From positions 1-64,000 of the forward strand of contig JAIQZU010000033.1 in NCBI GenBank assembly GCA_021776915.1: 64,000 nucleotides of DNA, written 5' to 3'. The stretch comes from Candidatus Scalindua sp. (GTDB taxonomy: Bacteria; Planctomycetota; Brocadiia; Brocadiales; Scalinduaceae). Made by a program: the position numbers and the translations under genes. The notes beneath the pieces are model-generated. The model was given only the letters and a program-made list of their open reading frames with translations, made no database searches and was not told the DNA's origin. The stretch's first letter is position 1. Each line of letters begins with the position of its first letter. Shown here in pieces: positions 1 through 64,000 of this stretch.

Positions 1-2
1 GC

Positions 3-227
3 CCTGTAATTATTGCAGGAGACGTTTGTTATTCATATAAGAATAATCGCAGACATATACCAACCGGAAATTCCATAGACCCTCAGGTTAACCTGTCAAC
101 AATAAGAGAAATGCATAAATTGGCAGCAACTCCATATTACATACTTCCCGGACATGGACCTTTAGTGATGAAATGGTTTCCAAAAATATATGATGGAATT
201 GTACAGATAGCGTCTGTACCTGAATAG
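3..227 (+). CDS. Metallo-beta-lactamase-fold hydrolase, C-terminal part (5' end outside window)
   Basis: The open frame enters from the window edge and ends at TAG 225-227, giving 74 visible residues. Near its start it reads IIAGDVCYSY and further on YYILPGHGPLV. A GD followed later by a PGHGP motif is the usual C-terminal pattern of metallo-beta-lactamase-fold hydrolases, where the Asp and the last His bind the metals. The substrate cannot be told, because the HxHxDH region lies outside the window. Lactonase-like and glyoxalase II-like enzymes both remain possible. Confidence 0.6.
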   Translation, partial: PVIIAGDVCYSYKNNRRHIPTGNSIDPQVNLSTIREMHKLAATPYYILPGHGPLVMKWFPKIYDGIVQIASVPE

Positions 228-267
228 GTCCTTTGGGCTCCCCGCCTGTCCTTTCCGGATTTTAGGA

Positions 268-309
268 TATTGTAATTATTACAATAAGAGGTGTGTAATA
301 ATTACAATA
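268..309. repeat. 16-bp perfect inverted repeat between MBL gene and transposase
   Basis: TATTGTAATTATTACA (268-283) is the exact reverse complement of 294-309, with a 10-nt loop. It lies 41 bp after the upstream stop codon. The arms are almost pure A/T, so this is a weak hairpin. It could be a terminator-like structure, an operator, or the edge of the disturbed region next to the insertion sequence. The rest of 228-501 holds no gene that I can see. Confidence 0.6.
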
Positions 310-382
310 GCATCACTTTCAAGTCTCCGTTTTTTATTTTCATTATATTTCCTAAAATATGTAAGGCGTTATTATCCAGATG

Positions 383-1816
383 TTAAATAGTTCAACTTGA
401 AATAAGTCTCAAATGCTTGTAACTAAAGGATAGACAGCCGTTTTTGAGTATGTTAAAATTGCAAGGAAACAAGTAAAAACTCTCAAAAACTGGAGGATTT
501 TATGCAAGCAAAACCGAAGTCTCCACAGATGAAATTGTTCAAAACCCCGCTGAAAAAGATAATAAATATCAAACACCGTTTGTGTATTTTAGAAGCAAAA
601 ATAGAGTGGCATGAATTTGATAATGCCTTTGGTCCACTATACTGTGAGGGTAAAGGTCGGCCTGGCAATCCAACACGCTTAATGGTCGGACTTCACTACT
701 TGAAACATACATACGACTTGAGTGATGAAGAAGTAGTGTTGCAGTGGTTAGAAAATCCATACTGGCAATACTTTTGTGGCAATGAATATTTTGAACATGA
801 TTTTCCCATAGACGCCAGTTCAATGACACGTTGGCGCCAACGTGTATCAGAAGCAGGCATGGAAAAGCTTTTGGAGGAAACAATTAAGGCAGGTTTGAAG
901 ATAGGAGCTTTGAAAAAGACAAGCATAAAGAAACTCAATGTCGATACGACAGTGCAGGAAAAGGCAATAAGGTTTCCTACAGATGCTAATCTTTATCATA
1001 GTATGAGAGAGAAGTTGGTAAGCATGTCTAAGGAACATGGAGTAACGCTTCGTCAGAGTTATAAATTTAAGTCAAAACGTTCATTGCTTATGAGAGGCCG
1101 CTATAGACATTGTCGACAAATGAGGAGGTCAAATAAAGAACAGAAACGTTTAAGGACATATTTGGGTAGAGTGGTACGAGATATAGAGAGGAAGATAGCA
1201 GACAATGAGGAATTGAGTTGTGTGTTTTCTAAGCCATTGTTTCTTGCGAGAAAAATATTGAGCCAAAAGCGTCAAGATAAGAATAAAGTATACAGTATTC
1301 ATGCACCTGAGGTTGAGTGTATTTCCAAGGGTAAGGCACATAAGAAATATGAGTTTGGTTGTAAGGTGAGTGTAACGGCAACATCTAAAGAGTGTTTTGT
1401 GGTTGGGATGAAGGCACTTCATGGAAATCCATATGATGGACATACATTAAAAGAAGCCATCATTCAGACGGAACGAATATCAGGTCTTAAGGCAAGGGAT
1501 ATTTATGTTGACCGTGGATATCGTGGACACAACTATACAGGAGAGGCATTGGTACATATTGCAGGCAGAGGGACTAGGAAATTAAAAGCATCTGTAAGGA
1601 AATGGATAAGGCGTCGATCTGCAATTGAAGCAGTGATTGGACACACAAAGACGGATGGTAGATTAGGAAGAAACTATCTTCATGGGAGAGAGGGAGATAA
1701 TATTAATGCTATCTTGTCTGGATGTGGATACAACATGAGGAAGCTCCTAACGGTGCTTCTTTTTTATCTTTTTTTCTACAGGCAGAAATTATCAACAACA
1801 GGCTAAAACTATTTAA
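383..1816 (+). mobile_element. IS5-type insertion sequence (ends tentative)
   Basis: The transposase at 502-1806 defines the element. The only matching terminal pair I could find is TTAAATAGTT at 383-392 and its reverse complement at 1807-1816, just after the transposase stop. Ten AT-rich bases could match by chance, and no clear target duplication flanks them. A second possible pair (TCACTTT near 313 and AAAGTGA-like near 1849) would give a longer element. The element separates an intact upstream context from a methyltransferase that has lost its N-terminus, so insertion was probably accompanied by a deletion or rearrangement. Confidence 0.35.
502..1806 (+). CDS. IS5-family DDE transposase
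   Basis: The gene encodes 434 residues and probably the complete enzyme. The N-terminal part (about 35-130) looks like the DUF772-type transposase domain, with GRPGNPTRLMVGLHYLKHT. The catalytic DDE residues can be placed at NVDTTV (first Asp), DIYVDRGYRGH (second Asp) and RRSAIEAVIGHTKTDGR (Glu), and the last also carries the R...E...K-type signature of the IS4/IS5 fold. AGGA six bases before ATG 502 supports the start. It cuts and pastes its own element. The reading frame continues after its stop into the methyltransferase frame, which fits a fused junction. The family is clear; the exact subgroup is not. Confidence 0.85.
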   Translation: MQAKPKSPQMKLFKTPLKKIINIKHRLCILEAKIEWHEFDNAFGPLYCEGKGRPGNPTRLMVGLHYLKHTYDLSDEEVVLQWLENPYWQYFCGNEYFEHDFPIDASSMTRWRQRVSEAGMEKLLEETIKAGLKIGALKKTSIKKLNVDTTVQEKAIRFPTDANLYHSMREKLVSMSKEHGVTLRQSYKFKSKRSLLMRGRYRHCRQMRRSNKEQKRLRTYLGRVVRDIERKIADNEELSCVFSKPLFLARKILSQKRQDKNKVYSIHAPEVECISKGKAHKKYEFGCKVSVTATSKECFVVGMKALHGNPYDGHTLKEAIIQTERISGLKARDIYVDRGYRGHNYTGEALVHIAGRGTRKLKASVRKWIRRRSAIEAVIGHTKTDGRLGRNYLHGREGDNINAILSGCGYNMRKLLTVLLFYLFFYRQKLSTTG

Positions 1817-1851
1817 TAAACAAACAGCACATAGGACTAATCTCTGAAAAA

Positions 1852-3699
1852 GTGACTTTTTCAGGGGCAACTACAATAACAATTCTCGACCCCACCTGCG
1901 GCTCGGGGGCCTTCCTTTTTGCTGCCCTCAATATCCTTGAACCGTTGTACGAAGCATGCATTGAGAGGATGGAACAGTTTACGGCGGAAACACCGAGAAG
2001 GTATAAATTCTTTCATGAAGTCCTTGCTAGGGTAAACAGTGAAGAACACCCCAATCTACAGTACTACATCTACAAAACGATAATACTCAACAACCTCTAT
2101 GGCGTTGACATTATGCATGAAGCGGTGGAGATTGCCAAACTGAGACTATTCCTTAAAATGGTTGACGCCGTTGACATGAATCTGCGCAAACCAAACTTTG
2201 GCCTGGAACCGCTCCCCGATATCGATTTCAATATCAGGGCAGGGAACACACTGGTTGGTTTCGCTACGGAAGCAGAGTTTAAAAATGCGGTAAAGTCTAT
2301 AGAACCCCTCTTTGCCCCAAAGATTATTAAAGATTTTGAAGACGAATTCAGAATTACGGCCACAGCATTTAAACGGTTCCAAGACGTTCAGCTCATTACA
2401 GACAAAGGGGAAGATACGCATAAGAAGGCCAAAGCGGAACTCCAGACTAGGCTTGCTGCACTTAATGAGAAACTGAACGTTTATCTCGCTTCTACCTATG
2501 AAATTGATAAGAACAAGTTTTCCGATGAGAAGAAATTTAATAAAAAATACGAGGAATGGCACTCATCCCACCAGCCCTTTCACTGGTTTGCAGAGTTTTA
2601 TGAGATTATAAATGGGAGTGGCGGGTTTGATGTGATAATTGGAAATCCGCCGTATGTGGAATATGCTAAAGTTAATAATATCTATAAAATTAAGAATTAT
2701 TTAACAGAGAAATGCGGAAATCTCTATGCGTACGCAACAGAAAGAAGTATTACTATCTTAACCTTAAATGGCAAGTTCGGTTTTATTATGCCTTTAAGCA
2801 GTGTGTCAACACCAAGAATGGAAAATTTAACAAAGTTATATGTCCAGAATAAGCTTCAATTACATTTAAGCTTTTATGCGGGAGATTCAAATCCAAGTAT
2901 GCTATTTAATGGTGTTAAAAGTCAATTATCAATACATTTAATTTCAAAGAATCATAATGGCAAAGTTTGCACAACAAACTATATACGTTGGTTTGATGAA
3001 TATCGAAATAATCTTTTTTCTAATTTAGTTTTAGTGGAGCAAAAAATACAAAATCTAATTTTCAATAAAATAAGTTCAAATATCGAAAATGGAATTCTTG
3101 AAAAATTAAAGTTACAGAAACATTCTGTCGCAAATTGTTTTATAAAACAGTCCAAAAACATTCTTTATTATCGAAACGCTAGCGGTTCATACTATCGGTT
3201 ATTTTTAACCAATCAACCAATATTATTTATCAACGACAAACCATCAATTTCAACAACACTAAAAGATATATATTTAATATTCGAAAAAGAGATATTTCAT
3301 TGTTTGTTTTCAAGTAGTTTATTTCACTGGTTTTGGACAGTTCTTTCTGACAACTATCATATTACAAAAAAAGAGTTTCTTAACTTTTATTTTGAATATA
3401 ATACTTTAGCCCCTGAATTTAAAAATAATTTGATGTATCTAAGTCGAATTCTTATGACTGATTTTGATAAAAATTCGAAATATAGAATTGAAAAAGACAA
3501 CAGAAGTGGGCTTGAAAGAAAAGTTCAAATTTTTGAACCTAGAAAATCCAAACCCATCATAGACGAAATCGACAAAATCCTTGCTAAGCACTACGGATTC
3601 ACCGAAGAAGAACTTGACTTCATCATCAACTACGATATCAAATACCGCATGGGTAAAGCTCTGTTTGGAGAGGATGAGTCTGAAGCTGAAGATGAATAA
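1852..3699 (+). pseudogene. N6-adenine DNA methyltransferase (type IIG/PglX-like), N-terminus lost
   Basis: 615 residues of a gamma-type adenine methyltransferase. Motif I, DPTCGSGAF, falls at residues 13-21 and the catalytic NPPY at 265-268. In type IIG and PglX proteins motif I is normally preceded by several hundred residues (nuclease and/or helical regions), and here these are missing: the frame runs back only to the transposase stop at 1806. GTG 1852 is a formal start, not a convincing one. The C-terminal half carries the target-recognition region and ends with the common KHYGFTEEELDFIINYDIKYR tail. From about 2655 to 3540 the DNA is clearly more AT-rich than on either side, as if the recognition domain had been exchanged. 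Methylation of adenine is the family role; activity of this remnant is doubtful. Confidence 0.75.
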
Positions 3700-3901
3700 C
3701 TTAAAATTATTTGGAAATCAGAAACTTCTCGACACACACAAAACAGCTTTTCTCTGTTCAAGAAAATGCCCATCTGATATTATTCTGAAATCACTGGACT
3801 GGGCAAAAGAAAAAAAAGACAAGGGTGAATGTGTTATTTCCGGCTTCCACAACCGGATAGAAACCATAAATCTGAAAAAAAGCAATAAGAACAAGAGATG
3901 A
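3692..3901 (+). pseudogene. Truncated copy of the DprA-like gene at 6115
   Basis: The start ATG overlaps the end of the methyltransferase by 8 bp. Residues 4-53 are nearly identical to the first 50 residues of the intact gene at 6115-6579, including FLCSRKCPSDIILKSLDWAK and the ECVISGFH that begins the Rossmann core. Similarity stops abruptly at about position 3865, and the frame then runs through a lysine/asparagine-rich tail to TGA 3899-3901. The catalytic or ligand-binding half is therefore missing. The methyltransferase-DprA-like order suggests this was the original neighbour, broken by the event that brought in the next two genes. Confidence 0.7.
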
Positions 3902-4935
3902 AAGAAAATGATAAGAAAAATAAGTTTAATAGAAAGAATGCGTTTTCTGTCAACATAGCCGATCCTAATTCTGATGAAGTAATCTCTATTCAAGACTTAA
4001 TAGTACTTCAAGGAAAACTTTTTGCTTTCTCAGGAAAGAGTATTTTCGAACTCTTACCGGCAGAAACAATTGACCCTGGCAACCAAGAGCCTGACACACG
4101 ACATAGCTACCAAAAGGCTTATTCAATTGGTACAGAAAACTCATTCGTAGCCAGAACAATCATTCAAGCAAATGAAATTTTAAACTCCCTGATATTGAGG
4201 GACGAGCTTGATAAACAAATAATCATAGACCATGTGTGGGATTGTTCAAAACTACTTTTTTTGTGTGAGGATTCATTACATAGCATTTATTCCCAGGCGA
4301 TGAATCTAATGCATGAATGCGATTCTATAGTAAACCAAGGTAAAAGAGGATCACATATTTCATCTTTGCCACAAGTGAATGGCCTCACTCAGCATGTTGT
4401 TACATTCTTAGGGAATGCTAAAAGATTCTTGGAAAAATCACATGAATTACTTTGTGTATTTTATGGGGCACCTAAAAGTAATGCAAACTTTGAGAAATAC
4501 AGAAGTTGGATGGCAGCAAATGAATCAAGCAAGACAGAGGTTAGAGATTTATTAGAACTTGATAAAGACTGGATAAGGTTAATTGCATGGAGCCGAAATG
4601 CTCTTGATATCAATCACTCAAAACCTCAGTTTAAAGTAGAAATAGAAAACTTTAAAATTCAAGCTGGTAACAAATTTTCAGGCCCACGTTGGAAATATGA
4701 TTTTAGTGGAAAGGAAGGGGAAGTTCAGGATGATTTCTCCGATATCATAAAAGATATGGATATTCATTTATCAAACATGTTGGCTTTTTTCGAAGAATTG
4801 TTTGTACTTTGCGTCAGAGATAATTGGGTTCATCGAATGGATTTTGAAATTTTTAAGCGAAAAGAAGAAAACGTGGATAAGAAATGTCCAACTTTATATT
4901 TTGTTTCATTAAAAACCAATACGCCTTTGAAATGA
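3898..4935 (+). CDS. Unknown protein in defence region, possible HEPN-like helical protein
   Basis: 345 residues; I do not recognise the family with confidence. It starts within an ATGA overlap with the preceding fragment, so it is translationally coupled. The protein is hydrophilic, without signal peptide or membrane segment. It looks mostly helical from residue 80 on, with SRNALDINHSK around 236-246: an Arg, six residues, then His, the spacing of the RX4-6H motif of HEPN RNases. A short WKYDFSGKEG stretch and a long amphipathic helix follow. One motif is weak evidence. Its place between a DNA methyltransferase and a RhuM-Fic gene makes an accessory or defence role likely. Confidence 0.5.
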   Translation: MKENDKKNKFNRKNAFSVNIADPNSDEVISIQDLIVLQGKLFAFSGKSIFELLPAETIDPGNQEPDTRHSYQKAYSIGTENSFVARTIIQANEILNSLILRDELDKQIIIDHVWDCSKLLFLCEDSLHSIYSQAMNLMHECDSIVNQGKRGSHISSLPQVNGLTQHVVTFLGNAKRFLEKSHELLCVFYGAPKSNANFEKYRSWMAANESSKTEVRDLLELDKDWIRLIAWSRNALDINHSKPQFKVEIENFKIQAGNKFSGPRWKYDFSGKEGEVQDDFSDIIKDMDIHLSNMLAFFEELFVLCVRDNWVHRMDFEIFKRKEENVDKKCPTLYFVSLKTNTPLK

Positions 4936-4954
4936 ACCACAAAATACACGAAAA
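4936..4954 (+). repeat. Left 19-bp inverted repeat of the RhuM-Fic cassette
   Basis: ACCACAAAATACACGAAAA here matches the reverse complement of 6070-6088 at 17 of 19 positions. The pair encloses only the RhuM-Fic gene and its leader, about 1.15 kb. Together they look like the borders of a small inserted cassette. Confidence 0.55.
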
Positions 4955-5007
4955 GAGTTTTTTAAGGAATAAAAGATATTTCATTAAGAAAATCCAGGGT
5001 TATCTTA

Positions 5008-5034
5008 CCCGCCTGAACGACGTAGTCGGGCAGG
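5008..5034 (+). repeat. Dispersed palindromic repeat (also at 62420-62446, opposite strand)
   Basis: This 27-bp CCCGCC...GGGCAGG sequence matches the reverse complement of 62420-62446 at 24 of 27 positions. Both copies can fold through CCCG/CGGG or CCTG/CAGG pairs. This one lies just ahead of the RhuM-Fic start, the other between the PilZ and pntAA genes. Two distant, well conserved copies argue for a genome-wide short repeat. Confidence 0.6.
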
Positions 5035-5077
5035 TTGCCACGCTTAATGCCGGTAAGATTGGTATGAGGGAGGCATA

Positions 5078-6049
5078 GTGAAGAATAAGAAATTACCAAA
5101 AGGACAAGTTGTTATCTATAAACATAAATTTGAGGTCAGGCTTGAGAAGGAAACCGTATGGCTGAGCTTGAATCAGATGGCCGATCTTTTTGAAAGAGAT
5201 AAATCTGCCATATCGCGTCACTTACGTAACATATTTAATGGGAAAGAGTTAAACCGTAATTCAGTTGTTGCAAAATTTGCAACAACTGCCACGGATGGCA
5301 AAATATATCAGGTAGAATATTTTAATCTGGATGCAATTATTTCTGTAGGTTACCGTGTTAATTCTAAACGGGGAACGCAGTTCAGGATCTGGGCGACGAA
5401 TGTGCTTAAGAAACACCTCGTGGACGGCTATACAATCAATGAAAAACGTTTAATAGCATCCAGACACAAGTATCAACAACTTAAGCAATCTTTAAAACTT
5501 CTGGACAATGTGGCTCGTCTTGAAGGCGTATCAGATGAAGCCAAAGGTTTAATAGAAGTTATTACGCAGTACAGCCATGCGCTTGATATCCTGGATGATT
5601 TTGATCATGAGCGGCTTTCTATACCAAAAGGTACAAAACGCTTAAGATACGAACTTACGTATGAAAAGGCTTGTAAAATCATAGAGGCAATGAGGGAAAG
5701 GTTCAAGAGTTCCCCGCTTGTCGGGAGAGAAAAAGATAAGAGTTTTCAAGGTTCACTGGGAGCAATCTATCAAACGTTTGATGGCCGGGATGTTTATCCC
5801 ACGGTTGAAGAGAAGGCAGCTCATATGTTGTATTTTGTGACGAAGAATCACAGCTTTGTTGATGGTAATAAACGGATAGCTGCCGCATTGTTCATTTGTT
5901 TTTTAGAAAGCAACGGATTGCTGTATCGCAAGGATGGAGCGCACCGGATCGATAATAATGCCCTGGTCGCACTGACACTGATGATTGCAGCAAGCAAACC
6001 ATCAGAAAAAGATATAATGATTAAGGTTATTCTGAATTTGCTTGTATAA
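5078..6049 (+). CDS. RhuM-family protein fused to a Fic/DOC domain
   Basis: 323 residues, starting at GTG 5078 after GGGAGG. Residues 1-125 match the RhuM family: a winged-helix-like section with WLSLNQMADLFERDKSAIS and the characteristic GYRVNSKRGTQFRIWATNVLK. The C-terminal half is a Fic domain with HSFVDGNKR at 258-266, the HxFxxGNKR active site that transfers AMP or another phosphate-linked group to a target protein. No inhibitory-helix motif (S/T)xxxE(G/N) was noticed, and no separate antitoxin is adjacent. Family knowledge points to a toxin-like post-translational modifier. The gene sits alone between 19-bp inverted repeats, so it was probably acquired as a unit. Confidence 0.8.
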   Translation: MKNKKLPKGQVVIYKHKFEVRLEKETVWLSLNQMADLFERDKSAISRHLRNIFNGKELNRNSVVAKFATTATDGKIYQVEYFNLDAIISVGYRVNSKRGTQFRIWATNVLKKHLVDGYTINEKRLIASRHKYQQLKQSLKLLDNVARLEGVSDEAKGLIEVITQYSHALDILDDFDHERLSIPKGTKRLRYELTYEKACKIIEAMRERFKSSPLVGREKDKSFQGSLGAIYQTFDGRDVYPTVEEKAAHMLYFVTKNHSFVDGNKRIAAALFICFLESNGLLYRKDGAHRIDNNALVALTLMIAASKPSEKDIMIKVILNLLV

Positions 6050-6069
6050 ACAATAAGTTATTTTCGTGT

Positions 6070-6088
6070 TTTTCGTATAATTTGTGGT
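6070..6088 (-). repeat. Right 19-bp inverted repeat of the RhuM-Fic cassette
   Basis: This is the partner of 4936-4954 (17 of 19 matching when reverse-complemented). It lies 20 bp after the RhuM-Fic stop codon and 26 bp before the intact DprA-like gene. Confidence 0.55.
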
Positions 6089-6114
6089 CTCTTTTATAAT
6101 TCTCATTCTTATAC

Positions 6115-6579
6115 ATGAAACTAAAATATCTTGGTAACCAGAAACTTCTCGAAACACATAAAACAACCTTTCTCTGTTCAAGAAAATGCCCTTCCGATAT
6201 CATCCTGAAATCACTGGACTGGGCAAAAGAAAAAAAAGACAGGGGTGAGTGTGTTATTTCAGGCTTCCACAGCCAGATAGAAAAGGATGTTTTCAACATC
6301 CTGCTGAAAGGTAATCAACCCATAATTCTTGTTCTGGCAAGAGGGATGAAAAAAAGGTGGCCTGCAGCAATTAAAAAAGCCGTTGAAAATAACAGACTGC
6401 TCATAATCAGCCCTTTTGATGATAGCGTCAAATACATAACACAGGAAACAGCAAACAGGAGAAATGCATTAATGGCTGAATTAGCAGACGAAATATTTCT
6501 GGCATTTTACACAAAAGGCGGAAATCTGCACAATTTGATAAAGAGTGTTAAAGACAAAAGAGTCAAAATGTTTGAATAG
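6115..6579 (+). CDS. DprA-like Rossmann-fold (SLOG) protein
   Basis: 154 residues, much shorter than full DprA (about 300-370) because it lacks the N-terminal SAM-like and C-terminal winged-helix parts. Visible DprA-type elements are CVISGFHSQIEKDVFNILLK (where DprA has SGxAxGID...A), IILVLARGMKKRW, LLIISPF and RRNALMAELADEIFLAF (where DprA has RNR.IAGLSD...V). Such single-domain SLOG proteins are common in defence contexts and are thought to bind nucleotides or nucleic acid. A broken copy lies at 3692-3901, so the gene was duplicated around the inserted material. I infer an accessory role in the methyltransferase locus; the ligand is unknown. Confidence 0.65.
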   Translation: MKLKYLGNQKLLETHKTTFLCSRKCPSDIILKSLDWAKEKKDRGECVISGFHSQIEKDVFNILLKGNQPIILVLARGMKKRWPAAIKKAVENNRLLIISPFDDSVKYITQETANRRNALMAELADEIFLAFYTKGGNLHNLIKSVKDKRVKMFE

Positions 6580-6684
6580 AAAGCAGAAGTCTGGAAGTAA
6601 GCAAGTTCAATACTGAAATGATATATGAAGGTGACCCTAGAAAATGTATAAATTGACTTTTGTTAAAAATAATATATTATATTA

Positions 6685-6885
6685 AAGGTGCGTGGGTAGG
6701 ATAAGCTATACTAAATTAGCACTTTTTCTTTATTGGCTTCGGCTTTGACCGTTTGTGTCTTGGGACTACAACGGTCTTTGGCCCAGGTTTACCTGTTCTT
6801 TCAGGTCTACATTTTGTAGCCATAAGCAATCACCACCTTTCCGGGGATTTTTACCCAAGGTAAAAAAATAAACCCCACGCACCTT
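6685..6885. repeat. Element bounded by 12-bp inverted repeats
   Basis: AAGGTGCGTGGG at 6685-6696 is perfectly reverse-complemented at 6874-6885. TTA/TAA bases lie just outside both arms. The element is about 200 bp and contains one tiny minus-strand gene. It resembles a miniature mobile element or a large stem that surrounds the small gene. Confidence 0.55.
6716..6823 (-). CDS. 35-residue basic small protein
   Basis: This is a short frame, ATG at 6823 to TAA at 6716. It has an unusually good ribosome site (AAAGGTGG, about 9 bases before ATG). The product is strongly basic and proline-rich (MATKCRPERTGKPGPK..., ending KPIKKKC), with one Cys near each end. It has no hydrophobic segment. I do not recognise it. 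The composition is that of a nucleic-acid-binding peptide. The start signal and the flanking 12-bp inverted repeats make it more than a chance frame, but only conservation in relatives could prove it. Confidence 0.45.
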   Translation of the reverse strand: MATKCRPERTGKPGPKTVVVPRHKRSKPKPIKKKC

Positions 6886-7052
6886 AACTATCATAGTATA
6901 TTTCATTTCCAAATTTAAAATACCTTTAAGTCTTTTTTTTGTCTATAGTAGTACATCTATAATGCTACGGCAAGATAGCATACAAAATGTAGAAAGACAA
7001 GTAATACTCTGTCAAATTGTCACGAACTTACTAGGCTTACGTTTTTAAGCAC

Positions 7053-7065
7053 TGACATTATGTCA
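7053..7065. promoter_or_regulatory. TGACATTATGTCA palindrome (possible activator site)
   Basis: This is a 13-bp TGACA-N3-TGTCA palindrome of the same type as the two sites upstream of the nxr operon (28133 and 28174). It lies 420 bp before the TPR gene and 230 bp upstream of the minus-strand small gene. Confidence 0.45.
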
Positions 7066-7176
7066 TTAATATGCAATAAATCAAGCAATAAAATTAATAA
7101 AAGAAGGGATCTTACAAGCGCAAGTCATAACTCCAATCATATCAACATGCCACTACTACGAAAAACATTACAAAAC

Positions 7177-7189
7177 TGACATTATGTCA
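7177..7189. promoter_or_regulatory. TGACATTATGTCA palindrome, second copy
   Basis: Identical in sequence to 7053-7065 and 124 bp away. The repetition makes chance less likely. The target gene is uncertain. Confidence 0.45.
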
Positions 7190-7484
7190 ATTAGGAAAAA
7201 TTTCTTCATGAACTTCTCCTGATTTCGGGTACCTACTTATTTCTATGAATCAGGTATTAAAGAGGATTGGGGAGGCAAGAAAAACATGAAGGAAAAGCAC
7301 GTGGCGTTCTGACGTCAAACCTTAAACCTTGATTAGTGATTATAATTATATTTGTCTTGTCGTTGATAAAAGTAATAAAGACAGAAACTTGTTACACTTA
7401 ACCACGGTTAAGGATAAACCTAATCCCCTATTGACAAATGATTCAATTCATCATGTTTAGAAATGTATCAAAGGAACTTAAGCT

Positions 7485-8528
7485 ATGAAATCTCCCTATA
7501 TTACAATCCCTATAGCAATTATTGGTCTTGTGGCAAGCGTAATAGGGATTAAAACATGTTTCTTTGATAAATCACCACAGGAAGCTGTCGCCCCTGTTTT
7601 AGAAAAACAGACTAGTATAAAGCAAGACACCGAAAAAATTAAACAAGACATAAAGAAAATACATGAGTCATTAATTGCAAAAGGCATCGAACCAAAACAG
7701 CAACTTATAGATGATCTGGAAAAGAAAATCCAAGAACTTGAAAAAGAGCTGGAGGAGCGCACAAGTACAACAAAAGATAAGCGCGCTGAAGAAGCTTTGA
7801 TTGCTTCTAAAGCAGGTAATTATGAGAAAGCCAGGGAACTTTTTGAAACACTCAGAAAGGAAGAAAAGGAAAAAGAGAGAGAGCATGCTAAAACGGCATA
7901 TAACCTGGGCAATGTATATTTTATTGAATTGGATTTCTCGAAAGCACTAGAGGCTTATCTGGATGCCGTAAGACTTGCTCCTGATAATTCAACCTATTTA
8001 AACGAAGCAGGTTATACATTCCACACGTTAGCTCAGTACGACAAGGCAATTAAGTATTATGAGAAGGCTCTAAAGTCTGATTTAATGGCCTTTGGTAAAG
8101 GTCATCCAGATGTTGCTACTAGTTGGAACAACTTGGGGGCGGCCTGGGATGCAAAGGGTGAATACGACAAGGCAATTGAGTACTATGAGAAGGCTCTAAA
8201 GTCTGGTTTAAAGACCTTTGGTAAAGATCATCCACAAGTTGCTATTTATAGGAACAATCTGGGAGAAGCCTGGAGAAAAAAGGGTGAATATGATAAGGCG
8301 ATTGAGTATTATGAGAAGGCGCTAGAGTCTGACTTAAAGACCTTTGGAGAAGACCATCCGAACGTTGCAAGAGGCTGGAACAACCTGGGAAGTGCCTGGA
8401 ATGCAAAAGGTGAATACGACAAGGCGAAAAAATATTTTGAAAAAGCTTTAAAGAGTGTAAAAAAAACTGGGCTACCACATCGTATAAAATTAGTTGAAGA
8501 AAATCTAAAATCTATACGTGAAAGATGA
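7485..8528 (+). CDS. Membrane-anchored TPR protein with coiled coil
   Basis: 347 residues. Residues 5-27 form one hydrophobic segment (signal anchor), so the rest probably faces the periplasm-side compartment. Residues 40-95 are rich in Glu/Lys heptads (coiled coil). From about 100 there are tetratricopeptide repeats: one or two degenerate units, then three or four 42-residue units of the kinesin-light-chain type, such as YDKAIEYYEKALKS followed by FGKDHPxVA and NNLGxAWxxKGE. At DNA level the last units repeat with an exact 126-bp period (8037, 8163, 8289, 8415). The start has AAAGGAAC ahead of ATG. TPR arrays bind other proteins; no partner is evident from the neighbours. Confidence 0.75.
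   Translation: MKSPYITIPIAIIGLVASVIGIKTCFFDKSPQEAVAPVLEKQTSIKQDTEKIKQDIKKIHESLIAKGIEPKQQLIDDLEKKIQELEKELEERTSTTKDKRAEEALIASKAGNYEKARELFETLRKEEKEKEREHAKTAYNLGNVYFIELDFSKALEAYLDAVRLAPDNSTYLNEAGYTFHTLAQYDKAIKYYEKALKSDLMAFGKGHPDVATSWNNLGAAWDAKGEYDKAIEYYEKALKSGLKTFGKDHPQVAIYRNNLGEAWRKKGEYDKAIEYYEKALESDLKTFGEDHPNVARGWNNLGSAWNAKGEYDKAKKYFEKALKSVKKTGLPHRIKLVEENLKSIRER
8037..8430 (+). repeat. 126-bp tandem repeats encoding TPR units
   Basis: The TACGACAAGGC-type unit start recurs at 8037, 8163, 8289 and 8415, exactly 126 bp (42 codons) apart, with few differences between units. Such close repeats can gain or lose units by recombination. Confidence 0.75.
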
Positions 8529-8825
8529 AGGTTGAATATGAAGTTTTCAGGGTCAAGTCTGCTTGTGGCTTAACTTGCCAAGCTTAGGGCGCGCCTCGCC
8601 ACTTGACAAATAATTCAATCCCTGGGCCTGACACAGGAGGCATTTTCAGGTTTGTTGGGAATATCCATCCAGACACATCGTAATTGGGAACAAGGGACGA
8701 GGGAACCACGCGGGCCAGCAATGGCATTATTGCGCATTGCAGAGAAAAATCCAAAGGTGCTTTTCTCCTGATGTGGGAAAATCTATAACTCAATGACGGA
8801 ACAGGATCAGGCCTAATCACACAAT
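8529..8825. other. Intergenic region without recognisable gene
   Basis: About 300 bp between the TPR gene and higA. A minus-strand frame of 81 codons (8584-8829) exists, but it lacks a start signal and has no recognisable motif, although its end reads like protein (PPVSGPGIELFVKW). It could be the remnant of a displaced gene. Confidence 0.4.
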
Positions 8826-9143
8826 TCAAACTGATGTTACAGGCTCTATCCTGGACAGTTCGTCTTTCATCTGCTCTTCAGCATGCCACAAATCATATGC
8901 CTGCTGCATGCGCAACCATAGCCCCGGCCCGTTACCCGTAAATCTGCCAATCCTGAGCGCCATCTCTGTTGTGATTGGTTGAGTACAGGACAAGATGCGG
9001 TGTAATTGCTGTCGGGATATGCCCAGTCGTCTGGCTGCTTCGCTGACTGATATCCCAAGCTTTGGAATCACATCTTTACAGAAAATCTCACCTGGATGAG
9101 TTGGTGAACGTTTTACTGGACGTTTAACGGAATACTCTCTCAT
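8826..9143 (-). CDS. higA: HigA-type antitoxin (XRE helix-turn-helix)
   Basis: 105 residues. Starts with the family's typical THPGEIF, then a helix-turn-helix GISVSEAARRLGISRQQLHRIL at about 30-51 and the ALRIGRFTGNGPGLWLRMQQAYDLW ending seen in HigA/VapI antitoxins. It lies 9 bp after the toxin gene, in the toxin-first order typical of higBA. It should bind and neutralise HigB and repress the shared promoter upstream of 9428. GAGGT precedes the start codon. Confidence 0.88.
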   Translation of the reverse strand: MREYSVKRPVKRSPTHPGEIFCKDVIPKLGISVSEAARRLGISRQQLHRILSCTQPITTEMALRIGRFTGNGPGLWLRMQQAYDLWHAEEQMKDELSRIEPVTSV

Positions 9144-9152
9144 GATTTTACC

Positions 9153-9428
9153 TCAATGATATTGTTCAAGATTAACCCTCAGCGCTTCACCTTCATTCCA
9201 CTCAAATGTGATACACCATGGTCCGTTAACGTGAATAGTGTAACGTTCAGGTGTGCCCTGAAGGCCATGAAAATTAAAACCGGGTACATTTAGGTCTTTC
9301 AAAGACTCTGTTTGATCCAAAGCATCCAGGCGTCTTAAACAACGTGATTGTAAACTCTGTTGAATCCGTCGTGTACGGCCTTGCTCAAACAACTCGGCAA
9401 GCCCCTTGTGCTTGAAGCTCTTAATCAT
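9153..9428 (-). CDS. higB: HigB-type toxin (RelE-superfamily mRNA interferase)
   Basis: 91 residues from ATG 9428. The frame is open further upstream, but the family begins with MIKSFKHKGL, which fixes this start. Other landmarks are LQSRCLRRLDALDQ, LNVPGFNFHGLQG and a WCITFEW near the end, as in HigB toxins that cut mRNA at the ribosome. The ribosome site is weak. The upstream open frame runs through repeat DNA and is not coding. Confidence 0.87.
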   Translation of the reverse strand: MIKSFKHKGLAELFEQGRTRRIQQSLQSRCLRRLDALDQTESLKDLNVPGFNFHGLQGTPERYTIHVNGPWCITFEWNEGEALRVNLEQYH

Positions 9429-9769
9429 TATCAGGATTGTACCATCATTTGACACACTGTCAACTACTATGTTACAGCCTGGAAAAACGTGTGTTTTATT
9501 GTGGACAGATGGGGTAGATCCCCGCCTGTCTGCCGGTAGGCAGTTGCACAAAAAGCGCCGAGGACTTTCCCCGGACAGACAGCGCCGAGAACCTATCTTA
9601 AAAAGTGACAAATGTTTCTGACCATCATACATTATCTTGTTTAGCTGCCTTTTGAGAAATGCTATTCTCAAAGTCCCCACTCATTCTTAACATCCACATA
9701 ATACCTTCTTGATTATATATCCGCTTTTGCGTAAGATGATACACATTTAATGATATCCACAAGTTTAAT
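9429..9769. other. Intergenic region between higB and the CcmH/DsbA-like gene, with repeats
   Basis: This holds the higBA promoter region and, at 9519-9592, two adjacent copies of the GCGCCGAGG dispersed repeat. I see no gene. Confidence 0.5.
9519..9592 (+). repeat. Two tandem copies of the dispersed CCCCGGAC...GCGCCGAG repeat, one interrupted
   Basis: Copy one is TCCCCG (9519-9524) and ACAAAAAGCGCCGAGGAC (9548-9565), split by a 23-bp insert with a CTGCC/GGCAG hairpin. Copy two is 9568-9592. Further copies lie at 39068, 40240 and 62455. TCCCCGCCTGTC at 239-250 matches the first 12 bases. All copies are intergenic. Confidence 0.7.
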
Positions 9770-10576
9770 ATGATGATTAAATCTTATAATCTCTTAAATA
9801 CTCCGGTAAAGCATTCTTTACGCACTTTCTTATTATTGATTTCCGTCATCTTCTTTATTGAAGTAGTGCCGGTTACACAATCAATTTATCCGGAATGTGA
9901 AGCTGAGGAAACAATCCAACAGGATGAAACCATCGAGTTAGTCGAAGAAATTCTCGCCAATCGCAAATGTCCCTGCCAATGCGGCAAATACCTGCCTGGC
10001 AGTCCCAGTCTACCTGCATGTTTTGGATGCAGTGCCGGTAAGGCCGAAATCAGTTATGTGCTGGAAAGCCTTGAATCCGGAAAGGAAACCGATGAGATTT
10101 TATTGAACCTTGATAGCCCCATCATAATTGATATCTTTGCTGACTACACAAATCCAGAAATATCTAGAATATGGAATCTGGCCAGGACTGTCTCTTCTGA
10201 ACTTCATCAGAGAAGGGTTGTACTACGCCCACCGGGCTTGACAAGGGAGGCTCAGCGCGCTATTAAAATCGCAGAGTATGCGCGTTTTAAAGGAAAATTC
10301 AGCATAATCCAGGAAGCCCTGATTAATCATAATGGACCATGGGATTGGCGTACTCTCATTGATCTTGTTGCCAAATACGATCAGATACCACAACAAATTA
10401 ATGAATATATTAACAGTATTACGATTGAACGACAGATCGCTAAAGATCAACAACACGCAGGAGAACGCGGCATAGAGTCTTATCCGACAATTACTATAAA
10501 CAATACAATTGTACTTGCCACAGATACGGCTATTCGCCAGACAATAGAAGGAATCCTGCTGCAACACAGTATATGA
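9770..10576 (+). CDS. Exported CcmH-like/DsbA-like thioredoxin-fold fusion
   Basis: 268 residues. A hydrophobic stretch at about 17-38 is a signal peptide or anchor. Residues 50-105 resemble the CcmH/CycL finger: VEEILANRKCPCQCGKYL and a second Cys pair in ACFGCSAGK, where CcmH has LRCxxC. From 110 on the sequence follows the DsbA/thioredoxin fold (IIIDIFADYTNPEISRIW, later GIESYPTITINN with the cis-Pro), but the usual CxxC after the first strand is replaced by NPEISR. It may therefore bind rather than oxidise. Five Cys in the first domain suggest thiol chemistry in cytochrome c assembly or metal handling. Start is ATG 9770 or 9773. Confidence 0.55.
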   Translation: MMIKSYNLLNTPVKHSLRTFLLLISVIFFIEVVPVTQSIYPECEAEETIQQDETIELVEEILANRKCPCQCGKYLPGSPSLPACFGCSAGKAEISYVLESLESGKETDEILLNLDSPIIIDIFADYTNPEISRIWNLARTVSSELHQRRVVLRPPGLTREAQRAIKIAEYARFKGKFSIIQEALINHNGPWDWRTLIDLVAKYDQIPQQINEYINSITIERQIAKDQQHAGERGIESYPTITINNTIVLATDTAIRQTIEGILLQHSI

Positions 10577-10609
10577 TAGATTGGGTTTAGGGATTTAGGG
10601 GTTGATCTT

Positions 10610-11839
10610 ATGAAGAAGTTTCCATTACACTGGCAAATCTTAACGGCGCTGATATCAGGCATATTATACGGCCTTTATCTGACTGAATATGTGAGCTATA
10701 TCAGCTGGATGGGTGTGATATTCATGCGTGCACTCAAGATGCTGATAATACCATTAATCGTTACTTCAATAGCATCCGGCATTGCAAATATAGGCAATTC
10801 CGGCAAACTCGGCAAACTCGGCCTGAAGACTATCTCATATTATGTGATCACGAGTATATTCGCAATACTTGCCGGATTGTTAATGGTTAACCTCTTAAAA
10901 CCGGGTGTGGGTGCGGATATGGGTTTTACAGAACCCATAGAGGGACTTGCAAGTGCGAAAGAATCATTCGGGAGTACTTTAATAAGTATAATCCCTGAAA
11001 ATATCTTTGTAGCATTTGTTAACAGCACGATGTTGCCTGTTATTTTTTTCTCTATCCTGACAGGTATTTTTATTACAAAAATATCAGGAAAACATAAGGA
11101 ATTCTGCGTCACTGCTCTTAATGCCGGCTTTGAGCTGATGATGAAGATAACACACTTTATCATCAAGTTTACGCCTTATGGTGTGTTTGGAATAGTTGCA
11201 GTGACGGTGGCAGAACAGGCAGGTGACACTGCGGCATTACTGAATATTGCCAGTAGATTGGGCCTTTACATGATAGCCGTAATGTCCGGTTTGTTTATAC
11301 ACGCGATTATCGTCCTTCCATTAATCCTGAGACTGGTGGGAAAAATCAACCCATATACCCACTTTAAAGCCCTCAGGATTCCACTTATCACGGCATTCTC
11401 GACTTCATCGTCGTCCGCAACCCTCCCTTTAACACTAGAGGAAGTCGAAGAAAAATCAGGAGTTTCCAACAGGGTAAGCAGTCTCGTTTTACCACTTGGA
11501 GCCACAATAAATATGGACGGCACTGCTCTCTATGAGTGTGTTGCTGCCATGTTCATAGCCCAGGCGTATGGCATAGAGTTAAGCTTCCTTCAACAGGGAA
11601 TTGTAGTAGCAACCGCCCTGCTCGCCTCTATCGGTGCTGCAGGAATCCCAATGGCCGGTTTTGTAATGATTTCGATAATTCTAACTGCCGTTGGACTGCC
11701 GCTGGAAGGTGTCGGATTGATTCTGGCAGTTGACAGGATACTCGACATGTTCAGGACATCCGTCAACGTATGGAGTGACAGCTGCGGTGCAGTAGTAATT
11801 GCCAAAACTGAAGGTGAAAAACTGAACTACGATAAGTAA
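10610..11839 (+). CDS. gltP: Dicarboxylate/amino acid:cation (Na+ or H+) symporter
   Basis: 409 residues, the normal length for the DAACS/GltP family. About eight membrane helices with two re-entrant loops can be read. The serine-rich HP1 tip is FSTSSSSATLPLT (about 262-274), followed by the hallmark NMDGTALYECVAA in TM7 and the GIPMAGFVM HP2 region. It takes up glutamate, aspartate or C4-dicarboxylates with protons or sodium. It stands alone on the plus strand. The gene symbol is by family; the exact substrate cannot be read from the sequence. Confidence 0.85.
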   Translation: MKKFPLHWQILTALISGILYGLYLTEYVSYISWMGVIFMRALKMLIIPLIVTSIASGIANIGNSGKLGKLGLKTISYYVITSIFAILAGLLMVNLLKPGVGADMGFTEPIEGLASAKESFGSTLISIIPENIFVAFVNSTMLPVIFFSILTGIFITKISGKHKEFCVTALNAGFELMMKITHFIIKFTPYGVFGIVAVTVAEQAGDTAALLNIASRLGLYMIAVMSGLFIHAIIVLPLILRLVGKINPYTHFKALRIPLITAFSTSSSSATLPLTLEEVEEKSGVSNRVSSLVLPLGATINMDGTALYECVAAMFIAQAYGIELSFLQQGIVVATALLASIGAAGIPMAGFVMISIILTAVGLPLEGVGLILAVDRILDMFRTSVNVWSDSCGAVVIAKTEGEKLNYDK

Positions 11840-11916
11840 TTTAAGAATTGAGAAATAAACATAATCTTTTAATCCCTCAATTCCTAAATCCTTAAATCCC
11901 TTAATAATATCAGCAT

Positions 11917-12282
11917 CTAGCCTAAATACTTTCTCAGCAATTCTACAGTTTTTTTATCATGAAGTTTGTCTTTGCCATATCCTTCTACAGCGCCACATTC
12001 TATGGCTTTGTCCATTTGCTCTTTGTAGTTGGTAACCATCATCAAAGGTGTATCAAAACGACCGTCCTTTTTTATCTCCTTTATCAACTCCAGACCGCCC
12101 TCTTGATCAAACGCCCCTATCCGGTTAATTATGACCAGGTCGTAATCCTGCTTCTCTAAACAACCTATTATCTTCTTTAAGAGTTTCTCCCTTGTTACCT
12201 TTGCGGAAAAGTTTTTCTCAATCAATGAAGTAATTTGAGGATTGTCCTGGTCACAATGGCCAACAATCAATACATTCTTCAT
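11917..12282 (-). CDS. Degenerate response-regulator receiver protein
   Basis: 121 residues, single receiver-like domain. The beta1 acidic pair is present (HCDQD) and so is the switch lysine near the end (EGYGKDKL). The beta3 segment reads YDLVIINRIGAF, with Asn where the phosphorylated Asp should be, so normal phosphorylation is unlikely. The start is unusual: an 11-base G run (12289-12299 on the plus strand as C11) occupies the ribosome-binding position six bases before ATG. Slippage in this run could vary expression. It has no partner kinase next to it. Confidence 0.65.
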   Translation of the reverse strand: MKNVLIVGHCDQDNPQITSLIEKNFSAKVTREKLLKKIIGCLEKQDYDLVIINRIGAFDQEGGLELIKEIKKDGRFDTPLMMVTNYKEQMDKAIECGAVEGYGKDKLHDKKTVELLRKYLG

Positions 12283-12288
12283 ATAATA

Positions 12289-12299
12289 CCCCCCCCCCC
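12289..12299 (-). promoter_or_regulatory. G11 homopolymer in the ribosome-binding position
   Basis: Eleven consecutive C on the plus strand (G on the coding strand) lie right before the start of the receiver gene, with six bases between run and ATG. A run of this length is slippage-prone and takes the place of the Shine-Dalgarno sequence. Confidence 0.6.
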
Positions 12300-12411
12300 A
12301 CTAATAACACTCAAATACATACACTATACAATATAATCTATCTGACAAATACGTGCATGTCAAGGGCATGGATTACTTTAAAATTACAACTGAAACTTTA
12401 AACTGTAAATA

Positions 12412-12458
12412 ATCGGCTTTTTTGATAATATATTCAAGTCATTTAGAGAATAGCCGAT
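12412..12458 (+). promoter_or_regulatory. 7-bp inverted repeat in the glnS leader
   Basis: ATCGGCT (12412-12418) pairs with AGCCGAT (12452-12458), separated by 33 bp, just before the glnS start. It may be an attenuator-like or operator structure. Support is weak because the arms are short. Confidence 0.3.
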
Positions 12459-12481
12459 AAAAAATAATTGGGGTAAACTAA

Positions 12482-14206
12482 TTGGGACAGCAAGATAACG
12501 ATCAAAACAGAGAGAGTGAAGGAAGCAAAGAGGGTTCGGTAGACTTTATCAGGACAATTGTCGCCGAAGATGTCAGTTCGAATAAATGGGACGGAAAGGT
12601 GATAACAAGATTTCCGCCGGAGCCAAACGGTTTTTTACATATAGGTCATGCCAAATCAATCTGTCTGAATTTCGGCATTGCCGCTGAAAACAAAGGTGGC
12701 CGTTGCCATTTAAGATTTGATGATACCAATCCTGTCAGAGAAGAAGGCAGGTACGTCAACTCTATACAGGATGATGTGCGCTGGCTGGGCTGGGACTGGG
12801 GAGGACATTTATACTACGCTTCAGATTATTTCGAGAAGATGTATGAGTATGCTGTTCAATTAATCAAGAATGGTTTCGCTTATGTCTGCGATCTGGATGC
12901 CGGCCAGACGAGAGAGTACCGTGGAACCCTGACAAAACCAGGTAAAGACAGCCCTTATAGAAACCGCAGTGTTGAAGAAAATATGGATATGTTTATGCGC
13001 ATGAAAGAGGGGGAATTTGAAGACGGTTCTCGTGTTCTTCGCGCCAAAATAGACATGTCTTCACCTAATATGAATTTACGTGATCCGGTCATGTACCGCA
13101 TTTTGCATGCAGAACACCACCGTACAGGCAGCAAGTGGAGTATATACCCCACCTACGATTGGGCACATGGCCTGGAAGATTCTATTGAGGATATTACACA
13201 TTCTGTCTGTACACTGGAATTTGAGAACCACAGGCCTCTGTATGACTGGTACCTTGATAAGCTGGAAATTCATCATCCCCAACAGATTGAGTTTGCGCGC
13301 CTGGAACTTACCTATACCGTCATGAGCAAGAGAAAGCTTCTGCAATTGGTTGAAGAAGGACGCGTCAAAAGCTGGGATGATCCCCGCATGCCGACTATTT
13401 CCGGTATGCGAAGGCGTGGATACAGCCCTGAAGCCATTCGTGAATTCTGCAGGCGCATCGGAATAAACAAGTTTAACAGCACTATTGATATAGCCCTTCT
13501 GGAACATTGCATACGTGAAGACCTGAATAAGACTTCGAACCGCGTAATGGCCGTTTTAAGGCCATTGAAGGTGGTCATAGACAACTATCCAGATAATGAT
13601 GAGGAATGGATGGACGCCGTAAATAATCCTGAAGACCAGAGCGCCGGCACCAGGAAGGTCCCATTCTCTAAAGTGATATACATCGAACAGGATGATTTTA
13701 TGGAAGACCCTCCTAAAAAGTTTTTTCGTTTAGGACCGGGCAGAGAAGTCAGACTGCGCTATGCCTATTTTGTGACCTGTACTGATGTGATAAAGGATGA
13801 TGACGGAAAGATCGTTGAATTGCACTGCAGTTACGATCCGGCTACCCGTGGCGGCAATGCTCCTGACGGACGGAAGGTCAAGTCTACACTTCACTGGGTA
13901 TCTGCTTCCCATGCATTACGTACTGAAGCCAGATTGTATGACCATCTTTTTACAAAGGAACGTCCTGACGAAGCGGCAGAGGGAGAAGACTTCAGATCAA
14001 ACCTGAACCAGAAATCACTTCAGATTCTTTCAGACTGTATGGTAGAGCCAAGCCTTAAAGATGCAAAACCATTTGACAGGGTTCAGTTTGAAAGGCTCGG
14101 ATATTTCTGTGTGGATACAGATACTACTGAGGAAAATCTGGTTATTAATAGAACTGTTACGCTGCGAGACACATGGGCAAAGGTACAAAAGAAGGGTGTA
14201 AAATAA
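12482..14206 (+). CDS. glnS: Glutamine--tRNA ligase
   Basis: 574 residues, starting at TTG 12482 after GGGG. Class I signature [15 protein letters not shown] with HIGH at 53-56, and a KMSKS variant VMSKRKL near 280. Other GlnRS landmarks are RFDDTNP and [25 protein letters not shown]. The C-terminal anticodon-binding beta-barrels are complete ([16 protein letters not shown] end). It charges tRNA-Gln directly. Length matches the bacterial family. No operon partner. Confidence 0.95.
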
Positions 14207-14232
14207 ACAGGTATAATTCAAAATCCTTGTTT

Positions 14233-14715
14233 CTAATCTCTTACAAAGTCACCGGACTTTCCACCGGATTTTCTGGCCAGGAATATATCACTTATGAGCA
14301 TTGACTTATCTGCAGATTTGCACATATCATATATAGTGAGTGCACAAACAGAGACCGCAGTGAGCGCTTCCATCTCAACACCCGTCTTAGCAGTGATCTT
14401 CACCTCAGAAGTGATTTCGATACAATCCTTATTATTGTCTGCATAGTCAATTTTAACAGAATTCAGATTAAGTGGATGGCACATCGGGATAAGCTCGCTT
14501 GTTTTCTTTGCAGCCATTATGCCGGCCACACGAGCCACTCCAAGGACGTCACCTTTAACTATTTTCTTATCCATAATCAAATTGAATGTTTCCGGAGTCA
14601 TTGTAACCGTGGCATGAGCCACAGCGACACGTTCGGTAATTTTCTTTTGTGTGACGTCTACCATCCGGGAAGCTCCATTTTCGTCGATATGAGATAGTTT
14701 TGTTTCTTTTGACAT
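14233..14715 (-). CDS. moaC: Cyclic pyranopterin monophosphate synthase
   Basis: 160 residues, full length. Conserved parts: HIDENGASRMVDV, KGDVLGVARVAGIMAAKKT, the IPMCHPLNL active-site loop, and TGVEMEALTAVSVCALTIYDMCK. It makes cPMP, the first stable molybdenum-cofactor intermediate, from the product of MoaA. It is 121 bp downstream of moaA in the same direction. NXR needs the bis-MGD form of this cofactor, which explains the placement downstream of nxrA. Confidence 0.95.
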   Translation of the reverse strand: MSKETKLSHIDENGASRMVDVTQKKITERVAVAHATVTMTPETFNLIMDKKIVKGDVLGVARVAGIMAAKKTSELIPMCHPLNLNSVKIDYADNNKDCIEITSEVKITAKTGVEMEALTAVSVCALTIYDMCKSADKSMLISDIFLARKSGGKSGDFVRD

Positions 14716-14773
14716 GATATATCCGGATTAACAGGAAAAGAAATTAATTATCTGTGTTACTCTAATCCACATG

Positions 14774-14828
14774 GCATACCTCCCTTTCGAGAGGATTCCA
14801 GAATTTGAACCCTCTTGCACAGCTATGC
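14774..14828 (-). ncRNA. Candidate structured leader between moaA and moaC
   Basis: On the coding strand a CCTCTC/GGGAGG hairpin with a GAAA tetraloop (14779-14794) is enclosed by a GCATA/TATGC pair (14774-14778 and 14824-14828). It sits in the moaA-moaC gap, upstream of moaC. It might be a cofactor-sensing or processing structure. I cannot match it to the known Moco riboswitch by eye. Confidence 0.3.
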
Positions 14829-14836
14829 TCTTATGA

Positions 14837-15814
14837 TCAACCGCCGATCCGATTCATTACGGCACTGTTCTTTCCTGAATGGACGACTGGCTTCATGTCT
14901 GTAACCCTGAGGAAAGCATCTGTCAGTTTACGCTGCATCTCGTTTTCATCTAAATTGGAAGATCTCAGGATATCTTTTATGTCAACCTCTCCACCAGTCA
15001 GGAGGCACGAACGTAGTTTGCCGTCAGATGTAAGCCTCAGGCGATTACAGGTTTTGCAAAATGGCTTTGACACCGCTGAAATAAATCCTATTGACCCCAG
15101 AGCACCCTTTATTCTGTAAATAGTGGCAGGACCACCTCCAATACGCTGTTTATCCGGTACAAGCTCACCAACCTCCCGGACCATTTCCATTATCTCTGAA
15201 GTCGGCATAAAGCGATCTTCATCAACCATATCCTTCCATCCGGAAGCCATAAGTTCTATGAATCTCAGCTCTATATCTCTCTCCATGATATATCTGACAA
15301 AATCCTGGATTTCATCATCATTATCACCACGCATCACCACTGCATTCATCTTTGTGCCTTTGAAACCTGCTTTTAATACTGCCTCAACCCCATCAAAGAC
15401 GTCAACAATATTGCCTCCTCTTGTTATTTCCGAGAAACGATCTTTTCTCATTGTGTCGAGACTGATGTTCAATCTGGAGAGACCGCTCTTTTTCAATGCA
15501 GTGGCATATTCCTTAAGATAGACTCCATTTGTGGTCAACGCTATATCATTAATACCACTGATCGCCGATATCTCTTTAATAAGAGAGGTGATACCTTTCC
15601 TGACAAGTGGTTCACCACCCGTAATTCTTATCTTGTTTACGCCAAGACTTACTCCATGTTTAATAATCTTCAGAATTTCTTCAAAGCTGAGAATTTCTTC
15701 TTTCATGCTAAGCTCTGTACCACCCGGCGGCATGCAATAGATACATCTTAAGTTACACAAATCTGTAACAGAAATACGCAGATAACTAATTTTTCTTGAA
15801 TGTTTATCAATCAT
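14837..15814 (-). CDS. moaA: GTP 3',8-cyclase (radical SAM)
   Basis: 325 residues. N-terminal radical-SAM motif CNLRCIYCMP (CX3CX2C), the ITGGEPLVRKG strand, and a second C-terminal cluster site CKTCNRLRLTSDG...C. It ends with GG, the conserved C-terminal glycine pair that reaches into the active site in MoaA. It converts GTP to 3',8-cH2GTP in molybdenum-cofactor synthesis, followed by MoaC just downstream. No clear ribosome site precedes ATG 15814. Confidence 0.95.
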   Translation of the reverse strand: MIDKHSRKISYLRISVTDLCNLRCIYCMPPGGTELSMKEEILSFEEILKIIKHGVSLGVNKIRITGGEPLVRKGITSLIKEISAISGINDIALTTNGVYLKEYATALKKSGLSRLNISLDTMRKDRFSEITRGGNIVDVFDGVEAVLKAGFKGTKMNAVVMRGDNDDEIQDFVRYIMERDIELRFIELMASGWKDMVDEDRFMPTSEIMEMVREVGELVPDKQRIGGGPATIYRIKGALGSIGFISAVSKPFCKTCNRLRLTSDGKLRSCLLTGGEVDIKDILRSSNLDENEMQRKLTDAFLRVTDMKPVVHSGKNSAVMNRIGG

Positions 15815-15948
15815 TTAATATTTTACCTTTGGCAGATATTATGACACGGTGACACATAAAATGTAAGAAGCGCAAGACATTACGCCCCTACTTTAAGACA
15901 AGTTTGGAATTCCTACTCGTTTTATTATAAAAAGCTTTCATTAAAAAG

Positions 15949-16818
15949 TCACAAACAATCAACAATCTTTTTTGTTATTTCTATAAATGCTGAGGAATTC
16001 TTTGTCCCATTATCACCTGCCGCAAATGGCTTTCCCTCATCAGATTTGGAGACAATCTCCGGGTCAAGAGGTATCTTCCCAAGGAATGGCACTTTCATCC
16101 TGGCCGCAATTTTCTCTCCACCCCCGGATTTAAATACATCAATCTCTTCTTTACAATGAGGGCAGGTCAGGGTACTCATGTTTTCAATAACACCCAGAAC
16201 AGGCACATCACTATCTTTTGCAAATATTATTGCCTTTTGAGCATCCAAGAGCGCAACATCCTGAGGTGTCGTCACTATAATGGCCCCGTCAACCTTGCCC
16301 ATCAGTTCAATCATTGTAATCGGCTCATGACCCGTACCCGGAGGCAAATCAGCTAATAGAAAATCAAGCTCTCCCCAGTTGATACTGCCCACCAGTTCAC
16401 GAAGATAATCATACTTTGCCGTATCCCTCCATGCAACCGGCTGATCAGGGCTTTCAATGAGAAAAGCCAGCGAAACTACCTTGAGATTCTTATTAACAGA
16501 TAATGGATCTATACCGTTCTCATTGTCCTTAAGTCTTCCACCTTCTACACCGAGCATTTTGGGAATATTCGGGCCGTGTATGTCAACATCCGCAATCCCT
16601 ACTTTATAACCCATCTCAGCTAAAGCCACTCCCAGGTTCGCTGTCACTGTACTCTTGCCAACGCCGCCTTTATTTGACATAACCATAATCTTTTTCTTGA
16701 TCGTGGCCATTCTGTTACTCAAGGCCCATTCATTGTGCTTCAATCCTTTTTCAGGTTTTTTACACGTTTCAAAATCGCGGCAGAACTCACACGTAGACAG
16801 TTTCTTACATTCGTTCAT
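15949..16818 (-). CDS. apbC: Mrp/ApbC-family P-loop ATPase, Fe-S cluster carrier
   Basis: About 289 residues from ATG 16818, which has AAAGGTG at good spacing; a GTG three codons upstream overlaps that site and is unlikely. The N-terminus has a Cys-rich segment (CKKLSTCEFCRDFETCKK), then the deviant Walker A SNKGGVGKST, LADLPPGTGHEP, and a CxxC (LTCPHCKEE) used to hold a bridging 4Fe-4S cluster. It delivers Fe-S clusters to apo-proteins. Beside Moco genes and NXR, with more than ten Fe-S clusters in this region's products, it is a plausible NXR maturation factor. Confidence 0.85.
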   Translation of the reverse strand: MNECKKLSTCEFCRDFETCKKPEKGLKHNEWALSNRMATIKKKIMVMSNKGGVGKSTVTANLGVALAEMGYKVGIADVDIHGPNIPKMLGVEGGRLKDNENGIDPLSVNKNLKVVSLAFLIESPDQPVAWRDTAKYDYLRELVGSINWGELDFLLADLPPGTGHEPITMIELMGKVDGAIIVTTPQDVALLDAQKAIIFAKDSDVPVLGVIENMSTLTCPHCKEEIDVFKSGGGEKIAARMKVPFLGKIPLDPEIVSKSDEGKPFAAGDNGTKNSSAFIEITKKIVDCL

Positions 16819-16883
16819 ATATTTCACCTTTACAACAAATTAAGGAAATGAGGTATTAAAGAATTCTTAAATTATTAAATTTA

Positions 16884-17498
16884 TTACTGTTCCGGAACTA
16901 CCCTGATGGCTATTGGTTGATTTACAGTCTTACACACAGTCTCGCAAATACCACAACCCACACATTTTTCTTTTCTTATCATAGGTTTGTTGTCTTCCTG
17001 ATACATTGCATCCGGGATAGGACAATTTCTTACACATTGTTCACAGAACTGTACACCGTATGCCATACAATTAGACTCATCGATATATGCCTTGCCCATC
17101 GCAACGTCTTCCTTATTTTCCACCTCTACAAGAGCGCCCTCCTTGCACGCACTTATACATGGCATGCCTTCACAAAGATAACAGGGCGTTTCTTCCGGTA
17201 TAATAATAGGTGTTCCGTCTGCAATATCAAAATCTTTATTTAGCTTTCCTATACTATAATGCGGACATGCCTTCACGCATTCATCGCATTTTGTACACAG
17301 GGCAATGAATTCTTTTTCTTTCAATGCACCTGGCGGCCTGATATATCGTCTTGTATTAGAGTTCTCATCGGGACTAGAGTCCGGATTAGTTATTGCTTCG
17401 TATTTAGTTTTAACTATATCACTAACAGCATTTCCAATATACGAAAAGGATTCCTTGAAAAACGCCCTTCTTCCACGGTCTATTATCTCGTCATCCAT
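16884..17498 (-). CDS. NapG/MauM-like 4Fe-4S ferredoxin
   Basis: 204 residues. Four cysteine groups can be read: CTKCDECVKACPHYSI, CYLCEGMPCISACKEGA, CMAYGVQFCEQCVRNCPIPDA and CVGCGICETVCK, as in NapG-type ferredoxins with four 4Fe-4S clusters. NapG has a Tat signal; here the N-terminus RRAFFKESFSYIGNAV resembles a reduced twin-arginine segment (GRRAFF). The start codon directly follows the stop of the radical-SAM gene, so the two are cotranslated. It may carry electrons to that enzyme or to a quinol step. The exact function is unknown. Confidence 0.7.
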   Translation of the reverse strand: MDDEIIDRGRRAFFKESFSYIGNAVSDIVKTKYEAITNPDSSPDENSNTRRYIRPPGALKEKEFIALCTKCDECVKACPHYSIGKLNKDFDIADGTPIIIPEETPCYLCEGMPCISACKEGALVEVENKEDVAMGKAYIDESNCMAYGVQFCEQCVRNCPIPDAMYQEDNKPMIRKEKCVGCGICETVCKTVNQPIAIRVVPEQ

Positions 17499-19295
17499 TT
17501 ATATAACCTCACTATGTGTACCACGTTCAGCAGTTTCATGAACTTTGTCTGAAAAGTGGTCTAAATATAACAACCCGTCTGACATCGAAAAATTATATGG
17601 AAATATAGGCAGTCTTTTGTCAATTTCCGTCTTAACGTACTCGTATACACTGGTTGCCTCTTCAGGAGCCATCCCCTCGTTTGTCTCGTAAAAGAAACCA
17701 AGGCTTAGGTCGTCTTGTTTTGGATGCCCTATCTTCGTTAATCCATACTTTCCGGGATCACGCATTATGGGTGCATGCTTTTCCAATTCAAACAGACATG
17801 CAAGACATGACGCACCTTTAGACTCCATGTATCTCTTATTAGATATTACAAAATCAAGAGTTTCAAGAGCTTCCTCCCTGGTTTCTGATGGAAAACCGAC
17901 TATAACATACATATGTACAGCAATGTCTGCATCCAGACAACAATCTATTATGTTTCTGGTTATCTCTGTCTCAATCCCCTTGTCCATTAAGGATAAAACT
18001 CTTTTATTAGATGACTCCAGACCGAATACCATCTTAAGGCATCCAGCAGCTCTTGCCTTATTTAATACATCCTTAGTCAGCCCTTTGTCAAACCTGACTC
18101 CAGCCATCCACTTTATGTCATTGCCATCCTCAATTAATCTGGAACTCATGTTTTCCAGTTGCTTTACCGGCATGCACTCATCACTGAAGAACATGAATTC
18201 TGTATTATACTTCTTTTTCAGTTTTTCTATATCTTCAAGCACTAAATCAAGGCTCCTCAATCGGAATCTCAGGTTATCGACATGGAGGTTGCAAAATGTA
18301 CATTTCCTCCAGTAACACCCCCTTGATCCCTGCAAGGGCAAAACCCTCATTGGAGACAAATACTGATCCAGAGGGAACCCATCGTAATCGGGAGTAGGCA
18401 GAGAATTTATATCCTCAATATGGAATGGCTTATTTACCCGAATCTGATTGCCATCTCTATAAACCAGGTTAGGAACCTTGGCAAAATCCTTCTTGCCGTC
18501 AAGTTGTTCTATCAACCCTAAAAGCGCATGTTCCCCTTCAAATACTATGAAGCTATCCACCAGTTCAAAAAGTGTATGATTATCCTGAAGATTATCAATG
18601 AGTTTTGTGAAAACGCTACCACCCATTGTTATATGAATGTCGCTGTTCACTTCCTTCAGTAACCTTGCCAGTGTAAATGCCGGCATTACCTGTGATGTTG
18701 CTGTTACGGATATACCAACGAGTCCAGGCTGCTGACTGACTATTGAGTCAAGCACGTAATCCTTAAACAAGTCACGATACGGGTTTTCATATTCATCGGC
18801 TGACGCCTTCGCAACATCAACAGATGAATACACACTGTATCTCATGGAATTATCGGCAATTGATATCTCAGATGGGTAGTACAACATGCCGAATGCCTGC
18901 AGCCATCTGTCAATTATCTTCCAGCTTTCCAGATAATCATCCAGATTGTAAAATCCTTCAGACTTCAAAGTCGCCTTGGCCCATTCTACTTTCTGTACCA
19001 TGTTCTCGCCTTCTATCACATCTCTTGCCCATTCAAGTCTTGAAAATACCTCATCTTGATTTTCTGCATGCCCGAATGACTTAGTATGGGCGAACGGCCG
19101 TTCGCCCATACTAAGTCTAGTGTGCGTTTTCTTTACCTGGTCAGAAGAAAGCAAGGCATCCATTATCTCAATATTAAGATCACGTATTGAAACGTCCTCC
19201 ACACCCTCTTTTTTTAGAAAACCCTGTAATGAAGGCAAGCTTAAGAATGGCTGAGAAGGAATCCAGGAAGGTGGAAATATCAATGAAACCTGCAA
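17499..19295 (-). CDS. B12-binding/radical-SAM protein
   Basis: 598 residues. An N-terminal Rossmann part (VSLIFPPSWIPS, then GLVGISVTATSQVMP around 191-205) resembles the cobalamin-binding domain of BchE-type enzymes. The radical-SAM cluster site is CYWRKCTFC at 327-335, spaced CX4CX2C instead of the usual CX3CX2C. MFFSDECMP and LESSNKRVLSLMDKG are typical barrel strands. The reaction is unknown; such enzymes do methylations, cyclisations and peptide modifications. It is cotranscribed with the NapG-like ferredoxin. Residues 60-73 are encoded by a 40-bp perfect palindrome, an oddity inside a gene. Confidence 0.75.
   Translation of the reverse strand: MQVSLIFPPSWIPSQPFLSLPSLQGFLKKEGVEDVSIRDLNIEIMDALLSSDQVKKTHTRLSMGERPFAHTKSFGHAENQDEVFSRLEWARDVIEGENMVQKVEWAKATLKSEGFYNLDDYLESWKIIDRWLQAFGMLYYPSEISIADNSMRYSVYSSVDVAKASADEYENPYRDLFKDYVLDSIVSQQPGLVGISVTATSQVMPAFTLARLLKEVNSDIHITMGGSVFTKLIDNLQDNHTLFELVDSFIVFEGEHALLGLIEQLDGKKDFAKVPNLVYRDGNQIRVNKPFHIEDINSLPTPDYDGFPLDQYLSPMRVLPLQGSRGCYWRKCTFCNLHVDNLRFRLRSLDLVLEDIEKLKKKYNTEFMFFSDECMPVKQLENMSSRLIEDGNDIKWMAGVRFDKGLTKDVLNKARAAGCLKMVFGLESSNKRVLSLMDKGIETEITRNIIDCCLDADIAVHMYVIVGFPSETREEALETLDFVISNKRYMESKGASCLACLFELEKHAPIMRDPGKYGLTKIGHPKQDDLSLGFFYETNEGMAPEEATSVYEYVKTEIDKRLPIFPYNFSMSDGLLYLDHFSDKVHETAERGTHSEVI
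19078..19117. repeat. 40-bp perfect palindrome inside a coding sequence
   Basis: Each 20-base half, beginning GACTTAGTATGGGCGAACGG, is the exact reverse complement of the other, with no spacer. It encodes residues 60-73 of the radical-SAM protein (RLSMGERPFAHTKS) in frame. It can extrude as a cruciform or fold as a very stable mRNA hairpin. Confidence 0.9.
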
Positions 19296-19387
19296 ATCTG
19301 CTCCTAACTAATTGTTACTCAGTATGTATATTTTTAGATTAATAGTTTATATAGTAATATTATAAATGCATTTTCTGTTTCTACAAA

Positions 19388-19426
19388 GTAAAAAAGCCCC
19401 TAACATAATTGTCAGGGGCTTTTCTT
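19388..19426 (-). terminator. Rho-independent terminator after nxrA (bidirectional shape)
   Basis: AAAAGCCCCT (19392-19401) pairs with AGGGGCTTTT (19414-19423), with further pairing in the loop. T-rich sequence follows on the minus strand. It sits 50 bp after the nxrA stop and ahead of the radical-SAM start at 19295, so it separates the nxr operon from the downstream genes. Confidence 0.85.
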
Positions 19427-19473
19427 GTTAATACAATCTTTTAAATATGATACTGCATCATGTGCTACTTATA

Positions 19474-22400
19474 TTATCCAACCTTCGTAGTACCACCACC
19501 AAGATACAGTGACATAAACTTACTCTCGTTCGCAGGAGTAAATCCAGTCCTTGCCGGTTCCCATACGCCTTTGGCGCCCAGGCCGCCATCTTCTGCCTTG
19601 GTAATCCTGACAAGGGTCTCCTTTGGCGTTGTATTTACCACATGGTTGTCCGCCTCTCCACCGTGCATAAAACCCATTGCAACCTTCTTCTTGTGGAAAA
19701 GGGTATCTGTCTGATGCATAGGCATCAACCATGACCTTGTTATTGACTGCTGTGAGCCGTATCTGAAGTTAGAAAGATAACCATCAGATGACATAGCCAT
19801 ACCATCCTTCCTTGTCTCATGGGCCTTAACACTCTTCTCTGTTGCAACAAAAGTAGAGTGTTTCATCATAGTTGTATGGTAAGGGTATGATGGATTATAC
19901 TTTGCCCTGACCATTAGCCTGGCAACCTTATAGAAAGGATCATTAGGCTTCCAGCCTCTGTATGGCCTGTCAACAGGGTTTGCATCTACGTATACATAAT
20001 CACCATCATTAATTGCCAGATCCTTGGCCGCAGCCGGATTTATGTGTAACTGATGTTCACCTGCACCGGGGCTACGTTTGTCCATTCTATATGGATCGCC
20101 AAAGTTGTTATTCCATATAAGGTTCCAGTCCACCGTACTCCACTGCGAATGAACCCTGTGCCTCGTCTTGGGGGTCACACAATAAAACCTGTAGCCACGC
20201 TCCCATAGAGGATTTTTTGTTTTCTTGACCTCATTCCACGGCATCTTTATATTCCTTACGTGACGTTCATCTGCACCCATGTGACTTTTTGAAATTCCGT
20301 AATCTTCAGGACGTATATATGGATTTGTACTGACAATTACATTTGGAAGATACGGTGTTGCTTCGACCGCCTCTCTATGGCATACAAAGTTCTCTCCGTA
20401 TTCAATCGCCTCCGGTATATCACAGTAAGAGTGTAGCCTTCCATCATCAGTTGCAAATGGACGGTCATAGACAACCTGCTCATACATTGGCGTCCTCGGA
20501 TACGTACCGAAATTCAAAAGCGCACCGCCCGGAACGCCATACTTGCCGGCAATCATATCATTTACATTGTAACCTCTTGTTGGTACACTACCATCAAAGA
20601 GTCTCTGCATGTAGATCTCCGGCCTGCCTTCCAATACAAATTTCCAGTAGTCAGCAAACCTGCCATCACCCAGGATTTCACCCATTCTCTTTGCCACCAG
20701 CGCAGGTACGACAACATCGTCCTTAGTGTCATGAAGAGGTTTTATTCCGCCTTTCCACACCTGCAGGAATGGATTCGAACATGAACATGTTACCTCATAA
20801 TGCTCAAATTCCATCCATGAATTTACCGGGAAACCTACGTCTGCATACTGTACGGATGATGTCATCATGATGTCACTGGATATAATAAGGTCAATCCTGG
20901 GATTGACATTCTTAAACATCTCATATACCCATTTAGCGTTATTAATCAGGTTGACATTGTTAAACCACATTACCTTAGTAGGAGTATTATAGTGTGTCTC
21001 TCCGGTAAAACTCTTCCTGCCAAACTTTGGTGTATTAACGATCAAAGGCGTATCACCATGGTTCCAATAAGCAACCTCTTCGTCCATTGCATAACTGTGT
21101 GCATGTACCTTTTTGCCATCCAGGTGGGGATCAAGACTCATGTCAAATGGGTCTTCTGCAATAATTCCCTTAAATCCCGGACCTGACCATTTTGAAGCCT
21201 GGAAGTTTCCTGCTTTGTAATTGCCCGCCCAGGTATGAGATCCTGAACCATGGTATCCTATATTACCTGTTAACATAAGAGGCAGATAAGTGGCTCTGTT
21301 ATGCAGTGTTGCATGGAAATAATGGTTTATACCTTCTCCATAATGTATGGAAACCGGCTTGATCGTTGCACAGTCCTTTGCAAGCCTCTCAAGGAGGTGC
21401 GGAGGTGAACCGGTAATATCAGCCGTGGTCTTTACATCAAAGTCCCTGAGATGTATCTTATACATATCAAAAAGAGTCATAACCTCGACTTCTTTACCAT
21501 CAACAGTCTTAACCTTGAATGTACCTTCCAAGGCAGGATCAATGCCTTTGGCCACCATTTTCTTACCCACATCTTCCCTGGTTATTGCTTTAAAATCCTT
21601 GGATTTTGTATCATATATAACATAGTCTCCTAAAGCCTCGCGCTGTTCCTTCTTCATACCCTGTACCGTATGGCTATAATCAAGTTCCGGAGCTTTGTAG
21701 TTTGCAAACACCTCATCAGCCTTAAGTCTCTTCAGTGTATCTGTTCTGACAAGCAGAGGAAAGTCCGTAAATTTCTTGACAAAATCCGCATCATACCACT
21801 TATTATCCATTATGATCTTTGTCATACAAAGGAATATTGTTGTATCTGAAATACCGGTCCTGCAAGGAATCCAGTAATCGGCTTTTGTCGCTGAAGGACT
21901 GTACTCAGGTGTAATAACCACCAGCTTTCCACCCCTTTCCATAACCTCTGTCAACCAGTGTGCCTCAGGCATCTTGTTCTCAATCAGGTTTTTTCCCACC
22001 TGTATAGTCAGTTTTGAATATCTGAGGTCTGCAAAGTCAACATCAGATGTCTGCAGACCATGAACGAATGGATGTCCCGGAGCCTGATCTCCATGCCATG
22101 TATAATTTGAGAACCTTCTTCCTCCCATCGCCTTATCAGGACCAACACCTCTTACGTTGGCATCAAGCAAGGCAAGCATGTTTGAGAAACGATACATTCC
22201 CATATACTTTCCAATAACCCCCAACAGGCCCATACCGCCGCGATTCTTAAAACATCTTGTCCCGGCGCCATTCCAGTGCGTGAGGGTTTCAGGAGCATAC
22301 TTATCTCTCTCAAGCAGTCTCTTCTTGCCCTCTTCACCACTGTATGCCTTAGCTATATGTATCATACCCCTGGCGACGTAATCAATAATATCATCCCATT

Positions 22401-22920
22401 GCATCCTTAATTGCTCATCAGTACCTCTGGATGTAAATTTATATTTTTCTCTATTATCCCAGTCAAGTTCAGGAAATCCGTCATCTGCCCACTGTTTCCA
22501 GCCTTTTCTAAGAAGCGGATATCTTAACCTGTGTGGCCCGTATACCCTTCTAAAGAAGGTGTAACCCTTCAAACACATTCTCGGATTCCATGTTCTCTGC
22601 GGTTTTCGACCCTCAATATCACCGTAATCCTGATGTTCATAATCCTGCTCTACTCTTACAACAACTCCATTTCTGACAAAAGCCCTTACCCTGCATTGAT
22701 GGGTATCGTTAGGTGAGCAGCAGAACGCAAATGTACGGTCATACCTGTACTGATTCCTGTATACATCTTCCCAGTTTCTGTCAGGATAAGCGTCGAGAGG
22801 GTTATCAACCTCTACCGCCGGCTTCAATGATCTAAAGGCCAATGCGTCTCTCATAGGTATCGAAACAGCAGCCGTTACCCCTCCGGCAACCTTCATAAAT
22901 GTCCTTCGCGTAAGCTTCAT
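19474..22920 (-). CDS. nxrA: Nitrite oxidoreductase catalytic subunit NxrA (molybdopterin, type II DMSO reductase family)
   Basis: 1148 residues from ATG 22920. AGGAGG lies six bases before this ATG but directly abuts the in-frame ATG at 22926, which decides the start. The twin-arginine signal is LTRRTFMKVAGG. The FS0 cluster region reads C68-x3-D72-x3-C76 with a later C116, so one Cys is replaced by Asp. YTWHGDQAPGHP places a likely Mo-coordinating Asp at 278. It oxidises nitrite to nitrate (or the reverse) at Mo-bis-MGD and passes electrons to NxrB. It is the last gene of the operon that starts at nxrC. The large size and sequence are those of anammox/Nitrospira-type NxrA rather than NarG. 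Confidence 0.92.
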   Translation of the reverse strand: MKLTRRTFMKVAGGVTAAVSIPMRDALAFRSLKPAVEVDNPLDAYPDRNWEDVYRNQYRYDRTFAFCCSPNDTHQCRVRAFVRNGVVVRVEQDYEHQDYGDIEGRKPQRTWNPRMCLKGYTFFRRVYGPHRLRYPLLRKGWKQWADDGFPELDWDNREKYKFTSRGTDEQLRMQWDDIIDYVARGMIHIAKAYSGEEGKKRLLERDKYAPETLTHWNGAGTRCFKNRGGMGLLGVIGKYMGMYRFSNMLALLDANVRGVGPDKAMGGRRFSNYTWHGDQAPGHPFVHGLQTSDVDFADLRYSKLTIQVGKNLIENKMPEAHWLTEVMERGGKLVVITPEYSPSATKADYWIPCRTGISDTTIFLCMTKIIMDNKWYDADFVKKFTDFPLLVRTDTLKRLKADEVFANYKAPELDYSHTVQGMKKEQREALGDYVIYDTKSKDFKAITREDVGKKMVAKGIDPALEGTFKVKTVDGKEVEVMTLFDMYKIHLRDFDVKTTADITGSPPHLLERLAKDCATIKPVSIHYGEGINHYFHATLHNRATYLPLMLTGNIGYHGSGSHTWAGNYKAGNFQASKWSGPGFKGIIAEDPFDMSLDPHLDGKKVHAHSYAMDEEVAYWNHGDTPLIVNTPKFGRKSFTGETHYNTPTKVMWFNNVNLINNAKWVYEMFKNVNPRIDLIISSDIMMTSSVQYADVGFPVNSWMEFEHYEVTCSCSNPFLQVWKGGIKPLHDTKDDVVVPALVAKRMGEILGDGRFADYWKFVLEGRPEIYMQRLFDGSVPTRGYNVNDMIAGKYGVPGGALLNFGTYPRTPMYEQVVYDRPFATDDGRLHSYCDIPEAIEYGENFVCHREAVEATPYLPNVIVSTNPYIRPEDYGISKSHMGADERHVRNIKMPWNEVKKTKNPLWERGYRFYCVTPKTRHRVHSQWSTVDWNLIWNNNFGDPYRMDKRSPGAGEHQLHINPAAAKDLAINDGDYVYVDANPVDRPYRGWKPNDPFYKVARLMVRAKYNPSYPYHTTMMKHSTFVATEKSVKAHETRKDGMAMSSDGYLSNFRYGSQQSITRSWLMPMHQTDTLFHKKKVAMGFMHGGEADNHVVNTTPKETLVRITKAEDGGLGAKGVWEPARTGFTPANESKFMSLYLGGGTTKVG

Positions 22921-22976
22921 AAACATCCTCCTTATATATGGAAATTTAATACTATGATATTACGTAGTTATTCGTC

Positions 22977-23960
22977 TTACCACTTTCCTGCTTTAATTTT
23001 GTAATATTCTGCACATCTGGAACACACGCCATCCTGTGGCTTCCAATCTGGAAAATCTTCTTTTAAGACTTTGACAATATCTTCATCTTCCGCCGCTTCC
23101 TCCGCCCAATCAAATGATGGAAAACCGCAGAGTGTACATGTAGTACCCGGTAGTGGGCCCAGCTTCTTTGTCTCCTCTATAAGCTCTTCTGCTGAACGAC
23201 TTCCTGCCGCTAATGCCAGGACTTTGTTATTATCCTTTGATAGTTCAACCATCCTGTCATGAGCCATAGGTTCTTCAGCTTCCCACATTTTACTAAATAT
23301 CAATTCTCTTGTTTCATCAGGTATTTTACTGAAGAAAGAGTCGAACTCTCTCTTCCTCTCTTCTCTGGTTGCTGTAGTTTCCAGTCCCTTGTTAACCAAT
23401 CGGCCGTCAACAGAGATATCCCAGAAAAGCCTGTATCTGTCCCTCATTAAGCGATCTTCCATAGGAGACGGGCTAAACTCCTCATTTACATTATACTTGA
23501 ATTTACTATTCATCATGTCAGAAACGTGCATAAGCTCATGCCTGAGTACCCTGCGTATCTCTCTGCCGTCCTCAATGAAAAGCTCTGGGTATAGCCTTAT
23601 GATGACTTTCTTTCCTTCATCTACAACATTCGAACCTTCATTCTGCCTGGTAGTCGCCCTTCTGACATGTATCTCTTCTACAACTTCTTCAATATCAGGG
23701 TATTCATCAAATATACCTCTGACATAAAGGTCGTACCCAAGCTTGTTGAAGATATCGTTATCCAGTTCTTTGAATTTCCTTGCTCTCTTTTCCTGTTCCA
23801 ACTCATAGATAGCGTCTCTTCTTTCGTGATATTCCTTATAAATCTCAAGATCACCGGCCATTTCCTGTTTTGCCAGCCCCTTATATACGATATCATCAAC
23901 CAACTGCTGATCGTACATTATCTCAAGTGTTTTAGTATCTTCTTCCTGTAGTTTAGGCAT
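22977..23960 (-). CDS. NXR-operon protein with HELMH motif and C-terminal Cys-rich domain
   Basis: 327 residues from ATG 23960, which has GAGGAGG and overlaps the chaperone stop by 8 bp. An upstream start at 24050 would run deep into the chaperone gene. Residues about 140-165 carry RRVLRHELMHVSDMM, a zinc-metallopeptidase-like HExxH. The C-terminal ~60 residues (CTLCGFPSFDW ... DFPDWKPQDGVCSRCAEYY...GKW) match the C-terminus of the exported protein at 24783-25385. There is no signal peptide, so it is cytoplasmic. A role in NXR processing, folding or metal insertion is inferred from position only. Confidence 0.6.
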   Translation of the reverse strand: MPKLQEEDTKTLEIMYDQQLVDDIVYKGLAKQEMAGDLEIYKEYHERRDAIYELEQEKRARKFKELDNDIFNKLGYDLYVRGIFDEYPDIEEVVEEIHVRRATTRQNEGSNVVDEGKKVIIRLYPELFIEDGREIRRVLRHELMHVSDMMNSKFKYNVNEEFSPSPMEDRLMRDRYRLFWDISVDGRLVNKGLETTATREERKREFDSFFSKIPDETRELIFSKMWEAEEPMAHDRMVELSKDNNKVLALAAGSRSAEELIEETKKLGPLPGTTCTLCGFPSFDWAEEAAEDEDIVKVLKEDFPDWKPQDGVCSRCAEYYKIKAGKW

Positions 23961-24729
23961 ATTCCTCCTCGTCCATACAAGAATCACACGCCATTGCGCT
24001 TTTACCTTCAAGTCTCGACATATAGTCAGGTTCATTACCCTGATATTCATCTATCTCTTCTGGATCGACATTAAGTTTTTTCATTTCTATGTGAACAAAA
24101 CTATCTGCCAGCTTTGTAGCGTGCCTGTAAAATGCTTCCGGAGTTTTCTTCGATGCTGACGTTGCAAATGCATGTATCCATCTGCCAATGTGTGAATTTA
24201 AAAACTTCTTCTTGCCTGACAGACAGGCTTCCTGCTTCTCATCACTATGGTTTTCTATTGCATATGCCAGTTTATATGTCAGAAAATGCAGGAACTCCAG
24301 TTCAACGGCAATATGGTCCCATCTTCTGCTGGATGCCTTATCTTCCTCAATCTCTATACCATAAGCTTTATAAAATCCTGAAATATCTGAAAGATCCTGT
24401 GTTTGCTGCCATATGTGTGAACCGCTGAAATACATTTCGTATGGCGGACAATCCATTGCAACAGTCGCTCCACCAAAAGTAGCATGATAGCCTTGAGATA
24501 ATGTTTCAACATCAGCCCCCTGCAACCCTTCCTGCAGATCATTAAAGGTTTCAGACAATTCGCCGTTTCCGTGTAGTCCCAGACAGATTTTCACTTCTTC
24601 CATATACTCCTTATTATTTAATAAATCCACAGCCTCTTTGTTCGGTTCGAGAAGACACGTTGAAAGAAACTGATATATCTGACTCGCCGCGAGCAGATCC
24701 TCTACATTCTCACTGATTTTGTTTTCCAT
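23953..24729 (-). CDS. TorD/NarJ-like molybdoenzyme chaperone
   Basis: 258 residues, all-helical in appearance. Typical TorD-family features: YQFLSTCLLEP near the N-terminus, CPPYEMYF around 93-100, and RRWDHIAVELEFLHFLTYKLA, corresponding to the D-H-ExEF helix of the family. The tail has CDSCMDEEE. It should bind the Tat signal of NxrA and hold the subunit until Mo-bis-MGD is inserted. It is encoded inside the operon, between nxrB and nxrA. AGAGGT precedes ATG. Confidence 0.82.
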   Translation of the reverse strand: MENKISENVEDLLAASQIYQFLSTCLLEPNKEAVDLLNNKEYMEEVKICLGLHGNGELSETFNDLQEGLQGADVETLSQGYHATFGGATVAMDCPPYEMYFSGSHIWQQTQDLSDISGFYKAYGIEIEEDKASSRRWDHIAVELEFLHFLTYKLAYAIENHSDEKQEACLSGKKKFLNSHIGRWIHAFATSASKKTPEAFYRHATKLADSFVHIEMKKLNVDPEEIDEYQGNEPDYMSRLEGKSAMACDSCMDEEEYA

Positions 24730-24782
24730 AAAATACCTCTATAAATTTGTAACCGAAAAGTTGCGGTTACTACATGAACCAA

Positions 24783-25385
24783 TCATTTCACATTATCAAA
24801 ATAATCCTGCACACTAGCTGATTTGTTATAACCGATAACGTATTCATCTGTAGTAGTTGCCAGGTTGCCATCATACCATTTACCAGACCTGACAGCATAA
24901 CATTCGAAACAGTTGCGGCAAACACCATCTCCCTTACTCCACCCGGAATAATCTGCCTTTATAAGTTTCTCGGTATCGCTATCTATCAGGCTGCTATCCA
25001 GCCAGAAATATGTAGGATTCCCACACAAAGGACACGGGCTATGGTATTTGGATGCTTCTACATTTGCAGGAGTCAAATATTTCACCCTGGACTGCCCTTC
25101 CGCCTGTTTTATTCTATTTACCCAACCTTTTTCTCCCTGAATCCAGTAAACGTCAGAATAATGCGGTTTGCCTGATTTGGTATCTTCATTTGGCTCTTCC
25201 TGAAACAGGCCCCACTGAATACCACCTGTATTCCTTTGGTGATACTTAGGATCATCCGCAGGCTTAAATGCCTCAAAACTTGCAGTCCATTCTTCTGCCA
25301 GAACAGTTGTGGAATTGAGTCCTGTAACACTAATACCTATAAAGAAGAACATGCTAAATACACAAAACAATCTCGGGTATTTCAT
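24783..25385 (-). CDS. Exported NXR-operon protein with Cys-rich domain (unknown)
   Basis: 200 residues. A Sec signal peptide (about 1-31, ending VLAEEW) sends it to the same side as NxrABC. The mature part is small and aromatic-rich, with YHSPCPLCGNPTYFW, DYSGWSKGDGVCRNCFECY and SGKWYDG. The two CxxC pairs, and the spacing WxxxDGVCxxC...GKW, are shared with the C-terminus of the 22977-23960 protein. It lies between nxrB and the chaperone. It could be a structural or assembly component of the exported NXR complex. I cannot link it to a named subunit. Confidence 0.6.
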   Translation of the reverse strand: MKYPRLFCVFSMFFFIGISVTGLNSTTVLAEEWTASFEAFKPADDPKYHQRNTGGIQWGLFQEEPNEDTKSGKPHYSDVYWIQGEKGWVNRIKQAEGQSRVKYLTPANVEASKYHSPCPLCGNPTYFWLDSSLIDSDTEKLIKADYSGWSKGDGVCRNCFECYAVRSGKWYDGNLATTTDEYVIGYNKSASVQDYFDNVK

Positions 25386-25435
25386 ATCTTCAGTTACCTC
25401 CCTTTATATAAACGTTTATCTTAAAAGTATGTACT

Positions 25436-26698
25436 TTAATATGTGATCATTCTCTTTTCATCACTCTCCCATGTTGGCTCCTCGACCTTAACCCTGACCA
25501 TTTCAGTGCCGTCTGAAGCAAAGCCAATCACGGTATCATTATACACTTCAACCTTCTTCCCCATTATCTCAGACTCATAAATCTTTTCTCCATCCTCAAT
25601 TTCAAACTTTGAAAGCATGGTTTGTGTAGTCCTGAAAAGTTGCAGTACCGCCATCAGGGTTCTCGAAGGAGCCGCATACTTGTCAAGCGCTTCATCCACT
25701 CCGGGTCCAAACATCTGCCTCAAATAACTCCTTGGCGCCCACCTGGGTGGTATATAATAAATATTAGGCTCTGTACCAAACTGAGGGTAAAGAGGCAGTG
25801 CTACTTTGTGAATATGTATCAGCCAGTCCATAGGATTCTTTGGATCAGGTTTTTTATAATCTCCTGTCAACAATCCATTTAATCTTATCTTGCCTACACA
25901 CGCAGCCATACATCTGGCTTCCATCCTTCTACCTTTTGTAATAGGATCTTTTCCTTCAACCCTTGGGTAACATCCAATGCATTTTTCAGACATCCTTGTT
26001 TCACCTCTGTACATCGGCTTTTTATAAGGACACTGCTCCACACACTTCCTGTATCCTCTGCAACGTTTCTGGTCTATCAATACAATACCGTCTTCCTTAC
26101 GTTTATATATAGCCTTCCTCGGGCATGCAGCCAGGCAGGCAGGATAAGTGCAATGGTTACATATTCTCTGCAAGTAGAAAAACCATCTCTTGTGCTCCGG
26201 AAGCTCAGAAGATTCGGCCGCTGGTCCTGTCTCATAGTTTGTTTTCTCACTCGCAGCAGTGTCTTCATAAATATTTGGGAATCTCCACTCCTTATCGTCT
26301 GGGATATAACCTACAGCAACCTGATTAAGTCCTTTTGTCTTGGCTAATTCAAAGATAGTGTCACCATTGTATAGACCGTAAGGAGCCTTAGTTTCATCCT
26401 TATCTTCGGCAGATGTATACCACTCCATCGGATTGTTGCCATTATCCCATAACAACTGTAGTATTTTATGATCCCAATGTTGAGGATAACCGCCATAAGG
26501 CTTGGTCTCAACGTTATTCCACCACATATATTCCTGGCCTTTACTGTATGTCCATGTACTTTTGTGGGCCATAGTGCAGGTCTGACAGGCAATACACCTG
26601 TTTATATTAAAGACCGCTGCAAACTGATGTTCCGGCCTTGATTCGAAGTATGGATATTCCATCGTTCTACCAAGATGCCAATTGTGAACAAGCGTCAT
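25436..26698 (-). CDS. nxrB: Nitrite oxidoreductase iron-sulfur subunit NxrB
   Basis: 420 residues, AAGGAGG ahead of ATG. Four cluster motifs: CIACQTCTMAHK (36-47), CNHCTYPACLAACP, CRGYRKCVEQCPYKK and CIGCYPRVEGK followed downstream by CMAACVGKIR. This is the NarH/DmsB-like arrangement for three 4Fe-4S and one 3Fe-4S clusters. It has no signal peptide of its own and is expected to cross with NxrA through Tat. It carries electrons from NxrA to the haem subunit NxrC. The sequence is a well-used marker for nitrite oxidisers and anammox bacteria. Confidence 0.93.
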   Translation of the reverse strand: MTLVHNWHLGRTMEYPYFESRPEHQFAAVFNINRCIACQTCTMAHKSTWTYSKGQEYMWWNNVETKPYGGYPQHWDHKILQLLWDNGNNPMEWYTSAEDKDETKAPYGLYNGDTIFELAKTKGLNQVAVGYIPDDKEWRFPNIYEDTAASEKTNYETGPAAESSELPEHKRWFFYLQRICNHCTYPACLAACPRKAIYKRKEDGIVLIDQKRCRGYRKCVEQCPYKKPMYRGETRMSEKCIGCYPRVEGKDPITKGRRMEARCMAACVGKIRLNGLLTGDYKKPDPKNPMDWLIHIHKVALPLYPQFGTEPNIYYIPPRWAPRSYLRQMFGPGVDEALDKYAAPSRTLMAVLQLFRTTQTMLSKFEIEDGEKIYESEIMGKKVEVYNDTVIGFASDGTEMVRVKVEEPTWESDEKRMITY

Positions 26699-26764
26699 AA
26701 TTATCCTCCTTAATTTCTAGTTATCTGGAATTTCTCTAAATTGTCTATTCAGTGTTTATTTTAT

Positions 26765-27709
26765 CTATTTTACAGTCTCAATCTTCAATGGACGCCATCT
26801 TATACTGACAGATTTTTGTCCATTTCTATCACCCTCTTTTCCATTCCATACCGCCATGTTAAAGAATGTTGACATACCGGGTACGAACTGGACATCGTTT
26901 TCATCTGAAGTTGACAATGGCCTGTAGATTACCACATCCCATTTACCATTGTTCCATGAACCTTTACCGTTTACATCCTGATTCTCCTGCGATGTCAAAG
27001 TCCCAAATCCTACAGCATTCAGGTCCTCCACTGATCGGCCCCTGGGAAGCGACAGCAAGGAACCAGCAGCAATTCCACCGGCCATAAGGTCAGCACTATC
27101 GAATGCCTCTTTATGGAAATGTATTGGATCAGGACTAAAATCAAAATCTGTAAACATGTTGGGATACTCATCTTCCATATGTTCTTTTCCGCCAGCGACA
27201 TGTAATTCCTTTTCCCAATCAGCCTTCCAATGCCATATATTTACAGCTTTACCTCTGTCACCCATCCTTGGACTAAATGGTTTCTCCGGCGATATTACCT
27301 TAACTGTTTCTAAAGGAAACATCAATCCAACGGCATCTCTGAATTGTGCATGTGCTATCGCCCTGTCATTCTTGCTGGCGTCACTCCATTTAATACCAAA
27401 GAAAATCGTTTCGCCGTTATGGAAGCCTCTGATCGCTACCTCCAGCACAGAACCGCCACCGTTAGGAAATGACAGATCCTGCATCTGCAAATTTACTGTA
27501 TACGGTTCTGCCTGCCCCAGAGCCAGATCAGCACCATTTAAATCCGACGCTATGTACTTGACGGTTAACCCCTCTTCAGTTGGTATATTTTCTTCCATTG
27601 ATATTTCCTTATCAAGACCCTGTGAGAAAGTTACACCGCTACATAAAAAAAACATTACGACTAAGGTACTTCCGAAGTAAACAGACTTTCGCAATAGGCA
27701 TTTCATCAT
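26765..27709 (-). CDS. nxrC: Nitrite oxidoreductase exported subunit NxrC (haem-binding type)
   Basis: 314 residues from ATG 27709; GGAGGT seven bases upstream favours this over the frame's GTG at 27724. Signal peptide MMKCLLRKSVYFGSTLVVMF...TFSQG. The mature part follows the ethylbenzene-dehydrogenase/DMSO-reductase gamma family: FHNGETIFFGIKWSDA, DAVGLMFP, VNIWHWKADWEK, VVIYRPLS and MAVWNGKEGDRNGQKSVS. This fold binds one haem b through Met/Lys or similar ligands. It is the first gene of the operon and the terminal electron exit of the complex. Confidence 0.88.
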   Translation of the reverse strand: MMKCLLRKSVYFGSTLVVMFFLCSGVTFSQGLDKEISMEENIPTEEGLTVKYIASDLNGADLALGQAEPYTVNLQMQDLSFPNGGGSVLEVAIRGFHNGETIFFGIKWSDASKNDRAIAHAQFRDAVGLMFPLETVKVISPEKPFSPRMGDRGKAVNIWHWKADWEKELHVAGGKEHMEDEYPNMFTDFDFSPDPIHFHKEAFDSADLMAGGIAAGSLLSLPRGRSVEDLNAVGFGTLTSQENQDVNGKGSWNNGKWDVVIYRPLSTSDENDVQFVPGMSTFFNMAVWNGKEGDRNGQKSVSIRWRPLKIETVK

Positions 27710-28007
27710 CTCAATTACCTCCACTTTTCGTTAAATTGGATTTATTTCTTTCTTAATCTTAATCGGGAACTCAACATCATTATAAAACGTAACACTAAAA
27801 ACTCAACCTCAAAATCATAAATCTGAAAAAAAATTCTGTTATTTTAGTCATACATACATTTAATAAACGAAATGATCGGCTGATTAGTTCCGGCCAAAGA
27901 TGCTTTTTTCACTCTGGCAAACAGAGTCGTGCGGGAATGGTAATAAAAGTACAGTACTATGATAACTGTAATAATCCATGAAGTGCCCCCACAAATTGAT
28001 AAATTTA
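27710..28007 (-). promoter_or_regulatory. Long 5' leader of the nxr operon
   Basis: If transcription begins about 12 bp after the sigma-54 -12 element (near 27996), the mRNA has a leader of nearly 290 nt before nxrC. It contains a perfect ACTCTG/CAGAGT hairpin with a 5-nt loop (27911-27927) and an AGTAC/GTACT hairpin near 27948. No open frame with a good ribosome site is visible, apart from the GGAGGT used by nxrC. A leader this long leaves room for post-transcriptional control. Confidence 0.45.
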
Positions 28008-28022
28008 GCAATAAATGTGCCA
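28008..28022 (-). promoter_or_regulatory. Sigma-54 promoter of the nxr operon
   Basis: On the minus strand the sequence is TGGCACATTTATTGC: TGGCAC, five bases, TTGC, a perfect match to the -24/-12 consensus of sigma-54 promoters. It points toward nxrC. Two activator-like palindromes lie 111-178 bp upstream and an NtrC-type activator gene follows them. Confidence 0.8.
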
Positions 28023-28132
28023 CACTAAATCATACAAAAAATTTTACATTTAACATCCACGGTTATAAAGATATATGATAATGGGCAAATGCACATAAGA
28101 GTTTTGTGTTACGAAGCCAGTTTCATTATAAT

Positions 28133-28145
28133 TGACATAATGTCA
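28133..28145. promoter_or_regulatory. Upstream activator palindrome TGACATAATGTCA
   Basis: A perfect 5-bp half-site palindrome about 140 bp upstream of the predicted nxr transcription start. Its centre is 41 bp (four helical turns) from the second copy, a spacing typical for paired NtrC-family enhancers. Confidence 0.65.
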
Positions 28146-28173
28146 TATCCGCTTTTGTACAGAAAAAAACATC

Positions 28174-28186
28174 TGACATTGTGTCA
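28174..28186. promoter_or_regulatory. Second upstream activator palindrome TGACATTGTGTCA
   Basis: Same TGACA-N3-TGTCA layout as 28133-28145, on the same helix face. It lies about 185 bp upstream of the predicted nxr start and 119 bp from the end of the activator gene. Confidence 0.65.
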
Positions 28187-28304
28187 ATTTTCCAAATACA
28201 GATTGTCTGCTGTAACCATCTAACTCTCAAAGGCTTACTTCTCTAGCAATAAAAGTATCAGCCGGGCATGATTATCAGTTTTATTTTTAGAACGGAAAAA
28301 CATA

Positions 28305-29738
28305 TCAGCTATTTATATTAACATCCTCTTCCTGCCCCTTTCCTTCTTCCTGCTTTTCTTCCTCTTCCAGGGAATTCATTTTTCTGTATATAGTTCTTGG
28401 CGTAATGCCAAGCAAATTTGCGGCAATTTCTTTATCTCCTTTTGACCTTCTCAAAGTTTCAATAATTACCTTTTTCTCGATCTCGCGAAGCGGCATACCA
28501 AATGGTATAGTTAACTTTCTCTCCTCAATCTTTTCCCTGGAGATATTTTCAGGAAGGTCCTTTTGTGTAATTACCCTGTCCTGTGTTAAGACTACTGCCC
28601 TTTCGATTACATTTTTTATTTCACGCACATTACCCGGCCATTGATAGTCGGTCAAAATATCCAAAACATCCTCTGCAATCCCGTCTACTACCTTATTATT
28701 CATTTCCTGGTAAATCTTAAGAAAATGGCTAATCAACAAAGGAATATCTTCCCTTCTCTCTCTTAAAGGTGGCATGTTTATGGTAATCACGTTTAAACGG
28801 TAATACAAATCCTCTCTGAATCTTTTTTGTTTAATAGCGTTTTCAAGATTAACATTCGTTGCTGAAATAATGCGTACGTTGCTTCTTAATACTTTAGTGC
28901 CTCCCAATCGTTCAAATTCACCTTCCTGTAAGACACGAAGCAGCTTGACTTGAATAGAGGGAGTTATTTCTCCTATTTCATCTAGAAATAAAGTCCCCTC
29001 ATTGGCCAATTCGAAACGTCCTTCTTTCTGGCTGACGGCACCGGTAAACGCTCCTTTTTCATAACCGAAAAGTTCGGATTCAAGCAGGGTATCCGGCAAA
29101 GCAGCACAACTCACCCTTATAAAAGGTTTATCACTTCTTGCGCCTACGCTATGAATAAGTGATGCAATAGACTCTTTTCCCGTACCATTTTCCCCCTGAA
29201 TTAAAACAGACGCCTGACTGGGTGCAACTTGCTCAGCTAATTTTATAACATCACGCATTACGTCACTTTGCCCGATAATATCAGCGTGTCTATCGTGTTC
29301 GGAATGTGCCAGTTGCTCATGCAGGAATTTATTTTCAACAATAAGAGCCTGTTTCTCTATGGCCTTTTTAATCATATTGGCAATTACAATTTTCTTGAAA
29401 GGCTTTGTAATAAAATCGTAAGCACCGTCTTTCATGGCCCCCACAGCTTTCTCTATTGTCCCGTGTGCAGTGATCAATATCACCTCTACTTCCGGTTTGA
29501 CCAATTTTGATGCCTTAAGCAGCTGCAACCCATCCATTTTTGGCATTTTCAGATCTGAAAGCATTACGTTGACTTTCTTTTCCCGCAAAATGTCTAAAGC
29601 CTTTTCACCCTCATCTGCCAAAAGGACTTCGTAGCCTTCTTTAGAAAGCATTCTTGACAGTGCAAGTCTTATACTTTCCTGGTCATCAACAATCAAGACT
29701 GTCTGTTTTGCCAAGTTATTCAACCCTCTCCTCTCCAC
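28305..29738 (-). CDS. NtrC-family sigma-54-dependent response regulator
   Basis: 477 residues as the longest frame. TTG 29714 ([11 protein letters not shown]) is better spaced from GGAGAGG than GTG 29738. Domains in order: receiver with acidic pair VDD and phosphoacceptor Asp in [15 protein letters not shown]+ domain with Walker [10 protein letters not shown], the sigma-54-contacting GAFTGA and [10 protein letters not shown]; Fis-type helix-turn-helix [21 protein letters not shown]. It overlaps the kinase gene by 23 bp. It should activate sigma-54 promoters, and the adjacent promoter with paired palindromes before nxrC is the obvious candidate target. Confidence 0.9.
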
Positions 29739-31395
29739 AACCTTTAACCGGAAAACTAACAGTCATAGTTGTACCTTTTGTAATCGTGCTTTTGCACATA
29801 ATATCACCTCCGTGTCCCTCCACAGTCTTCATCGTCAGTGCAAGGCCCAACCCCGTGCCCTTAACCTTTGTGCTATAAAACGGATCAAATACTCTTTGGA
29901 TATCTCTCTTGCTAATGCCAGAACCGGTATCAGTTATATTAATTTCTATATTATCACCCTTAAGCCTTGTAGATATACTCAGTTTGCCACCATCAGGCAT
30001 TGATTCAAAAGAGTTTTTCAGGATATTAAGAAATGCCTGCTTTATCTGGTTAGTGTCGAGCAATATTCCTGGTAGATTTGGCGCATAATTCTCTTTCAAG
30101 GAAATGCCACTCTGTGACATTTCCTTGTTAAAGAATTTTGCAAGCTCAACCAATACATCATTAATAAATGCCGGCCTTGTCTCTAATTTGGGAAACCTTG
30201 CAAAACGTAAATATTCATCGCTAATTTCCGTTAAACTATCTACTTCATTCAGAATAGACTGTATCAAATTTTCAGCATCTTTATTTTTTCGTCCGTTATA
30301 ATTACTGATTTCATCATACAACAGCTCTGTATTTAAACTAATTGAACTTAAAGGATTTCTTATTTCATGAGCGACCTTTGCAGACATCTCACCTATAGTT
30401 GCAAGACGTTCACTATGCAGTAACTGATGCTCCAGTCTTTTTCTTTCTGTAATATCATGGCTTGTCAATACGGTGCCCCAATATTTGCCATCGTGATCGA
30501 ATACCGCAGAATATGTGTTGTACAAAAAACCACTCTTAATCCTTACTTCCTGGTGCTGAGAAGTCTCAATTCCCTTTCTAAATTTCTCAGTAATTTTTGA
30601 CGCCACGCCTCCTATATAAGGAATCTGACCGTTTTTTATTGATTTATTAATTATGTTTTCCCTCTTCACTTTCCATGCATTTTCAATTTCCCTATTGCAC
30701 ATTGTTATTTTATCGTCAGTGTCTATAAATATAACTCCCTCAGCCATGTTTTCTATTGTTGATCTTATCTCAAACAGCACATCGTCTCTGCTCTTTCTCA
30801 ATCTATCCATTATAGATGTCACAAAATAAACTGAAATAAAAATCGTGCTTGCAAGAGCAAAAAATATACCCAGTATATACACTTCAGAGTGCCAGAGTTC
30901 TTCACCAAATTCAAATGTAGAAAGGATTTTTAAAGGCTGGTGAGGTATTAACGCATAATACTCCATGAACAGTAACAGAGCAAAGAGGCAGACAGCAAAC
31001 AGTGCCTGTAGATAACTATACTTTTTCTCTAATAATATCCCCCCTATTATGGCATGAAATATGAAATAAAATATAAAAGGATTTTCGATACCGCCTGCAA
31101 AGTATATTAAGCATGTTAAGAAAACGAGATCTAACATGATTTGTATGCCCGCATGCTTCTGTACAGCAGTAAATGTCTTATTACGAAGAACTTTTAGATA
31201 GCAAATAAACCCCGCATTTGACAACCCTAAAATTATTCCTATTATGTAAAGAGGGGCGACCCATGTAACAACATCAAAAACACTACTGGCAAGATAAGTC
31301 GTAACAAACAATCCAAAGACAGCGATCCAGCGCAAATGAATCAGCCAATATAGACGTTCAACTAATTCCGCCTTCATAATGCCTTCTTTGAACAT
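29716..31395 (-). CDS. Membrane PAS-containing sensor histidine kinase
   Basis: 559 residues. About six hydrophobic helices in the first 195 residues form the membrane sensor part, without a large exported loop. A PAS domain follows (about 215-335, ENMAEGVIFIDTDDKITMCN). Then HisKA with the phosphorylated His in AKVAHEIRNPLSSISLN, and HATPase with NILKNSFESMPDGG, DTGSGISKRD and GTGLGLALTMKTVEGHGG. It is the NtrB/AtoS type that phosphorylates the NtrC-type regulator encoded next. The signal is unknown. A location beside nxr suggests redox or nitrogen-oxide status, which is inference. Confidence 0.88.
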   Translation of the reverse strand: MFKEGIMKAELVERLYWLIHLRWIAVFGLFVTTYLASSVFDVVTWVAPLYIIGIILGLSNAGFICYLKVLRNKTFTAVQKHAGIQIMLDLVFLTCLIYFAGGIENPFIFYFIFHAIIGGILLEKKYSYLQALFAVCLFALLLFMEYYALIPHQPLKILSTFEFGEELWHSEVYILGIFFALASTIFISVYFVTSIMDRLRKSRDDVLFEIRSTIENMAEGVIFIDTDDKITMCNREIENAWKVKRENIINKSIKNGQIPYIGGVASKITEKFRKGIETSQHQEVRIKSGFLYNTYSAVFDHDGKYWGTVLTSHDITERKRLEHQLLHSERLATIGEMSAKVAHEIRNPLSSISLNTELLYDEISNYNGRKNKDAENLIQSILNEVDSLTEISDEYLRFARFPKLETRPAFINDVLVELAKFFNKEMSQSGISLKENYAPNLPGILLDTNQIKQAFLNILKNSFESMPDGGKLSISTRLKGDNIEINITDTGSGISKRDIQRVFDPFYSTKVKGTGLGLALTMKTVEGHGGDIMCKSTITKGTTMTVSFPVKGCGEERVE

Positions 31396-31806
31396 TTACA
31401 TAAGCCCCCTGTTTTGGTTTGTTGTTATCGCTGCTACAAGCATGCCTTTAACATGTCTTGTCACACAAAACGATAATTATAGAAAAGAATTGTGCAATCT
31501 GATGATATTTTGGAAATAAATTATATTTACTACTATGGATTATAATAGCTAATTGATAGCTCTATTTAGTAACTGCAACAATTTACATGAATCCAGTAGC
31601 AACATCAGGAATTCATTATATTAAAAACAACATATTATTTGCAACAACTAATAATACTCATAAAAACATCTTCTGAGCACCAGACTATTGACAACAAAAC
31701 AACCGCCAGTATAATCTCTTTAGATTTAACTTAAAGCAATTTTTAATCACAGCCGTAATACTTTCGCCGTCTTTGTAAAAACTATTTGTAAACGGGATAA
31801 ACCCAA
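31396..31806. other. Divergent intergenic region, no feature recognised
   Basis: 410 bp between the kinase gene (minus) and the lipoyl protein (plus). Very AT-rich. A weak GG-N10-GC match in the kinase direction near 31432-31445 does not reach sigma-54 quality. I see no hairpins or frames of note. Confidence 0.4.
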
Positions 31807-32055
31807 ATGCGAGTAGAGTTTGAATTGCCGGACATCGGAATTGAAACAGACGATAAGATAGTCGTATCTTTCTGGCATGTTGAAGAAGATGAAGAATTTG
31901 AAGAGGGAAACGACCTTATGGAAGTTTCTACACATAAAGCGACTTTCAATATTCCAGCACCTGATACAGGAAAGCTGATTGAAATATTGGTACAGGAAGG
32001 TGACGTGGTAAGAGTCGGTGATATTATTGCAGTAATAGAAACAGAAGATTATTAA
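31807..32055 (+). CDS. Free-standing lipoyl/biotinyl-domain protein
   Basis: 82 residues that form a single E2-type lipoyl domain: VEFELPDIGIETDDKIVVSF, the modified Lys at 44 in EVSTHKATFNIPAP, and VQEGDVVRVGDIIAVIE. The catalytic parts of a dehydrogenase E2 are absent. It is 27 bp before holB in the same direction, with no dehydrogenase genes nearby. It may serve as a small carrier for a complex encoded elsewhere. TH-K-AT rather than M-K-M points to lipoate rather than biotin. Confidence 0.75.
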   Translation: MRVEFELPDIGIETDDKIVVSFWHVEEDEEFEEGNDLMEVSTHKATFNIPAPDTGKLIEILVQEGDVVRVGDIIAVIETEDY

Positions 32056-32082
32056 AATGACCGATGTTTATATAAAACTATA

Positions 32083-33123
32083 ATGCCATTTACAGATATT
32101 CTCGCTCAGGATCATGTTACTGACCACTTCAGAAAAACAATAGCCGCTAATCATCTATCTCACGCATATATCTTTACCGGACAGGATGGGATTGGAAAGA
32201 CACTTCTTGCAAAGGAATTCTCAAAGGCCATTTTTTGTACGGAAAACAAGAACGATTCCTGTGATTTATGCCATAACTGCGTTCGTATAGAAAATAATAA
32301 TCATCCTGATATTCACTGGATAGAAATAGAAGAAGGATCTAAATTTCTAAAGATTGATAATATCAGAGATCTACAGCACTCAGTAAAACTAAGCCCAGTC
32401 GAATCCAACTACAAGATATTCATCATTAAGGCGGCAGACAGGATGAATGAAGAGGCTTCAAATTGCCTGCTCAAAACACTTGAAGAGCCTCCTCCCAACA
32501 CCATAATTGTCCTCATCGCAAACTCACTTGCACCTGTTAAGGAGACAATCAAGTCGAGATGCCAGATAATCAGATTCCATCCGATACCAACACACATAAT
32601 CGAAGACCAGCTGATTAAGAGGTTTGATGCTGACACAAGCAAGGTTGGATGGATATCAAGGTTTTGCAGCGGAAGTCTCGGAAGTGCATTTGAACTACTA
32701 GAAGATAATTTTTACGAAAAAAACAGAGATATTGTAAACCGCATTTCTGTATCAAGTATAGATAACCTTCTTCTTGCCGAAGAAGTTATCAACACCTATT
32801 TAAGTCCAAGTGAGACTTTAGAAGAAAAAAGAGAGGCTTTCAGGCGTATCTTAAATTGCATACTGCAATTCTACCGTGATCTTCTGGTAGTTAAAGTCAG
32901 GAATATATATGGTGCCGGCAAAAAGATACCGCCACTTTTCAACGCAGATCATGAGGATGCACTAAAGAGGTGTGCCGGTTATTTGACCCAAAGACAAATA
33001 ACTGAAATAATTAATGATATCCTGGAGTCCATCAAATACATTGATTACAACCTGAATATCAATTTATTGGTCGAAAACATATTTACGAGGATTGCAATGT
33101 TGAATTCGCCGGAAAGAGGGTAA
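32083..33123 (+). CDS. holB: DNA polymerase III subunit delta'
   Basis: 346 residues. ATPase domain with P-loop GQDGIGKT (33-40), four zinc-type Cys (52, 60, 63, 66), IIKAADRMNEEASNCLLKTLEEPP and SRCQIIRF, all typical of delta'/HolB clamp-loader subunits. The C-terminal domain is complete, ending NIFTRIAMLNSPERG. It helps open the sliding clamp. The 3' end (about 32930-33123) is partly duplicated downstream at 33907-34026 and 34672-34758, around two toxin-antitoxin modules. Confidence 0.9.
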   Translation: MPFTDILAQDHVTDHFRKTIAANHLSHAYIFTGQDGIGKTLLAKEFSKAIFCTENKNDSCDLCHNCVRIENNNHPDIHWIEIEEGSKFLKIDNIRDLQHSVKLSPVESNYKIFIIKAADRMNEEASNCLLKTLEEPPPNTIIVLIANSLAPVKETIKSRCQIIRFHPIPTHIIEDQLIKRFDADTSKVGWISRFCSGSLGSAFELLEDNFYEKNRDIVNRISVSSIDNLLLAEEVINTYLSPSETLEEKREAFRRILNCILQFYRDLLVVKVRNIYGAGKKIPPLFNADHEDALKRCAGYLTQRQITEIINDILESIKYIDYNLNINLLVENIFTRIAMLNSPERG

Positions 33124-33267
33124 AATTAACTCTTTTGGCCACTTCGTATTCTGATTCTACCAGCAAGAAAACAACCAAAAATATATCACCTCATTCAAAG
33201 AGCCATCTAAAAAAACCCTTGCAATACACATATTTCCAAATATAATGTGTATAGAAAGGAGGTTTCA

Positions 33268-33468
33268 ATGAGAACCAACATAGTGCTTGATGATGAGTTA
33301 GTCAATAATTGTATCAAGGCAACCGGTATAAAAACCAAGAAGTCTTTAATTAATTACGCCTTAAAGGAACTTTTACGGCATAAAAAGCAGAAAAAGATTC
33401 TGGAATTAAGAGGCAGGATTACGTGGGAAGGAAGTTTAGATGAGATGAGAAAAGGTTATAAAACATGA
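33268..33468 (+). CDS. vapB: VapB-type antitoxin
   Basis: 66 residues from ATG 33268, chosen because GAAAGGAGG precedes it at ideal distance. Begins MRTNIVLDDELVNNCIKATG, the ribbon-helix-helix start of this VapB group (DUF2191-like), and ends with a Trp-containing toxin-binding tail WEGSLDEMRKGYKT. It overlaps vapC by 4 bp (ATGA). Confidence 0.87.
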   Translation: MRTNIVLDDELVNNCIKATGIKTKKSLINYALKELLRHKKQKKILELRGRITWEGSLDEMRKGYKT

Positions 33469-33866
33469 TATTGGTTGATACCAGTGTTTGGATAGACTTC
33501 TTTGCCTCAAAGACTTTGCCTCATGTAGAAACACTTGAAAAACTTATCCTTATGAACAAGAACATTTGTATCTGTGGAATTGTAATAACTGAGATTCTTC
33601 AAGGGATAAAGAACGATAAAGAGTTTAATAAAACAAAAAGACTATTAGAGTGCCTGGTCTTTCTTCCAATGTCGTATACAACCTTTATAAATTCTGCCCA
33701 ACTATATAGAACACTTCGTAAGAACGGAACAACTATTAAAAGAGTTATGGATTGTTTAATTGCAACAGTAGCAATAGAAAACGATATTTCAATCTTACAT
33801 AATGACAAAGACTTCTTACTTATAGAAAGTCAAAGCAAGCTTAAAACGTATAAAACCCAACACTAG
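33465..33866 (+). CDS. vapC: VapC-type PIN-domain ribonuclease toxin
   Basis: 133 residues. The PIN active-site acids are visible in ILVDTSVWIDFF (Asp5), ITEILQGI (Glu), MDCLIATVAIEND (Asp) and HNDKDF (Asp). It cleaves RNA, commonly tRNA, when VapB is lost. The pair lies directly after holB and is followed by a second, partial holB 3' end, as if inserted with a duplication of the target. Confidence 0.88.
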   Translation: MILVDTSVWIDFFASKTLPHVETLEKLILMNKNICICGIVITEILQGIKNDKEFNKTKRLLECLVFLPMSYTTFINSAQLYRTLRKNGTTIKRVMDCLIATVAIENDISILHNDKDFLLIESQSKLKTYKTQH

Positions 33867-33906
33867 ACAACAAAAGAAGCTTGAGTTGTTTTACTATTTC
33901 CAGTAT

Positions 33907-34026
33907 TACCTCTTTTCAATGAAGATCATGAGGATGCACTACAGAGGTGTGCCGGTTATTTAACCCAAAAACAGATAACTGATATAATTAATGATATCCT
34001 GGAATCTATCAAATTCATTTATTATA
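33907..34026 (+). pseudogene. Partial duplicate of the holB 3' region, part 1
   Basis: About 120 bp closely match holB from about 32936 to 33054, including GATCATGAGGATGCACTA, GTGTGCCGGTTATTT and ATTAATGATATCCTGG. It has no start of its own and ends where the next toxin-antitoxin module begins. The matching sequence continues at 34672, so the two parts once formed one copy of the holB end. Confidence 0.8.
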
Positions 34027-34027
34027 A

Positions 34028-34062
34028 GTTGCATTATGCCACCCTATATGACATAATGCAAC
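34028..34062. promoter_or_regulatory. 11-bp inverted repeat ahead of the ParD-like/RelE-like module
   Basis: GTTGCATTATG (34028-34038) is perfectly reverse-complemented at 34052-34062. TATATGACATA in the loop and right arm resembles a -10 region. It sits 33 bp before the antitoxin start, where autoregulatory operators of such modules lie. Confidence 0.6.
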
Positions 34063-34094
34063 AATCTTAACAAATAATTAAAAAGGAGAAGAAC

Positions 34095-34328
34095 ATGTCT
34101 ACAGCAGTCAAAATTTCTGACGAATTAGCCAAAAAGGCTAAAATAAGGTCTAAAGTAGAAAAAAGGTCAATTGCAGGGCAGATTGAATATTGGGCGGCAA
34201 CAGGTGAAATAGTTGAGGAGAATCCTGACCTTCCATATTCCTTTATAAAAGATATCTTAATAGGTAAGGAGCAAGCCAATAATAAACTTCTATCTCCTTA
34301 TAAATTCAGTGAAGGAGACTCGTATTGA
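34095..34328 (+). CDS. ParD-like antitoxin
   Basis: 77 residues. It begins STAVKISDELAKKAKIRSKVEKRSIAGQIEYWAATGEIVEENPDLP, the pattern of the ParD-like (TA_antitoxin with ribbon-helix-helix) family. AAAAGGAGAAG precedes ATG. The stop overlaps the toxin's TTG start (TTGA). It should neutralise the next gene's product and repress via the inverted repeat at 34028. Confidence 0.8.
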   Translation: MSTAVKISDELAKKAKIRSKVEKRSIAGQIEYWAATGEIVEENPDLPYSFIKDILIGKEQANNKLLSPYKFSEGDSY

Positions 34329-34606
34329 CCATACAAGTCTTACAGACGCCTTTATTTGCAAAGCAAAAGAAAAAACTAAGAAAAACACAAATAAAAGAGT
34401 TAGACAAGACCATAAAGGTAATTATTAAAGACCCAAAAGCAGGTGAACAAAAAAAAGGAAATTTAACCAGTATCTGGGTTTATAAATTTAAAATTACAAA
34501 TCAACTATATCTTTTAGCTTATGAATGGAATAAAAAGTCGAGGATTTTGATAGCGTTAGGCGTACATAAAAATCTCTATCGTAAGTTAAAGAAGTATTTA
34601 AAATAA
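34325..34606 (+). CDS. RelE/ParE-superfamily toxin
   Basis: 93 residues, TTG start at 34325. Pattern of the small RelE/ParE fold: LQTPLFAKQKKKLRKTQIKELDKTI, GEQKKGNLTSIWVYKFKITNQLYLLAYEW and LIALGVHKNLYRKLKKYLK. RelE members cut ribosomal mRNA and ParE members poison gyrase; the sequence alone does not say which this is. Basic protein with no membrane segment. The module interrupts a duplicated holB tail. Confidence 0.78.
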   Translation: MTIQVLQTPLFAKQKKKLRKTQIKELDKTIKVIIKDPKAGEQKKGNLTSIWVYKFKITNQLYLLAYEWNKKSRILIALGVHKNLYRKLKKYLK

Positions 34607-34671
34607 AAACACTGTGGCCTCACCCTGCAGGAGGCCTATATCAATAAAATATGGTACTGTAGCCAACTTAA

Positions 34672-34758
34672 TACGTTGATAATAGCCTGAATATTAATTT
34701 ATTGATCGAAAATATATTCACGAGAATTGCAATGTTGAATTCACCGGAAAGAGAGTAA
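34672..34758 (+). pseudogene. Partial duplicate of the holB 3' region, part 2
   Basis: This matches the last 85 bp of holB, through GCAATGTTGAATTC and CCGGAAAGAG to an in-phase TAA. Together with 33907-34026 it rebuilds the holB 3' end; the break falls at the codons for IDYN. About 12-15 bp around the break appear on both sides of the inserted module, which may be a target duplication. Confidence 0.78.
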
Positions 34759-34942
34759 GATTTCCATATTGGTCATTATCTTTTCATCAAAAAGAATACT
34801 AAACGCCTGGGCTCACTTGCCAGTAGTGCGATAAAAATTTGGCAATAGTCCAGTAAGAATAAACGCTTAAAGAAGATGTAAAATTAAAGGCCGATAGCCC
34901 CACTGGTCAATCTGCAGCGCATTGTTAACCCTTTTTGGCGCT

Positions 34943-35830
34943 CTATGTTTTTCCAACTGGATTTAACTGCTCTTTTGTAAAAATAATTATTTCTGTACCG
35001 TCGATGTCTTTCCAATCATCACCACTAAGCTTAGCAGTAATGAAATCGAGGTGATTTATCCCACAACCAGGACATGTTCTGGTAATAATTCTGGACTTCA
35101 AATAATGACCACTACTATTCGCTACCCCCATATTTTCTGCTTGGTATCGAATAGCATCGTTACATTGTTGAGCATCAAGCAATGAAGCAAACTCTTTTAT
35201 TTGTTCAATCAGTATCTCTCCCTCGCTTGTGTAACGTTCTTGTTTTCCAGTCTTTTTCAAATAACATGAACAATTATCACAATATGGGTTTTGAGATAGC
35301 CAAGCAAATACGGCAAAGCCTCCCACTGAGAACCCAATCAATTGTAAGATGGCATAAGCATAACCCCAAAAGCCACCCAACTCGCCGGTTGAAGCACTTC
35401 CTCTTAAAAAAGATAAAGATGTATTTTTGATGTCGATGTCTAAGTATATCCAGAAGGATATTACTTCTTTGATACGAATACCATCAATCTCAAACATAAA
35501 GTAAGGAATGTAGTGGATAATAAGAAATGCGCTTATGGATGCACTAAGCATGTTGAGCAAGACTCCACCAACCGGTTTTTGGTGAAATAGCATTGCTCCA
35601 GCATAATAGCCACTAGCAGCACCAAAACCAGATAGAAAGGCCCCGACAGGAATAACAAACCAAAACATCCATGAATAAATCGCAAAACCAGAATAAACTT
35701 CGATCAACCCAAGGGTAATGCCAGTAAGCAACGATGCTGTGATGCCAAAGGCAGCAACGAATAATTGTTTATCTGCACGTATATATTCGGACATAGCATT
35801 CCTCGTTGAGTTATATTTACTTATGGACAA
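34943..35830 (-). CDS. Membrane protein of unknown function with Cys pairs
   Basis: 295 residues. Four to five membrane helices lie in the first 190 residues (TASLLTGITLGLIEVYSG, MFWFVIPVGAFLSGFGAASGYY, LNMLSASISAFLIIHYIP, LQLIGFSVGGFAVFAWL). A soluble tail follows with two Cys pairs (YCDNCSCYL and TCPGCGINH) that could bind zinc. I do not recognise the family. The start may be the internal Met at residue 13 (MSEYIRADKQ). It stands alone, after the toxin-antitoxin/holB-remnant region, and may be part of the same acquired stretch. Confidence 0.6.
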   Translation of the reverse strand: MSISKYNSTRNAMSEYIRADKQLFVAAFGITASLLTGITLGLIEVYSGFAIYSWMFWFVIPVGAFLSGFGAASGYYAGAMLFHQKPVGGVLLNMLSASISAFLIIHYIPYFMFEIDGIRIKEVISFWIYLDIDIKNTSLSFLRGSASTGELGGFWGYAYAILQLIGFSVGGFAVFAWLSQNPYCDNCSCYLKKTGKQERYTSEGEILIEQIKEFASLLDAQQCNDAIRYQAENMGVANSSGHYLKSRIITRTCPGCGINHLDFITAKLSGDDWKDIDGTEIIIFTKEQLNPVGKT

Positions 35831-36016
35831 CAGTTAAATATACATCAACTGTATATTTCCAATACCATAGCCATGATTTATAATACTTTAAAGCATTTTT
35901 CAAGTAAATTTCTGATAAACCTGGAAAAGACTTGGAAAAAGCAGTGAGTCGTTGATTAATTATGGATGATGTGAAGGTGTGTTATGGAAAACAGATTTTG
36001 TACAGGATTGCTTTTT

Positions 36017-36074
36017 TGGAGTGCAGTGACCGTGTCACTGCTTTAATACGCATCATCAAGGATGATGCACTCCA
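36017..36074. repeat. Structured palindromic element (three possible stems)
   Basis: TGGAGTGCA (36017-36025) pairs with TGCACTCCA (36066-36074). Inside are two perfect hairpins, GCAGTGAC-CGT-GTCACTGC (36023-36041) and GCATCATC-AAG-GATGATGC (36050-36068). The outer and inner stems share bases, so two alternative folds exist. It lies 24 bp beyond the ileS stop. It has the look of a REP-type dispersed element rather than a terminator, since no T run follows in the ileS direction. Confidence 0.75.
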
Positions 36075-36097
36075 TATTTCTGCCAATTCGCCTCCCC

Positions 36098-38920
36098 TCA
36101 AGTTTGTGCCTCTACTTCTGCAATAACCTCGGCACACCGGTTACACAGTGTCGGGTATTTCTCTATCTTGCCTACCTCTTTACGGTAGTTCCAGCATCTG
36201 TCACATTTATTACTATCTGAAACTCTTACCTTGATAAACAGCTTCTCAAATATCTCACCCTTATTCGATGAATCCAGAGGTTCTTCGCTTACACTTACGT
36301 CTGAGACTATAAATATCATCGGGAATTCACTCTCATATTCCTTGAGAAAATTAAGCATATCAACATCGTCAGTATAAAGGTCAACCGACGCCTCAAGAGA
36401 GTTGCCTATTTGCTTTGACGCCCGCATTCCTTCCAACTCCCTGGCCACATCCGTCCTGATCTTGATAATCTTTTCCCACTTATCGTTAAGCTCTTTATCT
36501 ATAAACTTTTCATTATTAACCGGCCAGTCAGCCAGGTGTACAGATGGAATATTGTCATCATCATGCGTCATCTCCAGCCACACCTCTTCTGAGGTATAGG
36601 CCAGGATTGGGGCAAGGAGCCTTACCAATACGGAATTTATCCTGTGAAGAACAGTCTGGGCTGCACGCCTTTCAATAGAGTTCTTCGAAAAGGTATATAG
36701 TCTATCCTTCAGAATATCCAGATAGAAGGAGCTCATCTCAACCGCACAGAAATTGTGAACAATATGATAAACGCGGTGAAATTGATACGATTCGAATGCA
36801 GATGTTATTACAGTTATAAGATCTTCCGTTTTGTGCAGCGCCCACCTGTCAATCTCCAGCAGTTGTGTGTACTCTACAGAATCCTTGTTTGGATCAAAGT
36901 CAAATAGATTGCCAAGAATGTACCTGAATGTATTCCTGATACGCCTGTAGGAATCTGACAACTTTGCAATGATTGCAGGAGAAGTGTTCATCTCGTTCCT
37001 GTATTCCATGGAAGACGTCCACAGCCTTACGATATCCCCTCCCATTTCCTTCAGGGCATCTCCAACCGATACAAAATTGCCAAGTGATTTAGACATCTTT
37101 TTGCCATGTTCGTCTACTACAAAACCGTGCGTTATTACTGTTTTAAATGGGGCACAACCCCATGCCGCAACTGAAGGAAGCAGAGAGAGCTGGAACCAGC
37201 CTCGATGCTGGTCGCTTCCTTCAAGATATATATCCGCCGGGAAAGATAATTCCTCCCGTTTCCTCACTACAGAATTATGGCTGGATCCTGATTCAAACCA
37301 TACGTCAAAGATGTCGTTCTCCTTTTCAAAGTCAGAAGAGCTGCACTTCGGACATTTTGTGCCGTCCGGCAGGAACTCCTTCGTATCTTTATAAAACCAG
37401 CTATCTGCCCCATGCTGCAAAAACATATCACGCACATGGTCCACTACCTTCACGTCCAGGAGTGATTCCTTGCAATTGTTACAATAGAAAGCAGGTATAG
37501 GCACACCCCATGAGCGTTGCCTGGAAATACACCAATCAGGTCGTTCCTTTATCATATTGGATAATCTGACTTCTCCCCATTGCGGTATCCAGTTTGTTTT
37601 CTCTATCTCAGCTAATGCATTTTTCCTGAGATCCTGATGATCCATGTTTACAAACCACTGTTCAGTTGCCCGAAAGATCACCGGTTTTCTACAACGCCAG
37701 CAATGGGGATAAGAGTGGCTTATTTTCTCCATACGCAATAAAAGACCCAACTCCTCGAGTTTCTCTGTTATTGATTTATTTGCGTCATATATATTCTGCC
37801 CGGCAAAATCGCCTGCCTCTTCTGTAAATACTCCGATTGCATCAACCGGACTTACAATCGGCATATCATACCTTAAACCGGTCTGGTAATCGTCCTGTCC
37901 ATGGCCGGGAGCGGTATGCACACATCCAGTTCCGTCCGTGAGAGTAACGTAATTTGCCAGAACGACAGATCCTTCCCGCTTCATAATTGTATGCTGGTAT
38001 TTCAAGCCTTCCAACGAACTGCCTTTGGCCGTACCCATGCGTTCGTAATTCTCTATTTCAAGCCGGTTCATGACAGAATCCACTAAATCTTCAGCCAGTA
38101 TTGAAACCTGCTTTTTCTGTGTCTTTGGATTTATATATCTCACTGCAGTGTATTGATATTCAGGATGCAATGCGATTGCAAGGTTTGCCGGTAACGTCCA
38201 TGGAGTAGTAGTCCATATCAGCATATAAACATCTTCATCCTGAAGTCCATCAAACTTATCTTCTGGATTATCTATCAGTTTGAAGTTGACGTAAATTGAG
38301 GGGCTGGTCTTGTCCTGATGCTCCAACTCTGCCTCAGCAAGCGCAGTCTCACATTGCATACACCAATGTATGGGTTTCAGACTTCTGTAGACATATCCTT
38401 TTTCAACAAGTTTCCCAAACACCTCTATTATGCCTGCTTCGTATTGAGGTGTGAAGGTTAGATAAGCAGATTCCCAGTCACCTGATACACCCAGTGCCTT
38501 AAATTGCTTCATCTGTACCTTTACGAATTTTTCAGCATATTTCTTGCACTTCTTGCGAATCTCAATCTTTTCCATCTCTTTTGCCTTTGAACCCAGTTCC
38601 TGCATTACCCTGTGTTCAATAGGCAGGCCATGGCAGTCCCAGCCCGGTATATACGGGGCATCATAGCCCCTCATGGTATAAAACCGGACAATCATGTCTT
38701 TCAGTATTTTGTTTAATCCTGTTCCTATATGGAGGTCTCCTGTAGGGTATGGAGGCCCATCATGTAGAATGAATTTCTTAGCGCCTGCCCTGGCGCTTCT
38801 TATTTGAGCGTACAGGCCATCTTTTTCCCACTTTTTAAGAAACTCAGGTTCCCTCTGAACGAGATTCCCTTTCATGGAAAATTTTGTTTTTGGCAAATTA
38901 ATAGTATCTTTATAACTCAT
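36098..38920 (-). CDS. ileS: Isoleucine--tRNA ligase
   Basis: About 940 residues from MSYKDTINLPKT (ATG 38920). The frame can start at 38941, but the family begins here; neither has a good ribosome site. Class I motifs: PYPTGDLHIGTGLNK near residue 60 and KKMSKSLGN. The editing domain is present (TDGTGCVHTAPGHGQDD) and the C-terminal zinc ribbon is complete (CDRCWNYRKEV and LCNRCAEVI). It charges tRNA-Ile and edits valine. I saw no T-box element in the upstream 170 bp, only a long inverted repeat. Confidence 0.95.
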   Translation of the reverse strand: MSYKDTINLPKTKFSMKGNLVQREPEFLKKWEKDGLYAQIRSARAGAKKFILHDGPPYPTGDLHIGTGLNKILKDMIVRFYTMRGYDAPYIPGWDCHGLPIEHRVMQELGSKAKEMEKIEIRKKCKKYAEKFVKVQMKQFKALGVSGDWESAYLTFTPQYEAGIIEVFGKLVEKGYVYRSLKPIHWCMQCETALAEAELEHQDKTSPSIYVNFKLIDNPEDKFDGLQDEDVYMLIWTTTPWTLPANLAIALHPEYQYTAVRYINPKTQKKQVSILAEDLVDSVMNRLEIENYERMGTAKGSSLEGLKYQHTIMKREGSVVLANYVTLTDGTGCVHTAPGHGQDDYQTGLRYDMPIVSPVDAIGVFTEEAGDFAGQNIYDANKSITEKLEELGLLLRMEKISHSYPHCWRCRKPVIFRATEQWFVNMDHQDLRKNALAEIEKTNWIPQWGEVRLSNMIKERPDWCISRQRSWGVPIPAFYCNNCKESLLDVKVVDHVRDMFLQHGADSWFYKDTKEFLPDGTKCPKCSSSDFEKENDIFDVWFESGSSHNSVVRKREELSFPADIYLEGSDQHRGWFQLSLLPSVAAWGCAPFKTVITHGFVVDEHGKKMSKSLGNFVSVGDALKEMGGDIVRLWTSSMEYRNEMNTSPAIIAKLSDSYRRIRNTFRYILGNLFDFDPNKDSVEYTQLLEIDRWALHKTEDLITVITSAFESYQFHRVYHIVHNFCAVEMSSFYLDILKDRLYTFSKNSIERRAAQTVLHRINSVLVRLLAPILAYTSEEVWLEMTHDDDNIPSVHLADWPVNNEKFIDKELNDKWEKIIKIRTDVARELEGMRASKQIGNSLEASVDLYTDDVDMLNFLKEYESEFPMIFIVSDVSVSEEPLDSSNKGEIFEKLFIKVRVSDSNKCDRCWNYRKEVGKIEKYPTLCNRCAEVIAEVEAQT

Positions 38921-38953
38921 AGGCTTAAAATAGGGACACATCCCTTTATTAAG

Positions 38954-39026
38954 TTTAAAGTGCCTAAAGTTTGAAGTGAGCTAAAGTTGCGGCAGAAAAA
39001 CAATTTTCTACTTTAGGCACTTTAAA
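38954..39026. repeat. 17-bp perfect inverted repeat upstream of ileS
   Basis: TTTAAAGTGCCTAAAGT (38954-38970) is the exact reverse complement of 39010-39026. Imperfect GAAGTGA/TCACTTC pairing lies nearby. It is located in the ileS leader or between ileS and the DUF167 gene, and could act as a terminator-like or REP-type element. Confidence 0.8.
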
Positions 39027-39067
39027 TCACTTCACACTTGATTAGTGGTGGATTCGGTCTATCTGCC

Positions 39068-39096
39068 TTCCCCGGACAAAAAACGCCGAGGACTTT
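39068..39096 (+). repeat. Dispersed GCGCCGAGGAC-family repeat
   Basis: TTCCCCGGACAAAAAACGCC followed by GAGGACTTT. It can fold through TCCCCGG/CCGAGGA with one mismatch. It is a member of the same intergenic family as 9519, 40240 and 62455. Confidence 0.75.
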
Positions 39097-39114
39097 AATC
39101 CATTCTTCTTCTTT

Positions 39115-39408
39115 TCAATATATTTGTGAAACTAATTCATACAAATCCTCTTCTGTAATATTTCTTATAAACAGTTCTTTGTCTCTTGACGTTTCACCGG
39201 ATATTATTTGAATATCTGAGCTCTTTATGCCCAGCCATTTGGCAAATAATTTGACTAAGGCCTTGTTTGCCTTCCCCTTTTCTGGCGCAACAGTAACTGC
39301 AATCTTTATCTGGCCAGCATATTCCCCTACCACCCGGTTTTTGCTGGAATTTGGCTGCACCTTAACAGATACAACCAACCCGCCATCCGTTGCTCTTATC
39401 TTAATCAT
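39115..39408 (-). CDS. DUF167 (YggU-family) protein
   Basis: 97 residues covering the whole small domain: VSVKVQPNSSKNRVVGEY, IKIAVTVAPEKGKANKALVKLFAKWLG and IQIISGETSRDKELFI. The family is widespread, monomeric and of unknown biochemical role, often encoded next to the YggS gene, as it is here (13 bp downstream of it). The two are probably one operon. Confidence 0.85.
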   Translation of the reverse strand: MIKIRATDGGLVVSVKVQPNSSKNRVVGEYAGQIKIAVTVAPEKGKANKALVKLFAKWLGIKSSDIQIISGETSRDKELFIRNITEEDLYELVSQIY

Positions 39409-39421
39409 CTATTCCGTCAGA

Positions 39422-40162
39422 TCATTTAGTTGTTAATGGCCAGATAATATTTTTATTTTGTATTCCTTTAAATACTGCCGAGCCAACACGAACTAAATTA
39501 GCGCCCTCTTCTATTGCAACTTCGAAGTCCTGCGTCATTCCCATGGACAGAATATTCATCTCAACATTCTGAATATTTTCATCTCTGATTCGTTCACTTA
39601 ATTCCCTCAGTCCCTTAAACATAGGCCTGCATATTTCAGGGTCATCAGCAATGGGCGTCATCGTCATTAAACCCTCTACTTTAATTCTTTCAAGATTATT
39701 TATTTCGTGCAAAAAAGGAATAGCCTCTTCCAGGGAAAGGCCGTACTTGGTTTCCTCACCGCTTACATTAACCTCTACTAATATCTTCGTATTCTTTCCC
39801 AGCTTTTCAGATTCCTTATTTATCTCCTTTGCGAGAGTTACACTTTCCACAGAATGGATCAAATCAAAGATACGGACAGCCTTCTTAACCTTCTTTCGCT
39901 GAAGGTGGCCAAACATATGCCACTTTAATTCCAGATCCTTCAGTTCTTCTCTTTTGCTCTCAGTATCCTGTAATCGATTCTCACCTATGCATGAAATACC
40001 CAATTCAGATAATATCCTTATAATGTCTGCCTCTACGTACTTTGTTGAGATTACTAATTCAACTGATTCCTGGTTATATATGGAACGTGAACAGGCCAGA
40101 TTTATACGCTTTTGCAACTCTGATAAATTTTTCTCTATTATCTTATAATTGTTACTTTCCAT
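39422..40162 (-). CDS. Pyridoxal phosphate homeostasis protein (YggS/PROSC)
   Basis: 246 residues. Fold-type III alanine-racemase-like barrel without the second domain. The PLP lysine is in LVISTKYV (about residue 37). Further landmarks are IGENRLQDTESKREEL, WHMFGHLQRKK, SVESVTLAKEIN, VEVNVSGEETKYGLS and MSMGMTQDFEVAIEEGANLVRVGSAVFKG-type ending. It buffers PLP in the cytoplasm. The DUF167 gene follows. Confidence 0.9.
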   Translation of the reverse strand: MESNNYKIIEKNLSELQKRINLACSRSIYNQESVELVISTKYVEADIIRILSELGISCIGENRLQDTESKREELKDLELKWHMFGHLQRKKVKKAVRIFDLIHSVESVTLAKEINKESEKLGKNTKILVEVNVSGEETKYGLSLEEAIPFLHEINNLERIKVEGLMTMTPIADDPEICRPMFKGLRELSERIRDENIQNVEMNILSMGMTQDFEVAIEEGANLVRVGSAVFKGIQNKNIIWPLTTK

Positions 40163-40239
40163 AGATAAATCACTTTATGTGACGCAGAGCGTCAAAGACT
40201 TCATTCCCACGTAGAACATGGGAACTAGTAGAACCTTGC

Positions 40240-40268
40240 TTCCCCGGACAAAAGGCGCCGAGGACTTT
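40240..40268 (+). repeat. Dispersed GCGCCGAGGAC-family repeat with flanking inverted arms
   Basis: TTCCCCGGACAAAAGGCGCC followed by GAGGACTTT. CCTTGC (40234-40239) and GCAAGG (40271-40276) flank it as a perfect inverted pair, so the whole unit can fold as one stem. Located between the acylphosphatase and YggS-type genes. Confidence 0.75.
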
Positions 40269-40321
40269 TCGCAAGGAATCCAGTACTGGAATCCTCTTGA
40301 AAGAGAGGTTTCATGTTTATC

Positions 40322-40603
40322 TTAATATTCTATTGAAAATGAATCAAACTCTCCGGTTGTATCTTCCCAATTTACTTCAACATTTCTAACCATTGCTCCA
40401 GGTGGTCCTTTATGACACCATTCCAGTACCTGTTCAACATTATCTCTCTCTCCTTCAAAGACTGCTTCAACACGTCCATCTGAACAATTTTTCACCCAGC
40501 CGCTTAAACCTAACGAACAGGACTCTTCCATTGTACTGGCTCTGAAAAAGACCCCCTGAACTCGTCCTTCGATATAGACATGCAACCTCGCTTTGGCCAT
40601 CAT
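40322..40603 (-). CDS. acyP: Acylphosphatase
   Basis: 93 residues. The active-site loop is GRVQGVFFRAST, with the essential Arg, and the second catalytic residue lies in GWVKNCSDGRVEAVFEGE (Asn). It hydrolyses acyl phosphates. ATG 40603 or 40600 are both possible. It is a single gene. Bacterial members often assist in clearing reactive carboxyl phosphates; the physiological substrate here is unknown. Confidence 0.92.
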   Translation of the reverse strand: MMAKARLHVYIEGRVQGVFFRASTMEESCSLGLSGWVKNCSDGRVEAVFEGERDNVEQVLEWCHKGPPGAMVRNVEVNWEDTTGEFDSFSIEY

Positions 40604-40827
40604 TATTAAGAATGTAAGTATACATGCAACCTGCCCGTATAGACACAGGCACGCCCCTGCATTGCAATATTCTGAAATTCCAGTTAATGGAGTGATTATG
40701 GAGATATGGTGGTTAAAACTCTTTTACGGAGTTTTTCCTTTATTTTATGTAATCCGGGCAATACCCGTAAACATTTCTAAGGAAAAATACCAGAATTTAA
40801 CACAAGTCAGGAATACAGTATCGAGTC

Positions 40828-41712
40828 TCATTCCGCATAAATGTGATCACTATCTACAGCACTAGGAAGTTTATGCATACCCATAAATGTGAACAAAACC
40901 ACAGGAAATGCAACCAACAGTACTATTGAGAGTATAATAGGAGCAATGGTCTTCTTTATCTTTGTCTTGGGTAAAATCATTGGCAAATGTAAATAGGCAA
41001 GATAAACAAGCCAGCTGATTAAAGACCAGGTCTCCTTAGGATCCCATCCCCAATACGTACCCCATGCCCCCTTTGCCCAGATTGAACCGGTAATCAAACC
41101 AACAGTTAAAAATGGGAAGCCTATGGTGACGGAAATATAGGCTAATTTATCAAAGGTTACGTCCTTTCTTAATTGACTGTTAGAACCTGACATAACTATT
41201 TCTTGTGCTCTTCCGCGATATATTGCTCTATATATTAAGTAAATGATTGCAGCAGAGAATGATATACTCAGAGCAGAATAAGATATAAAATAGTTTATCA
41301 CGTGCACAACCAGCCAGTTACTCTGAAGCGCCGGAGGCAACTCTTTAATCGTACTGTCAGTATTGATTGCAGAGTATAACATCCAGGCAGACAAAAGAGA
41401 CTGTAGTGCGCCAATAATACCCAAGCGAGATTCATGTACTCGAGCAATAAATATTGTAACAAGTTCCATAATCAGGTACACAAGGGCGATAGTCCAGGCA
41501 AAGAATACAAAAGATTCGTATTTATCAGACATTGGAGCATGATTTGCCTCATACCACCTTGTCATTACTAAAATTGTATTCAATACTAAAGCTCCTGAAA
41601 ATACACCGAAAGCAACCCAACGTAAGGCCTTCGTCCTCCATATTTCCCTGACCACGTAAGCTACAATGGCTGCAATATAGACATAAAAAGTAATATTCAG
41701 CGTGAAATCCAT
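40828..41712 (-). CDS. ccsA: Cytochrome c biogenesis protein CcsA (haem-handling, system II)
   Basis: About 294 residues from ATG 41712, with GAGAGG ten bases upstream. About eight membrane helices. The tryptophan-rich haem-handling signature is WGTYWGWDPKETWSLISW, with conserved His residues in the nearby helices. With ResB it moves haem out and attaches it to apocytochromes c, of which anammox bacteria make very many. It follows resB in the same direction (94 bp apart). Confidence 0.92.
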   Translation of the reverse strand: MDFTLNITFYVYIAAIVAYVVREIWRTKALRWVAFGVFSGALVLNTILVMTRWYEANHAPMSDKYESFVFFAWTIALVYLIMELVTIFIARVHESRLGIIGALQSLLSAWMLYSAINTDSTIKELPPALQSNWLVVHVINYFISYSALSISFSAAIIYLIYRAIYRGRAQEIVMSGSNSQLRKDVTFDKLAYISVTIGFPFLTVGLITGSIWAKGAWGTYWGWDPKETWSLISWLVYLAYLHLPMILPKTKIKKTIAPIILSIVLLVAFPVVLFTFMGMHKLPSAVDSDHIYAE

Positions 41713-41805
41713 GACCAACACACCTCTCTTTTGTATTTTGTTAAACGATAACTATTTATCATCAATTTATAATTAAAATTTGAAACTCTATCCGGGTGGT
41801 ACGTA

Positions 41806-43680
41806 TTACTCAATATGCTCTGCTGCAATCTCATCAGCAGAATAATAATCTTCCACCTTTTGGCCTTTCTTCAATTTTCGTCTTAAGAACGGCTTTACAT
41901 AAAAGATGAAAACAACACCCACACACAGAAGGATAAATCCGGTGTATACCACTGCAATGCCGGGATTTCTGGTTACCTGAAGTCCGGTGTACCTTTCCCC
42001 TTCAGGGTCGTAGCTTGACTGGTAAAATACATACCCTTTATACTTCAAAGGGTCATTAACTTCAATAGTTTTTGTCACCACGGTTTTTCCGCCATCCACA
42101 ACCCTCAGTATACTTTTATAATCTTTAACAGCCATACCGGACTGTTCGTATAAAAGCGCAAAGTTCTTGTCAGGATACCATTTTGGCGGATTATTTGCGA
42201 GCATCCAATCAGACACTGTACCTCTGGGGCCTTCAATTTCAACAAATATTGCAGGAGTACCCACATGTTCACCGGGCCCATGATTATGACCCTCATGATT
42301 ACCAGACCTCTCAACCACCTCTCTTTTTACGCTATGCGAAGGGAAATATTTCAGTATTCTCATTTGCAGCCCTGTCTTTTCTATATCGTATCTCTTGTCA
42401 ATTTCCCAATCTGTGATGTTAATCAGCTTGCCAGCTTTAATGTATGAAAGTGTCTGTTTTCCATCTTTACTCTGGACTATCTTTAATCCATTAGCAGATT
42501 CAGAGAAATCTTCCGGAACATAACACGTCAGCTTAACATCCTTGTATTTTGCCTGATGGGCCTTATCCTTATAATCAGGATACTTCGAGAATGTCCAACG
42601 TGTTTCTACTCCCTGAGGGCCGCTAATCTCAACTCTTACAGCCGGATTGTCTGAAGATTGCTCTTTTAATGGCACATCTCTTTTAGCATAATCAAGCGCC
42701 AATTGTTTAATCTCAACCACGTAATCAGTGCCGTCAATCGGAATACTTTTTCCTACTTCAACCGGCACACTTTTAGAAATATTCTTTCCTTCTATAACAA
42801 TATCCAGCTTTGGTTTTGTACCTTTTCCTACAGTCTTAGCAAGCCTCTCATAGTCTTCATCAGTATCCGCCCACAGATACTCAATCTTTAAATCACGCTT
42901 AGCGTCATTATACCAGTTACGGTCTTTAGCGAGAAGCCAGCCTTCGGCAGTAACATGGTTAGATTCCAACATTTGAACATATATAGCAGGATTGCCTGGT
43001 TCATTGGACGTGTTTATTGGTTCATGACTATATTCTGCATCCGGATAATGGTCTTTAACCGTAACCGCATAGTTGGATCCCGGGATTTTAATCTTATTGC
43101 CTACTTTTGGCGGAATAAATTTTTCCAGTTCTTTGTTTTTCACAAAGGTAAGTAATCTGTACTTCGGTGGATGTCTTTCTATAATAAAGTCATCACAATA
43201 TACCTGGAAATCCAACGGAACCTTACTGTAATCAGCCCGATTCAGGTAATAATCTACCGACTTCCCCTCATAAACATTCACTCCTCCTTTTTCTCCCAGC
43301 ATCATGTCGATAACACAACCTACCAGTATCATGATTATACTGATATGTGTGACCAGAAAGCCGATTTGGAGTACGGTATTCCGCCATCTCTTGATTGTAC
43401 AGCAACCCAGATTTACACACAACAATACCAGAAGAAATGCGAACCAGTAGGAATGAAAGATATCTGTGAATTGAATTGCCAGGAAGAGCTTACCAAAGAC
43501 CTCACCATATCTGCTCACATAATCTTCAGGCGGCCTCATCTGAAGAATTACGGTGCCTAAGATACATGCGACTGCCAGAATGATTATAATGATTACTGCA
43601 AGCTTAACAGAACATAAAAACTGCCAAGACTTACTATCATTTTTTATTTTTTTGCCTTGCGGCTTTGCTACCTTTGTCAT
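41806..43680 (-). CDS. resB: Cytochrome c biogenesis protein ResB/CcsB
   Basis: 624 residues. Three N-terminal membrane helices (LAVIIIIILAVACILGTVIL, YWFAFLLVLLCVNLGCC, IGFLVTHISIIMILVGCVIDMML), a very large exported domain with repeated PAIYVQ/PAVRVEISG/PAIFVEIEGP segments, and a final helix with FILLCVGVVFIFYVKPF. The family's SVKLAV and FTDIFHSYWF are present. The exported domain is longer than in typical ResB. Three related PAxxVxxxGP segments suggest internal repeats. It pairs with CcsA. Confidence 0.9.
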   Translation of the reverse strand: MTKVAKPQGKKIKNDSKSWQFLCSVKLAVIIIIILAVACILGTVILQMRPPEDYVSRYGEVFGKLFLAIQFTDIFHSYWFAFLLVLLCVNLGCCTIKRWRNTVLQIGFLVTHISIIMILVGCVIDMMLGEKGGVNVYEGKSVDYYLNRADYSKVPLDFQVYCDDFIIERHPPKYRLLTFVKNKELEKFIPPKVGNKIKIPGSNYAVTVKDHYPDAEYSHEPINTSNEPGNPAIYVQMLESNHVTAEGWLLAKDRNWYNDAKRDLKIEYLWADTDEDYERLAKTVGKGTKPKLDIVIEGKNISKSVPVEVGKSIPIDGTDYVVEIKQLALDYAKRDVPLKEQSSDNPAVRVEISGPQGVETRWTFSKYPDYKDKAHQAKYKDVKLTCYVPEDFSESANGLKIVQSKDGKQTLSYIKAGKLINITDWEIDKRYDIEKTGLQMRILKYFPSHSVKREVVERSGNHEGHNHGPGEHVGTPAIFVEIEGPRGTVSDWMLANNPPKWYPDKNFALLYEQSGMAVKDYKSILRVVDGGKTVVTKTIEVNDPLKYKGYVFYQSSYDPEGERYTGLQVTRNPGIAVVYTGFILLCVGVVFIFYVKPFLRRKLKKGQKVEDYYSADEIAAEHIE

Positions 43681-43800
43681 ACTGCCTTACTGTAATATTT
43701 TCTTTATTATTCAAGCACTCTAACACTACTTATAGCAGCAAGGCTTTTAAGTTTTGCAAGAAGTGTTTTAAATTTAAATTATTAAGTTAAAAATGCCATG

Positions 43801-44490
43801 CTACTCGCTACCTGTCTCAGTTGCTGGAGGTAAGATAAGAAATTCAACTCTTCTGTTCTTCCCCTTCGCTGCTTTGGTAGTATTGGAGTCGATTGGCCTG
43901 TTTGGCCCATAACCTGCTATGTGTATTCTTTTCTCATTTATATTTTCTTTATTAACAAGATATTGGAAAACACTTAACGCCCTTCCTGCCGATAGATGAT
44001 GATTCGAATCCCATAAATATTTTGATTTTACAATCGGATCAATATCTGTGTGACCATCAATCCTTACCAACGCAGCAGGGTTTGCCTTAAGGTGTTCTGC
44101 AATCTTTTTTAAGGCATTCTCACCATCCGGTTTTATTTTTGCAAGACCTGAATCAAATAAAATCTTCTCTGGTAGCTGAATCACAGGGCCTTCTATTGTA
44201 TCCCTTACTGCCGCACCACCACCAATAGATTTTGCAAGGCTCTCCAGATCGGCACGAAGCCTTCTCTTTACTTCCTCATCCGATTGTGCACGTTCTTCAT
44301 ATGCCCTGTTAATTTTATTAGCGGAACCAACTTCAGTCCTTAACTTATCAAGCTCAGACATTTGGTCGCGAATGGTAATTGCCTGACGCCGATTAGCTAT
44401 CCTCAGTTCGTTCATTTCAGCACATCCCTGTACCAATAAGACTGACAAAGCCAAAAACACGAGTCCGAAACGCCCAATAATTTTATTCAT
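43801..44490 (-). CDS. OmpA-family lipoprotein
   Basis: 229 residues from ATG 44490, where GGGGGGAAGG and a lipoprotein signal (FLALSVLLVQGCAE, lipobox LVQGC) agree. Residues 30-95 form a coiled coil (MSELDKLRTEVGSANKINRAYEERAQ). The C-terminal OmpA/Pal peptidoglycan-binding domain has LFDSGLAKIKPDGENALKKI, RIDGHTDIDPI and IAGYGPNRPI. It probably links a membrane to a cell-wall or periplasmic scaffold. Confidence 0.87.
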   Translation of the reverse strand: MNKIIGRFGLVFLALSVLLVQGCAEMNELRIANRRQAITIRDQMSELDKLRTEVGSANKINRAYEERAQSDEEVKRRLRADLESLAKSIGGGAAVRDTIEGPVIQLPEKILFDSGLAKIKPDGENALKKIAEHLKANPAALVRIDGHTDIDPIVKSKYLWDSNHHLSAGRALSVFQYLVNKENINEKRIHIAGYGPNRPIDSNTTKAAKGKNRRVEFLILPPATETGSE

Positions 44491-44608
44491 GTTTTGCCTT
44501 CCCCCCACTATTCCTGCCATCCAGTAAGTAAATATAAATATAATATTAAGTAAAGAATATAACACTTGATAATATTCTTTGCAAGCAATTTCTGACTATT
44601 GCCATGCC

Positions 44609-44989
44609 TTAATACGTCTTCTCCGGATCAAAGACCTTTTCCTCTATTATTTCTATATTGTCTGTTTTATCGTTGTACTTCCTGTAATAACACGACATAT
44701 AGCCGGCATGACAGGCAGCAACATTTTGTTTAACCTTAATAACAAGTGACTTACCCTCACAATCAAGGTAAACCTCCTCTACTGACTGTGTATGGCCTGA
44801 AGTCTCGCCCTTAAGCATTAATCTATTCTTTGAACGACGAAACACATGTACTTTGCCTGTTTCAATAGTCTTCTCCAGGGCATCCTGATTCATAAAGCAT
44901 AGTGTCAAAACCCTGTTATCAGTTACATCAACAATAACGGCCGGTATAAGGCCTTTATCATCAAATTTCAAGTTAGTTAATAACTGCAT
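44609..44989 (-). CDS. hisI: Phosphoribosyl-AMP cyclohydrolase
   Basis: 126 residues. Signature VHVFRRSKNRLMLKGETSGH and the zinc site DCEGKSLVIKVKQNVAACHAGYMSCYYR; the usual second Asp of DCDxD is replaced here (DCEGK). It catalyses the third histidine-synthesis step. No HisE domain is fused. It overlaps thiE by 17 bp; GGGAGGGAAG precedes ATG. Confidence 0.9.
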   Translation of the reverse strand: MQLLTNLKFDDKGLIPAVIVDVTDNRVLTLCFMNQDALEKTIETGKVHVFRRSKNRLMLKGETSGHTQSVEEVYLDCEGKSLVIKVKQNVAACHAGYMSCYYRKYNDKTDNIEIIEEKVFDPEKTY

Positions 44990-45662
44990 CTTCCCTCCCT
45001 GTTAATATGTTCTCTTCTGATTTTGATTCGTTCTTTTTAATCTCTTTGTATAACCTGGTTGCAGATTGCCTGGGATTTTCAGATTGAAGTATGGCGGATA
45101 TAACGGCTATACCATCAGCACCGCTTTCCAGGACACTGCTGACATTGTTTTCGTTAATACCTCCTAACGCAATAACCGGAATATCTATTTCCTCCTTGAT
45201 CTTTCCTATCTTCTCAGTCCCCAACGGCTCTACAAAGTACTCTTTATTCGCTGTATCAAATATTGGACTGATGGTAACGTAATCTGCCCCTGCATTTTCT
45301 GCATTTTCTGCCTCCTGCAGATTGTGCGCAGAGAAACCAATCAACTTATCAAGTCCTATCATCTTTCGAACTGTTTCGATGCCCAAAGACTGCCAGCCGA
45401 GGTGCACACCGTCTGCATCAACGGCAAGCGCTATATCAGCCCTGTCATTAATTATCAGATTCGCTCCTTTTTCCCTTGTTATTTCACGAATCTTACTTGC
45501 CAGAACATATAATTCCACAGTACTCAGGCCTTTTTCCCTCAACTGAACTGTTTCTACTCCCCCGTCAATGGCCTGGTTTATTATATCAGCGAGCTTTGCT
45601 TCGCAGGTTTTCCTATTAGTTATCAAGATAAATTTTAATCCTGCAGTTGAATTTGTCTCCAT
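44973..45662 (-). CDS. thiE: Thiamine-phosphate synthase
   Basis: 229 residues from ATG 45662 (AAGGTG five bases upstream; the frame's GTG at 45668 overlaps that site). TIM-barrel TPS: GVETVQLREKGLS, LIINDRADIALAVDADGVHLGWQ, GFSAHNLQEAENAENAGADYVTISPIFDT, PVIALGGINENNV and GADGIAVISAIL. It joins HMP-PP with thiazole phosphate. A charged tail after residue 210 is extra. It overlaps hisI and nearly abuts purB. Confidence 0.92.
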   Translation of the reverse strand: METNSTAGLKFILITNRKTCEAKLADIINQAIDGGVETVQLREKGLSTVELYVLASKIREITREKGANLIINDRADIALAVDADGVHLGWQSLGIETVRKMIGLDKLIGFSAHNLQEAENAENAGADYVTISPIFDTANKEYFVEPLGTEKIGKIKEEIDIPVIALGGINENNVSSVLESGADGIAVISAILQSENPRQSATRLYKEIKKNESKSEENILTGREDAVIN

Positions 45663-45664
45663 CT

Positions 45665-47125
45665 TCACACCTTGAATTCTGTCCTTACACCAAGCAGTTT
45701 TTTAAACTTTCTAAGCAACGGTTTCGCAACTTCTGTGATATATTCAGTCACCTGTTTAGGCGCCCTGCCAATAAAATTCTTTGGATTCAAGATGTCGGTT
45801 AGATTACCTTTTATTTTTGCAAAATCTTCATCTTTCTTTATTCGCTCCAGGAAATCATTATCCGCACCTTTCTCTTTGATAAGCGTAATAGTCTCCATTG
45901 AATATTTACGTATTTTTTCATGGAGTTTCTGCCGGTTTCCGCCTGCCTTAACGGCTTCCATCAATATACTTTCTGAGGCTAAGAATGGCAATTCCTCATT
46001 GACACGTCTCTCAATCACCTTTGGATAAACAGTTAAACCTCTGACAACACCAAGAATAATATCCAGCATTGCATCAGTCGCAATAAACATTTCCGGTAGT
46101 ACAAGCCGCCGGTTTGCAGAATCATCAAGTGTCCTCTCAAACCACTGAGCCCCGCTCGTAAGGTCAGTATTCACACTGTCACAAATTATGTACCTGGCCA
46201 ATGACGTCACCCTTTCACAACGCATAGGGTTTCTTTTATATGGCATGGCAGAGGAACCTATCTGCTTTTTACCAAACGGTTCTTCAATTTCTTTCAAATT
46301 ATGCAGAAGCCTGAGATCATTTGCAAACTTATGCGCGGATTGAGCAATGCCCGATAAAACATCTGAAATCTGACTGTCAATCTTCCTGGTATAAACCTGG
46401 CCGGCAACAGGAAGGATTTTATCAAATCCCATTTTTTTTGATACCTGCTGATCAAGCTGTTTTACCTTTTTTTCATCTCTATTGAACAGGGACATAAAAC
46501 TGTTTTGTGTGCCTATAGTTCCTTTAGCGCCTCTGAATCTTAAATTTTCTATCCGGTTTTCCAGATCTTCTAGATCAATAATAAAGTCCTGCATCCATAG
46601 ACATGCCCTTTTCCCAACGGTCGTAAGCTGAGCCGGCTGATAATGAGTGTAACCCAGGGTAATTAAGTCTTTATTTTTATGGGCAAACACAACAAGTGCG
46701 TCAATGACATTAACAAGTTTTTTCAACAGGATATTCATACCGTTTTTCATGATAATCAAATCAGCATTATCCTGTACAAATGCACTTGTTGCACCTAAAT
46801 GAATTATCGGACTTGCGACAGGACACTGATCACCATAAGCATGAACATGTGCCATCACATCATGTTTCACCCTGATTTCATGTTTCCTTGCCGCATCAAA
46901 GTTTATCTTGTCCCGGAATCTTTTCATTTCATCAATCTGCTTCCGTGAAATTGCTTTAATTCCAAGAGATCTTTCTGTTTCCGCTAACGCAATCCAAAGT
47001 GTTCTCCATGTGCTATATTTCAATTGATCTGAGAAATTATAGCTCATCTCTTCGCTGGCATATCTCTCGGCCAACGGACTCTGGTATTTATCATATTTAC
47101 TATTCTTTTTCTTTTTCTTCTTCAT
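45665..47125 (-). CDS. purB: Adenylosuccinate lyase
   Basis: 486 residues. Fumarase-superfamily signature GSSAMPYKRNPMRCER; the active-site His region is LGATSAFVQDNADLI and YTHYQPAQLTTVGKR. The N-terminus is a lysine run (MKKKKKKNSKYD) not usual for the family. It is closer in length to the longer, eukaryote-like PurB group. It cleaves SAICAR and adenylosuccinate. It overlaps pyrE by 4 bp. Confidence 0.93.
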   Translation of the reverse strand: MKKKKKKNSKYDKYQSPLAERYASEEMSYNFSDQLKYSTWRTLWIALAETERSLGIKAISRKQIDEMKRFRDKINFDAARKHEIRVKHDVMAHVHAYGDQCPVASPIIHLGATSAFVQDNADLIIMKNGMNILLKKLVNVIDALVVFAHKNKDLITLGYTHYQPAQLTTVGKRACLWMQDFIIDLEDLENRIENLRFRGAKGTIGTQNSFMSLFNRDEKKVKQLDQQVSKKMGFDKILPVAGQVYTRKIDSQISDVLSGIAQSAHKFANDLRLLHNLKEIEEPFGKKQIGSSAMPYKRNPMRCERVTSLARYIICDSVNTDLTSGAQWFERTLDDSANRRLVLPEMFIATDAMLDIILGVVRGLTVYPKVIERRVNEELPFLASESILMEAVKAGGNRQKLHEKIRKYSMETITLIKEKGADNDFLERIKKDEDFAKIKGNLTDILNPKNFIGRAPKQVTEYITEVAKPLLRKFKKLLGVRTEFKV

Positions 47126-47643
47126 CCCACACCCAATCCTGATTTAGTAAATAACGCCTCAAATCTGTAACCTCTGCTCTCAATCCCTTCTCTTGCACCC
47201 TCTTCCCTGTCAACTACATAAAGAATACTCGATACTTTTGCTCCTGCCTCTTCGACAGCCTCTGCCGCTAATAATGCCTGTGCACCGGTGGTTGCAATGT
47301 CCTCAACAATGACAACACTGTCTTCAGAAATCAGGTCTCCCTCTATTGGCCGGTCAATACCATAACCTTTCTTGCCTTTTCTTACTATAACGAAGGGCAG
47401 GCCTGTCTTGAGAGAGAGTGCTGTTGCAAGCGGCACTCCACCCAATTCCATCCCGGCTATTCTCGAAACATCACTATCAAGCATCTTCGCCATGCCATCT
47501 GCAATAGCATCCAACAGTTTTGGACGTGTTTCAAATGCGTATTTGTCGAATATATATGTACTACTCCTGCCGGAGCTTAAGGTAAACTCTCCCTCTTTAT
47601 ACGATGTCTCAATTATTTCCGTGCCCAATTGTTTTAAGTCCAT
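47122..47643 (-). CDS. pyrE: Orotate phosphoribosyltransferase
   Basis: 173 residues. The PRPP motif is VVIVEDIATTGAQALLAAEAV; other conserved segments are FTLSSGRSSTYIFDKYAFE and GMELGGVPLATALS. It makes OMP from orotate. It heads a pyrE-purB-thiE-hisI operon with overlapping genes. A nested inverted-repeat element lies 28-143 bp upstream, in its leader. Confidence 0.92.
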   Translation of the reverse strand: MDLKQLGTEIIETSYKEGEFTLSSGRSSTYIFDKYAFETRPKLLDAIADGMAKMLDSDVSRIAGMELGGVPLATALSLKTGLPFVIVRKGKKGYGIDRPIEGDLISEDSVVIVEDIATTGAQALLAAEAVEEAGAKVSSILYVVDREEGAREGIESRGYRFEALFTKSGLGVG

Positions 47644-47670
47644 ATCGTACCGATTACAATGTTACCTGAA

Positions 47671-47786
47671 TTGAGCGATTTCGTAGCCGCAACTTGAGGT
47701 TGCGTAACTTACGCAAACCCATCAAGTGATGAAAAACGCAGGCTAAAGCCATCGGCTACAACGGCATATAATATAAAATCGCTCAA
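47671..47786 (-). ncRNA. Nested inverted-repeat element upstream of pyrE
   Basis: Outer arms TTGAGCGATTT (47671-47681) and 47776-47786 are exact inverted repeats. Inside them GTAGCCG (47683-47689) pairs with CGGCTAC (47753-47759), and in the middle lies the palindrome TTGCGTAACTTACGCAA (47700-47716). The symmetric nesting means either a structured RNA leader for the pyrE operon or a miniature mobile repeat. Confidence 0.5.
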
Positions 47787-47802
47787 AATATATGTTAGTA
47801 AA

Positions 47803-47841
47803 ATGATAAAAGCCATCTTATGCAAAGATGGCTTTTATCAT
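47803..47841 (-). terminator. Strong hairpin terminator after groEL
   Basis: ATGATAAAAGCCATCTT pairs perfectly over 17 bp with 47825-47841, with a 5-nt loop. T-rich sequence follows on the minus strand. It sits 40 bp beyond the groEL stop. Confidence 0.85.
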
Positions 47842-47880
47842 ATAAAATTTCTTACATTAATTCAACGTCTACTTCTTTTT

Positions 47881-49482
47881 TTATTTCTTTTTCTCTTCTT
47901 TCTCCGGAGCATCACTAACTATAGCATTTGTTGTCAGTAACAACCCTGCAATGCTTGCTGCATTCCGAAGCGCCGTTCTTACGACCTTTGTCGGATCTAT
48001 CACACCTGCTTTAACCAAATCTGTATACTTTTCGCTGGCAACATCAAAACCGGAATTACCTTCTAATTCCTTTACTTTTTGAACAACTAAAACCCCGTTG
48101 AGACCTGCATTATCTGCAATTTGTCTGAGCGGTACCTCCAGAGCTTTACGTATTATGTTTAAACCAACCTTCTCGTCTTCATCAAGTCCTGCTTCTATCT
48201 TTTTTAAGGCCTTTTCTGTCCTTAAAAGCGCTACTCCTCCTCCCGGCAGGATTCCTTCTTCAACAGCAGCTTTAGTAGCATGCATCGCATCCTCTAATCG
48301 CGCCTTCTTTTCCTTCATCTCTGCCTCTGTTGCAGCGCCAACATTAATCTTCGCTATTCCACCCGCAAATTTTGCCAACCTTCCCTGCAGTTTCTCTATA
48401 TCATAATCCGAAGTAGAATTTTCGATCTCATTTCTTATTTGTTCGACCCTACCCTGAATTTCCTTTCTTGAGCCGCTACCTTCAATTATCATTGTAGTAT
48501 CTTTGTCAATAACAACCTTTTTAGCTCCGCCCAGATCAGACAGCTTAAGGCTGTCAAGTCCCACCCCTAAATCCTCAAATATCGCATTAGCGCCCGTTAA
48601 CGCAGCAATGTCTTCAAGTGTAGCCTTTCGTTTGTCTCCAAATTCAGGCGCCTTTACTACCACACATTTCAATGTTCCACGCATCTTATTGACCACGAGA
48701 GTTGTAAGGGCATCTCCATCCATGTCTTCAGCAATTATCAATAACGGCTTCCCTGATTGTGATACCTTTTCCACTATAGGCAAGAGGTCCTTTATAGAAG
48801 ATATTTTTTTCTCATGGATAAGAATATACGGATCATCGTAAACTGCCTGCATTTTCTCCGTATCTGTAATAAAATAAGGAGATAGGTATCCCTTATCAAA
48901 TTGCATTCCTTCAACTAATTCCACCGTTGTCTTCAGTCCCTTTCCTTCCTCAACAGCAATAACGCCATCCCTGCCGGCCTGTTCCATTGCATCAGATATC
49001 TGTTTTCCTATCTCCGGATCATTATTTGCCGCAATCGTGCCTACCTGCTCTATTTCTTTCTTTCCTGAGACACTAATACTCATCTTAACAAGCTCTTTTG
49101 TAACAGCTTCAACGGCTTTCTCAATTCCACGTTTAATTCCAACCGGATTCGACCCGGCCACAAGACTCTTTAATCCTTCTGTATATATTGCCTCTGTCAA
49201 TACAGTGGCAGTTGTTGTACCGTCTCCTGCAATGTCGCTTGTTCTAGACGCAACCTCTTTTACCAGTTGTGCACCTATGTTCTCATATTGGTCCTCAAAC
49301 TCCAGTTCATTCGCAACTGTTACGCCGTCTTTTGTTATTGTTGGAGAGCCGAAGCTTTTTTCAATTATTACGTTTCTTCCTTTAGGTCCCATCGTTATTT
49401 TGACAGCCCCAGCCAACTTATTTATTCCACTCTTTATGGCCATACCGGCATCATGACCACACAGTACCTTTTTACCCGCCAT
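47881..49482 (-). CDS. groEL: Chaperonin GroEL
   Basis: 533 residues. Typical segments: [84 protein letters not shown] (split in sequence only by normal spacing). The C-terminus ends APEKEEKKK, without the flexible GGM repeats of most bacterial GroELs. It starts 13 bp after groES. No CIRCE operator is visible upstream. Confidence 0.96.
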
Positions 49483-49495
49483 TCTGTTCTCCTAA

Positions 49496-49783
49496 TTATT
49501 CAATTATAGCAAGAATATCATCCTCAGACATTAACAGGTATTCTTCACCATCAATGTCAATCTCGGTTCCTGCATAAGATGTAAAGACTACTTTATCCCC
49601 TTTTTTGACCTGAAACTTTGCTCTTTTACCGCTGTCCAGTAATTTTCCATCACCCAATGCAATAATCTTTCCCTCCTTTGGTTTTTCTTTGGCTGCATCC
49701 GGCAACAGAATACCTCCGGCAGTTTTCCCTTCCGCTTCAAATCTCTTTACCAAAATCTTTTCTCCTAACGGTTTTGTCTTCAT
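49496..49783 (-). CDS. groES: Co-chaperonin GroES
   Basis: 95 residues. LGEKILVKRFEAEGKTAGGILLPDAAKEKP is the mobile loop region, then GKIIALGDGK, VKKGDKVVFTSYAGTEI and ending LLMSEDDILAIIE. It caps the GroEL ring and is cotranscribed with it. Confidence 0.96.
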   Translation of the reverse strand: MKTKPLGEKILVKRFEAEGKTAGGILLPDAAKEKPKEGKIIALGDGKLLDSGKRAKFQVKKGDKVVFTSYAGTEIDIDGEEYLLMSEDDILAIIE

Positions 49784-49831
49784 AGTTTATTATCCCCTTT
49801 CTCTGAATTGATTAACTTAATAATTTAGAAT

Positions 49832-50236
49832 TTATCTCCAATAGAATTTTTCAAGTGACTGCTCTACAGCATATTTTATTATCTCTTTGTTTATAGGCTT
49901 TGAAATTAAGGTATAAGCATTCGCCTCAAATGCCTCAAACTTCATATCCTTGGAGGTATCAGCAGATACAAAAATACATGGGATTTGTATCTTCTTTTCT
50001 ACCTTTATGAATTCAAATGTATCGAAACCGCTGAAATCCGGCAGGTGCACATCCAGGATCAACAGGTGTAAGAACTTGTGCTTTGCAATTTCAACAGCTT
50101 CTCTCCCGCAACTGGCCATGTATGTCGTATAGCCTTCCGGTTCAAATATTTCATTTAAACCATATCGACAATCGTCATCATCATCGGTTATTAAGATTTT
50201 ATAATTAACCTTATCACGCTTCAATAATGTCATCAT
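49832..50236 (-). CDS. Single-domain response regulator
   Basis: 134 residues, one receiver domain: ILITDDDDDCRYGLNEIFEPEGY (acidic pair), phosphoacceptor Asp in LLILDVHLPDFSG, FVSADTS and the switch Lys in LISKPINKE. No output domain, so it acts by protein contact, like CheY or Spo0F. It lies 48 bp upstream of groES in the same direction and may be cotranscribed with the chaperonin genes. That is an uncommon pairing. Confidence 0.88.
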   Translation of the reverse strand: MMTLLKRDKVNYKILITDDDDDCRYGLNEIFEPEGYTTYMASCGREAVEIAKHKFLHLLILDVHLPDFSGFDTFEFIKVEKKIQIPCIFVSADTSKDMKFEAFEANAYTLISKPINKEIIKYAVEQSLEKFYWR

Positions 50237-50448
50237 GATTATTTATCCACAAAACAAAATATTAATTCGCCTAATCAATGTTATAGAGCAAAATAAATGC
50301 CAACTTATTTTAGAGGTCAGGCACAAATTAAATTTACGTAAGCAATATATCAGAAACTACTTACGAGAATCACAAAAAGAGTAATACCCCCTGCCACATT
50401 GGCACACAAATCCACGAGCCACTTTTTTTGCTGCCATTATGGCATTTG

Positions 50449-51810
50449 CTATTTACCGGCATACATTTCGCCACGCAGGTGAAGCAATGCGAAGTTGAAC
50501 TCTCCTGCCAGGGTTATAGCGGCGGCGGCAGCAGCGAATTCCTTAGATGTCCCTATACCCATAAACTTCAGGACTTCTCTGGCTGTTGGGCAAATCAGCC
50601 CTTCTCTGTTTGAAGCGGCGCCTACTTCAAGGTTAGGTAATTCCACTCCGAAGATTACATCATTTCCCTTGATCTCAACGTATACATTCTCGGTACAGGA
50701 AACGTTGTACGGTCGCGGATTTACTTTGGTTCCCCGGTAGAGTGCGGGAATAATTTCCCCTCCCATTCCTGAGTAAACAAACCCTCCCTGTTCCTGCATA
50801 ACCCCCTGCCGGTCAATCTCCATATACGACATCAATTTATCAATGCCAGTCTTGCTCATTTTCTCGTAAGCGGGTATGGGCACCTTCACCTGAGCGGAAA
50901 CATAACGCCCTCGCCGGTTGCGAGGTGACGGTTTCAGGTCTCCATCAAATCCCATGGCAATAAGGCTCTGCGTGTATGCAACGCCTTTCTCGTTAAATTC
51001 TGCATCCATACGTCCCCTGGCAAATCCTACAGCAGAGGACGTATCACCATGTCCCCGAGCATATTCAAATCTGGTATAAAAACAGATATAGATATAAAAC
51101 TGTCCATGATGCTGTCTTCTCACAAACTCTACCTCATAGATTTCTCCTCTGAATTCAGACAGAAATTTTTCCTCCATCTCTTTTCTCAATTCGGGTAAAA
51201 ATATCTTTGCCGCCACAACAGCTTTCTCACGTTCTTCTTCGCTTTCAAAAATGTATCCTAAATTTCGAGCCGCTCCTGCCCACCTGCCAACCTTTACCTC
51301 AGCACCACCCAATTTATTAACCCTGAAACAGCCCACACTGATCCCAATAGAACCAAACCCAGGACCATAAGCCAATATATTTGTAAATGTTTTGTCAACA
51401 TCCCCAAAGACCTTTATCTGGCCTGCATAGGAGTAGTATTCTTCTTTTCCGCCTATATAATTGTTGACCAATGGACGAAATCTCTCTGCTTCAGTTCCAT
51501 AAGGCTCCAATGCTGACCCACATCGAGTACAGGCAGTATCCGTATCCCTCGCCTCCAGATGCCATATAGAGTTATCTTTTGGACAACGCCATTGCATCAG
51601 ATACGGTTTGTCCGGCAACTCTAAATAGTTGAATTTATGACCGGTCAATTCCTCTATACACGTCCTTCTGCTCAGGGCCGCAGTACGAAAATGATCAGGA
51701 GCGCTTGCATCGTATTCTTCCAGCAGAACTGACTCTGTCTTCCATGGCTGGACCTCACCGGTTTTAATTTTGCCTGCAAGCTCTTCAACAAGTTTTTCGT
51801 TATCATTCAC
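50449..51810 (-). CDS. HMG-CoA reductase-like protein
   Basis: 453 residues. The C-terminal third matches the HMG-CoA reductase pattern: VELPNLEVGAASNREGLICP where HMGR has MPSIEVGTVGGGT..., followed by AREVLKFMGIG and AAAAAAITLAGEFNFALLHLRG as in the LAGELSLL helix. The N-terminal part is different: it has a zinc-finger-like YLMQWRCPKDNSIWHL...CTRCG. Catalytic residues cannot be placed with certainty. No HMG-CoA synthase is next to it. It follows the hydroxyacyl-CoA dehydrogenase by 12 bp, so it should act on the same acyl-CoA pathway. A true mevalonate function is uncertain. Confidence 0.5.
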   Translation of the reverse strand: MNDNEKLVEELAGKIKTGEVQPWKTESVLLEEYDASAPDHFRTAALSRRTCIEELTGHKFNYLELPDKPYLMQWRCPKDNSIWHLEARDTDTACTRCGSALEPYGTEAERFRPLVNNYIGGKEEYYSYAGQIKVFGDVDKTFTNILAYGPGFGSIGISVGCFRVNKLGGAEVKVGRWAGAARNLGYIFESEEEREKAVVAAKIFLPELRKEMEEKFLSEFRGEIYEVEFVRRQHHGQFYIYICFYTRFEYARGHGDTSSAVGFARGRMDAEFNEKGVAYTQSLIAMGFDGDLKPSPRNRRGRYVSAQVKVPIPAYEKMSKTGIDKLMSYMEIDRQGVMQEQGGFVYSGMGGEIIPALYRGTKVNPRPYNVSCTENVYVEIKGNDVIFGVELPNLEVGAASNREGLICPTAREVLKFMGIGTSKEFAAAAAAITLAGEFNFALLHLRGEMYAGK

Positions 51811-51822
51811 TTTAATATTCTC

Positions 51823-52929
51823 CTAGTATTTATAAAACCCCTCTCCTGTCTTTCTCCCAAGATTACCTTTCTCTACCATCTCGCAGAGTGTTTTGCATGG
51901 TTTATATTTGTTGTCTTTGTATCCTTCGTATAACTCATCCAGAATGGCCTTACAAACGTCCAGGCCAATTAAATCTGACAATGCTAACGGCCCCATGGGA
52001 TGATTAAGTCCCAATGTCACGGCCTTATCAATATCCTCTGCAGTGGAAGTACCGTCGGCATATTTATCCATCGCTTCATTCAAGAATATCAGAAGAAGGC
52101 GATTAACGATAAAGCCCGGCGCATCACCAGTAATCACAGGCGTTTTGTCCAATTCGAATGCAACCTCCTTCGCATATTCAACGGCTGCATCAGATGTGTG
52201 TTTTGACCTTATAATCTCAACCAGCTTCATTCTCGGTACCGGATTGAAAAAATGAAGGCCTACCAACCTGCCAGGGTCCTTAAGAGCCTGAGACAATTCT
52301 GTTAAAGAAAGTGATGAGGTGTTAGTTGCAAATATTGTATCTATAGAGCACTCATTGTCCAATTCCCTGAATACCTCTTTTTTCAGTTCCATATCCTCTG
52401 TCAGCGCCTCTATCATAAGGTCCGCATGTTCAGACTCATACAGATTCGCAGTTATCTTGATCCTGCTGAGAATTTCCTCTTTTAACTCTTCCTTTGTTGT
52501 TTTAGAAAGTGCTTTGTCGATTCTTGTCAGAGCTTTCCTGGCAATATCTTCATGCCTGTCAATCATTATTACATGATATCCTGTTTGGGCACAAATCTGT
52601 GCAATACCGGTACCCATAGCACCTGTACCCACTATTCCAACCGTCCTACTCTTGACCACCTTTTTAGACTCTTTCGGCTCCGCCTCTATTAATTCTCCCA
52701 GCTCATGGTCAGAGAATGATTTCCTTATTTCAAAGTTTCCATATTCATCCTCTAACAAAAGATCACAATATGGAACTCTTGTATGCCCCGGAGACGGGAT
52801 CTCTATCCTGGTGAACCCTCTGACAGTACTCTTACTTGGTTCCAGTTCCTTAACGTTTCCCCGGCAGAAGATACAATTTTTAACGTCATAATACCATTGC
52901 TTATGGCAACCTTCACATTCATATACCAC
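51823..52929 (-). CDS. Zinc-ribbon (DUF35-like)/3-hydroxyacyl-CoA dehydrogenase fusion
   Basis: 368 residues from GTG 52929, which follows AAGGAGGAG; the longer frame (52947) begins inside the thiolase. Residues 1-75 form a rubredoxin-like zinc ribbon (CEGCHKQWYY...CIFCRG) and an OB-like strand set (VRGFTRIEIPSPGHTRVPY), as in DUF35 proteins. Residues 85-368 are 3-hydroxybutyryl-CoA dehydrogenase: VGIVGTGAMGTGIAQICAQ, FATNTSSLSLTELS, GLHFFNPVPRMKLVEII, NRLLLIFLNEAMD, LGLNHPMGPLALSDLIGLD. DUF35 proteins scaffold thiolase complexes in archaea; here one is fused to the next enzyme. Confidence 0.8.
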   Translation of the reverse strand: MVYECEGCHKQWYYDVKNCIFCRGNVKELEPSKSTVRGFTRIEIPSPGHTRVPYCDLLLEDEYGNFEIRKSFSDHELGELIEAEPKESKKVVKSRTVGIVGTGAMGTGIAQICAQTGYHVIMIDRHEDIARKALTRIDKALSKTTKEELKEEILSRIKITANLYESEHADLMIEALTEDMELKKEVFRELDNECSIDTIFATNTSSLSLTELSQALKDPGRLVGLHFFNPVPRMKLVEIIRSKHTSDAAVEYAKEVAFELDKTPVITGDAPGFIVNRLLLIFLNEAMDKYADGTSTAEDIDKAVTLGLNHPMGPLALSDLIGLDVCKAILDELYEGYKDNKYKPCKTLCEMVEKGNLGRKTGEGFYKY

Positions 52930-52930
52930 G

Positions 52931-54070
52931 TTAACTCCTCCTTTCAAGAATATGTATTACGGCTGTTCCACCAACACCGCCAATGTTGTGTGTAAGTCCA
53001 ATCTCAGCTCCATCTACCTGGCGCTTGCCGGCTTCGCCCCGCAGTTGAGTAGCAACCTCAAAAACCTGCGCAAGACCGGTAGCTCCAATTGGATGCCCGT
53101 CCGCCTTTAAACCGCCGTCCGTATTTATGGGCATGTCACCTTTGATAGTTGTTCTCTCCTCTCTGACCCAATCTTTACTCTCGCCCGGTTTGCAAATTCC
53201 CAGGTCTTCCATGGCCACAAGTTCGTTGATGGTAAAACAGTCATGAACCTCCACTATATCGAGGTCCCTGGGAGTGACTCCGGCAAGGTCGTATGCCTGT
53301 TTACTTGCCATTTTTGCAGCCTCTAGTGAGGTATGTTCTTTTCTATGAGATAAAGAGATATGGTCTGTAGCCAGAGCTGACCCGGTTATTTTCACATCTC
53401 TGTCACTCATTTTATTTTTTGAAATTACAACGGCGGCCGCTCCATCTGAAATAGGTGAACAGTCAAAGAGATTCAAGGGAGAAGCTATTACGGCTGCATT
53501 CTTTATCATTTCACGGCTTACTTCTTTATGACTGAAGTGAGCTAACGGGTTTAATAAGGAGTTGCAGTGGTTCTTGAATGAGACCAATTCCAGGTCTTCA
53601 TGGGTTGTGCCGTATTTCTGCATGTGTTGTTGGGCAACCAGGGCATAATGAGCGGGGAATATCAAACCCTGTAACTGGTCTGCCGTTCGATCACCTGCCA
53701 TTCCAAGATTCTGGGAACTCTCCTCAGTGGTCGCATTGCTCATTTTCTCTACACCAACAATCAGGATATTTTCGAATCTAGATAAAGCTATTATGGCCTG
53801 ATACAGTGCACTACTGCCTGATGCACAGGCAGTCTCAACTCGAATAATCGGCAGCCTTAACTCAGGCAGTAAACTTGACACAACAGAGTTCAGATGCAAT
53901 TGTTTCTCCGATGGCCCACCCAGAAAATTACTGACATAAACGGCGCCTATTTCTTCAATAGAGACCGGACTATCGTTAATGGCATTATACATTGCCTGGT
54001 ATATCAATTCCGGCATAGTATCTTTTAAAGTTCCAAACTTTGTCCTGCCAATTCCAATAACGTACATCAC
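52931..54070 (-). CDS. SCP-x-type thiolase
   Basis: 379 residues. Active-site Cys in VETACASGSSALYQAI (about residue 87), HDCFTINELVAMEDLG, NTDGGLKADGHPIGATGLAQ and the final GGVGG loop. This is the thiolase group that works with DUF35 proteins rather than the classical PhaA group. The second Cys of the standard thiolases (CGGG near the C-terminus) is not present, as usual for SCP-x types. It heads the operon thiolase, DUF35-dehydrogenase, HMGR-like. Confidence 0.85.
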   Translation of the reverse strand: MMYVIGIGRTKFGTLKDTMPELIYQAMYNAINDSPVSIEEIGAVYVSNFLGGPSEKQLHLNSVVSSLLPELRLPIIRVETACASGSSALYQAIIALSRFENILIVGVEKMSNATTEESSQNLGMAGDRTADQLQGLIFPAHYALVAQQHMQKYGTTHEDLELVSFKNHCNSLLNPLAHFSHKEVSREMIKNAAVIASPLNLFDCSPISDGAAAVVISKNKMSDRDVKITGSALATDHISLSHRKEHTSLEAAKMASKQAYDLAGVTPRDLDIVEVHDCFTINELVAMEDLGICKPGESKDWVREERTTIKGDMPINTDGGLKADGHPIGATGLAQVFEVATQLRGEAGKRQVDGAEIGLTHNIGGVGGTAVIHILERRS

Positions 54071-54350
54071 GTTCTCCCTTCATTAATGTTTGTTACGAAT
54101 TTTCTTTTATATCAATTATTTTATAATAAAATTCTCTGAAAATCATTACATATATTAAATTATAAAATACAAATGAATCTACTTTCTTAATTGTGGCTAA
54201 AAACAATTCCCTTTGCTGTAATACTATCCGTTGTTTGCACAATATACTAGCTATTTAGACTTGCAATTCCTTCTGTATCTGTTAATGTATCTCCTATATT
54301 CCAGCAAGGTCAGGTGCTTAATTCTTTTTAACAAGAAGGAAATAGATCTC

Positions 54351-54674
54351 ATGGATACAATGCAAATTAAGATAATAAAAGCAGAATGGGATTTAAGGGC
54401 AAAAACTAAATTCCTGCGGGTTGATGGAATTGTAATGGTCGATGCCTTTGATGACGAAGTGATTGCGGAACAAGGCGAGGAACATGAACACAATGAAAAG
54501 ATATTAACAATTAATATTATAATAAATCCGGGCAACGGGCCTAAACAGAGTCAACCATCACCTTTTCACTTTGTAAGAATGACAGATGGTGATGAACAAT
54601 GGACTCATGTACAGGCCAAAGACAGCAGAGGTGCAAATGTTACCTATCCTATCACAAAGATATCCATCGCATGA
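54351..54674 (+). CDS. Conserved-looking hypothetical protein
   Basis: 107 residues from ATG 54351, with AAGGA upstream. The frame is open 40 codons further upstream, but without a start signal and with unlike composition. The protein is acidic and beta-rich (MQIKIIKAEWDLRAKTKFLRVDGIV..., FHFVRMTDGDEQWTHVQAK). There is no signal peptide and no Cys. I do not recognise the family. It is followed by a small histone-fold gene in the same direction, 120 bp away. Confidence 0.55.
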   Translation: MDTMQIKIIKAEWDLRAKTKFLRVDGIVMVDAFDDEVIAEQGEEHEHNEKILTINIIINPGNGPKQSQPSPFHFVRMTDGDEQWTHVQAKDSRGANVTYPITKISIA

Positions 54675-54794
54675 GTAAGTAAAAGGCTTCAGTTTCTTCA
54701 ATATATTAATGGTTTTGTTACATTACATTTTGCGTTATAGATCCTAAGCGTAAAACAGTAAACAATTTTAGAATTATTCAACAAGGAGAATATT

Positions 54795-54995
54795 ATGAGC
54801 GATTCCAGTAGTGAGAAAGAAATACTTGTGGTTGCATCCAAACTTAAGAAACACATCCGTTCAACTGCTGGAATGAGTACGGCTGCCAATGTTGCACCTG
54901 CATTGTCCGATATCATTCGAAGTTTATGTGCACAGGCAATCGAAAAAGCAAAGGCTGATAGACGCAAGACTGTTATGGACAGAGACTTTGCCTGA
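54795..54995 (+). CDS. Small bacterial histone-fold protein
   Basis: 66 residues, AAGGAGAA before ATG. The whole protein reads as one histone fold: a short helix KLKKHIRS, a long central helix TAANVAPALSDIIRSLCAQAIEKAKADR, and the loop-plus-helix RRKTVMDRDF, which corresponds to the (R/K)KTV...(E/D)D end of archaeal histones. Lys and Arg are spread over the helices. One Cys lies in the central helix. Bacterial histone-fold proteins of this size are known to bind DNA as dimers or multimers. Whether this one packages or bends DNA is not known. Confidence 0.78.
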   Translation: MSDSSSEKEILVVASKLKKHIRSTAGMSTAANVAPALSDIIRSLCAQAIEKAKADRRKTVMDRDFA

Positions 54996-55008
54996 GTCGT
55001 GGTCTTCA

Positions 55009-55048
55009 AGAGATGGGGAACCTTCTGAAGCTGAGGTTTCCCATTCTC
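55009..55048 (+). other. Hairpin after the histone-like gene
   Basis: GAGATGGGGAACCT and AGGTTTCCCATTCTC pair with two mismatches around a short loop. It could end the histone-like transcript, although no T run follows. Confidence 0.35.
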
Positions 55049-55113
55049 AATGACTAAATCCATGGTACACAATATATTAGTGCTTTAATTTGATTAATGC
55101 TTTATTTTAGTAT

Positions 55114-55713
55114 TTAAAGCTTTTCTGAATGAGAAGACAGGTAGTCCGCCACACCATCTGCTGATGGCTTCATACCGTCCTCACCTTTCTGCCAGCCAGC
55201 AGGGCAAACTTCACCATGCTGTTCGTGAAACTGTAAGGCGTCAACTATACGAAGCATTTCATCGACATTCCGTCCGAGAGGTAGATCATTTACCACTTGA
55301 TGTCTTACCACACCGTCCTTGTCAATTAAGAATGATGCGCGTAGAGCAATACCGGCCGGGTGTTCAATGCCATATGCCTGAGTAATTTCATGTTTAACAT
55401 CCGCTACCATTGGGTATCCTATCGAGCCAATACCTCCCTTTTCTACAGGCGTGTTTCGCCATGCAAAGTGGCTGAATTGTGAATCGATAGAGACGCATAC
55501 AACTTCCACGTCCCGTTTCTTAAATTCATCAATTCGCTTGTCGTGAGCAATAATCTCTGTCGGACACACAAATGTAAAATCCAGCGGGTAGAAGAAAAGC
55601 ATTACATATTTTCCCTTCAAATCAGACAGTTTAAAGTCCTCCTTGATAGTACCATCCGGCATTACGGCAGCAGCTGTAAAATCAGGCGCTTCTTTAGTAA
55701 CTAATACACTCAT
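55114..55713 (-). CDS. 2-Cys peroxiredoxin (AhpC/Prx type)
   Basis: 199 residues. Peroxidatic Cys in DFTFVCPTEIIAHDK (about residue 50) and resolving Cys in GEVCPAGWQKG (about 170). The PLDFTFVCPTE signature and the length are those of typical 2-Cys Prx. It reduces hydrogen peroxide with thioredoxin or AhpF-like donors. GAAAGGAGAA precedes ATG. Single gene. Confidence 0.93.
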   Translation of the reverse strand: MSVLVTKEAPDFTAAAVMPDGTIKEDFKLSDLKGKYVMLFFYPLDFTFVCPTEIIAHDKRIDEFKKRDVEVVCVSIDSQFSHFAWRNTPVEKGGIGSIGYPMVADVKHEITQAYGIEHPAGIALRASFLIDKDGVVRHQVVNDLPLGRNVDEMLRIVDALQFHEQHGEVCPAGWQKGEDGMKPSADGVADYLSSHSEKL

Positions 55714-55844
55714 ATCAGTTCTCCTTTCATCAAAACAAAGCAGTTTCTAAATAATAATCATTACAGATTAGAAAATATCATATTTTACAGTGTAAGTCAA
55801 ACAGGAATTTTATATTTCTTTTTTTACCATAATCCTCGGGAACT

Positions 55845-56249
55845 CTAAACATAGCCTTTATCTTTTAGATAAGTCCTTATTTTATATGACAGTTCTTCAA
55901 CCTCATTTTTTAACTCAACAAAATCCTCTTCATTAAAAATGTATGAGGGATTATAATCAGCTTCTTCCCTATATTTCATAAGTTTTGAAAATATATGAGA
56001 AACTTTTGGTTCAAAAATGCACTCCTTTATGAAATGGAGACTAACAAGTCTAAGAGTACCTTCGTGACTTCGAGGTTCATGTCCTTTTGTTAAGAGTAAC
56101 GCTCTGAAGTGGTAAAAAAGAAAATAATAAAGTCTTGATACTGCACCGATGATAAACCCATTTTTGAATAGCAATTCTGCCTCTAAGAAAGTTTTTTGGG
56201 CTCTATCCGATTCAATATTAATGTTTTCTTTCTTATTTTCTTCTGTCAC
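55845..56249 (-). CDS. HEPN-domain protein (partner of MNT)
   Basis: 134 residues, all helical. SDRAQKTFLEAELLFKNGF and AVSRLYYFLFYHFRALLL are the HEPN pattern seen in MNT-HEPN pairs. It overlaps the nucleotidyltransferase gene by 4 bp. In such pairs the HEPN protein is often an RNase toxin, inactivated by AMPylation through the MNT partner. A clear RX4-6H active site is only tentatively visible at RSHEGT. Confidence 0.82.
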   Translation of the reverse strand: MTEENKKENINIESDRAQKTFLEAELLFKNGFIIGAVSRLYYFLFYHFRALLLTKGHEPRSHEGTLRLVSLHFIKECIFEPKVSHIFSKLMKYREEADYNPSYIFNEEDFVELKNEVEELSYKIRTYLKDKGYV

Positions 56250-56584
56250 AACGGTATCCCTTCCCTTTCAATATCAAGAGCTATTCTCCTTTCCCTTTTT
56301 TTAAGAAACTCAAAATGCTCTTCTGAAAGTACCAGTGTAGAAAGTGGTGTGAGATACTCTAGTTCTATATCTACAATTATATCGAATACTTGTTTCTTAA
56401 GCTCTCTTGTTAACTCTCGTATAATTATAGCTATATCAATATCTGATTCGCTGCCATAGTCACCTCTTGCCTTTGATCCATATATAATTAATCCTACTAT
56501 ACGATCACCCAAAAATTCATTCAGGCTATCTTTTAATTTCGTTAATGCCTTTTCTTCATCAATCGTAAATGTTGTATTATTCAT
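56246..56584 (-). CDS. Minimal nucleotidyltransferase (MNT antitoxin type)
   Basis: 112 residues. The polymerase-beta-like signature GSKARGDYGSESDIDIAI lies at 36-53 with the two catalytic Asp. VDIELEYLTPLSTLVLS holds the third strand. It is upstream of, and overlapping, the HEPN gene, the usual order of the MNT/HEPN toxin-antitoxin system. Confidence 0.85.
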   Translation of the reverse strand: MNNTTFTIDEEKALTKLKDSLNEFLGDRIVGLIIYGSKARGDYGSESDIDIAIIIRELTRELKKQVFDIIVDIELEYLTPLSTLVLSEEHFEFLKKRERRIALDIEREGIPL

Positions 56585-56596
56585 ATGTATTCACCT

Positions 56597-57118
56597 TCAA
56601 GGCTTTTCATCAGGATATATATATGTTTCAGTATCCCTTTCACCCTCAGGCCTACAGTCCCATGTTGTCCATTTTGTCCAGTAAACACACTTCTTTCCAT
56701 CTTTAAGCCAGAACAGCGTACCCTTTCGCACACGATCACACTTTTGTTTACCAAAGGTTCTTGTGTGTGTCTCCCTTATCTCACCTTCAATGTAGTACTC
56801 TACCTGGTGCCACTCAAACGGTGATTTATCGGTTATCTCCCATAATTCTATATCTGCCATTGTAAGATCTTTTGCTTCGTATTTGCTCTTTTCCACTGAG
56901 ACTTCATATTTGTAGTTATCTTCTACTTTAATCCATTTCGCCTCCGGTGCATCAGGTTTTACATTTTTCATACGCTCATCTTTACCGGGAACCTTGTCTT
57001 GATAAAGATTGAAAACATCGGTATGTTGAGCATAAACCGTTTCCCATATTAAACCATTAATACAAGCAAAAAAAGCAAAGACAGCCAAAACTATTTTGAC
57101 TTTCACGATACCTTTCAT
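56597..57118 (-). CDS. Secreted protein of unknown function
   Basis: 173 residues from ATG 57118, with GAGGAGAAG six bases upstream. Signal peptide with a core VKIVLAVFAFFACINGLIW and a likely cleavage after VYAQ. The mature part is rich in Tyr, Trp and charged residues, with three Cys (KQKCDRV, GKKCVYW, TWDCRPE) and no recognisable motif. An EVSVEKSKYEAKDLTMADIELWEIT stretch suggests beta-sandwich. I do not recognise it. Confidence 0.55.
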   Translation of the reverse strand: MKGIVKVKIVLAVFAFFACINGLIWETVYAQHTDVFNLYQDKVPGKDERMKNVKPDAPEAKWIKVEDNYKYEVSVEKSKYEAKDLTMADIELWEITDKSPFEWHQVEYYIEGEIRETHTRTFGKQKCDRVRKGTLFWLKDGKKCVYWTKWTTWDCRPEGERDTETYIYPDEKP

Positions 57119-57226
57119 CAACTTCTCCTCTCATTTAAGTATTCTGCTATTTATTTAAGATCATGTGTTCTATCATATTAAATTATTGTTTTTTTACAAA
57201 GTTTTATTTCCATAAAAATCATTACT

Positions 57227-58759
57227 CTACTTTAACGCTCCAATCTTTTTTTCAACCACTGAAACTATTTTTCCATCATGAACCAGATTATACAGTATTT
57301 TTATATCATTTGAAATAATTCTGTCTGCTTCCAAATGTGAAATATGCTTTCTGATTAACACGTAAGCTTCTTTACTCCCTGCACCGGCCTTGAGATTTGT
57401 AAAGAGGTCAAGAGCCTGTGCCGCACACAATAATTCTATTGCAATTACATTTTCTGTATTATAGAGCACCTGCCTGCACTTCCTTGCCGAAATAGTACCC
57501 ATACTTACATGATCTTCTTTATTTGCCGAAGTTGGAATTGAGTCAACACTGGCCGGATGCGACAATGTCTTATTTTCAGAAACCAGTGAGGCAGCTGTGT
57601 ATTGTGCTATCATTAAACCTGAATTAAGGCCCGGGTTATTTGTCAAAAATGCAGGCAGCCCACTCAGGAGCGGATTCACCAGCCTTTCTATTCTCCTCTC
57701 TGAAATATTTGCTATCTCTGACAATGCAATTGCAAGAAAGTCCATAGCTAATGCAACCGGTTGACCATGAAAGTTTCCACCATTATTGAATATCTCCCCT
57801 GTTTCCGGAAAAAACAGGGGATTATCAGTAGAAGAATTCATCTCAGTTTCTATGACAGCCTTAACATAATTAAGGGCATCCATTGAAGCCCCGTGTACCT
57901 GAGGACAGCATCTTATAGAATATGCATCCTGGACTCTGGAACAATCTTTGTGAGAAGAAATTATCTCACTGTTTTTCGTTATCCTTCTCAAATTATCCGC
58001 ACTGGTTATTTGTCCGTTATGAGGTCTTACTCTATGAATCTTTTCGTTTAACTCTATATTTGAACCCAGCAATACTTCAAGACTCATTCCCGCCGCTATT
58101 TCAGCCGTTTTCAACAACCTGATAGAATCATTCACGACCAATGCACCTATACCGGTCATTACCTGTGTTCCATTTATTAATGCCAGACCCTCTCCCGCCT
58201 CGAGTTCACATAATCCAATTCCAGCCTTCTTCATTGCATTCTTCCCGGAAAGCAGTTTATCTTTAAAAAGAGCTTCCCCTTCACCAATTAAGACCAATGC
58301 CATATGCGCCAACGGTGCCAAATCTCCACTGGCCCCAACTGAACCCTTTTCTGGAATAACCGGGAGTACATTTTTGTTTAACATTTCTGTTAACGTATTT
58401 AAGGTACCAAATCTCACGCCGGAATTACCTTTCGCAAGCCCGTTAATCCTCAATAGCATAATGGCACGCACAACCTCCTCATCAAACCTGTCACCAACAC
58501 CTGCAGAATGACTCAAAATAATATTTCTCTGCAGCTGTTTCCTTTCGCCCTTAGATATGACAGTATCGCTCAATGCGCCAAAACCGGTTGTTACTCCATA
58601 TATTACTTTTTTATCATCAATTGCTTTCTTAATAGTTCTTTGTGCAGAGTCCACCCTTTTCCTGGTCTCTTTACCAAGATATACTCTTACACCACCTCTA
58701 ACGACATGCTCAATCTGAGTTAGTGTCAGATCCTCACCATTAATAATTACTTTTTTCAT
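57227..58759 (-). CDS. hutH: Aromatic amino acid ammonia-lyase (histidine ammonia-lyase-like)
   Basis: 510 residues, standard length. The MIO cofactor triad Ala-Ser-Gly lies in EKGSVGASGDLAPLAHMAL. Other active-site parts are YGVTTGFGALSDTVI, NGTQVMTGIGALV, QDAYSIRCCPQVHGA and NGGNFHGQPVALAMDFL. It removes ammonia from histidine or another aromatic amino acid. No other hut genes are near, so the substrate may not be histidine and the symbol is by family only. Confidence 0.85.
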   Translation of the reverse strand: MKKVIINGEDLTLTQIEHVVRGGVRVYLGKETRKRVDSAQRTIKKAIDDKKVIYGVTTGFGALSDTVISKGERKQLQRNIILSHSAGVGDRFDEEVVRAIMLLRINGLAKGNSGVRFGTLNTLTEMLNKNVLPVIPEKGSVGASGDLAPLAHMALVLIGEGEALFKDKLLSGKNAMKKAGIGLCELEAGEGLALINGTQVMTGIGALVVNDSIRLLKTAEIAAGMSLEVLLGSNIELNEKIHRVRPHNGQITSADNLRRITKNSEIISSHKDCSRVQDAYSIRCCPQVHGASMDALNYVKAVIETEMNSSTDNPLFFPETGEIFNNGGNFHGQPVALAMDFLAIALSEIANISERRIERLVNPLLSGLPAFLTNNPGLNSGLMIAQYTAASLVSENKTLSHPASVDSIPTSANKEDHVSMGTISARKCRQVLYNTENVIAIELLCAAQALDLFTNLKAGAGSKEAYVLIRKHISHLEADRIISNDIKILYNLVHDGKIVSVVEKKIGALK

Positions 58760-58781
58760 GATTTCTTTATATTATAACTTC

Positions 58782-58809
58782 AGACACGAATTTCACTAAT
58801 TAGCACTAA
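58782..58809 (+). repeat. Left 28-bp inverted repeat around the GxxExxY gene
   Basis: AGACACGAATTTCACTAATT followed by AGCACTAA. It matches the reverse complement of 59210-59237 at 24 of 28 positions and lies directly beyond the gene's original stop codon. Confidence 0.7.
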
Positions 58810-58812
58810 TTT

Positions 58813-59189
58813 TTATAAAACAACTCTTTTGTGGATCAGGCTGTCTTCGCCAAAATTAACCAGCAATCCTAATTTGAGCTTTGATGCGGCAAGGTAATTT
58901 AGTGTTTGTTTACATGGCTGTTGGTAAGACTCTCTATTGCTTTTGATTCCAATATTATCTTATCATATACTACAAAGTCCGCATTATATCCCCTTGGCAG
59001 TATAATATCTTTGTATTTTATTTTATAACTATTTTCCCTTGAAAATGGTATTTGGTTGATTGAGAACTCATACTCTAGGGCATCCTTATAAACTACCTCA
59101 CTATGCCCTTTGCCAAGTATTCCATGCACTTCTATACACAAACCTATAATTCTATACGATTCTTCCCTATAAATTAACCTATCATCCAT
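58813..59189 (-). pseudogene. GxxExxY-family gene with frameshift
   Basis: The first 86 residues read as the family: YRIIGLCIEVHGILGKGHSEVVYKDALEYEF and DFVVYDKIILESKAIESLTNSHV. The frame then ends early at 58899. Shifting by one base after HVK restores the usual tail (QTLNYLAASKLKLGLLVNFG...DSLIHKRVV) down to TAA 58813-58815, so one A is missing near 58910. The family is related to PD-(D/E)xK-like nucleases and its role is unclear. The gene with its 28-bp flanking inverted repeats looks like an acquired unit that has decayed. Confidence 0.8.
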
Positions 59190-59209
59190 GATCTTTTAAT
59201 AACAGCCAA

Positions 59210-59237
59210 TTCGTGTTAATTCGTGCAATTCGTGTCT
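59210..59237 (-). repeat. Right 28-bp inverted repeat around the GxxExxY gene
   Basis: Partner of 58782-58809, located 20 bp upstream of the GxxExxY start. TTCGTG/CACGAA steps within it resemble the 19-bp repeats that flank the RhuM-Fic gene. Confidence 0.7.
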
Positions 59238-59241
59238 AGAC

Positions 59242-60039
59242 TTATACAGTTTCCAACCCCAACATACAAAAAACTTCATCTATTGAAGAACATATCACAG
59301 GATAATATATCTCTTCCCTCTGAATTACCACAGTGTCTATTCCCATCTCAATTGCTGCCTGAATTTTCTCCGGGACGCCACCGGTCTTGCCGCTATCCTT
59401 TGTAACCACAACTTCTATATGATACTGATTGAAAACCGCACGATTAAATTCCAGTGAAAAAGGCCCTTGAAGGGCGAGTATGTTTGACGATTCAATACCC
59501 ATCTTAACACATTGTTCAATATGTGCGGACATAGGCAGTATCCTGACGTAAATATTTTTCTCATCCTTTAATTTTGCAAACTTTTCGACAGAGGAGAAGC
59601 CGGTTGTTAATAATATGTTTTTCCTGTCTGATTTACGGCACCACTCTACAGCCTCATCCATATTTTTAACAAAATGCACTGACTCAGGTTTTTTTATAGC
59701 CTCCTCATCCGTACATGCTGAGTCCGAAACGGAGGAGGGCCTCTGGAACCTGATATATTTAATACCACATTCTTCACTCACCGTTATTGCATTAATAGAC
59801 GCCTGAGCAGCATAAGGGTGAGTTGCATCGATGAGGGTTTTAATGTTATTATCTCGTATAAGTTCAGACAAGTCCGTTATGTCAAGTCTTCCCTGAAGGC
59901 ACAGATGGCCTAAACCAATTTTCTCATAAATCTCTTGACCGTATTCCGTTGCTACTGTTGTAACTACGCCTTCTCCTCTATCACTTAGTCTTTTAACTAT
60001 TTCTCTGCCTTCTTCAGTCCCTGACATCACTAATATCAA
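59242..60039 (-). CDS. cbiJ: Precorrin-6A reductase
   Basis: 265 residues. CbiJ/CobK pattern: ILVMSGTEEGREIVKRLSDRG, LIDATHPYAAQASINAI, YIRFQRPS, NILLTTGFSSVEKF, ILALQGPFSLEFNRAVF, VVTKDSGKTGGVPEKIQAA. It reduces the corrin ring with NAD(P)H in B12 synthesis. It overlaps cbiH by 4 bp. Confidence 0.9.
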   Translation of the reverse strand: MILVMSGTEEGREIVKRLSDRGEGVVTTVATEYGQEIYEKIGLGHLCLQGRLDITDLSELIRDNNIKTLIDATHPYAAQASINAITVSEECGIKYIRFQRPSSVSDSACTDEEAIKKPESVHFVKNMDEAVEWCRKSDRKNILLTTGFSSVEKFAKLKDEKNIYVRILPMSAHIEQCVKMGIESSNILALQGPFSLEFNRAVFNQYHIEVVVTKDSGKTGGVPEKIQAAIEMGIDTVVIQREEIYYPVICSSIDEVFCMLGLETV

Positions 60040-60752
60040 ACTTTATAGCCCCTTTTTGTTATCATATAATTATTGTAAACAAATGTTGTGGAATTCCCGA
60101 CAATCAATATTGTAGTCATATCTATCGGATGTTCCAGCACTTCTCCAAGGGTCGTGATCACTAAAGATTGTCCATCACGCATGGCGCTTTTGACTATACC
60201 AACAGGGGTACCTGATGGTTTTTTGCTTAATAATATTTCCAGCGTCTTTTCAATCTGCCATTTCCTCTCAGAGCTTTTCGGATTATAAAGGACAATTACA
60301 AAATCACCCTCTGCAGCGAGTTCAATCCTTTTCTCGATTACATCCCAGGGAGTAAGTAGGTCACTCAGGCTTATGGTAACATGGTCATGCATTAAAGGTG
60401 CACCCAAGAGAGCTGCCGCTGCGTTTTCAGAAGGAATACCGGGGACGACTTCAACATTAACCTTGTGTTTGCCATTTCTCACAACTTCCAGGATCAATCC
60501 TGCCATACCATACACACCCGGATCACCACTGCTGATAACGGATACTATCTTTCCGGATTCTGCCTTTTCAATAGCTAGAGAGGCACGTTCTATTTCCGCA
60601 CGCATCCCTGACGTAATTACCTCCTTGCCCTTAACTAATTCTTTTATTAGATTAATGTATGTTTTATAGCCAATAATACAGTCAGAGCCTTTCAAGACCT
60701 CAACAGCCTTGACGCTCAAGTGATCCAGACTACCCGGACCAATTCCTACCAC
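60036..60752 (-). CDS. cbiH: Precorrin-3B C17-methyltransferase
   Basis: 238 residues from GTG 60752. SAM-methylase start VGIGPGSLDHLSVKAVEVL, then GYKTYINLI, VISSGDPGVYGMAGLILE, VPGIPSENAAAALLGAPLMHDH and DFVIVLYNPKSSERKWQ. It methylates C17 with ring contraction. It overlaps cbiG by 7 bp. An in-frame KLY precedes the GTG, so the exact start is not certain. Confidence 0.9.
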   Translation of the reverse strand: MVGIGPGSLDHLSVKAVEVLKGSDCIIGYKTYINLIKELVKGKEVITSGMRAEIERASLAIEKAESGKIVSVISSGDPGVYGMAGLILEVVRNGKHKVNVEVVPGIPSENAAAALLGAPLMHDHVTISLSDLLTPWDVIEKRIELAAEGDFVIVLYNPKSSERKWQIEKTLEILLSKKPSGTPVGIVKSAMRDGQSLVITTLGEVLEHPIDMTTILIVGNSTTFVYNNYMITKRGYKV

Positions 60753-61531
60753 ATAAAGTTTTCCTGCGCTATTGCTATTGTTATTCCCGGATATTTCCGT
60801 TTCTTTAATATTAATTTTGTTTTCCTTCCTGAAAGAAGGGCTGCCGGTTCACAGACACCCCCCACTCCAATTTTCTCAATAACAAAATCTGATTTAGAAT
60901 AATTTTTTGCACAAGTTTCAATCTCTGCCCTTGAAACCACCCTCAATGGAATAGCCAGTTCATCAAGGGCAGATAATAATCCTGCTTCATCAGCCTTCAA
61001 ATCTACAGTCCCTGCCAGCCTGACTCTGTCAATAGACAGACCTGCATCGGCAAGAACGTTGTGGATTGCCTCTTTGACCTCGGCGCTGCCTATGCCTCTC
61101 TTACAGCCTATACCGATTATAATATCCTTTTTTGCCTCTGTTCCTGTAGTAATAACAGCCTCCGTTTTAAGGATATTTGCAACTTTTTGAGCTAATTTGT
61201 TTGCTCCTCCCTCATGCCCTGACAGTAAGCTGACAACAAATCGTCCCACATCATCAACCACAACAACTGCAGGATCCGTATGCTTGTTTTCAATATACGG
61301 CGCAATTACACGTACTACAATACCCGACGCCATAATAAATATTAGCCCATCATAAACAGAAAAGATTTCTCCCACATGATCAACAAGTTTTTTTGAAAAA
61401 TAAGTCGCAGTTAGTTTTGATTGCTTTAATTTTTGAAGTAAAAAAACCGTTACTTCTCCGTTAAGTTTTTCACTAATACGTTCCGCCACCTTAATACCAT
61501 CACTTGTTATAGCTATTAAAGCCAAGTTCAT
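60746..61531 (-). CDS. cbiG: Cobalt-precorrin 5A hydrolase CbiG
   Basis: 261 residues. LALIAITSDGIKVAERI, GLIFIMASGIVVRVIAPYIENKHTDPAVVVVDDVGRFVVSLLSGHEGGAN and GIGCKRGIGSAEVKEAI are CbiG hallmarks of the anaerobic pathway. It opens the delta-lactone of cobalt-precorrin-5A. It heads the cbiG-cbiH-cbiJ operon. The B12-dependent radical-SAM protein at 17499 would be one consumer of the product. Confidence 0.92.
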   Translation of the reverse strand: MNLALIAITSDGIKVAERISEKLNGEVTVFLLQKLKQSKLTATYFSKKLVDHVGEIFSVYDGLIFIMASGIVVRVIAPYIENKHTDPAVVVVDDVGRFVVSLLSGHEGGANKLAQKVANILKTEAVITTGTEAKKDIIIGIGCKRGIGSAEVKEAIHNVLADAGLSIDRVRLAGTVDLKADEAGLLSALDELAIPLRVVSRAEIETCAKNYSKSDFVIEKIGVGGVCEPAALLSGRKTKLILKKRKYPGITIAIAQENFMW

Positions 61532-61982
61532 ATTATAAATACCCCAACCTGAATAAACCAGAATAACAGGAGTTCAGTAAATTACAAAACTCAAATAACA
61601 AATTACAATGTCTGAATGATCAGAATCAAGACTCTGAAGACAGTTTTTTTATATATTACGGTAATAATTATGACTGTCAACAGAAAGTCATTACTGTAAA
61701 TTATGATTTATTATCATGACAAAACATTATGTTTTGCCGGTTACTACCTAATAATATTTCACACAAGAAATAAATGTATTCTGGTCATTGTGTGTTGTAA
61801 AAATAGGTACTATTTACTTAAAAGAGTGAGCACCCTCAAGCAACTCAGTTGGATAACTAATCGTAAGTATTATAATACATGTACTATACGACATCTATTT
61901 TAAATCTACAATGCCTTGGCACATTAATTGCGAGTTTACACTAAATAAATTTAAATAATTGTAGCGGGAGAGGTAGTTAGTT
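61532..61982. other. Divergent intergenic region without recognisable feature
   Basis: 450 bp between cbiG (minus) and the PilZ gene (plus), strongly AT-rich. I found no inverted repeat, riboswitch core or coding frame that I would support. In particular no cobalamin riboswitch box was evident upstream of cbiG. Confidence 0.4.
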
Positions 61983-62405
61983 ATGCTTAAATTAAAAACA
62001 AATCAAATTAATATTTCAAAGTGTGAGGTTTCAGAGAGAAGAAAGTATCAAAGAGTTGAGAAGGCAATTATTATAAGATTTCGAATCAGGCCTCAAAAAG
62101 GTCAGGCACTGGCGCCTTCTGACTGGGACATGGTAGGTGTAAATGATTTGAGTGCCAGAGGTTTGTTCTTTAATTCCAGCTATAACATAGAAATCGGAAC
62201 CGTCCTGGATTTAAGGATTGGTTTCTCCACATCTACAGTTCCTGTTAAGTGTAAGGGAATTGTCACCCGCGTAAAAGAACAGCCGCACACATCTATATTT
62301 GGTATCGCAACTGCGTTTACGGAAATAGAAGAACACGAAAAAGAGATGATAGATAGGTTTGTCAATGCAACCTTACACTCATATCCAACGGTACTAAATT
62401 ACTAA
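61983..62405 (+). CDS. PilZ-domain protein
   Basis: 140 residues. The c-di-GMP-binding signature is visible: ERRKYQRVEKAI (RxxxR) and NDLSARGLFFN ((D/N)xSxxG), about 30 residues apart, then the beta-barrel strands VLDLRIGFSTSTVPVKCKGIVTRV. Only this domain is present. It should respond to cyclic di-GMP. GGGAGAGG precedes ATG. Confidence 0.85.
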   Translation: MLKLKTNQINISKCEVSERRKYQRVEKAIIIRFRIRPQKGQALAPSDWDMVGVNDLSARGLFFNSSYNIEIGTVLDLRIGFSTSTVPVKCKGIVTRVKEQPHTSIFGIATAFTEIEEHEKEMIDRFVNATLHSYPTVLNY

Positions 62406-62419
62406 TCATCACACAGAGA

Positions 62420-62446
62420 CCTGCCCAACTGCGTCGTTCGGGCGGG
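62420..62446 (-). repeat. Second copy of the 27-bp dispersed repeat (see 5008-5034)
   Basis: Inverted relative to the first copy, 24 of 27 positions identical. It lies 15 bp after the PilZ stop, immediately before a GCGCCGAGGAC-family repeat. Confidence 0.6.
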
Positions 62447-62454
62447 CACAGAGA

Positions 62455-62480
62455 TTCCCCAGACAAAAAGCGCCGAGGAC
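62455..62480 (+). repeat. Dispersed GCGCCGAGGAC-family repeat
   Basis: TTCCCCAGACAAAAAGCGCC followed by GAGGAC. One base differs from the 9519/39068/40240 consensus in the left arm (CCCCAG). Confidence 0.72.
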
Positions 62481-62573
62481 AAGCAATAAGAAAAATGAAT
62501 TTAAAAAAACAAACCAAAAGATAATAGTTTTTCCATTTGTCAAGTTAGCCCGACTTTCGCGCAAAAGACTATC

Positions 62574-62612
62574 CTTCGACTCCGCTCAGGATGACGTCAC
62601 GCGGAGTCGAAG
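62574..62612. repeat. Hairpin repeat CTTCGACTCCGC...GCGGAGTCGAAG
   Basis: Perfect 12-bp arms at 62574-62585 and 62601-62612, with the palindrome TGACGTCA in the loop. The sequence has the look of a short repetitive extragenic element. Confidence 0.75.
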
Positions 62613-62835
62613 TGCTATCAACATTGAAATTCCTATGTACGTAATTATGGCTTCCATCATGGAACCTGTGAGTGGCTGCCTTTCCAACATATCAAGAACC
62701 ATATCAAATTCTCTTGCCCATATTGCAATTGTAAAAATATAAAAAATATCATTTTTAAAAGCAATTGTATATTTGTCACATCAAGGTATAATCTTAGCAA
62801 CAACTTTATTAAATTATTTTGAGAATTATCTTAAA

Positions 62836-63987
62836 ATGAAGATAGGTATTCCAAACGAAATCTCTGAGGGGGAAAGGCGTGTGGCCATAGTACCTAAAAT
62901 GGTCAAACAGCTTATAAGCGACGGCCAGGAAGTACTCATCGAATCCGGAGCAGGAGAATCTGCGTATTTCTCTGACCTTGAATACGAAGAGGCCGGCGCC
63001 AGTATCGTTAAAGGCACACAACTTCTTTTTTCAGGAGCTGATTTGATAATGAAGATTCAGCCTCCTCAAAGAGATGAAGTTGAGATGATGAAGACAGGCT
63101 CAATTTATATCGGCTTTCTCGCTCCTGTTTTAAACCTGAATATAATACAGCTGATGGTCGAAAAAAATATTACGAGCTTTGCCATGGAGTTTATTCCACG
63201 TATTGCGCGTACTCAAAGTATGGATGCAATCAGTTCCATGGCAAGCATTGCCGGTTATCGGGCAGTCTTAATCGCAGCTCAACAACTTGGAAAATTCTTC
63301 CCGCTTATGATGACAGCGGCAGGAACTATTCCACCGGCAAGTGTTTTAGTAATCGGCGCAGGGGTTGCCGGTTTACAGGCAATTGCCACTGCACGCAGGT
63401 TGGGTGCAAAAGTTGAGGCATTTGATACTCGTCCTGCAGTTAAAGAACAGGTAGAAAGTCTTGGGGCACAGTTCGTAGAGATGGAACTTGTTGCAGACGC
63501 TGAAACAGTTACCGGATATGCAAAGGAGATGACAAACGAATATCTGAAAAAGGAACGCGAAATTATTGGCAGCAGGTTGGCGCAAAACCATGTCGTAATT
63601 ACGACAGCCCAAGTCTTTGGCAAGAAGGCGCCTGTCCTGATAACGGAAGAAATGGTAAAGAGGATGCAAAAAGGTTCAGTCATTATAGATATAGCAGCAG
63701 AGCAGGGAGGTAATTGTGAGCTTACTGAGCCTGGAAAGAACATCAAAAAATATGATGTTACCATTTGCGGCACAGTGAATCTGCCATCAACTCTTCCTGA
63801 AGATGCCAGCAGAATGTATTCCAGAAATATTACACACTTCTTCAGCCATTTATACAAAACAAACGACAGCGCTCCTGATTTTGAAGACCAAATTACTAAA
63901 GACTCGTGTGTCATATACAAGGGTGAAATCGTAAATGAAATTGTAAAAAAGGCTCTTCAGAAGGGAGGAACAAACACACATGATTGA
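62836..63987 (+). CDS. pntAA: NAD(P) transhydrogenase subunit alpha, part 1
   Basis: 383 residues from ATG 62836, where the family begins (MKIGIPNEISEGERRVAIVP); the frame is open 21 codons upstream without a start signal. NAD-binding Rossmann motif VLVIGAGVAGLQAIATARRLGA and the conserved RTQSMDAISSMASIAGYRAV. It ends after the NAD domain, so the membrane helices are on a separate gene (AB), as in the three-subunit type. It couples hydride transfer between NADH and NADP+ to proton flow. Confidence 0.92.
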   Translation: MKIGIPNEISEGERRVAIVPKMVKQLISDGQEVLIESGAGESAYFSDLEYEEAGASIVKGTQLLFSGADLIMKIQPPQRDEVEMMKTGSIYIGFLAPVLNLNIIQLMVEKNITSFAMEFIPRIARTQSMDAISSMASIAGYRAVLIAAQQLGKFFPLMMTAAGTIPPASVLVIGAGVAGLQAIATARRLGAKVEAFDTRPAVKEQVESLGAQFVEMELVADAETVTGYAKEMTNEYLKKEREIIGSRLAQNHVVITTAQVFGKKAPVLITEEMVKRMQKGSVIIDIAAEQGGNCELTEPGKNIKKYDVTICGTVNLPSTLPEDASRMYSRNITHFFSHLYKTNDSAPDFEDQITKDSCVIYKGEIVNEIVKKALQKGGTNTHD

Positions 63988-64000
63988 TCCATTACTGGTA
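63980..64000 (+). CDS. pntAB: NAD(P) transhydrogenase subunit alpha part 2, first codons only
   Basis: ATG 63980 follows GGGAGGAA and overlaps the pntAA stop by 8 bp. Only MIDPLLV is inside the window. The call rests on the order pntAA-pntAB-pntB and the fitting N-terminus. Confidence 0.6.

Follow-up and report, generated by a model that had tools for sequence, protein, structure and literature searches.

The nxr operon of an anammox bacterium, which encodes the key nitrite-oxidising complex, is likely to be transcribed from a sigma-54 promoter under the control of an activator-kinase gene pair adjacent to it, within a regulon of paired-site promoters that extends over nearly the whole family. 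This reading, which we hold with reasonable confidence, comes from a 64,000-nucleotide stretch of DNA of Candidatus Scalindua sp. (hereafter, the window) and from its comparison with other genomes of the order. At the level of the organism, a large part of the nitrite-based energy metabolism in this family is probably co-ordinated by a single two-component regulator encoded nearby. Anammox bacteria account for a large share of the nitrogen lost from the sea, and no published regulatory circuit for their core catabolism was found in the open-licence literature.

The promoter, TGGCACATTTATTGC, occupies positions 28008-28022 of the window on the minus strand and matches the consensus exactly: the GG-N10-GC core, with GG at 28021/28020 and GC at 28009/28008, is flanked by TGGCAY...TTGC. 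Because of these positions of GG and GC, the transcription start is predicted at 27996, the same coordinate near which it had been placed by the first-pass annotation, which had also noticed the exact TGGCAC-N5-TTGC on this strand upstream of nxrC. The probable start codon of nxrC is the ATG at 27709, behind GGAGG, so that the predicted leader is about 287 nt long. The strict -24/-12 pattern is seen twice in the window, against 0.14 occurrences expected by chance. The second exact match, TGGCACATTAATTGC, is at 61917-61931 on the plus strand, 67 bp before a 140-aa open reading frame (61983-62405) that looks PilZ-like by eye; a search upstream of this match for the palindrome TGACA-N3-TGTCA found none. 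The sigma factor itself, RpoN, is encoded in 16 of the 17 family genomes, including the source genome (G000:C80:49867-50340, E 1.2e-57, over the cut-off).

The genes behind the promoter all lie on the minus strand. The first gene of the controlled operon is nxrC (26765-27709; EB_dh; 7b04 chain C, E 1.6e-96, 326 bits), followed by nxrB for the iron-sulfur subunit (25436-26698; Fer4 domains, with a match to the DMSO reductase type II beta subunit model that stays below the cut-off), a 200-aa gene (24783-25385) taken from the open reading frame list and showing no Pfam match, a gene for an NXR assembly chaperone (23953-24729; profile matches of the Nitrate_red_del / DMSO reductase type II chaperone-like kind), a 357-aa gene (22977-24050), also from the list and without a family match, and nxrA for the catalytic molybdopterin subunit (19474-22926; 7b04 chain B, which is subunit A, 1862 bits). 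Judged by the matches of NxrA and NxrC to the anammox NXR structure 7b04, the operon behind the promoter is nxr. A MoaA-like molybdenum cofactor gene (14837-15814) is found on the same strand 3.7 kb downstream of nxrA.

Upstream of the promoter there are two palindromes, the candidate activator sites, which emerged from the pattern scan, the family alignment and the paired-site search: the promoter-distal TGACATTGTGTCA (upstream activator site 1, 28174-28186) and the promoter-proximal TGACATAATGTCA (upstream activator site 2, 28133-28145). Their centres, 28180 and 28139, are 41 bp apart and lie 184 and 143 bp upstream of 27996, in agreement with the initial estimate of about 185 and 140 bp and a 41-bp separation. 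Such paired dyads on one face of the DNA, 100-200 bp upstream of the start, have the layout of NtrC-type enhancers. When up to one mismatch is allowed, TGACAT-NN-TGTCA occurs 10 times on the two strands of the window, with 1.55 occurrences expected; its exact form is present in only 8 places of the 3.79-Mb genome, 4 of them in the window, and the backwards control gave 0. Elsewhere in the window the palindrome recurs twice in perfect form as TGACATTATGTCA, at 7053-7065 and 7177-7189, 124 bp apart and upstream of a TPR gene (7485-8528, plus strand); there is no sigma-54-like site near them, and they are possibly decoys or relics.

The arrangement at nxr was footprinted in 17 family genomes (G000-G016, G000 being the source genome). 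A close NxrC is encoded in 16 of them, the exception being G002; the nxr upstream region is cut by contig ends in G010, G011 and G013, and 13 regions are readable (G000, G001, G003-G009, G012, G014, G015 and G016). In all 13, representing four genera of the family, TGGCAYNNNNNTTGC has two palindromes upstream of it, spaced at 40-42 bp, one palindrome of G016 carrying one mismatch. The first-pass annotation had stated that absence of the sites from close relatives would refute its proposal; they are there in every readable genome. Where the pair is exact, as in twelve of the regions, it lies 111-126 bp from the promoter. By contrast, nxrC follows the promoter at anything from roughly 200 to 880 bp, about a fourfold range; the steady spacing of pair and promoter together with the variable distance to nxrC is the signature of an enhancer-promoter unit. 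A search for the same promoter and palindromes upstream of nxr in other anammox genomes, suggested at the same early stage, thus had a divided outcome: they were recovered throughout the readable family regions, but in five Brocadiaceae-like genomes neither the activator, nor paired sites, nor a strict -24/-12 element was found directly upstream of nxrC (as distinct from further up their longer cluster). On the evidence of these five genomes, the idea that anammox bacteria in general share the circuit was rejected.

The palindrome pairs are not confined to nxr. When all 62 genomes from the order were searched without bias for pairs of TGACA-N3-TGTC separated by a gap of 27-31 bp, matches were obtained in 16 of the 17 family genomes, in 0 of the 45 others and in 0 backwards controls; a relaxed pattern, applied to the family genomes, brought in more operons, with control matches numbering 2 in total. 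Downstream of each of the 58 pairs examined there is a GG-N10-GC promoter with a good score, with its -24 element at 101-134 bp (median 118). The promoter score was reached by 1.9% of dinucleotide shuffles, a rate that may fairly be up to twice as high since the orientation of each pair was picked by the better promoter score, and by 0 on the opposite side of the pairs. As the same paired-site promoter precedes several operons of nitrite metabolism and electron transport, it appears to define a regulon with more than one target, of which the first-pass annotation had noticed nxr alone. The target genes are functionally coherent, with one common theme, and the sets of targets vary between species. 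The paired-site promoters probably make up a regulon, specific to this family, that serves the catabolism of nitrite and the electron transport belonging to it.

Specifically, the source genome carries such a promoter on contig C6 before the gene for a 957-aa octahaem cytochrome, which is followed by genes for a CarboxypepD_reg protein, a bd-oxidase-I-like membrane protein and EB_dh/cytochrome c proteins. Further targets are Rieske/cytochrome b operons of several types (C13 of the source genome; G004:C4, G009:C29, G015:C67 and G016:C1), the genes for a FocA/NirC channel, an HPP protein and a dCache sensor on C16, in an order kept in G001, G004, G008 and G013, and the gene for YceI on C81. Among the other genomes, G016 has a target combining an HPP protein with an MFS transporter, G003 and G015 have a SLAC1-type transporter, and nirS, the gene for cytochrome cd1 nitrite reductase, is a target in G004, G008, G009, G011 and G012. 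As a universal target nirS was rejected: the two copies of G000 and those of G003 and G016 are without pair and promoter, and that of G005 is without an exact pair. Since both nirS genes of the source genome (G000:C23:4122-5777 and G000:C72:94594-96237, matching G004 nirS at 79% and 76%) are without paired sites, the control of nirS seems to differ between species of the genus.

Two rearrangements bear on the membership of this set. The five Brocadiaceae-like genomes have an EB_dh/cytochrome/universal-stress-protein cluster immediately upstream of nxrC; in the source genome the homologous cytochrome cluster is on another contig, behind the same type of paired-site promoter, and the split has also been noted for S. 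profunda, where scal00689-694 are separate from the genes of the nxr cluster (PMC3655542). The split cluster and nirS point to a Scalindua-type, probably marine, identity of the bacteria studied here. In turn, yceI is found behind the nxr-type promoter in two genera, in G015, between promoter and nxrC, and in G016, where it reaches up to the contig end, and has a paired promoter of its own in several species. The split of the cluster and the placement of yceI both argue that nxr, the cytochrome cluster and yceI belong together. Common control would tie the octahaem/bd-like complex, YceI, HPP and the SLAC1-type transporters, whose roles are unclear, to nitrite metabolism.

The genes next to nxr, on the same strand, had been described as those of an NtrC-type activator with GAFTGA and of its membrane kinase, and the domain searches confirm both. 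The candidate activator (28305-29738, minus strand, 477 aa) is a response regulator of the NtrC family, comprising a receiver, an AAA+ domain with GAFTGA and a Fis-type HTH (PF00072, PF00158 or Sigma54_activat, and PF02954 or HTH_8, all above cut-off); the sensor histidine kinase (29716-31395, minus strand) combines a six-TM PilS/RegB-like sensor containing GGIENPF with PAS, HisKA and HATPase domains. By the established mode of action of NtrC-type activators, the phosphorylated protein would bind both palindromes, oligomerise, loop to the sigma-54 holoenzyme and open the promoter by ATP hydrolysis. We propose that transcription of nxr from its sigma-54 promoter would require an activator of this type at two palindromes TGACA-N3-TGTCA, 40-42 bp apart, with 101-134 bp between the end of the pair and the -24 element downstream of it, and that activation would proceed by the loop-and-ATPase route. 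The binder would most likely be the response regulator encoded just upstream of nxr, phosphorylated by the adjacent six-TM PAS kinase. The same paired-site promoter would drive nxr, the cytochrome/bd-like complex, the Rieske/cytochrome b operons, FocA/HPP nitrite transport, YceI and, in some species, nirS. Of the original suggestion that this two-component system switches nxr, the promoter and the pair, being conserved, and the sigma factor, being encoded, have stood; that the adjacent activator is the binder, rather than a paralog, we still infer.

The sigma-54 regulon could be real and its palindromes nevertheless be bound by another activator of the NtrC family, the neighbouring pair being linked to nxr in some other way. 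We consider this unlikely, albeit worth weighing seriously. Each genome encodes many paralogous NtrC-type activators with 40-50% identity; G002 retains an activator that is 79% identical, yet lacks both the pair and a close NxrC; G001 does have the sites, but its activator is encoded away from nxr; and G061, a member of another family, encodes an ortholog of 62% identity and is likewise devoid of pairs. The paralogs, G001, G002 and G061 all count against the neighbouring regulator as the binder. On the other side, kinase and activator immediately precede nxr, in the same orientation, in every genome whose contig extends far enough, with the exception of G001, an adjacency kept in three genera. 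The activator orthologs of the family are 76-94% identical, with a nearly invariant recognition helix, and among the 45 other genomes of the order, none of which has pairs, only G061 encodes a close ortholog (E <= 1e-180). In particular, no close ortholog was found in 30 Brocadiaceae-like (f4) genomes that do have a close NxrC. The distributions of activator orthologs and of pairs agree except for G002 and G061, both of which have the regulator without pairs.

Several further observations concern this regulator. In G001 (C56) and G002 (C24), which belong to one genus, the kinase-activator pair, away from nxr, follows the gene for a 165-aa secreted-looking protein, and G015 contains a second, decayed copy of the activator (G015:C24:2458-3159, 72% identity, with 6 TGA and 1 TAG in frame). 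Upstream of the kinase-activator operon, no such site was found through which it might regulate itself; this result, the nirS copies of the source genome without sites and the differing target sets are weak points of the proposed circuit. A scan of GTDB contigs retrieved only remote activator relatives (40-54% identity), none of them near nxrA or nxrC.

It is far less probable that the palindromes serve a regulator other than an enhancer-binding protein, such as a repressor or a CRP/FNR-type factor, with sigma-54 activation coming from elsewhere. A palindrome alone does not identify its protein; however, an odd-length 13-bp dyad that is always paired at 40-42 bp, always 101-134 bp from a -24 element and always accompanied by a sigma-54 promoter has the layout of NtrC-type enhancers, unlike that of repressor or CRP/FNR sites. 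What speaks for such a regulator is a further conserved element between pair and promoter. At nxr this is a block, ATTATCATATATCTTTATAA...GTTA (28049-28085, minus strand), seen in the alignment of the family nxr promoters; it is analogous to, but different from, an ACTTA[CG] element that 27 of 59 promoters carry some 43 bp before -24, compared with 3% in shuffles. The latter is part of a third common element, TATCT...ACTTA[CG], at a near-fixed position (e.g. G000:C6, G000:C13 and G000:C81). The presence of an extra element between the enhancers and -24 suggests a site of a DNA-bending protein or of a second regulator. Finally, that promoter and palindromes are chance matches to a short consensus is hardly credible and was rejected by the backwards controls and shuffles: the window does hold orphans, namely the -24/-12 element at 61917 without palindromes and the palindromes at 7053/7177 without a promoter, but the conservation across genera, the zero controls, the strict coupling of pair and promoter and the functional coherence of the targets stand against chance.

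The proposed system, with the adjacent regulator as enhancer-binding protein, resembles several known ones without coinciding with any. It shares with NtrC/NtrB the succession of receiver, AAA+ (GAFTGA) and Fis-type HTH, the -24/-12 promoter and the two palindromes near whole helical turns apart, whereas its palindrome is TGACA-N3-TGTCA and its targets are catabolic nitrite and electron-transport genes. The activator scores 425 bits against a cut-off of 558.6 for NtrC proper (NR(I), TIGR01818) and falls short of the equivalog cut-offs for NtrC, AtoC and ZraR. As in PilS/PilR, a kinase with a six-TM domain and PAS is paired with an NtrC-type activator; the match to PF25323 (8.2e-9, 35.9 bits, cut-off 27) denotes PilS-type architecture only and implies no pilus control. 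In contrast to PilS/PilR, the targets include no pilus genes and the sensor has GGXXNPF.

RegB/RegA (PrrBA, ActSR), which governs respiration and energy metabolism, likewise has a six-TM sensor with GGXXNPF. The differences are an extra PAS domain in the kinase described here and an output through an AAA+ sigma-54 activator, a domain that RegA does not have. The kinase scores 100 bits against the RegB/PrrB/ActS equivalog cut-off of 350 (NF033792), and no cysteine was seen in its H-box stretch when the translation was read by eye; in RegB, the conserved redox cysteine of the kinase core is Cys-265. The heptapeptide GGXXNPF is the ubiquinone-binding motif of RegB (PMC8191878). It is present in the kinase sensor in 13 of 13 family orthologs examined, with varying XX, and in 0 of 62 kinase-like open reading frames near the remote activator relatives. 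Because the sensor keeps this motif, the redox state of the quinone pool is the leading guess for the signal, which may also be another nitrite-linked cue; we take GGXXNPF as a lead to a similarly working quinone sensor, not to RegB membership. More tentatively, with the odds slightly against it in our estimate, a RegB-like quinone-redox kinase acting on an NtrC/sigma-54 activator could be the master switch of nitrite uptake by FocA/HPP, of its oxidation by NXR with the cytochrome partner complex and, in some species, of its reduction by NirS, as well as of bc1-type complexes, in one anammox family, with this wiring absent in the Brocadiaceae-like bacteria.

Outside the anammox bacteria, the closest parallel is Nitrospira, where sigma-54-dependent regulators are encoded beside nxrAB (Lucker 2010, Koch 2015, as cited in PMC6606698 and PMC7522533) and the highly expressed regulator of N. 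moscoviensis is NifA-like (PMC6606698, PMC7522533). The key enzyme and the adjoining gene for a sigma-54-type regulator are the same; Nitrospira, however, belongs to another phylum, and the available parts of these reports present the case as gene adjacency, describing neither enhancer pairs nor a wider regulon. None of the remote Nitrospira activator loci that we examined is near nxrA or nxrC. The first-pass annotation had not put the circuit forward as an established one, in line with the open-licence literature, which contains no report of such a circuit, of the enhancer sites or of the regulon in anammox bacteria, and no paper joining anammox with 'enhancer binding protein'; in the passages searched, neither the S. 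profunda genome paper nor that on the NXR structure deals with how nxr is regulated. Thus, the kind of system (NtrC/sigma-54) is ordinary, whereas its target set and lineage are new, and for anammox bacteria it seems not to have been described before.

With -24/-12 and paired TGACA-N3-TGTCA as a defined cis-code, and with a named candidate regulator, the adjustment of nitrite use by anammox bacteria becomes directly testable; the code also yields predictions of the operons whose expression would vary together in metatranscriptomes already at hand. Paired-site sigma-54 promoters are also found before genes for small proteins (MELLHD..., about 150 aa), followed by a gene for a small putative lipoprotein, in G005:C14, G007:C297 and G009:C110.
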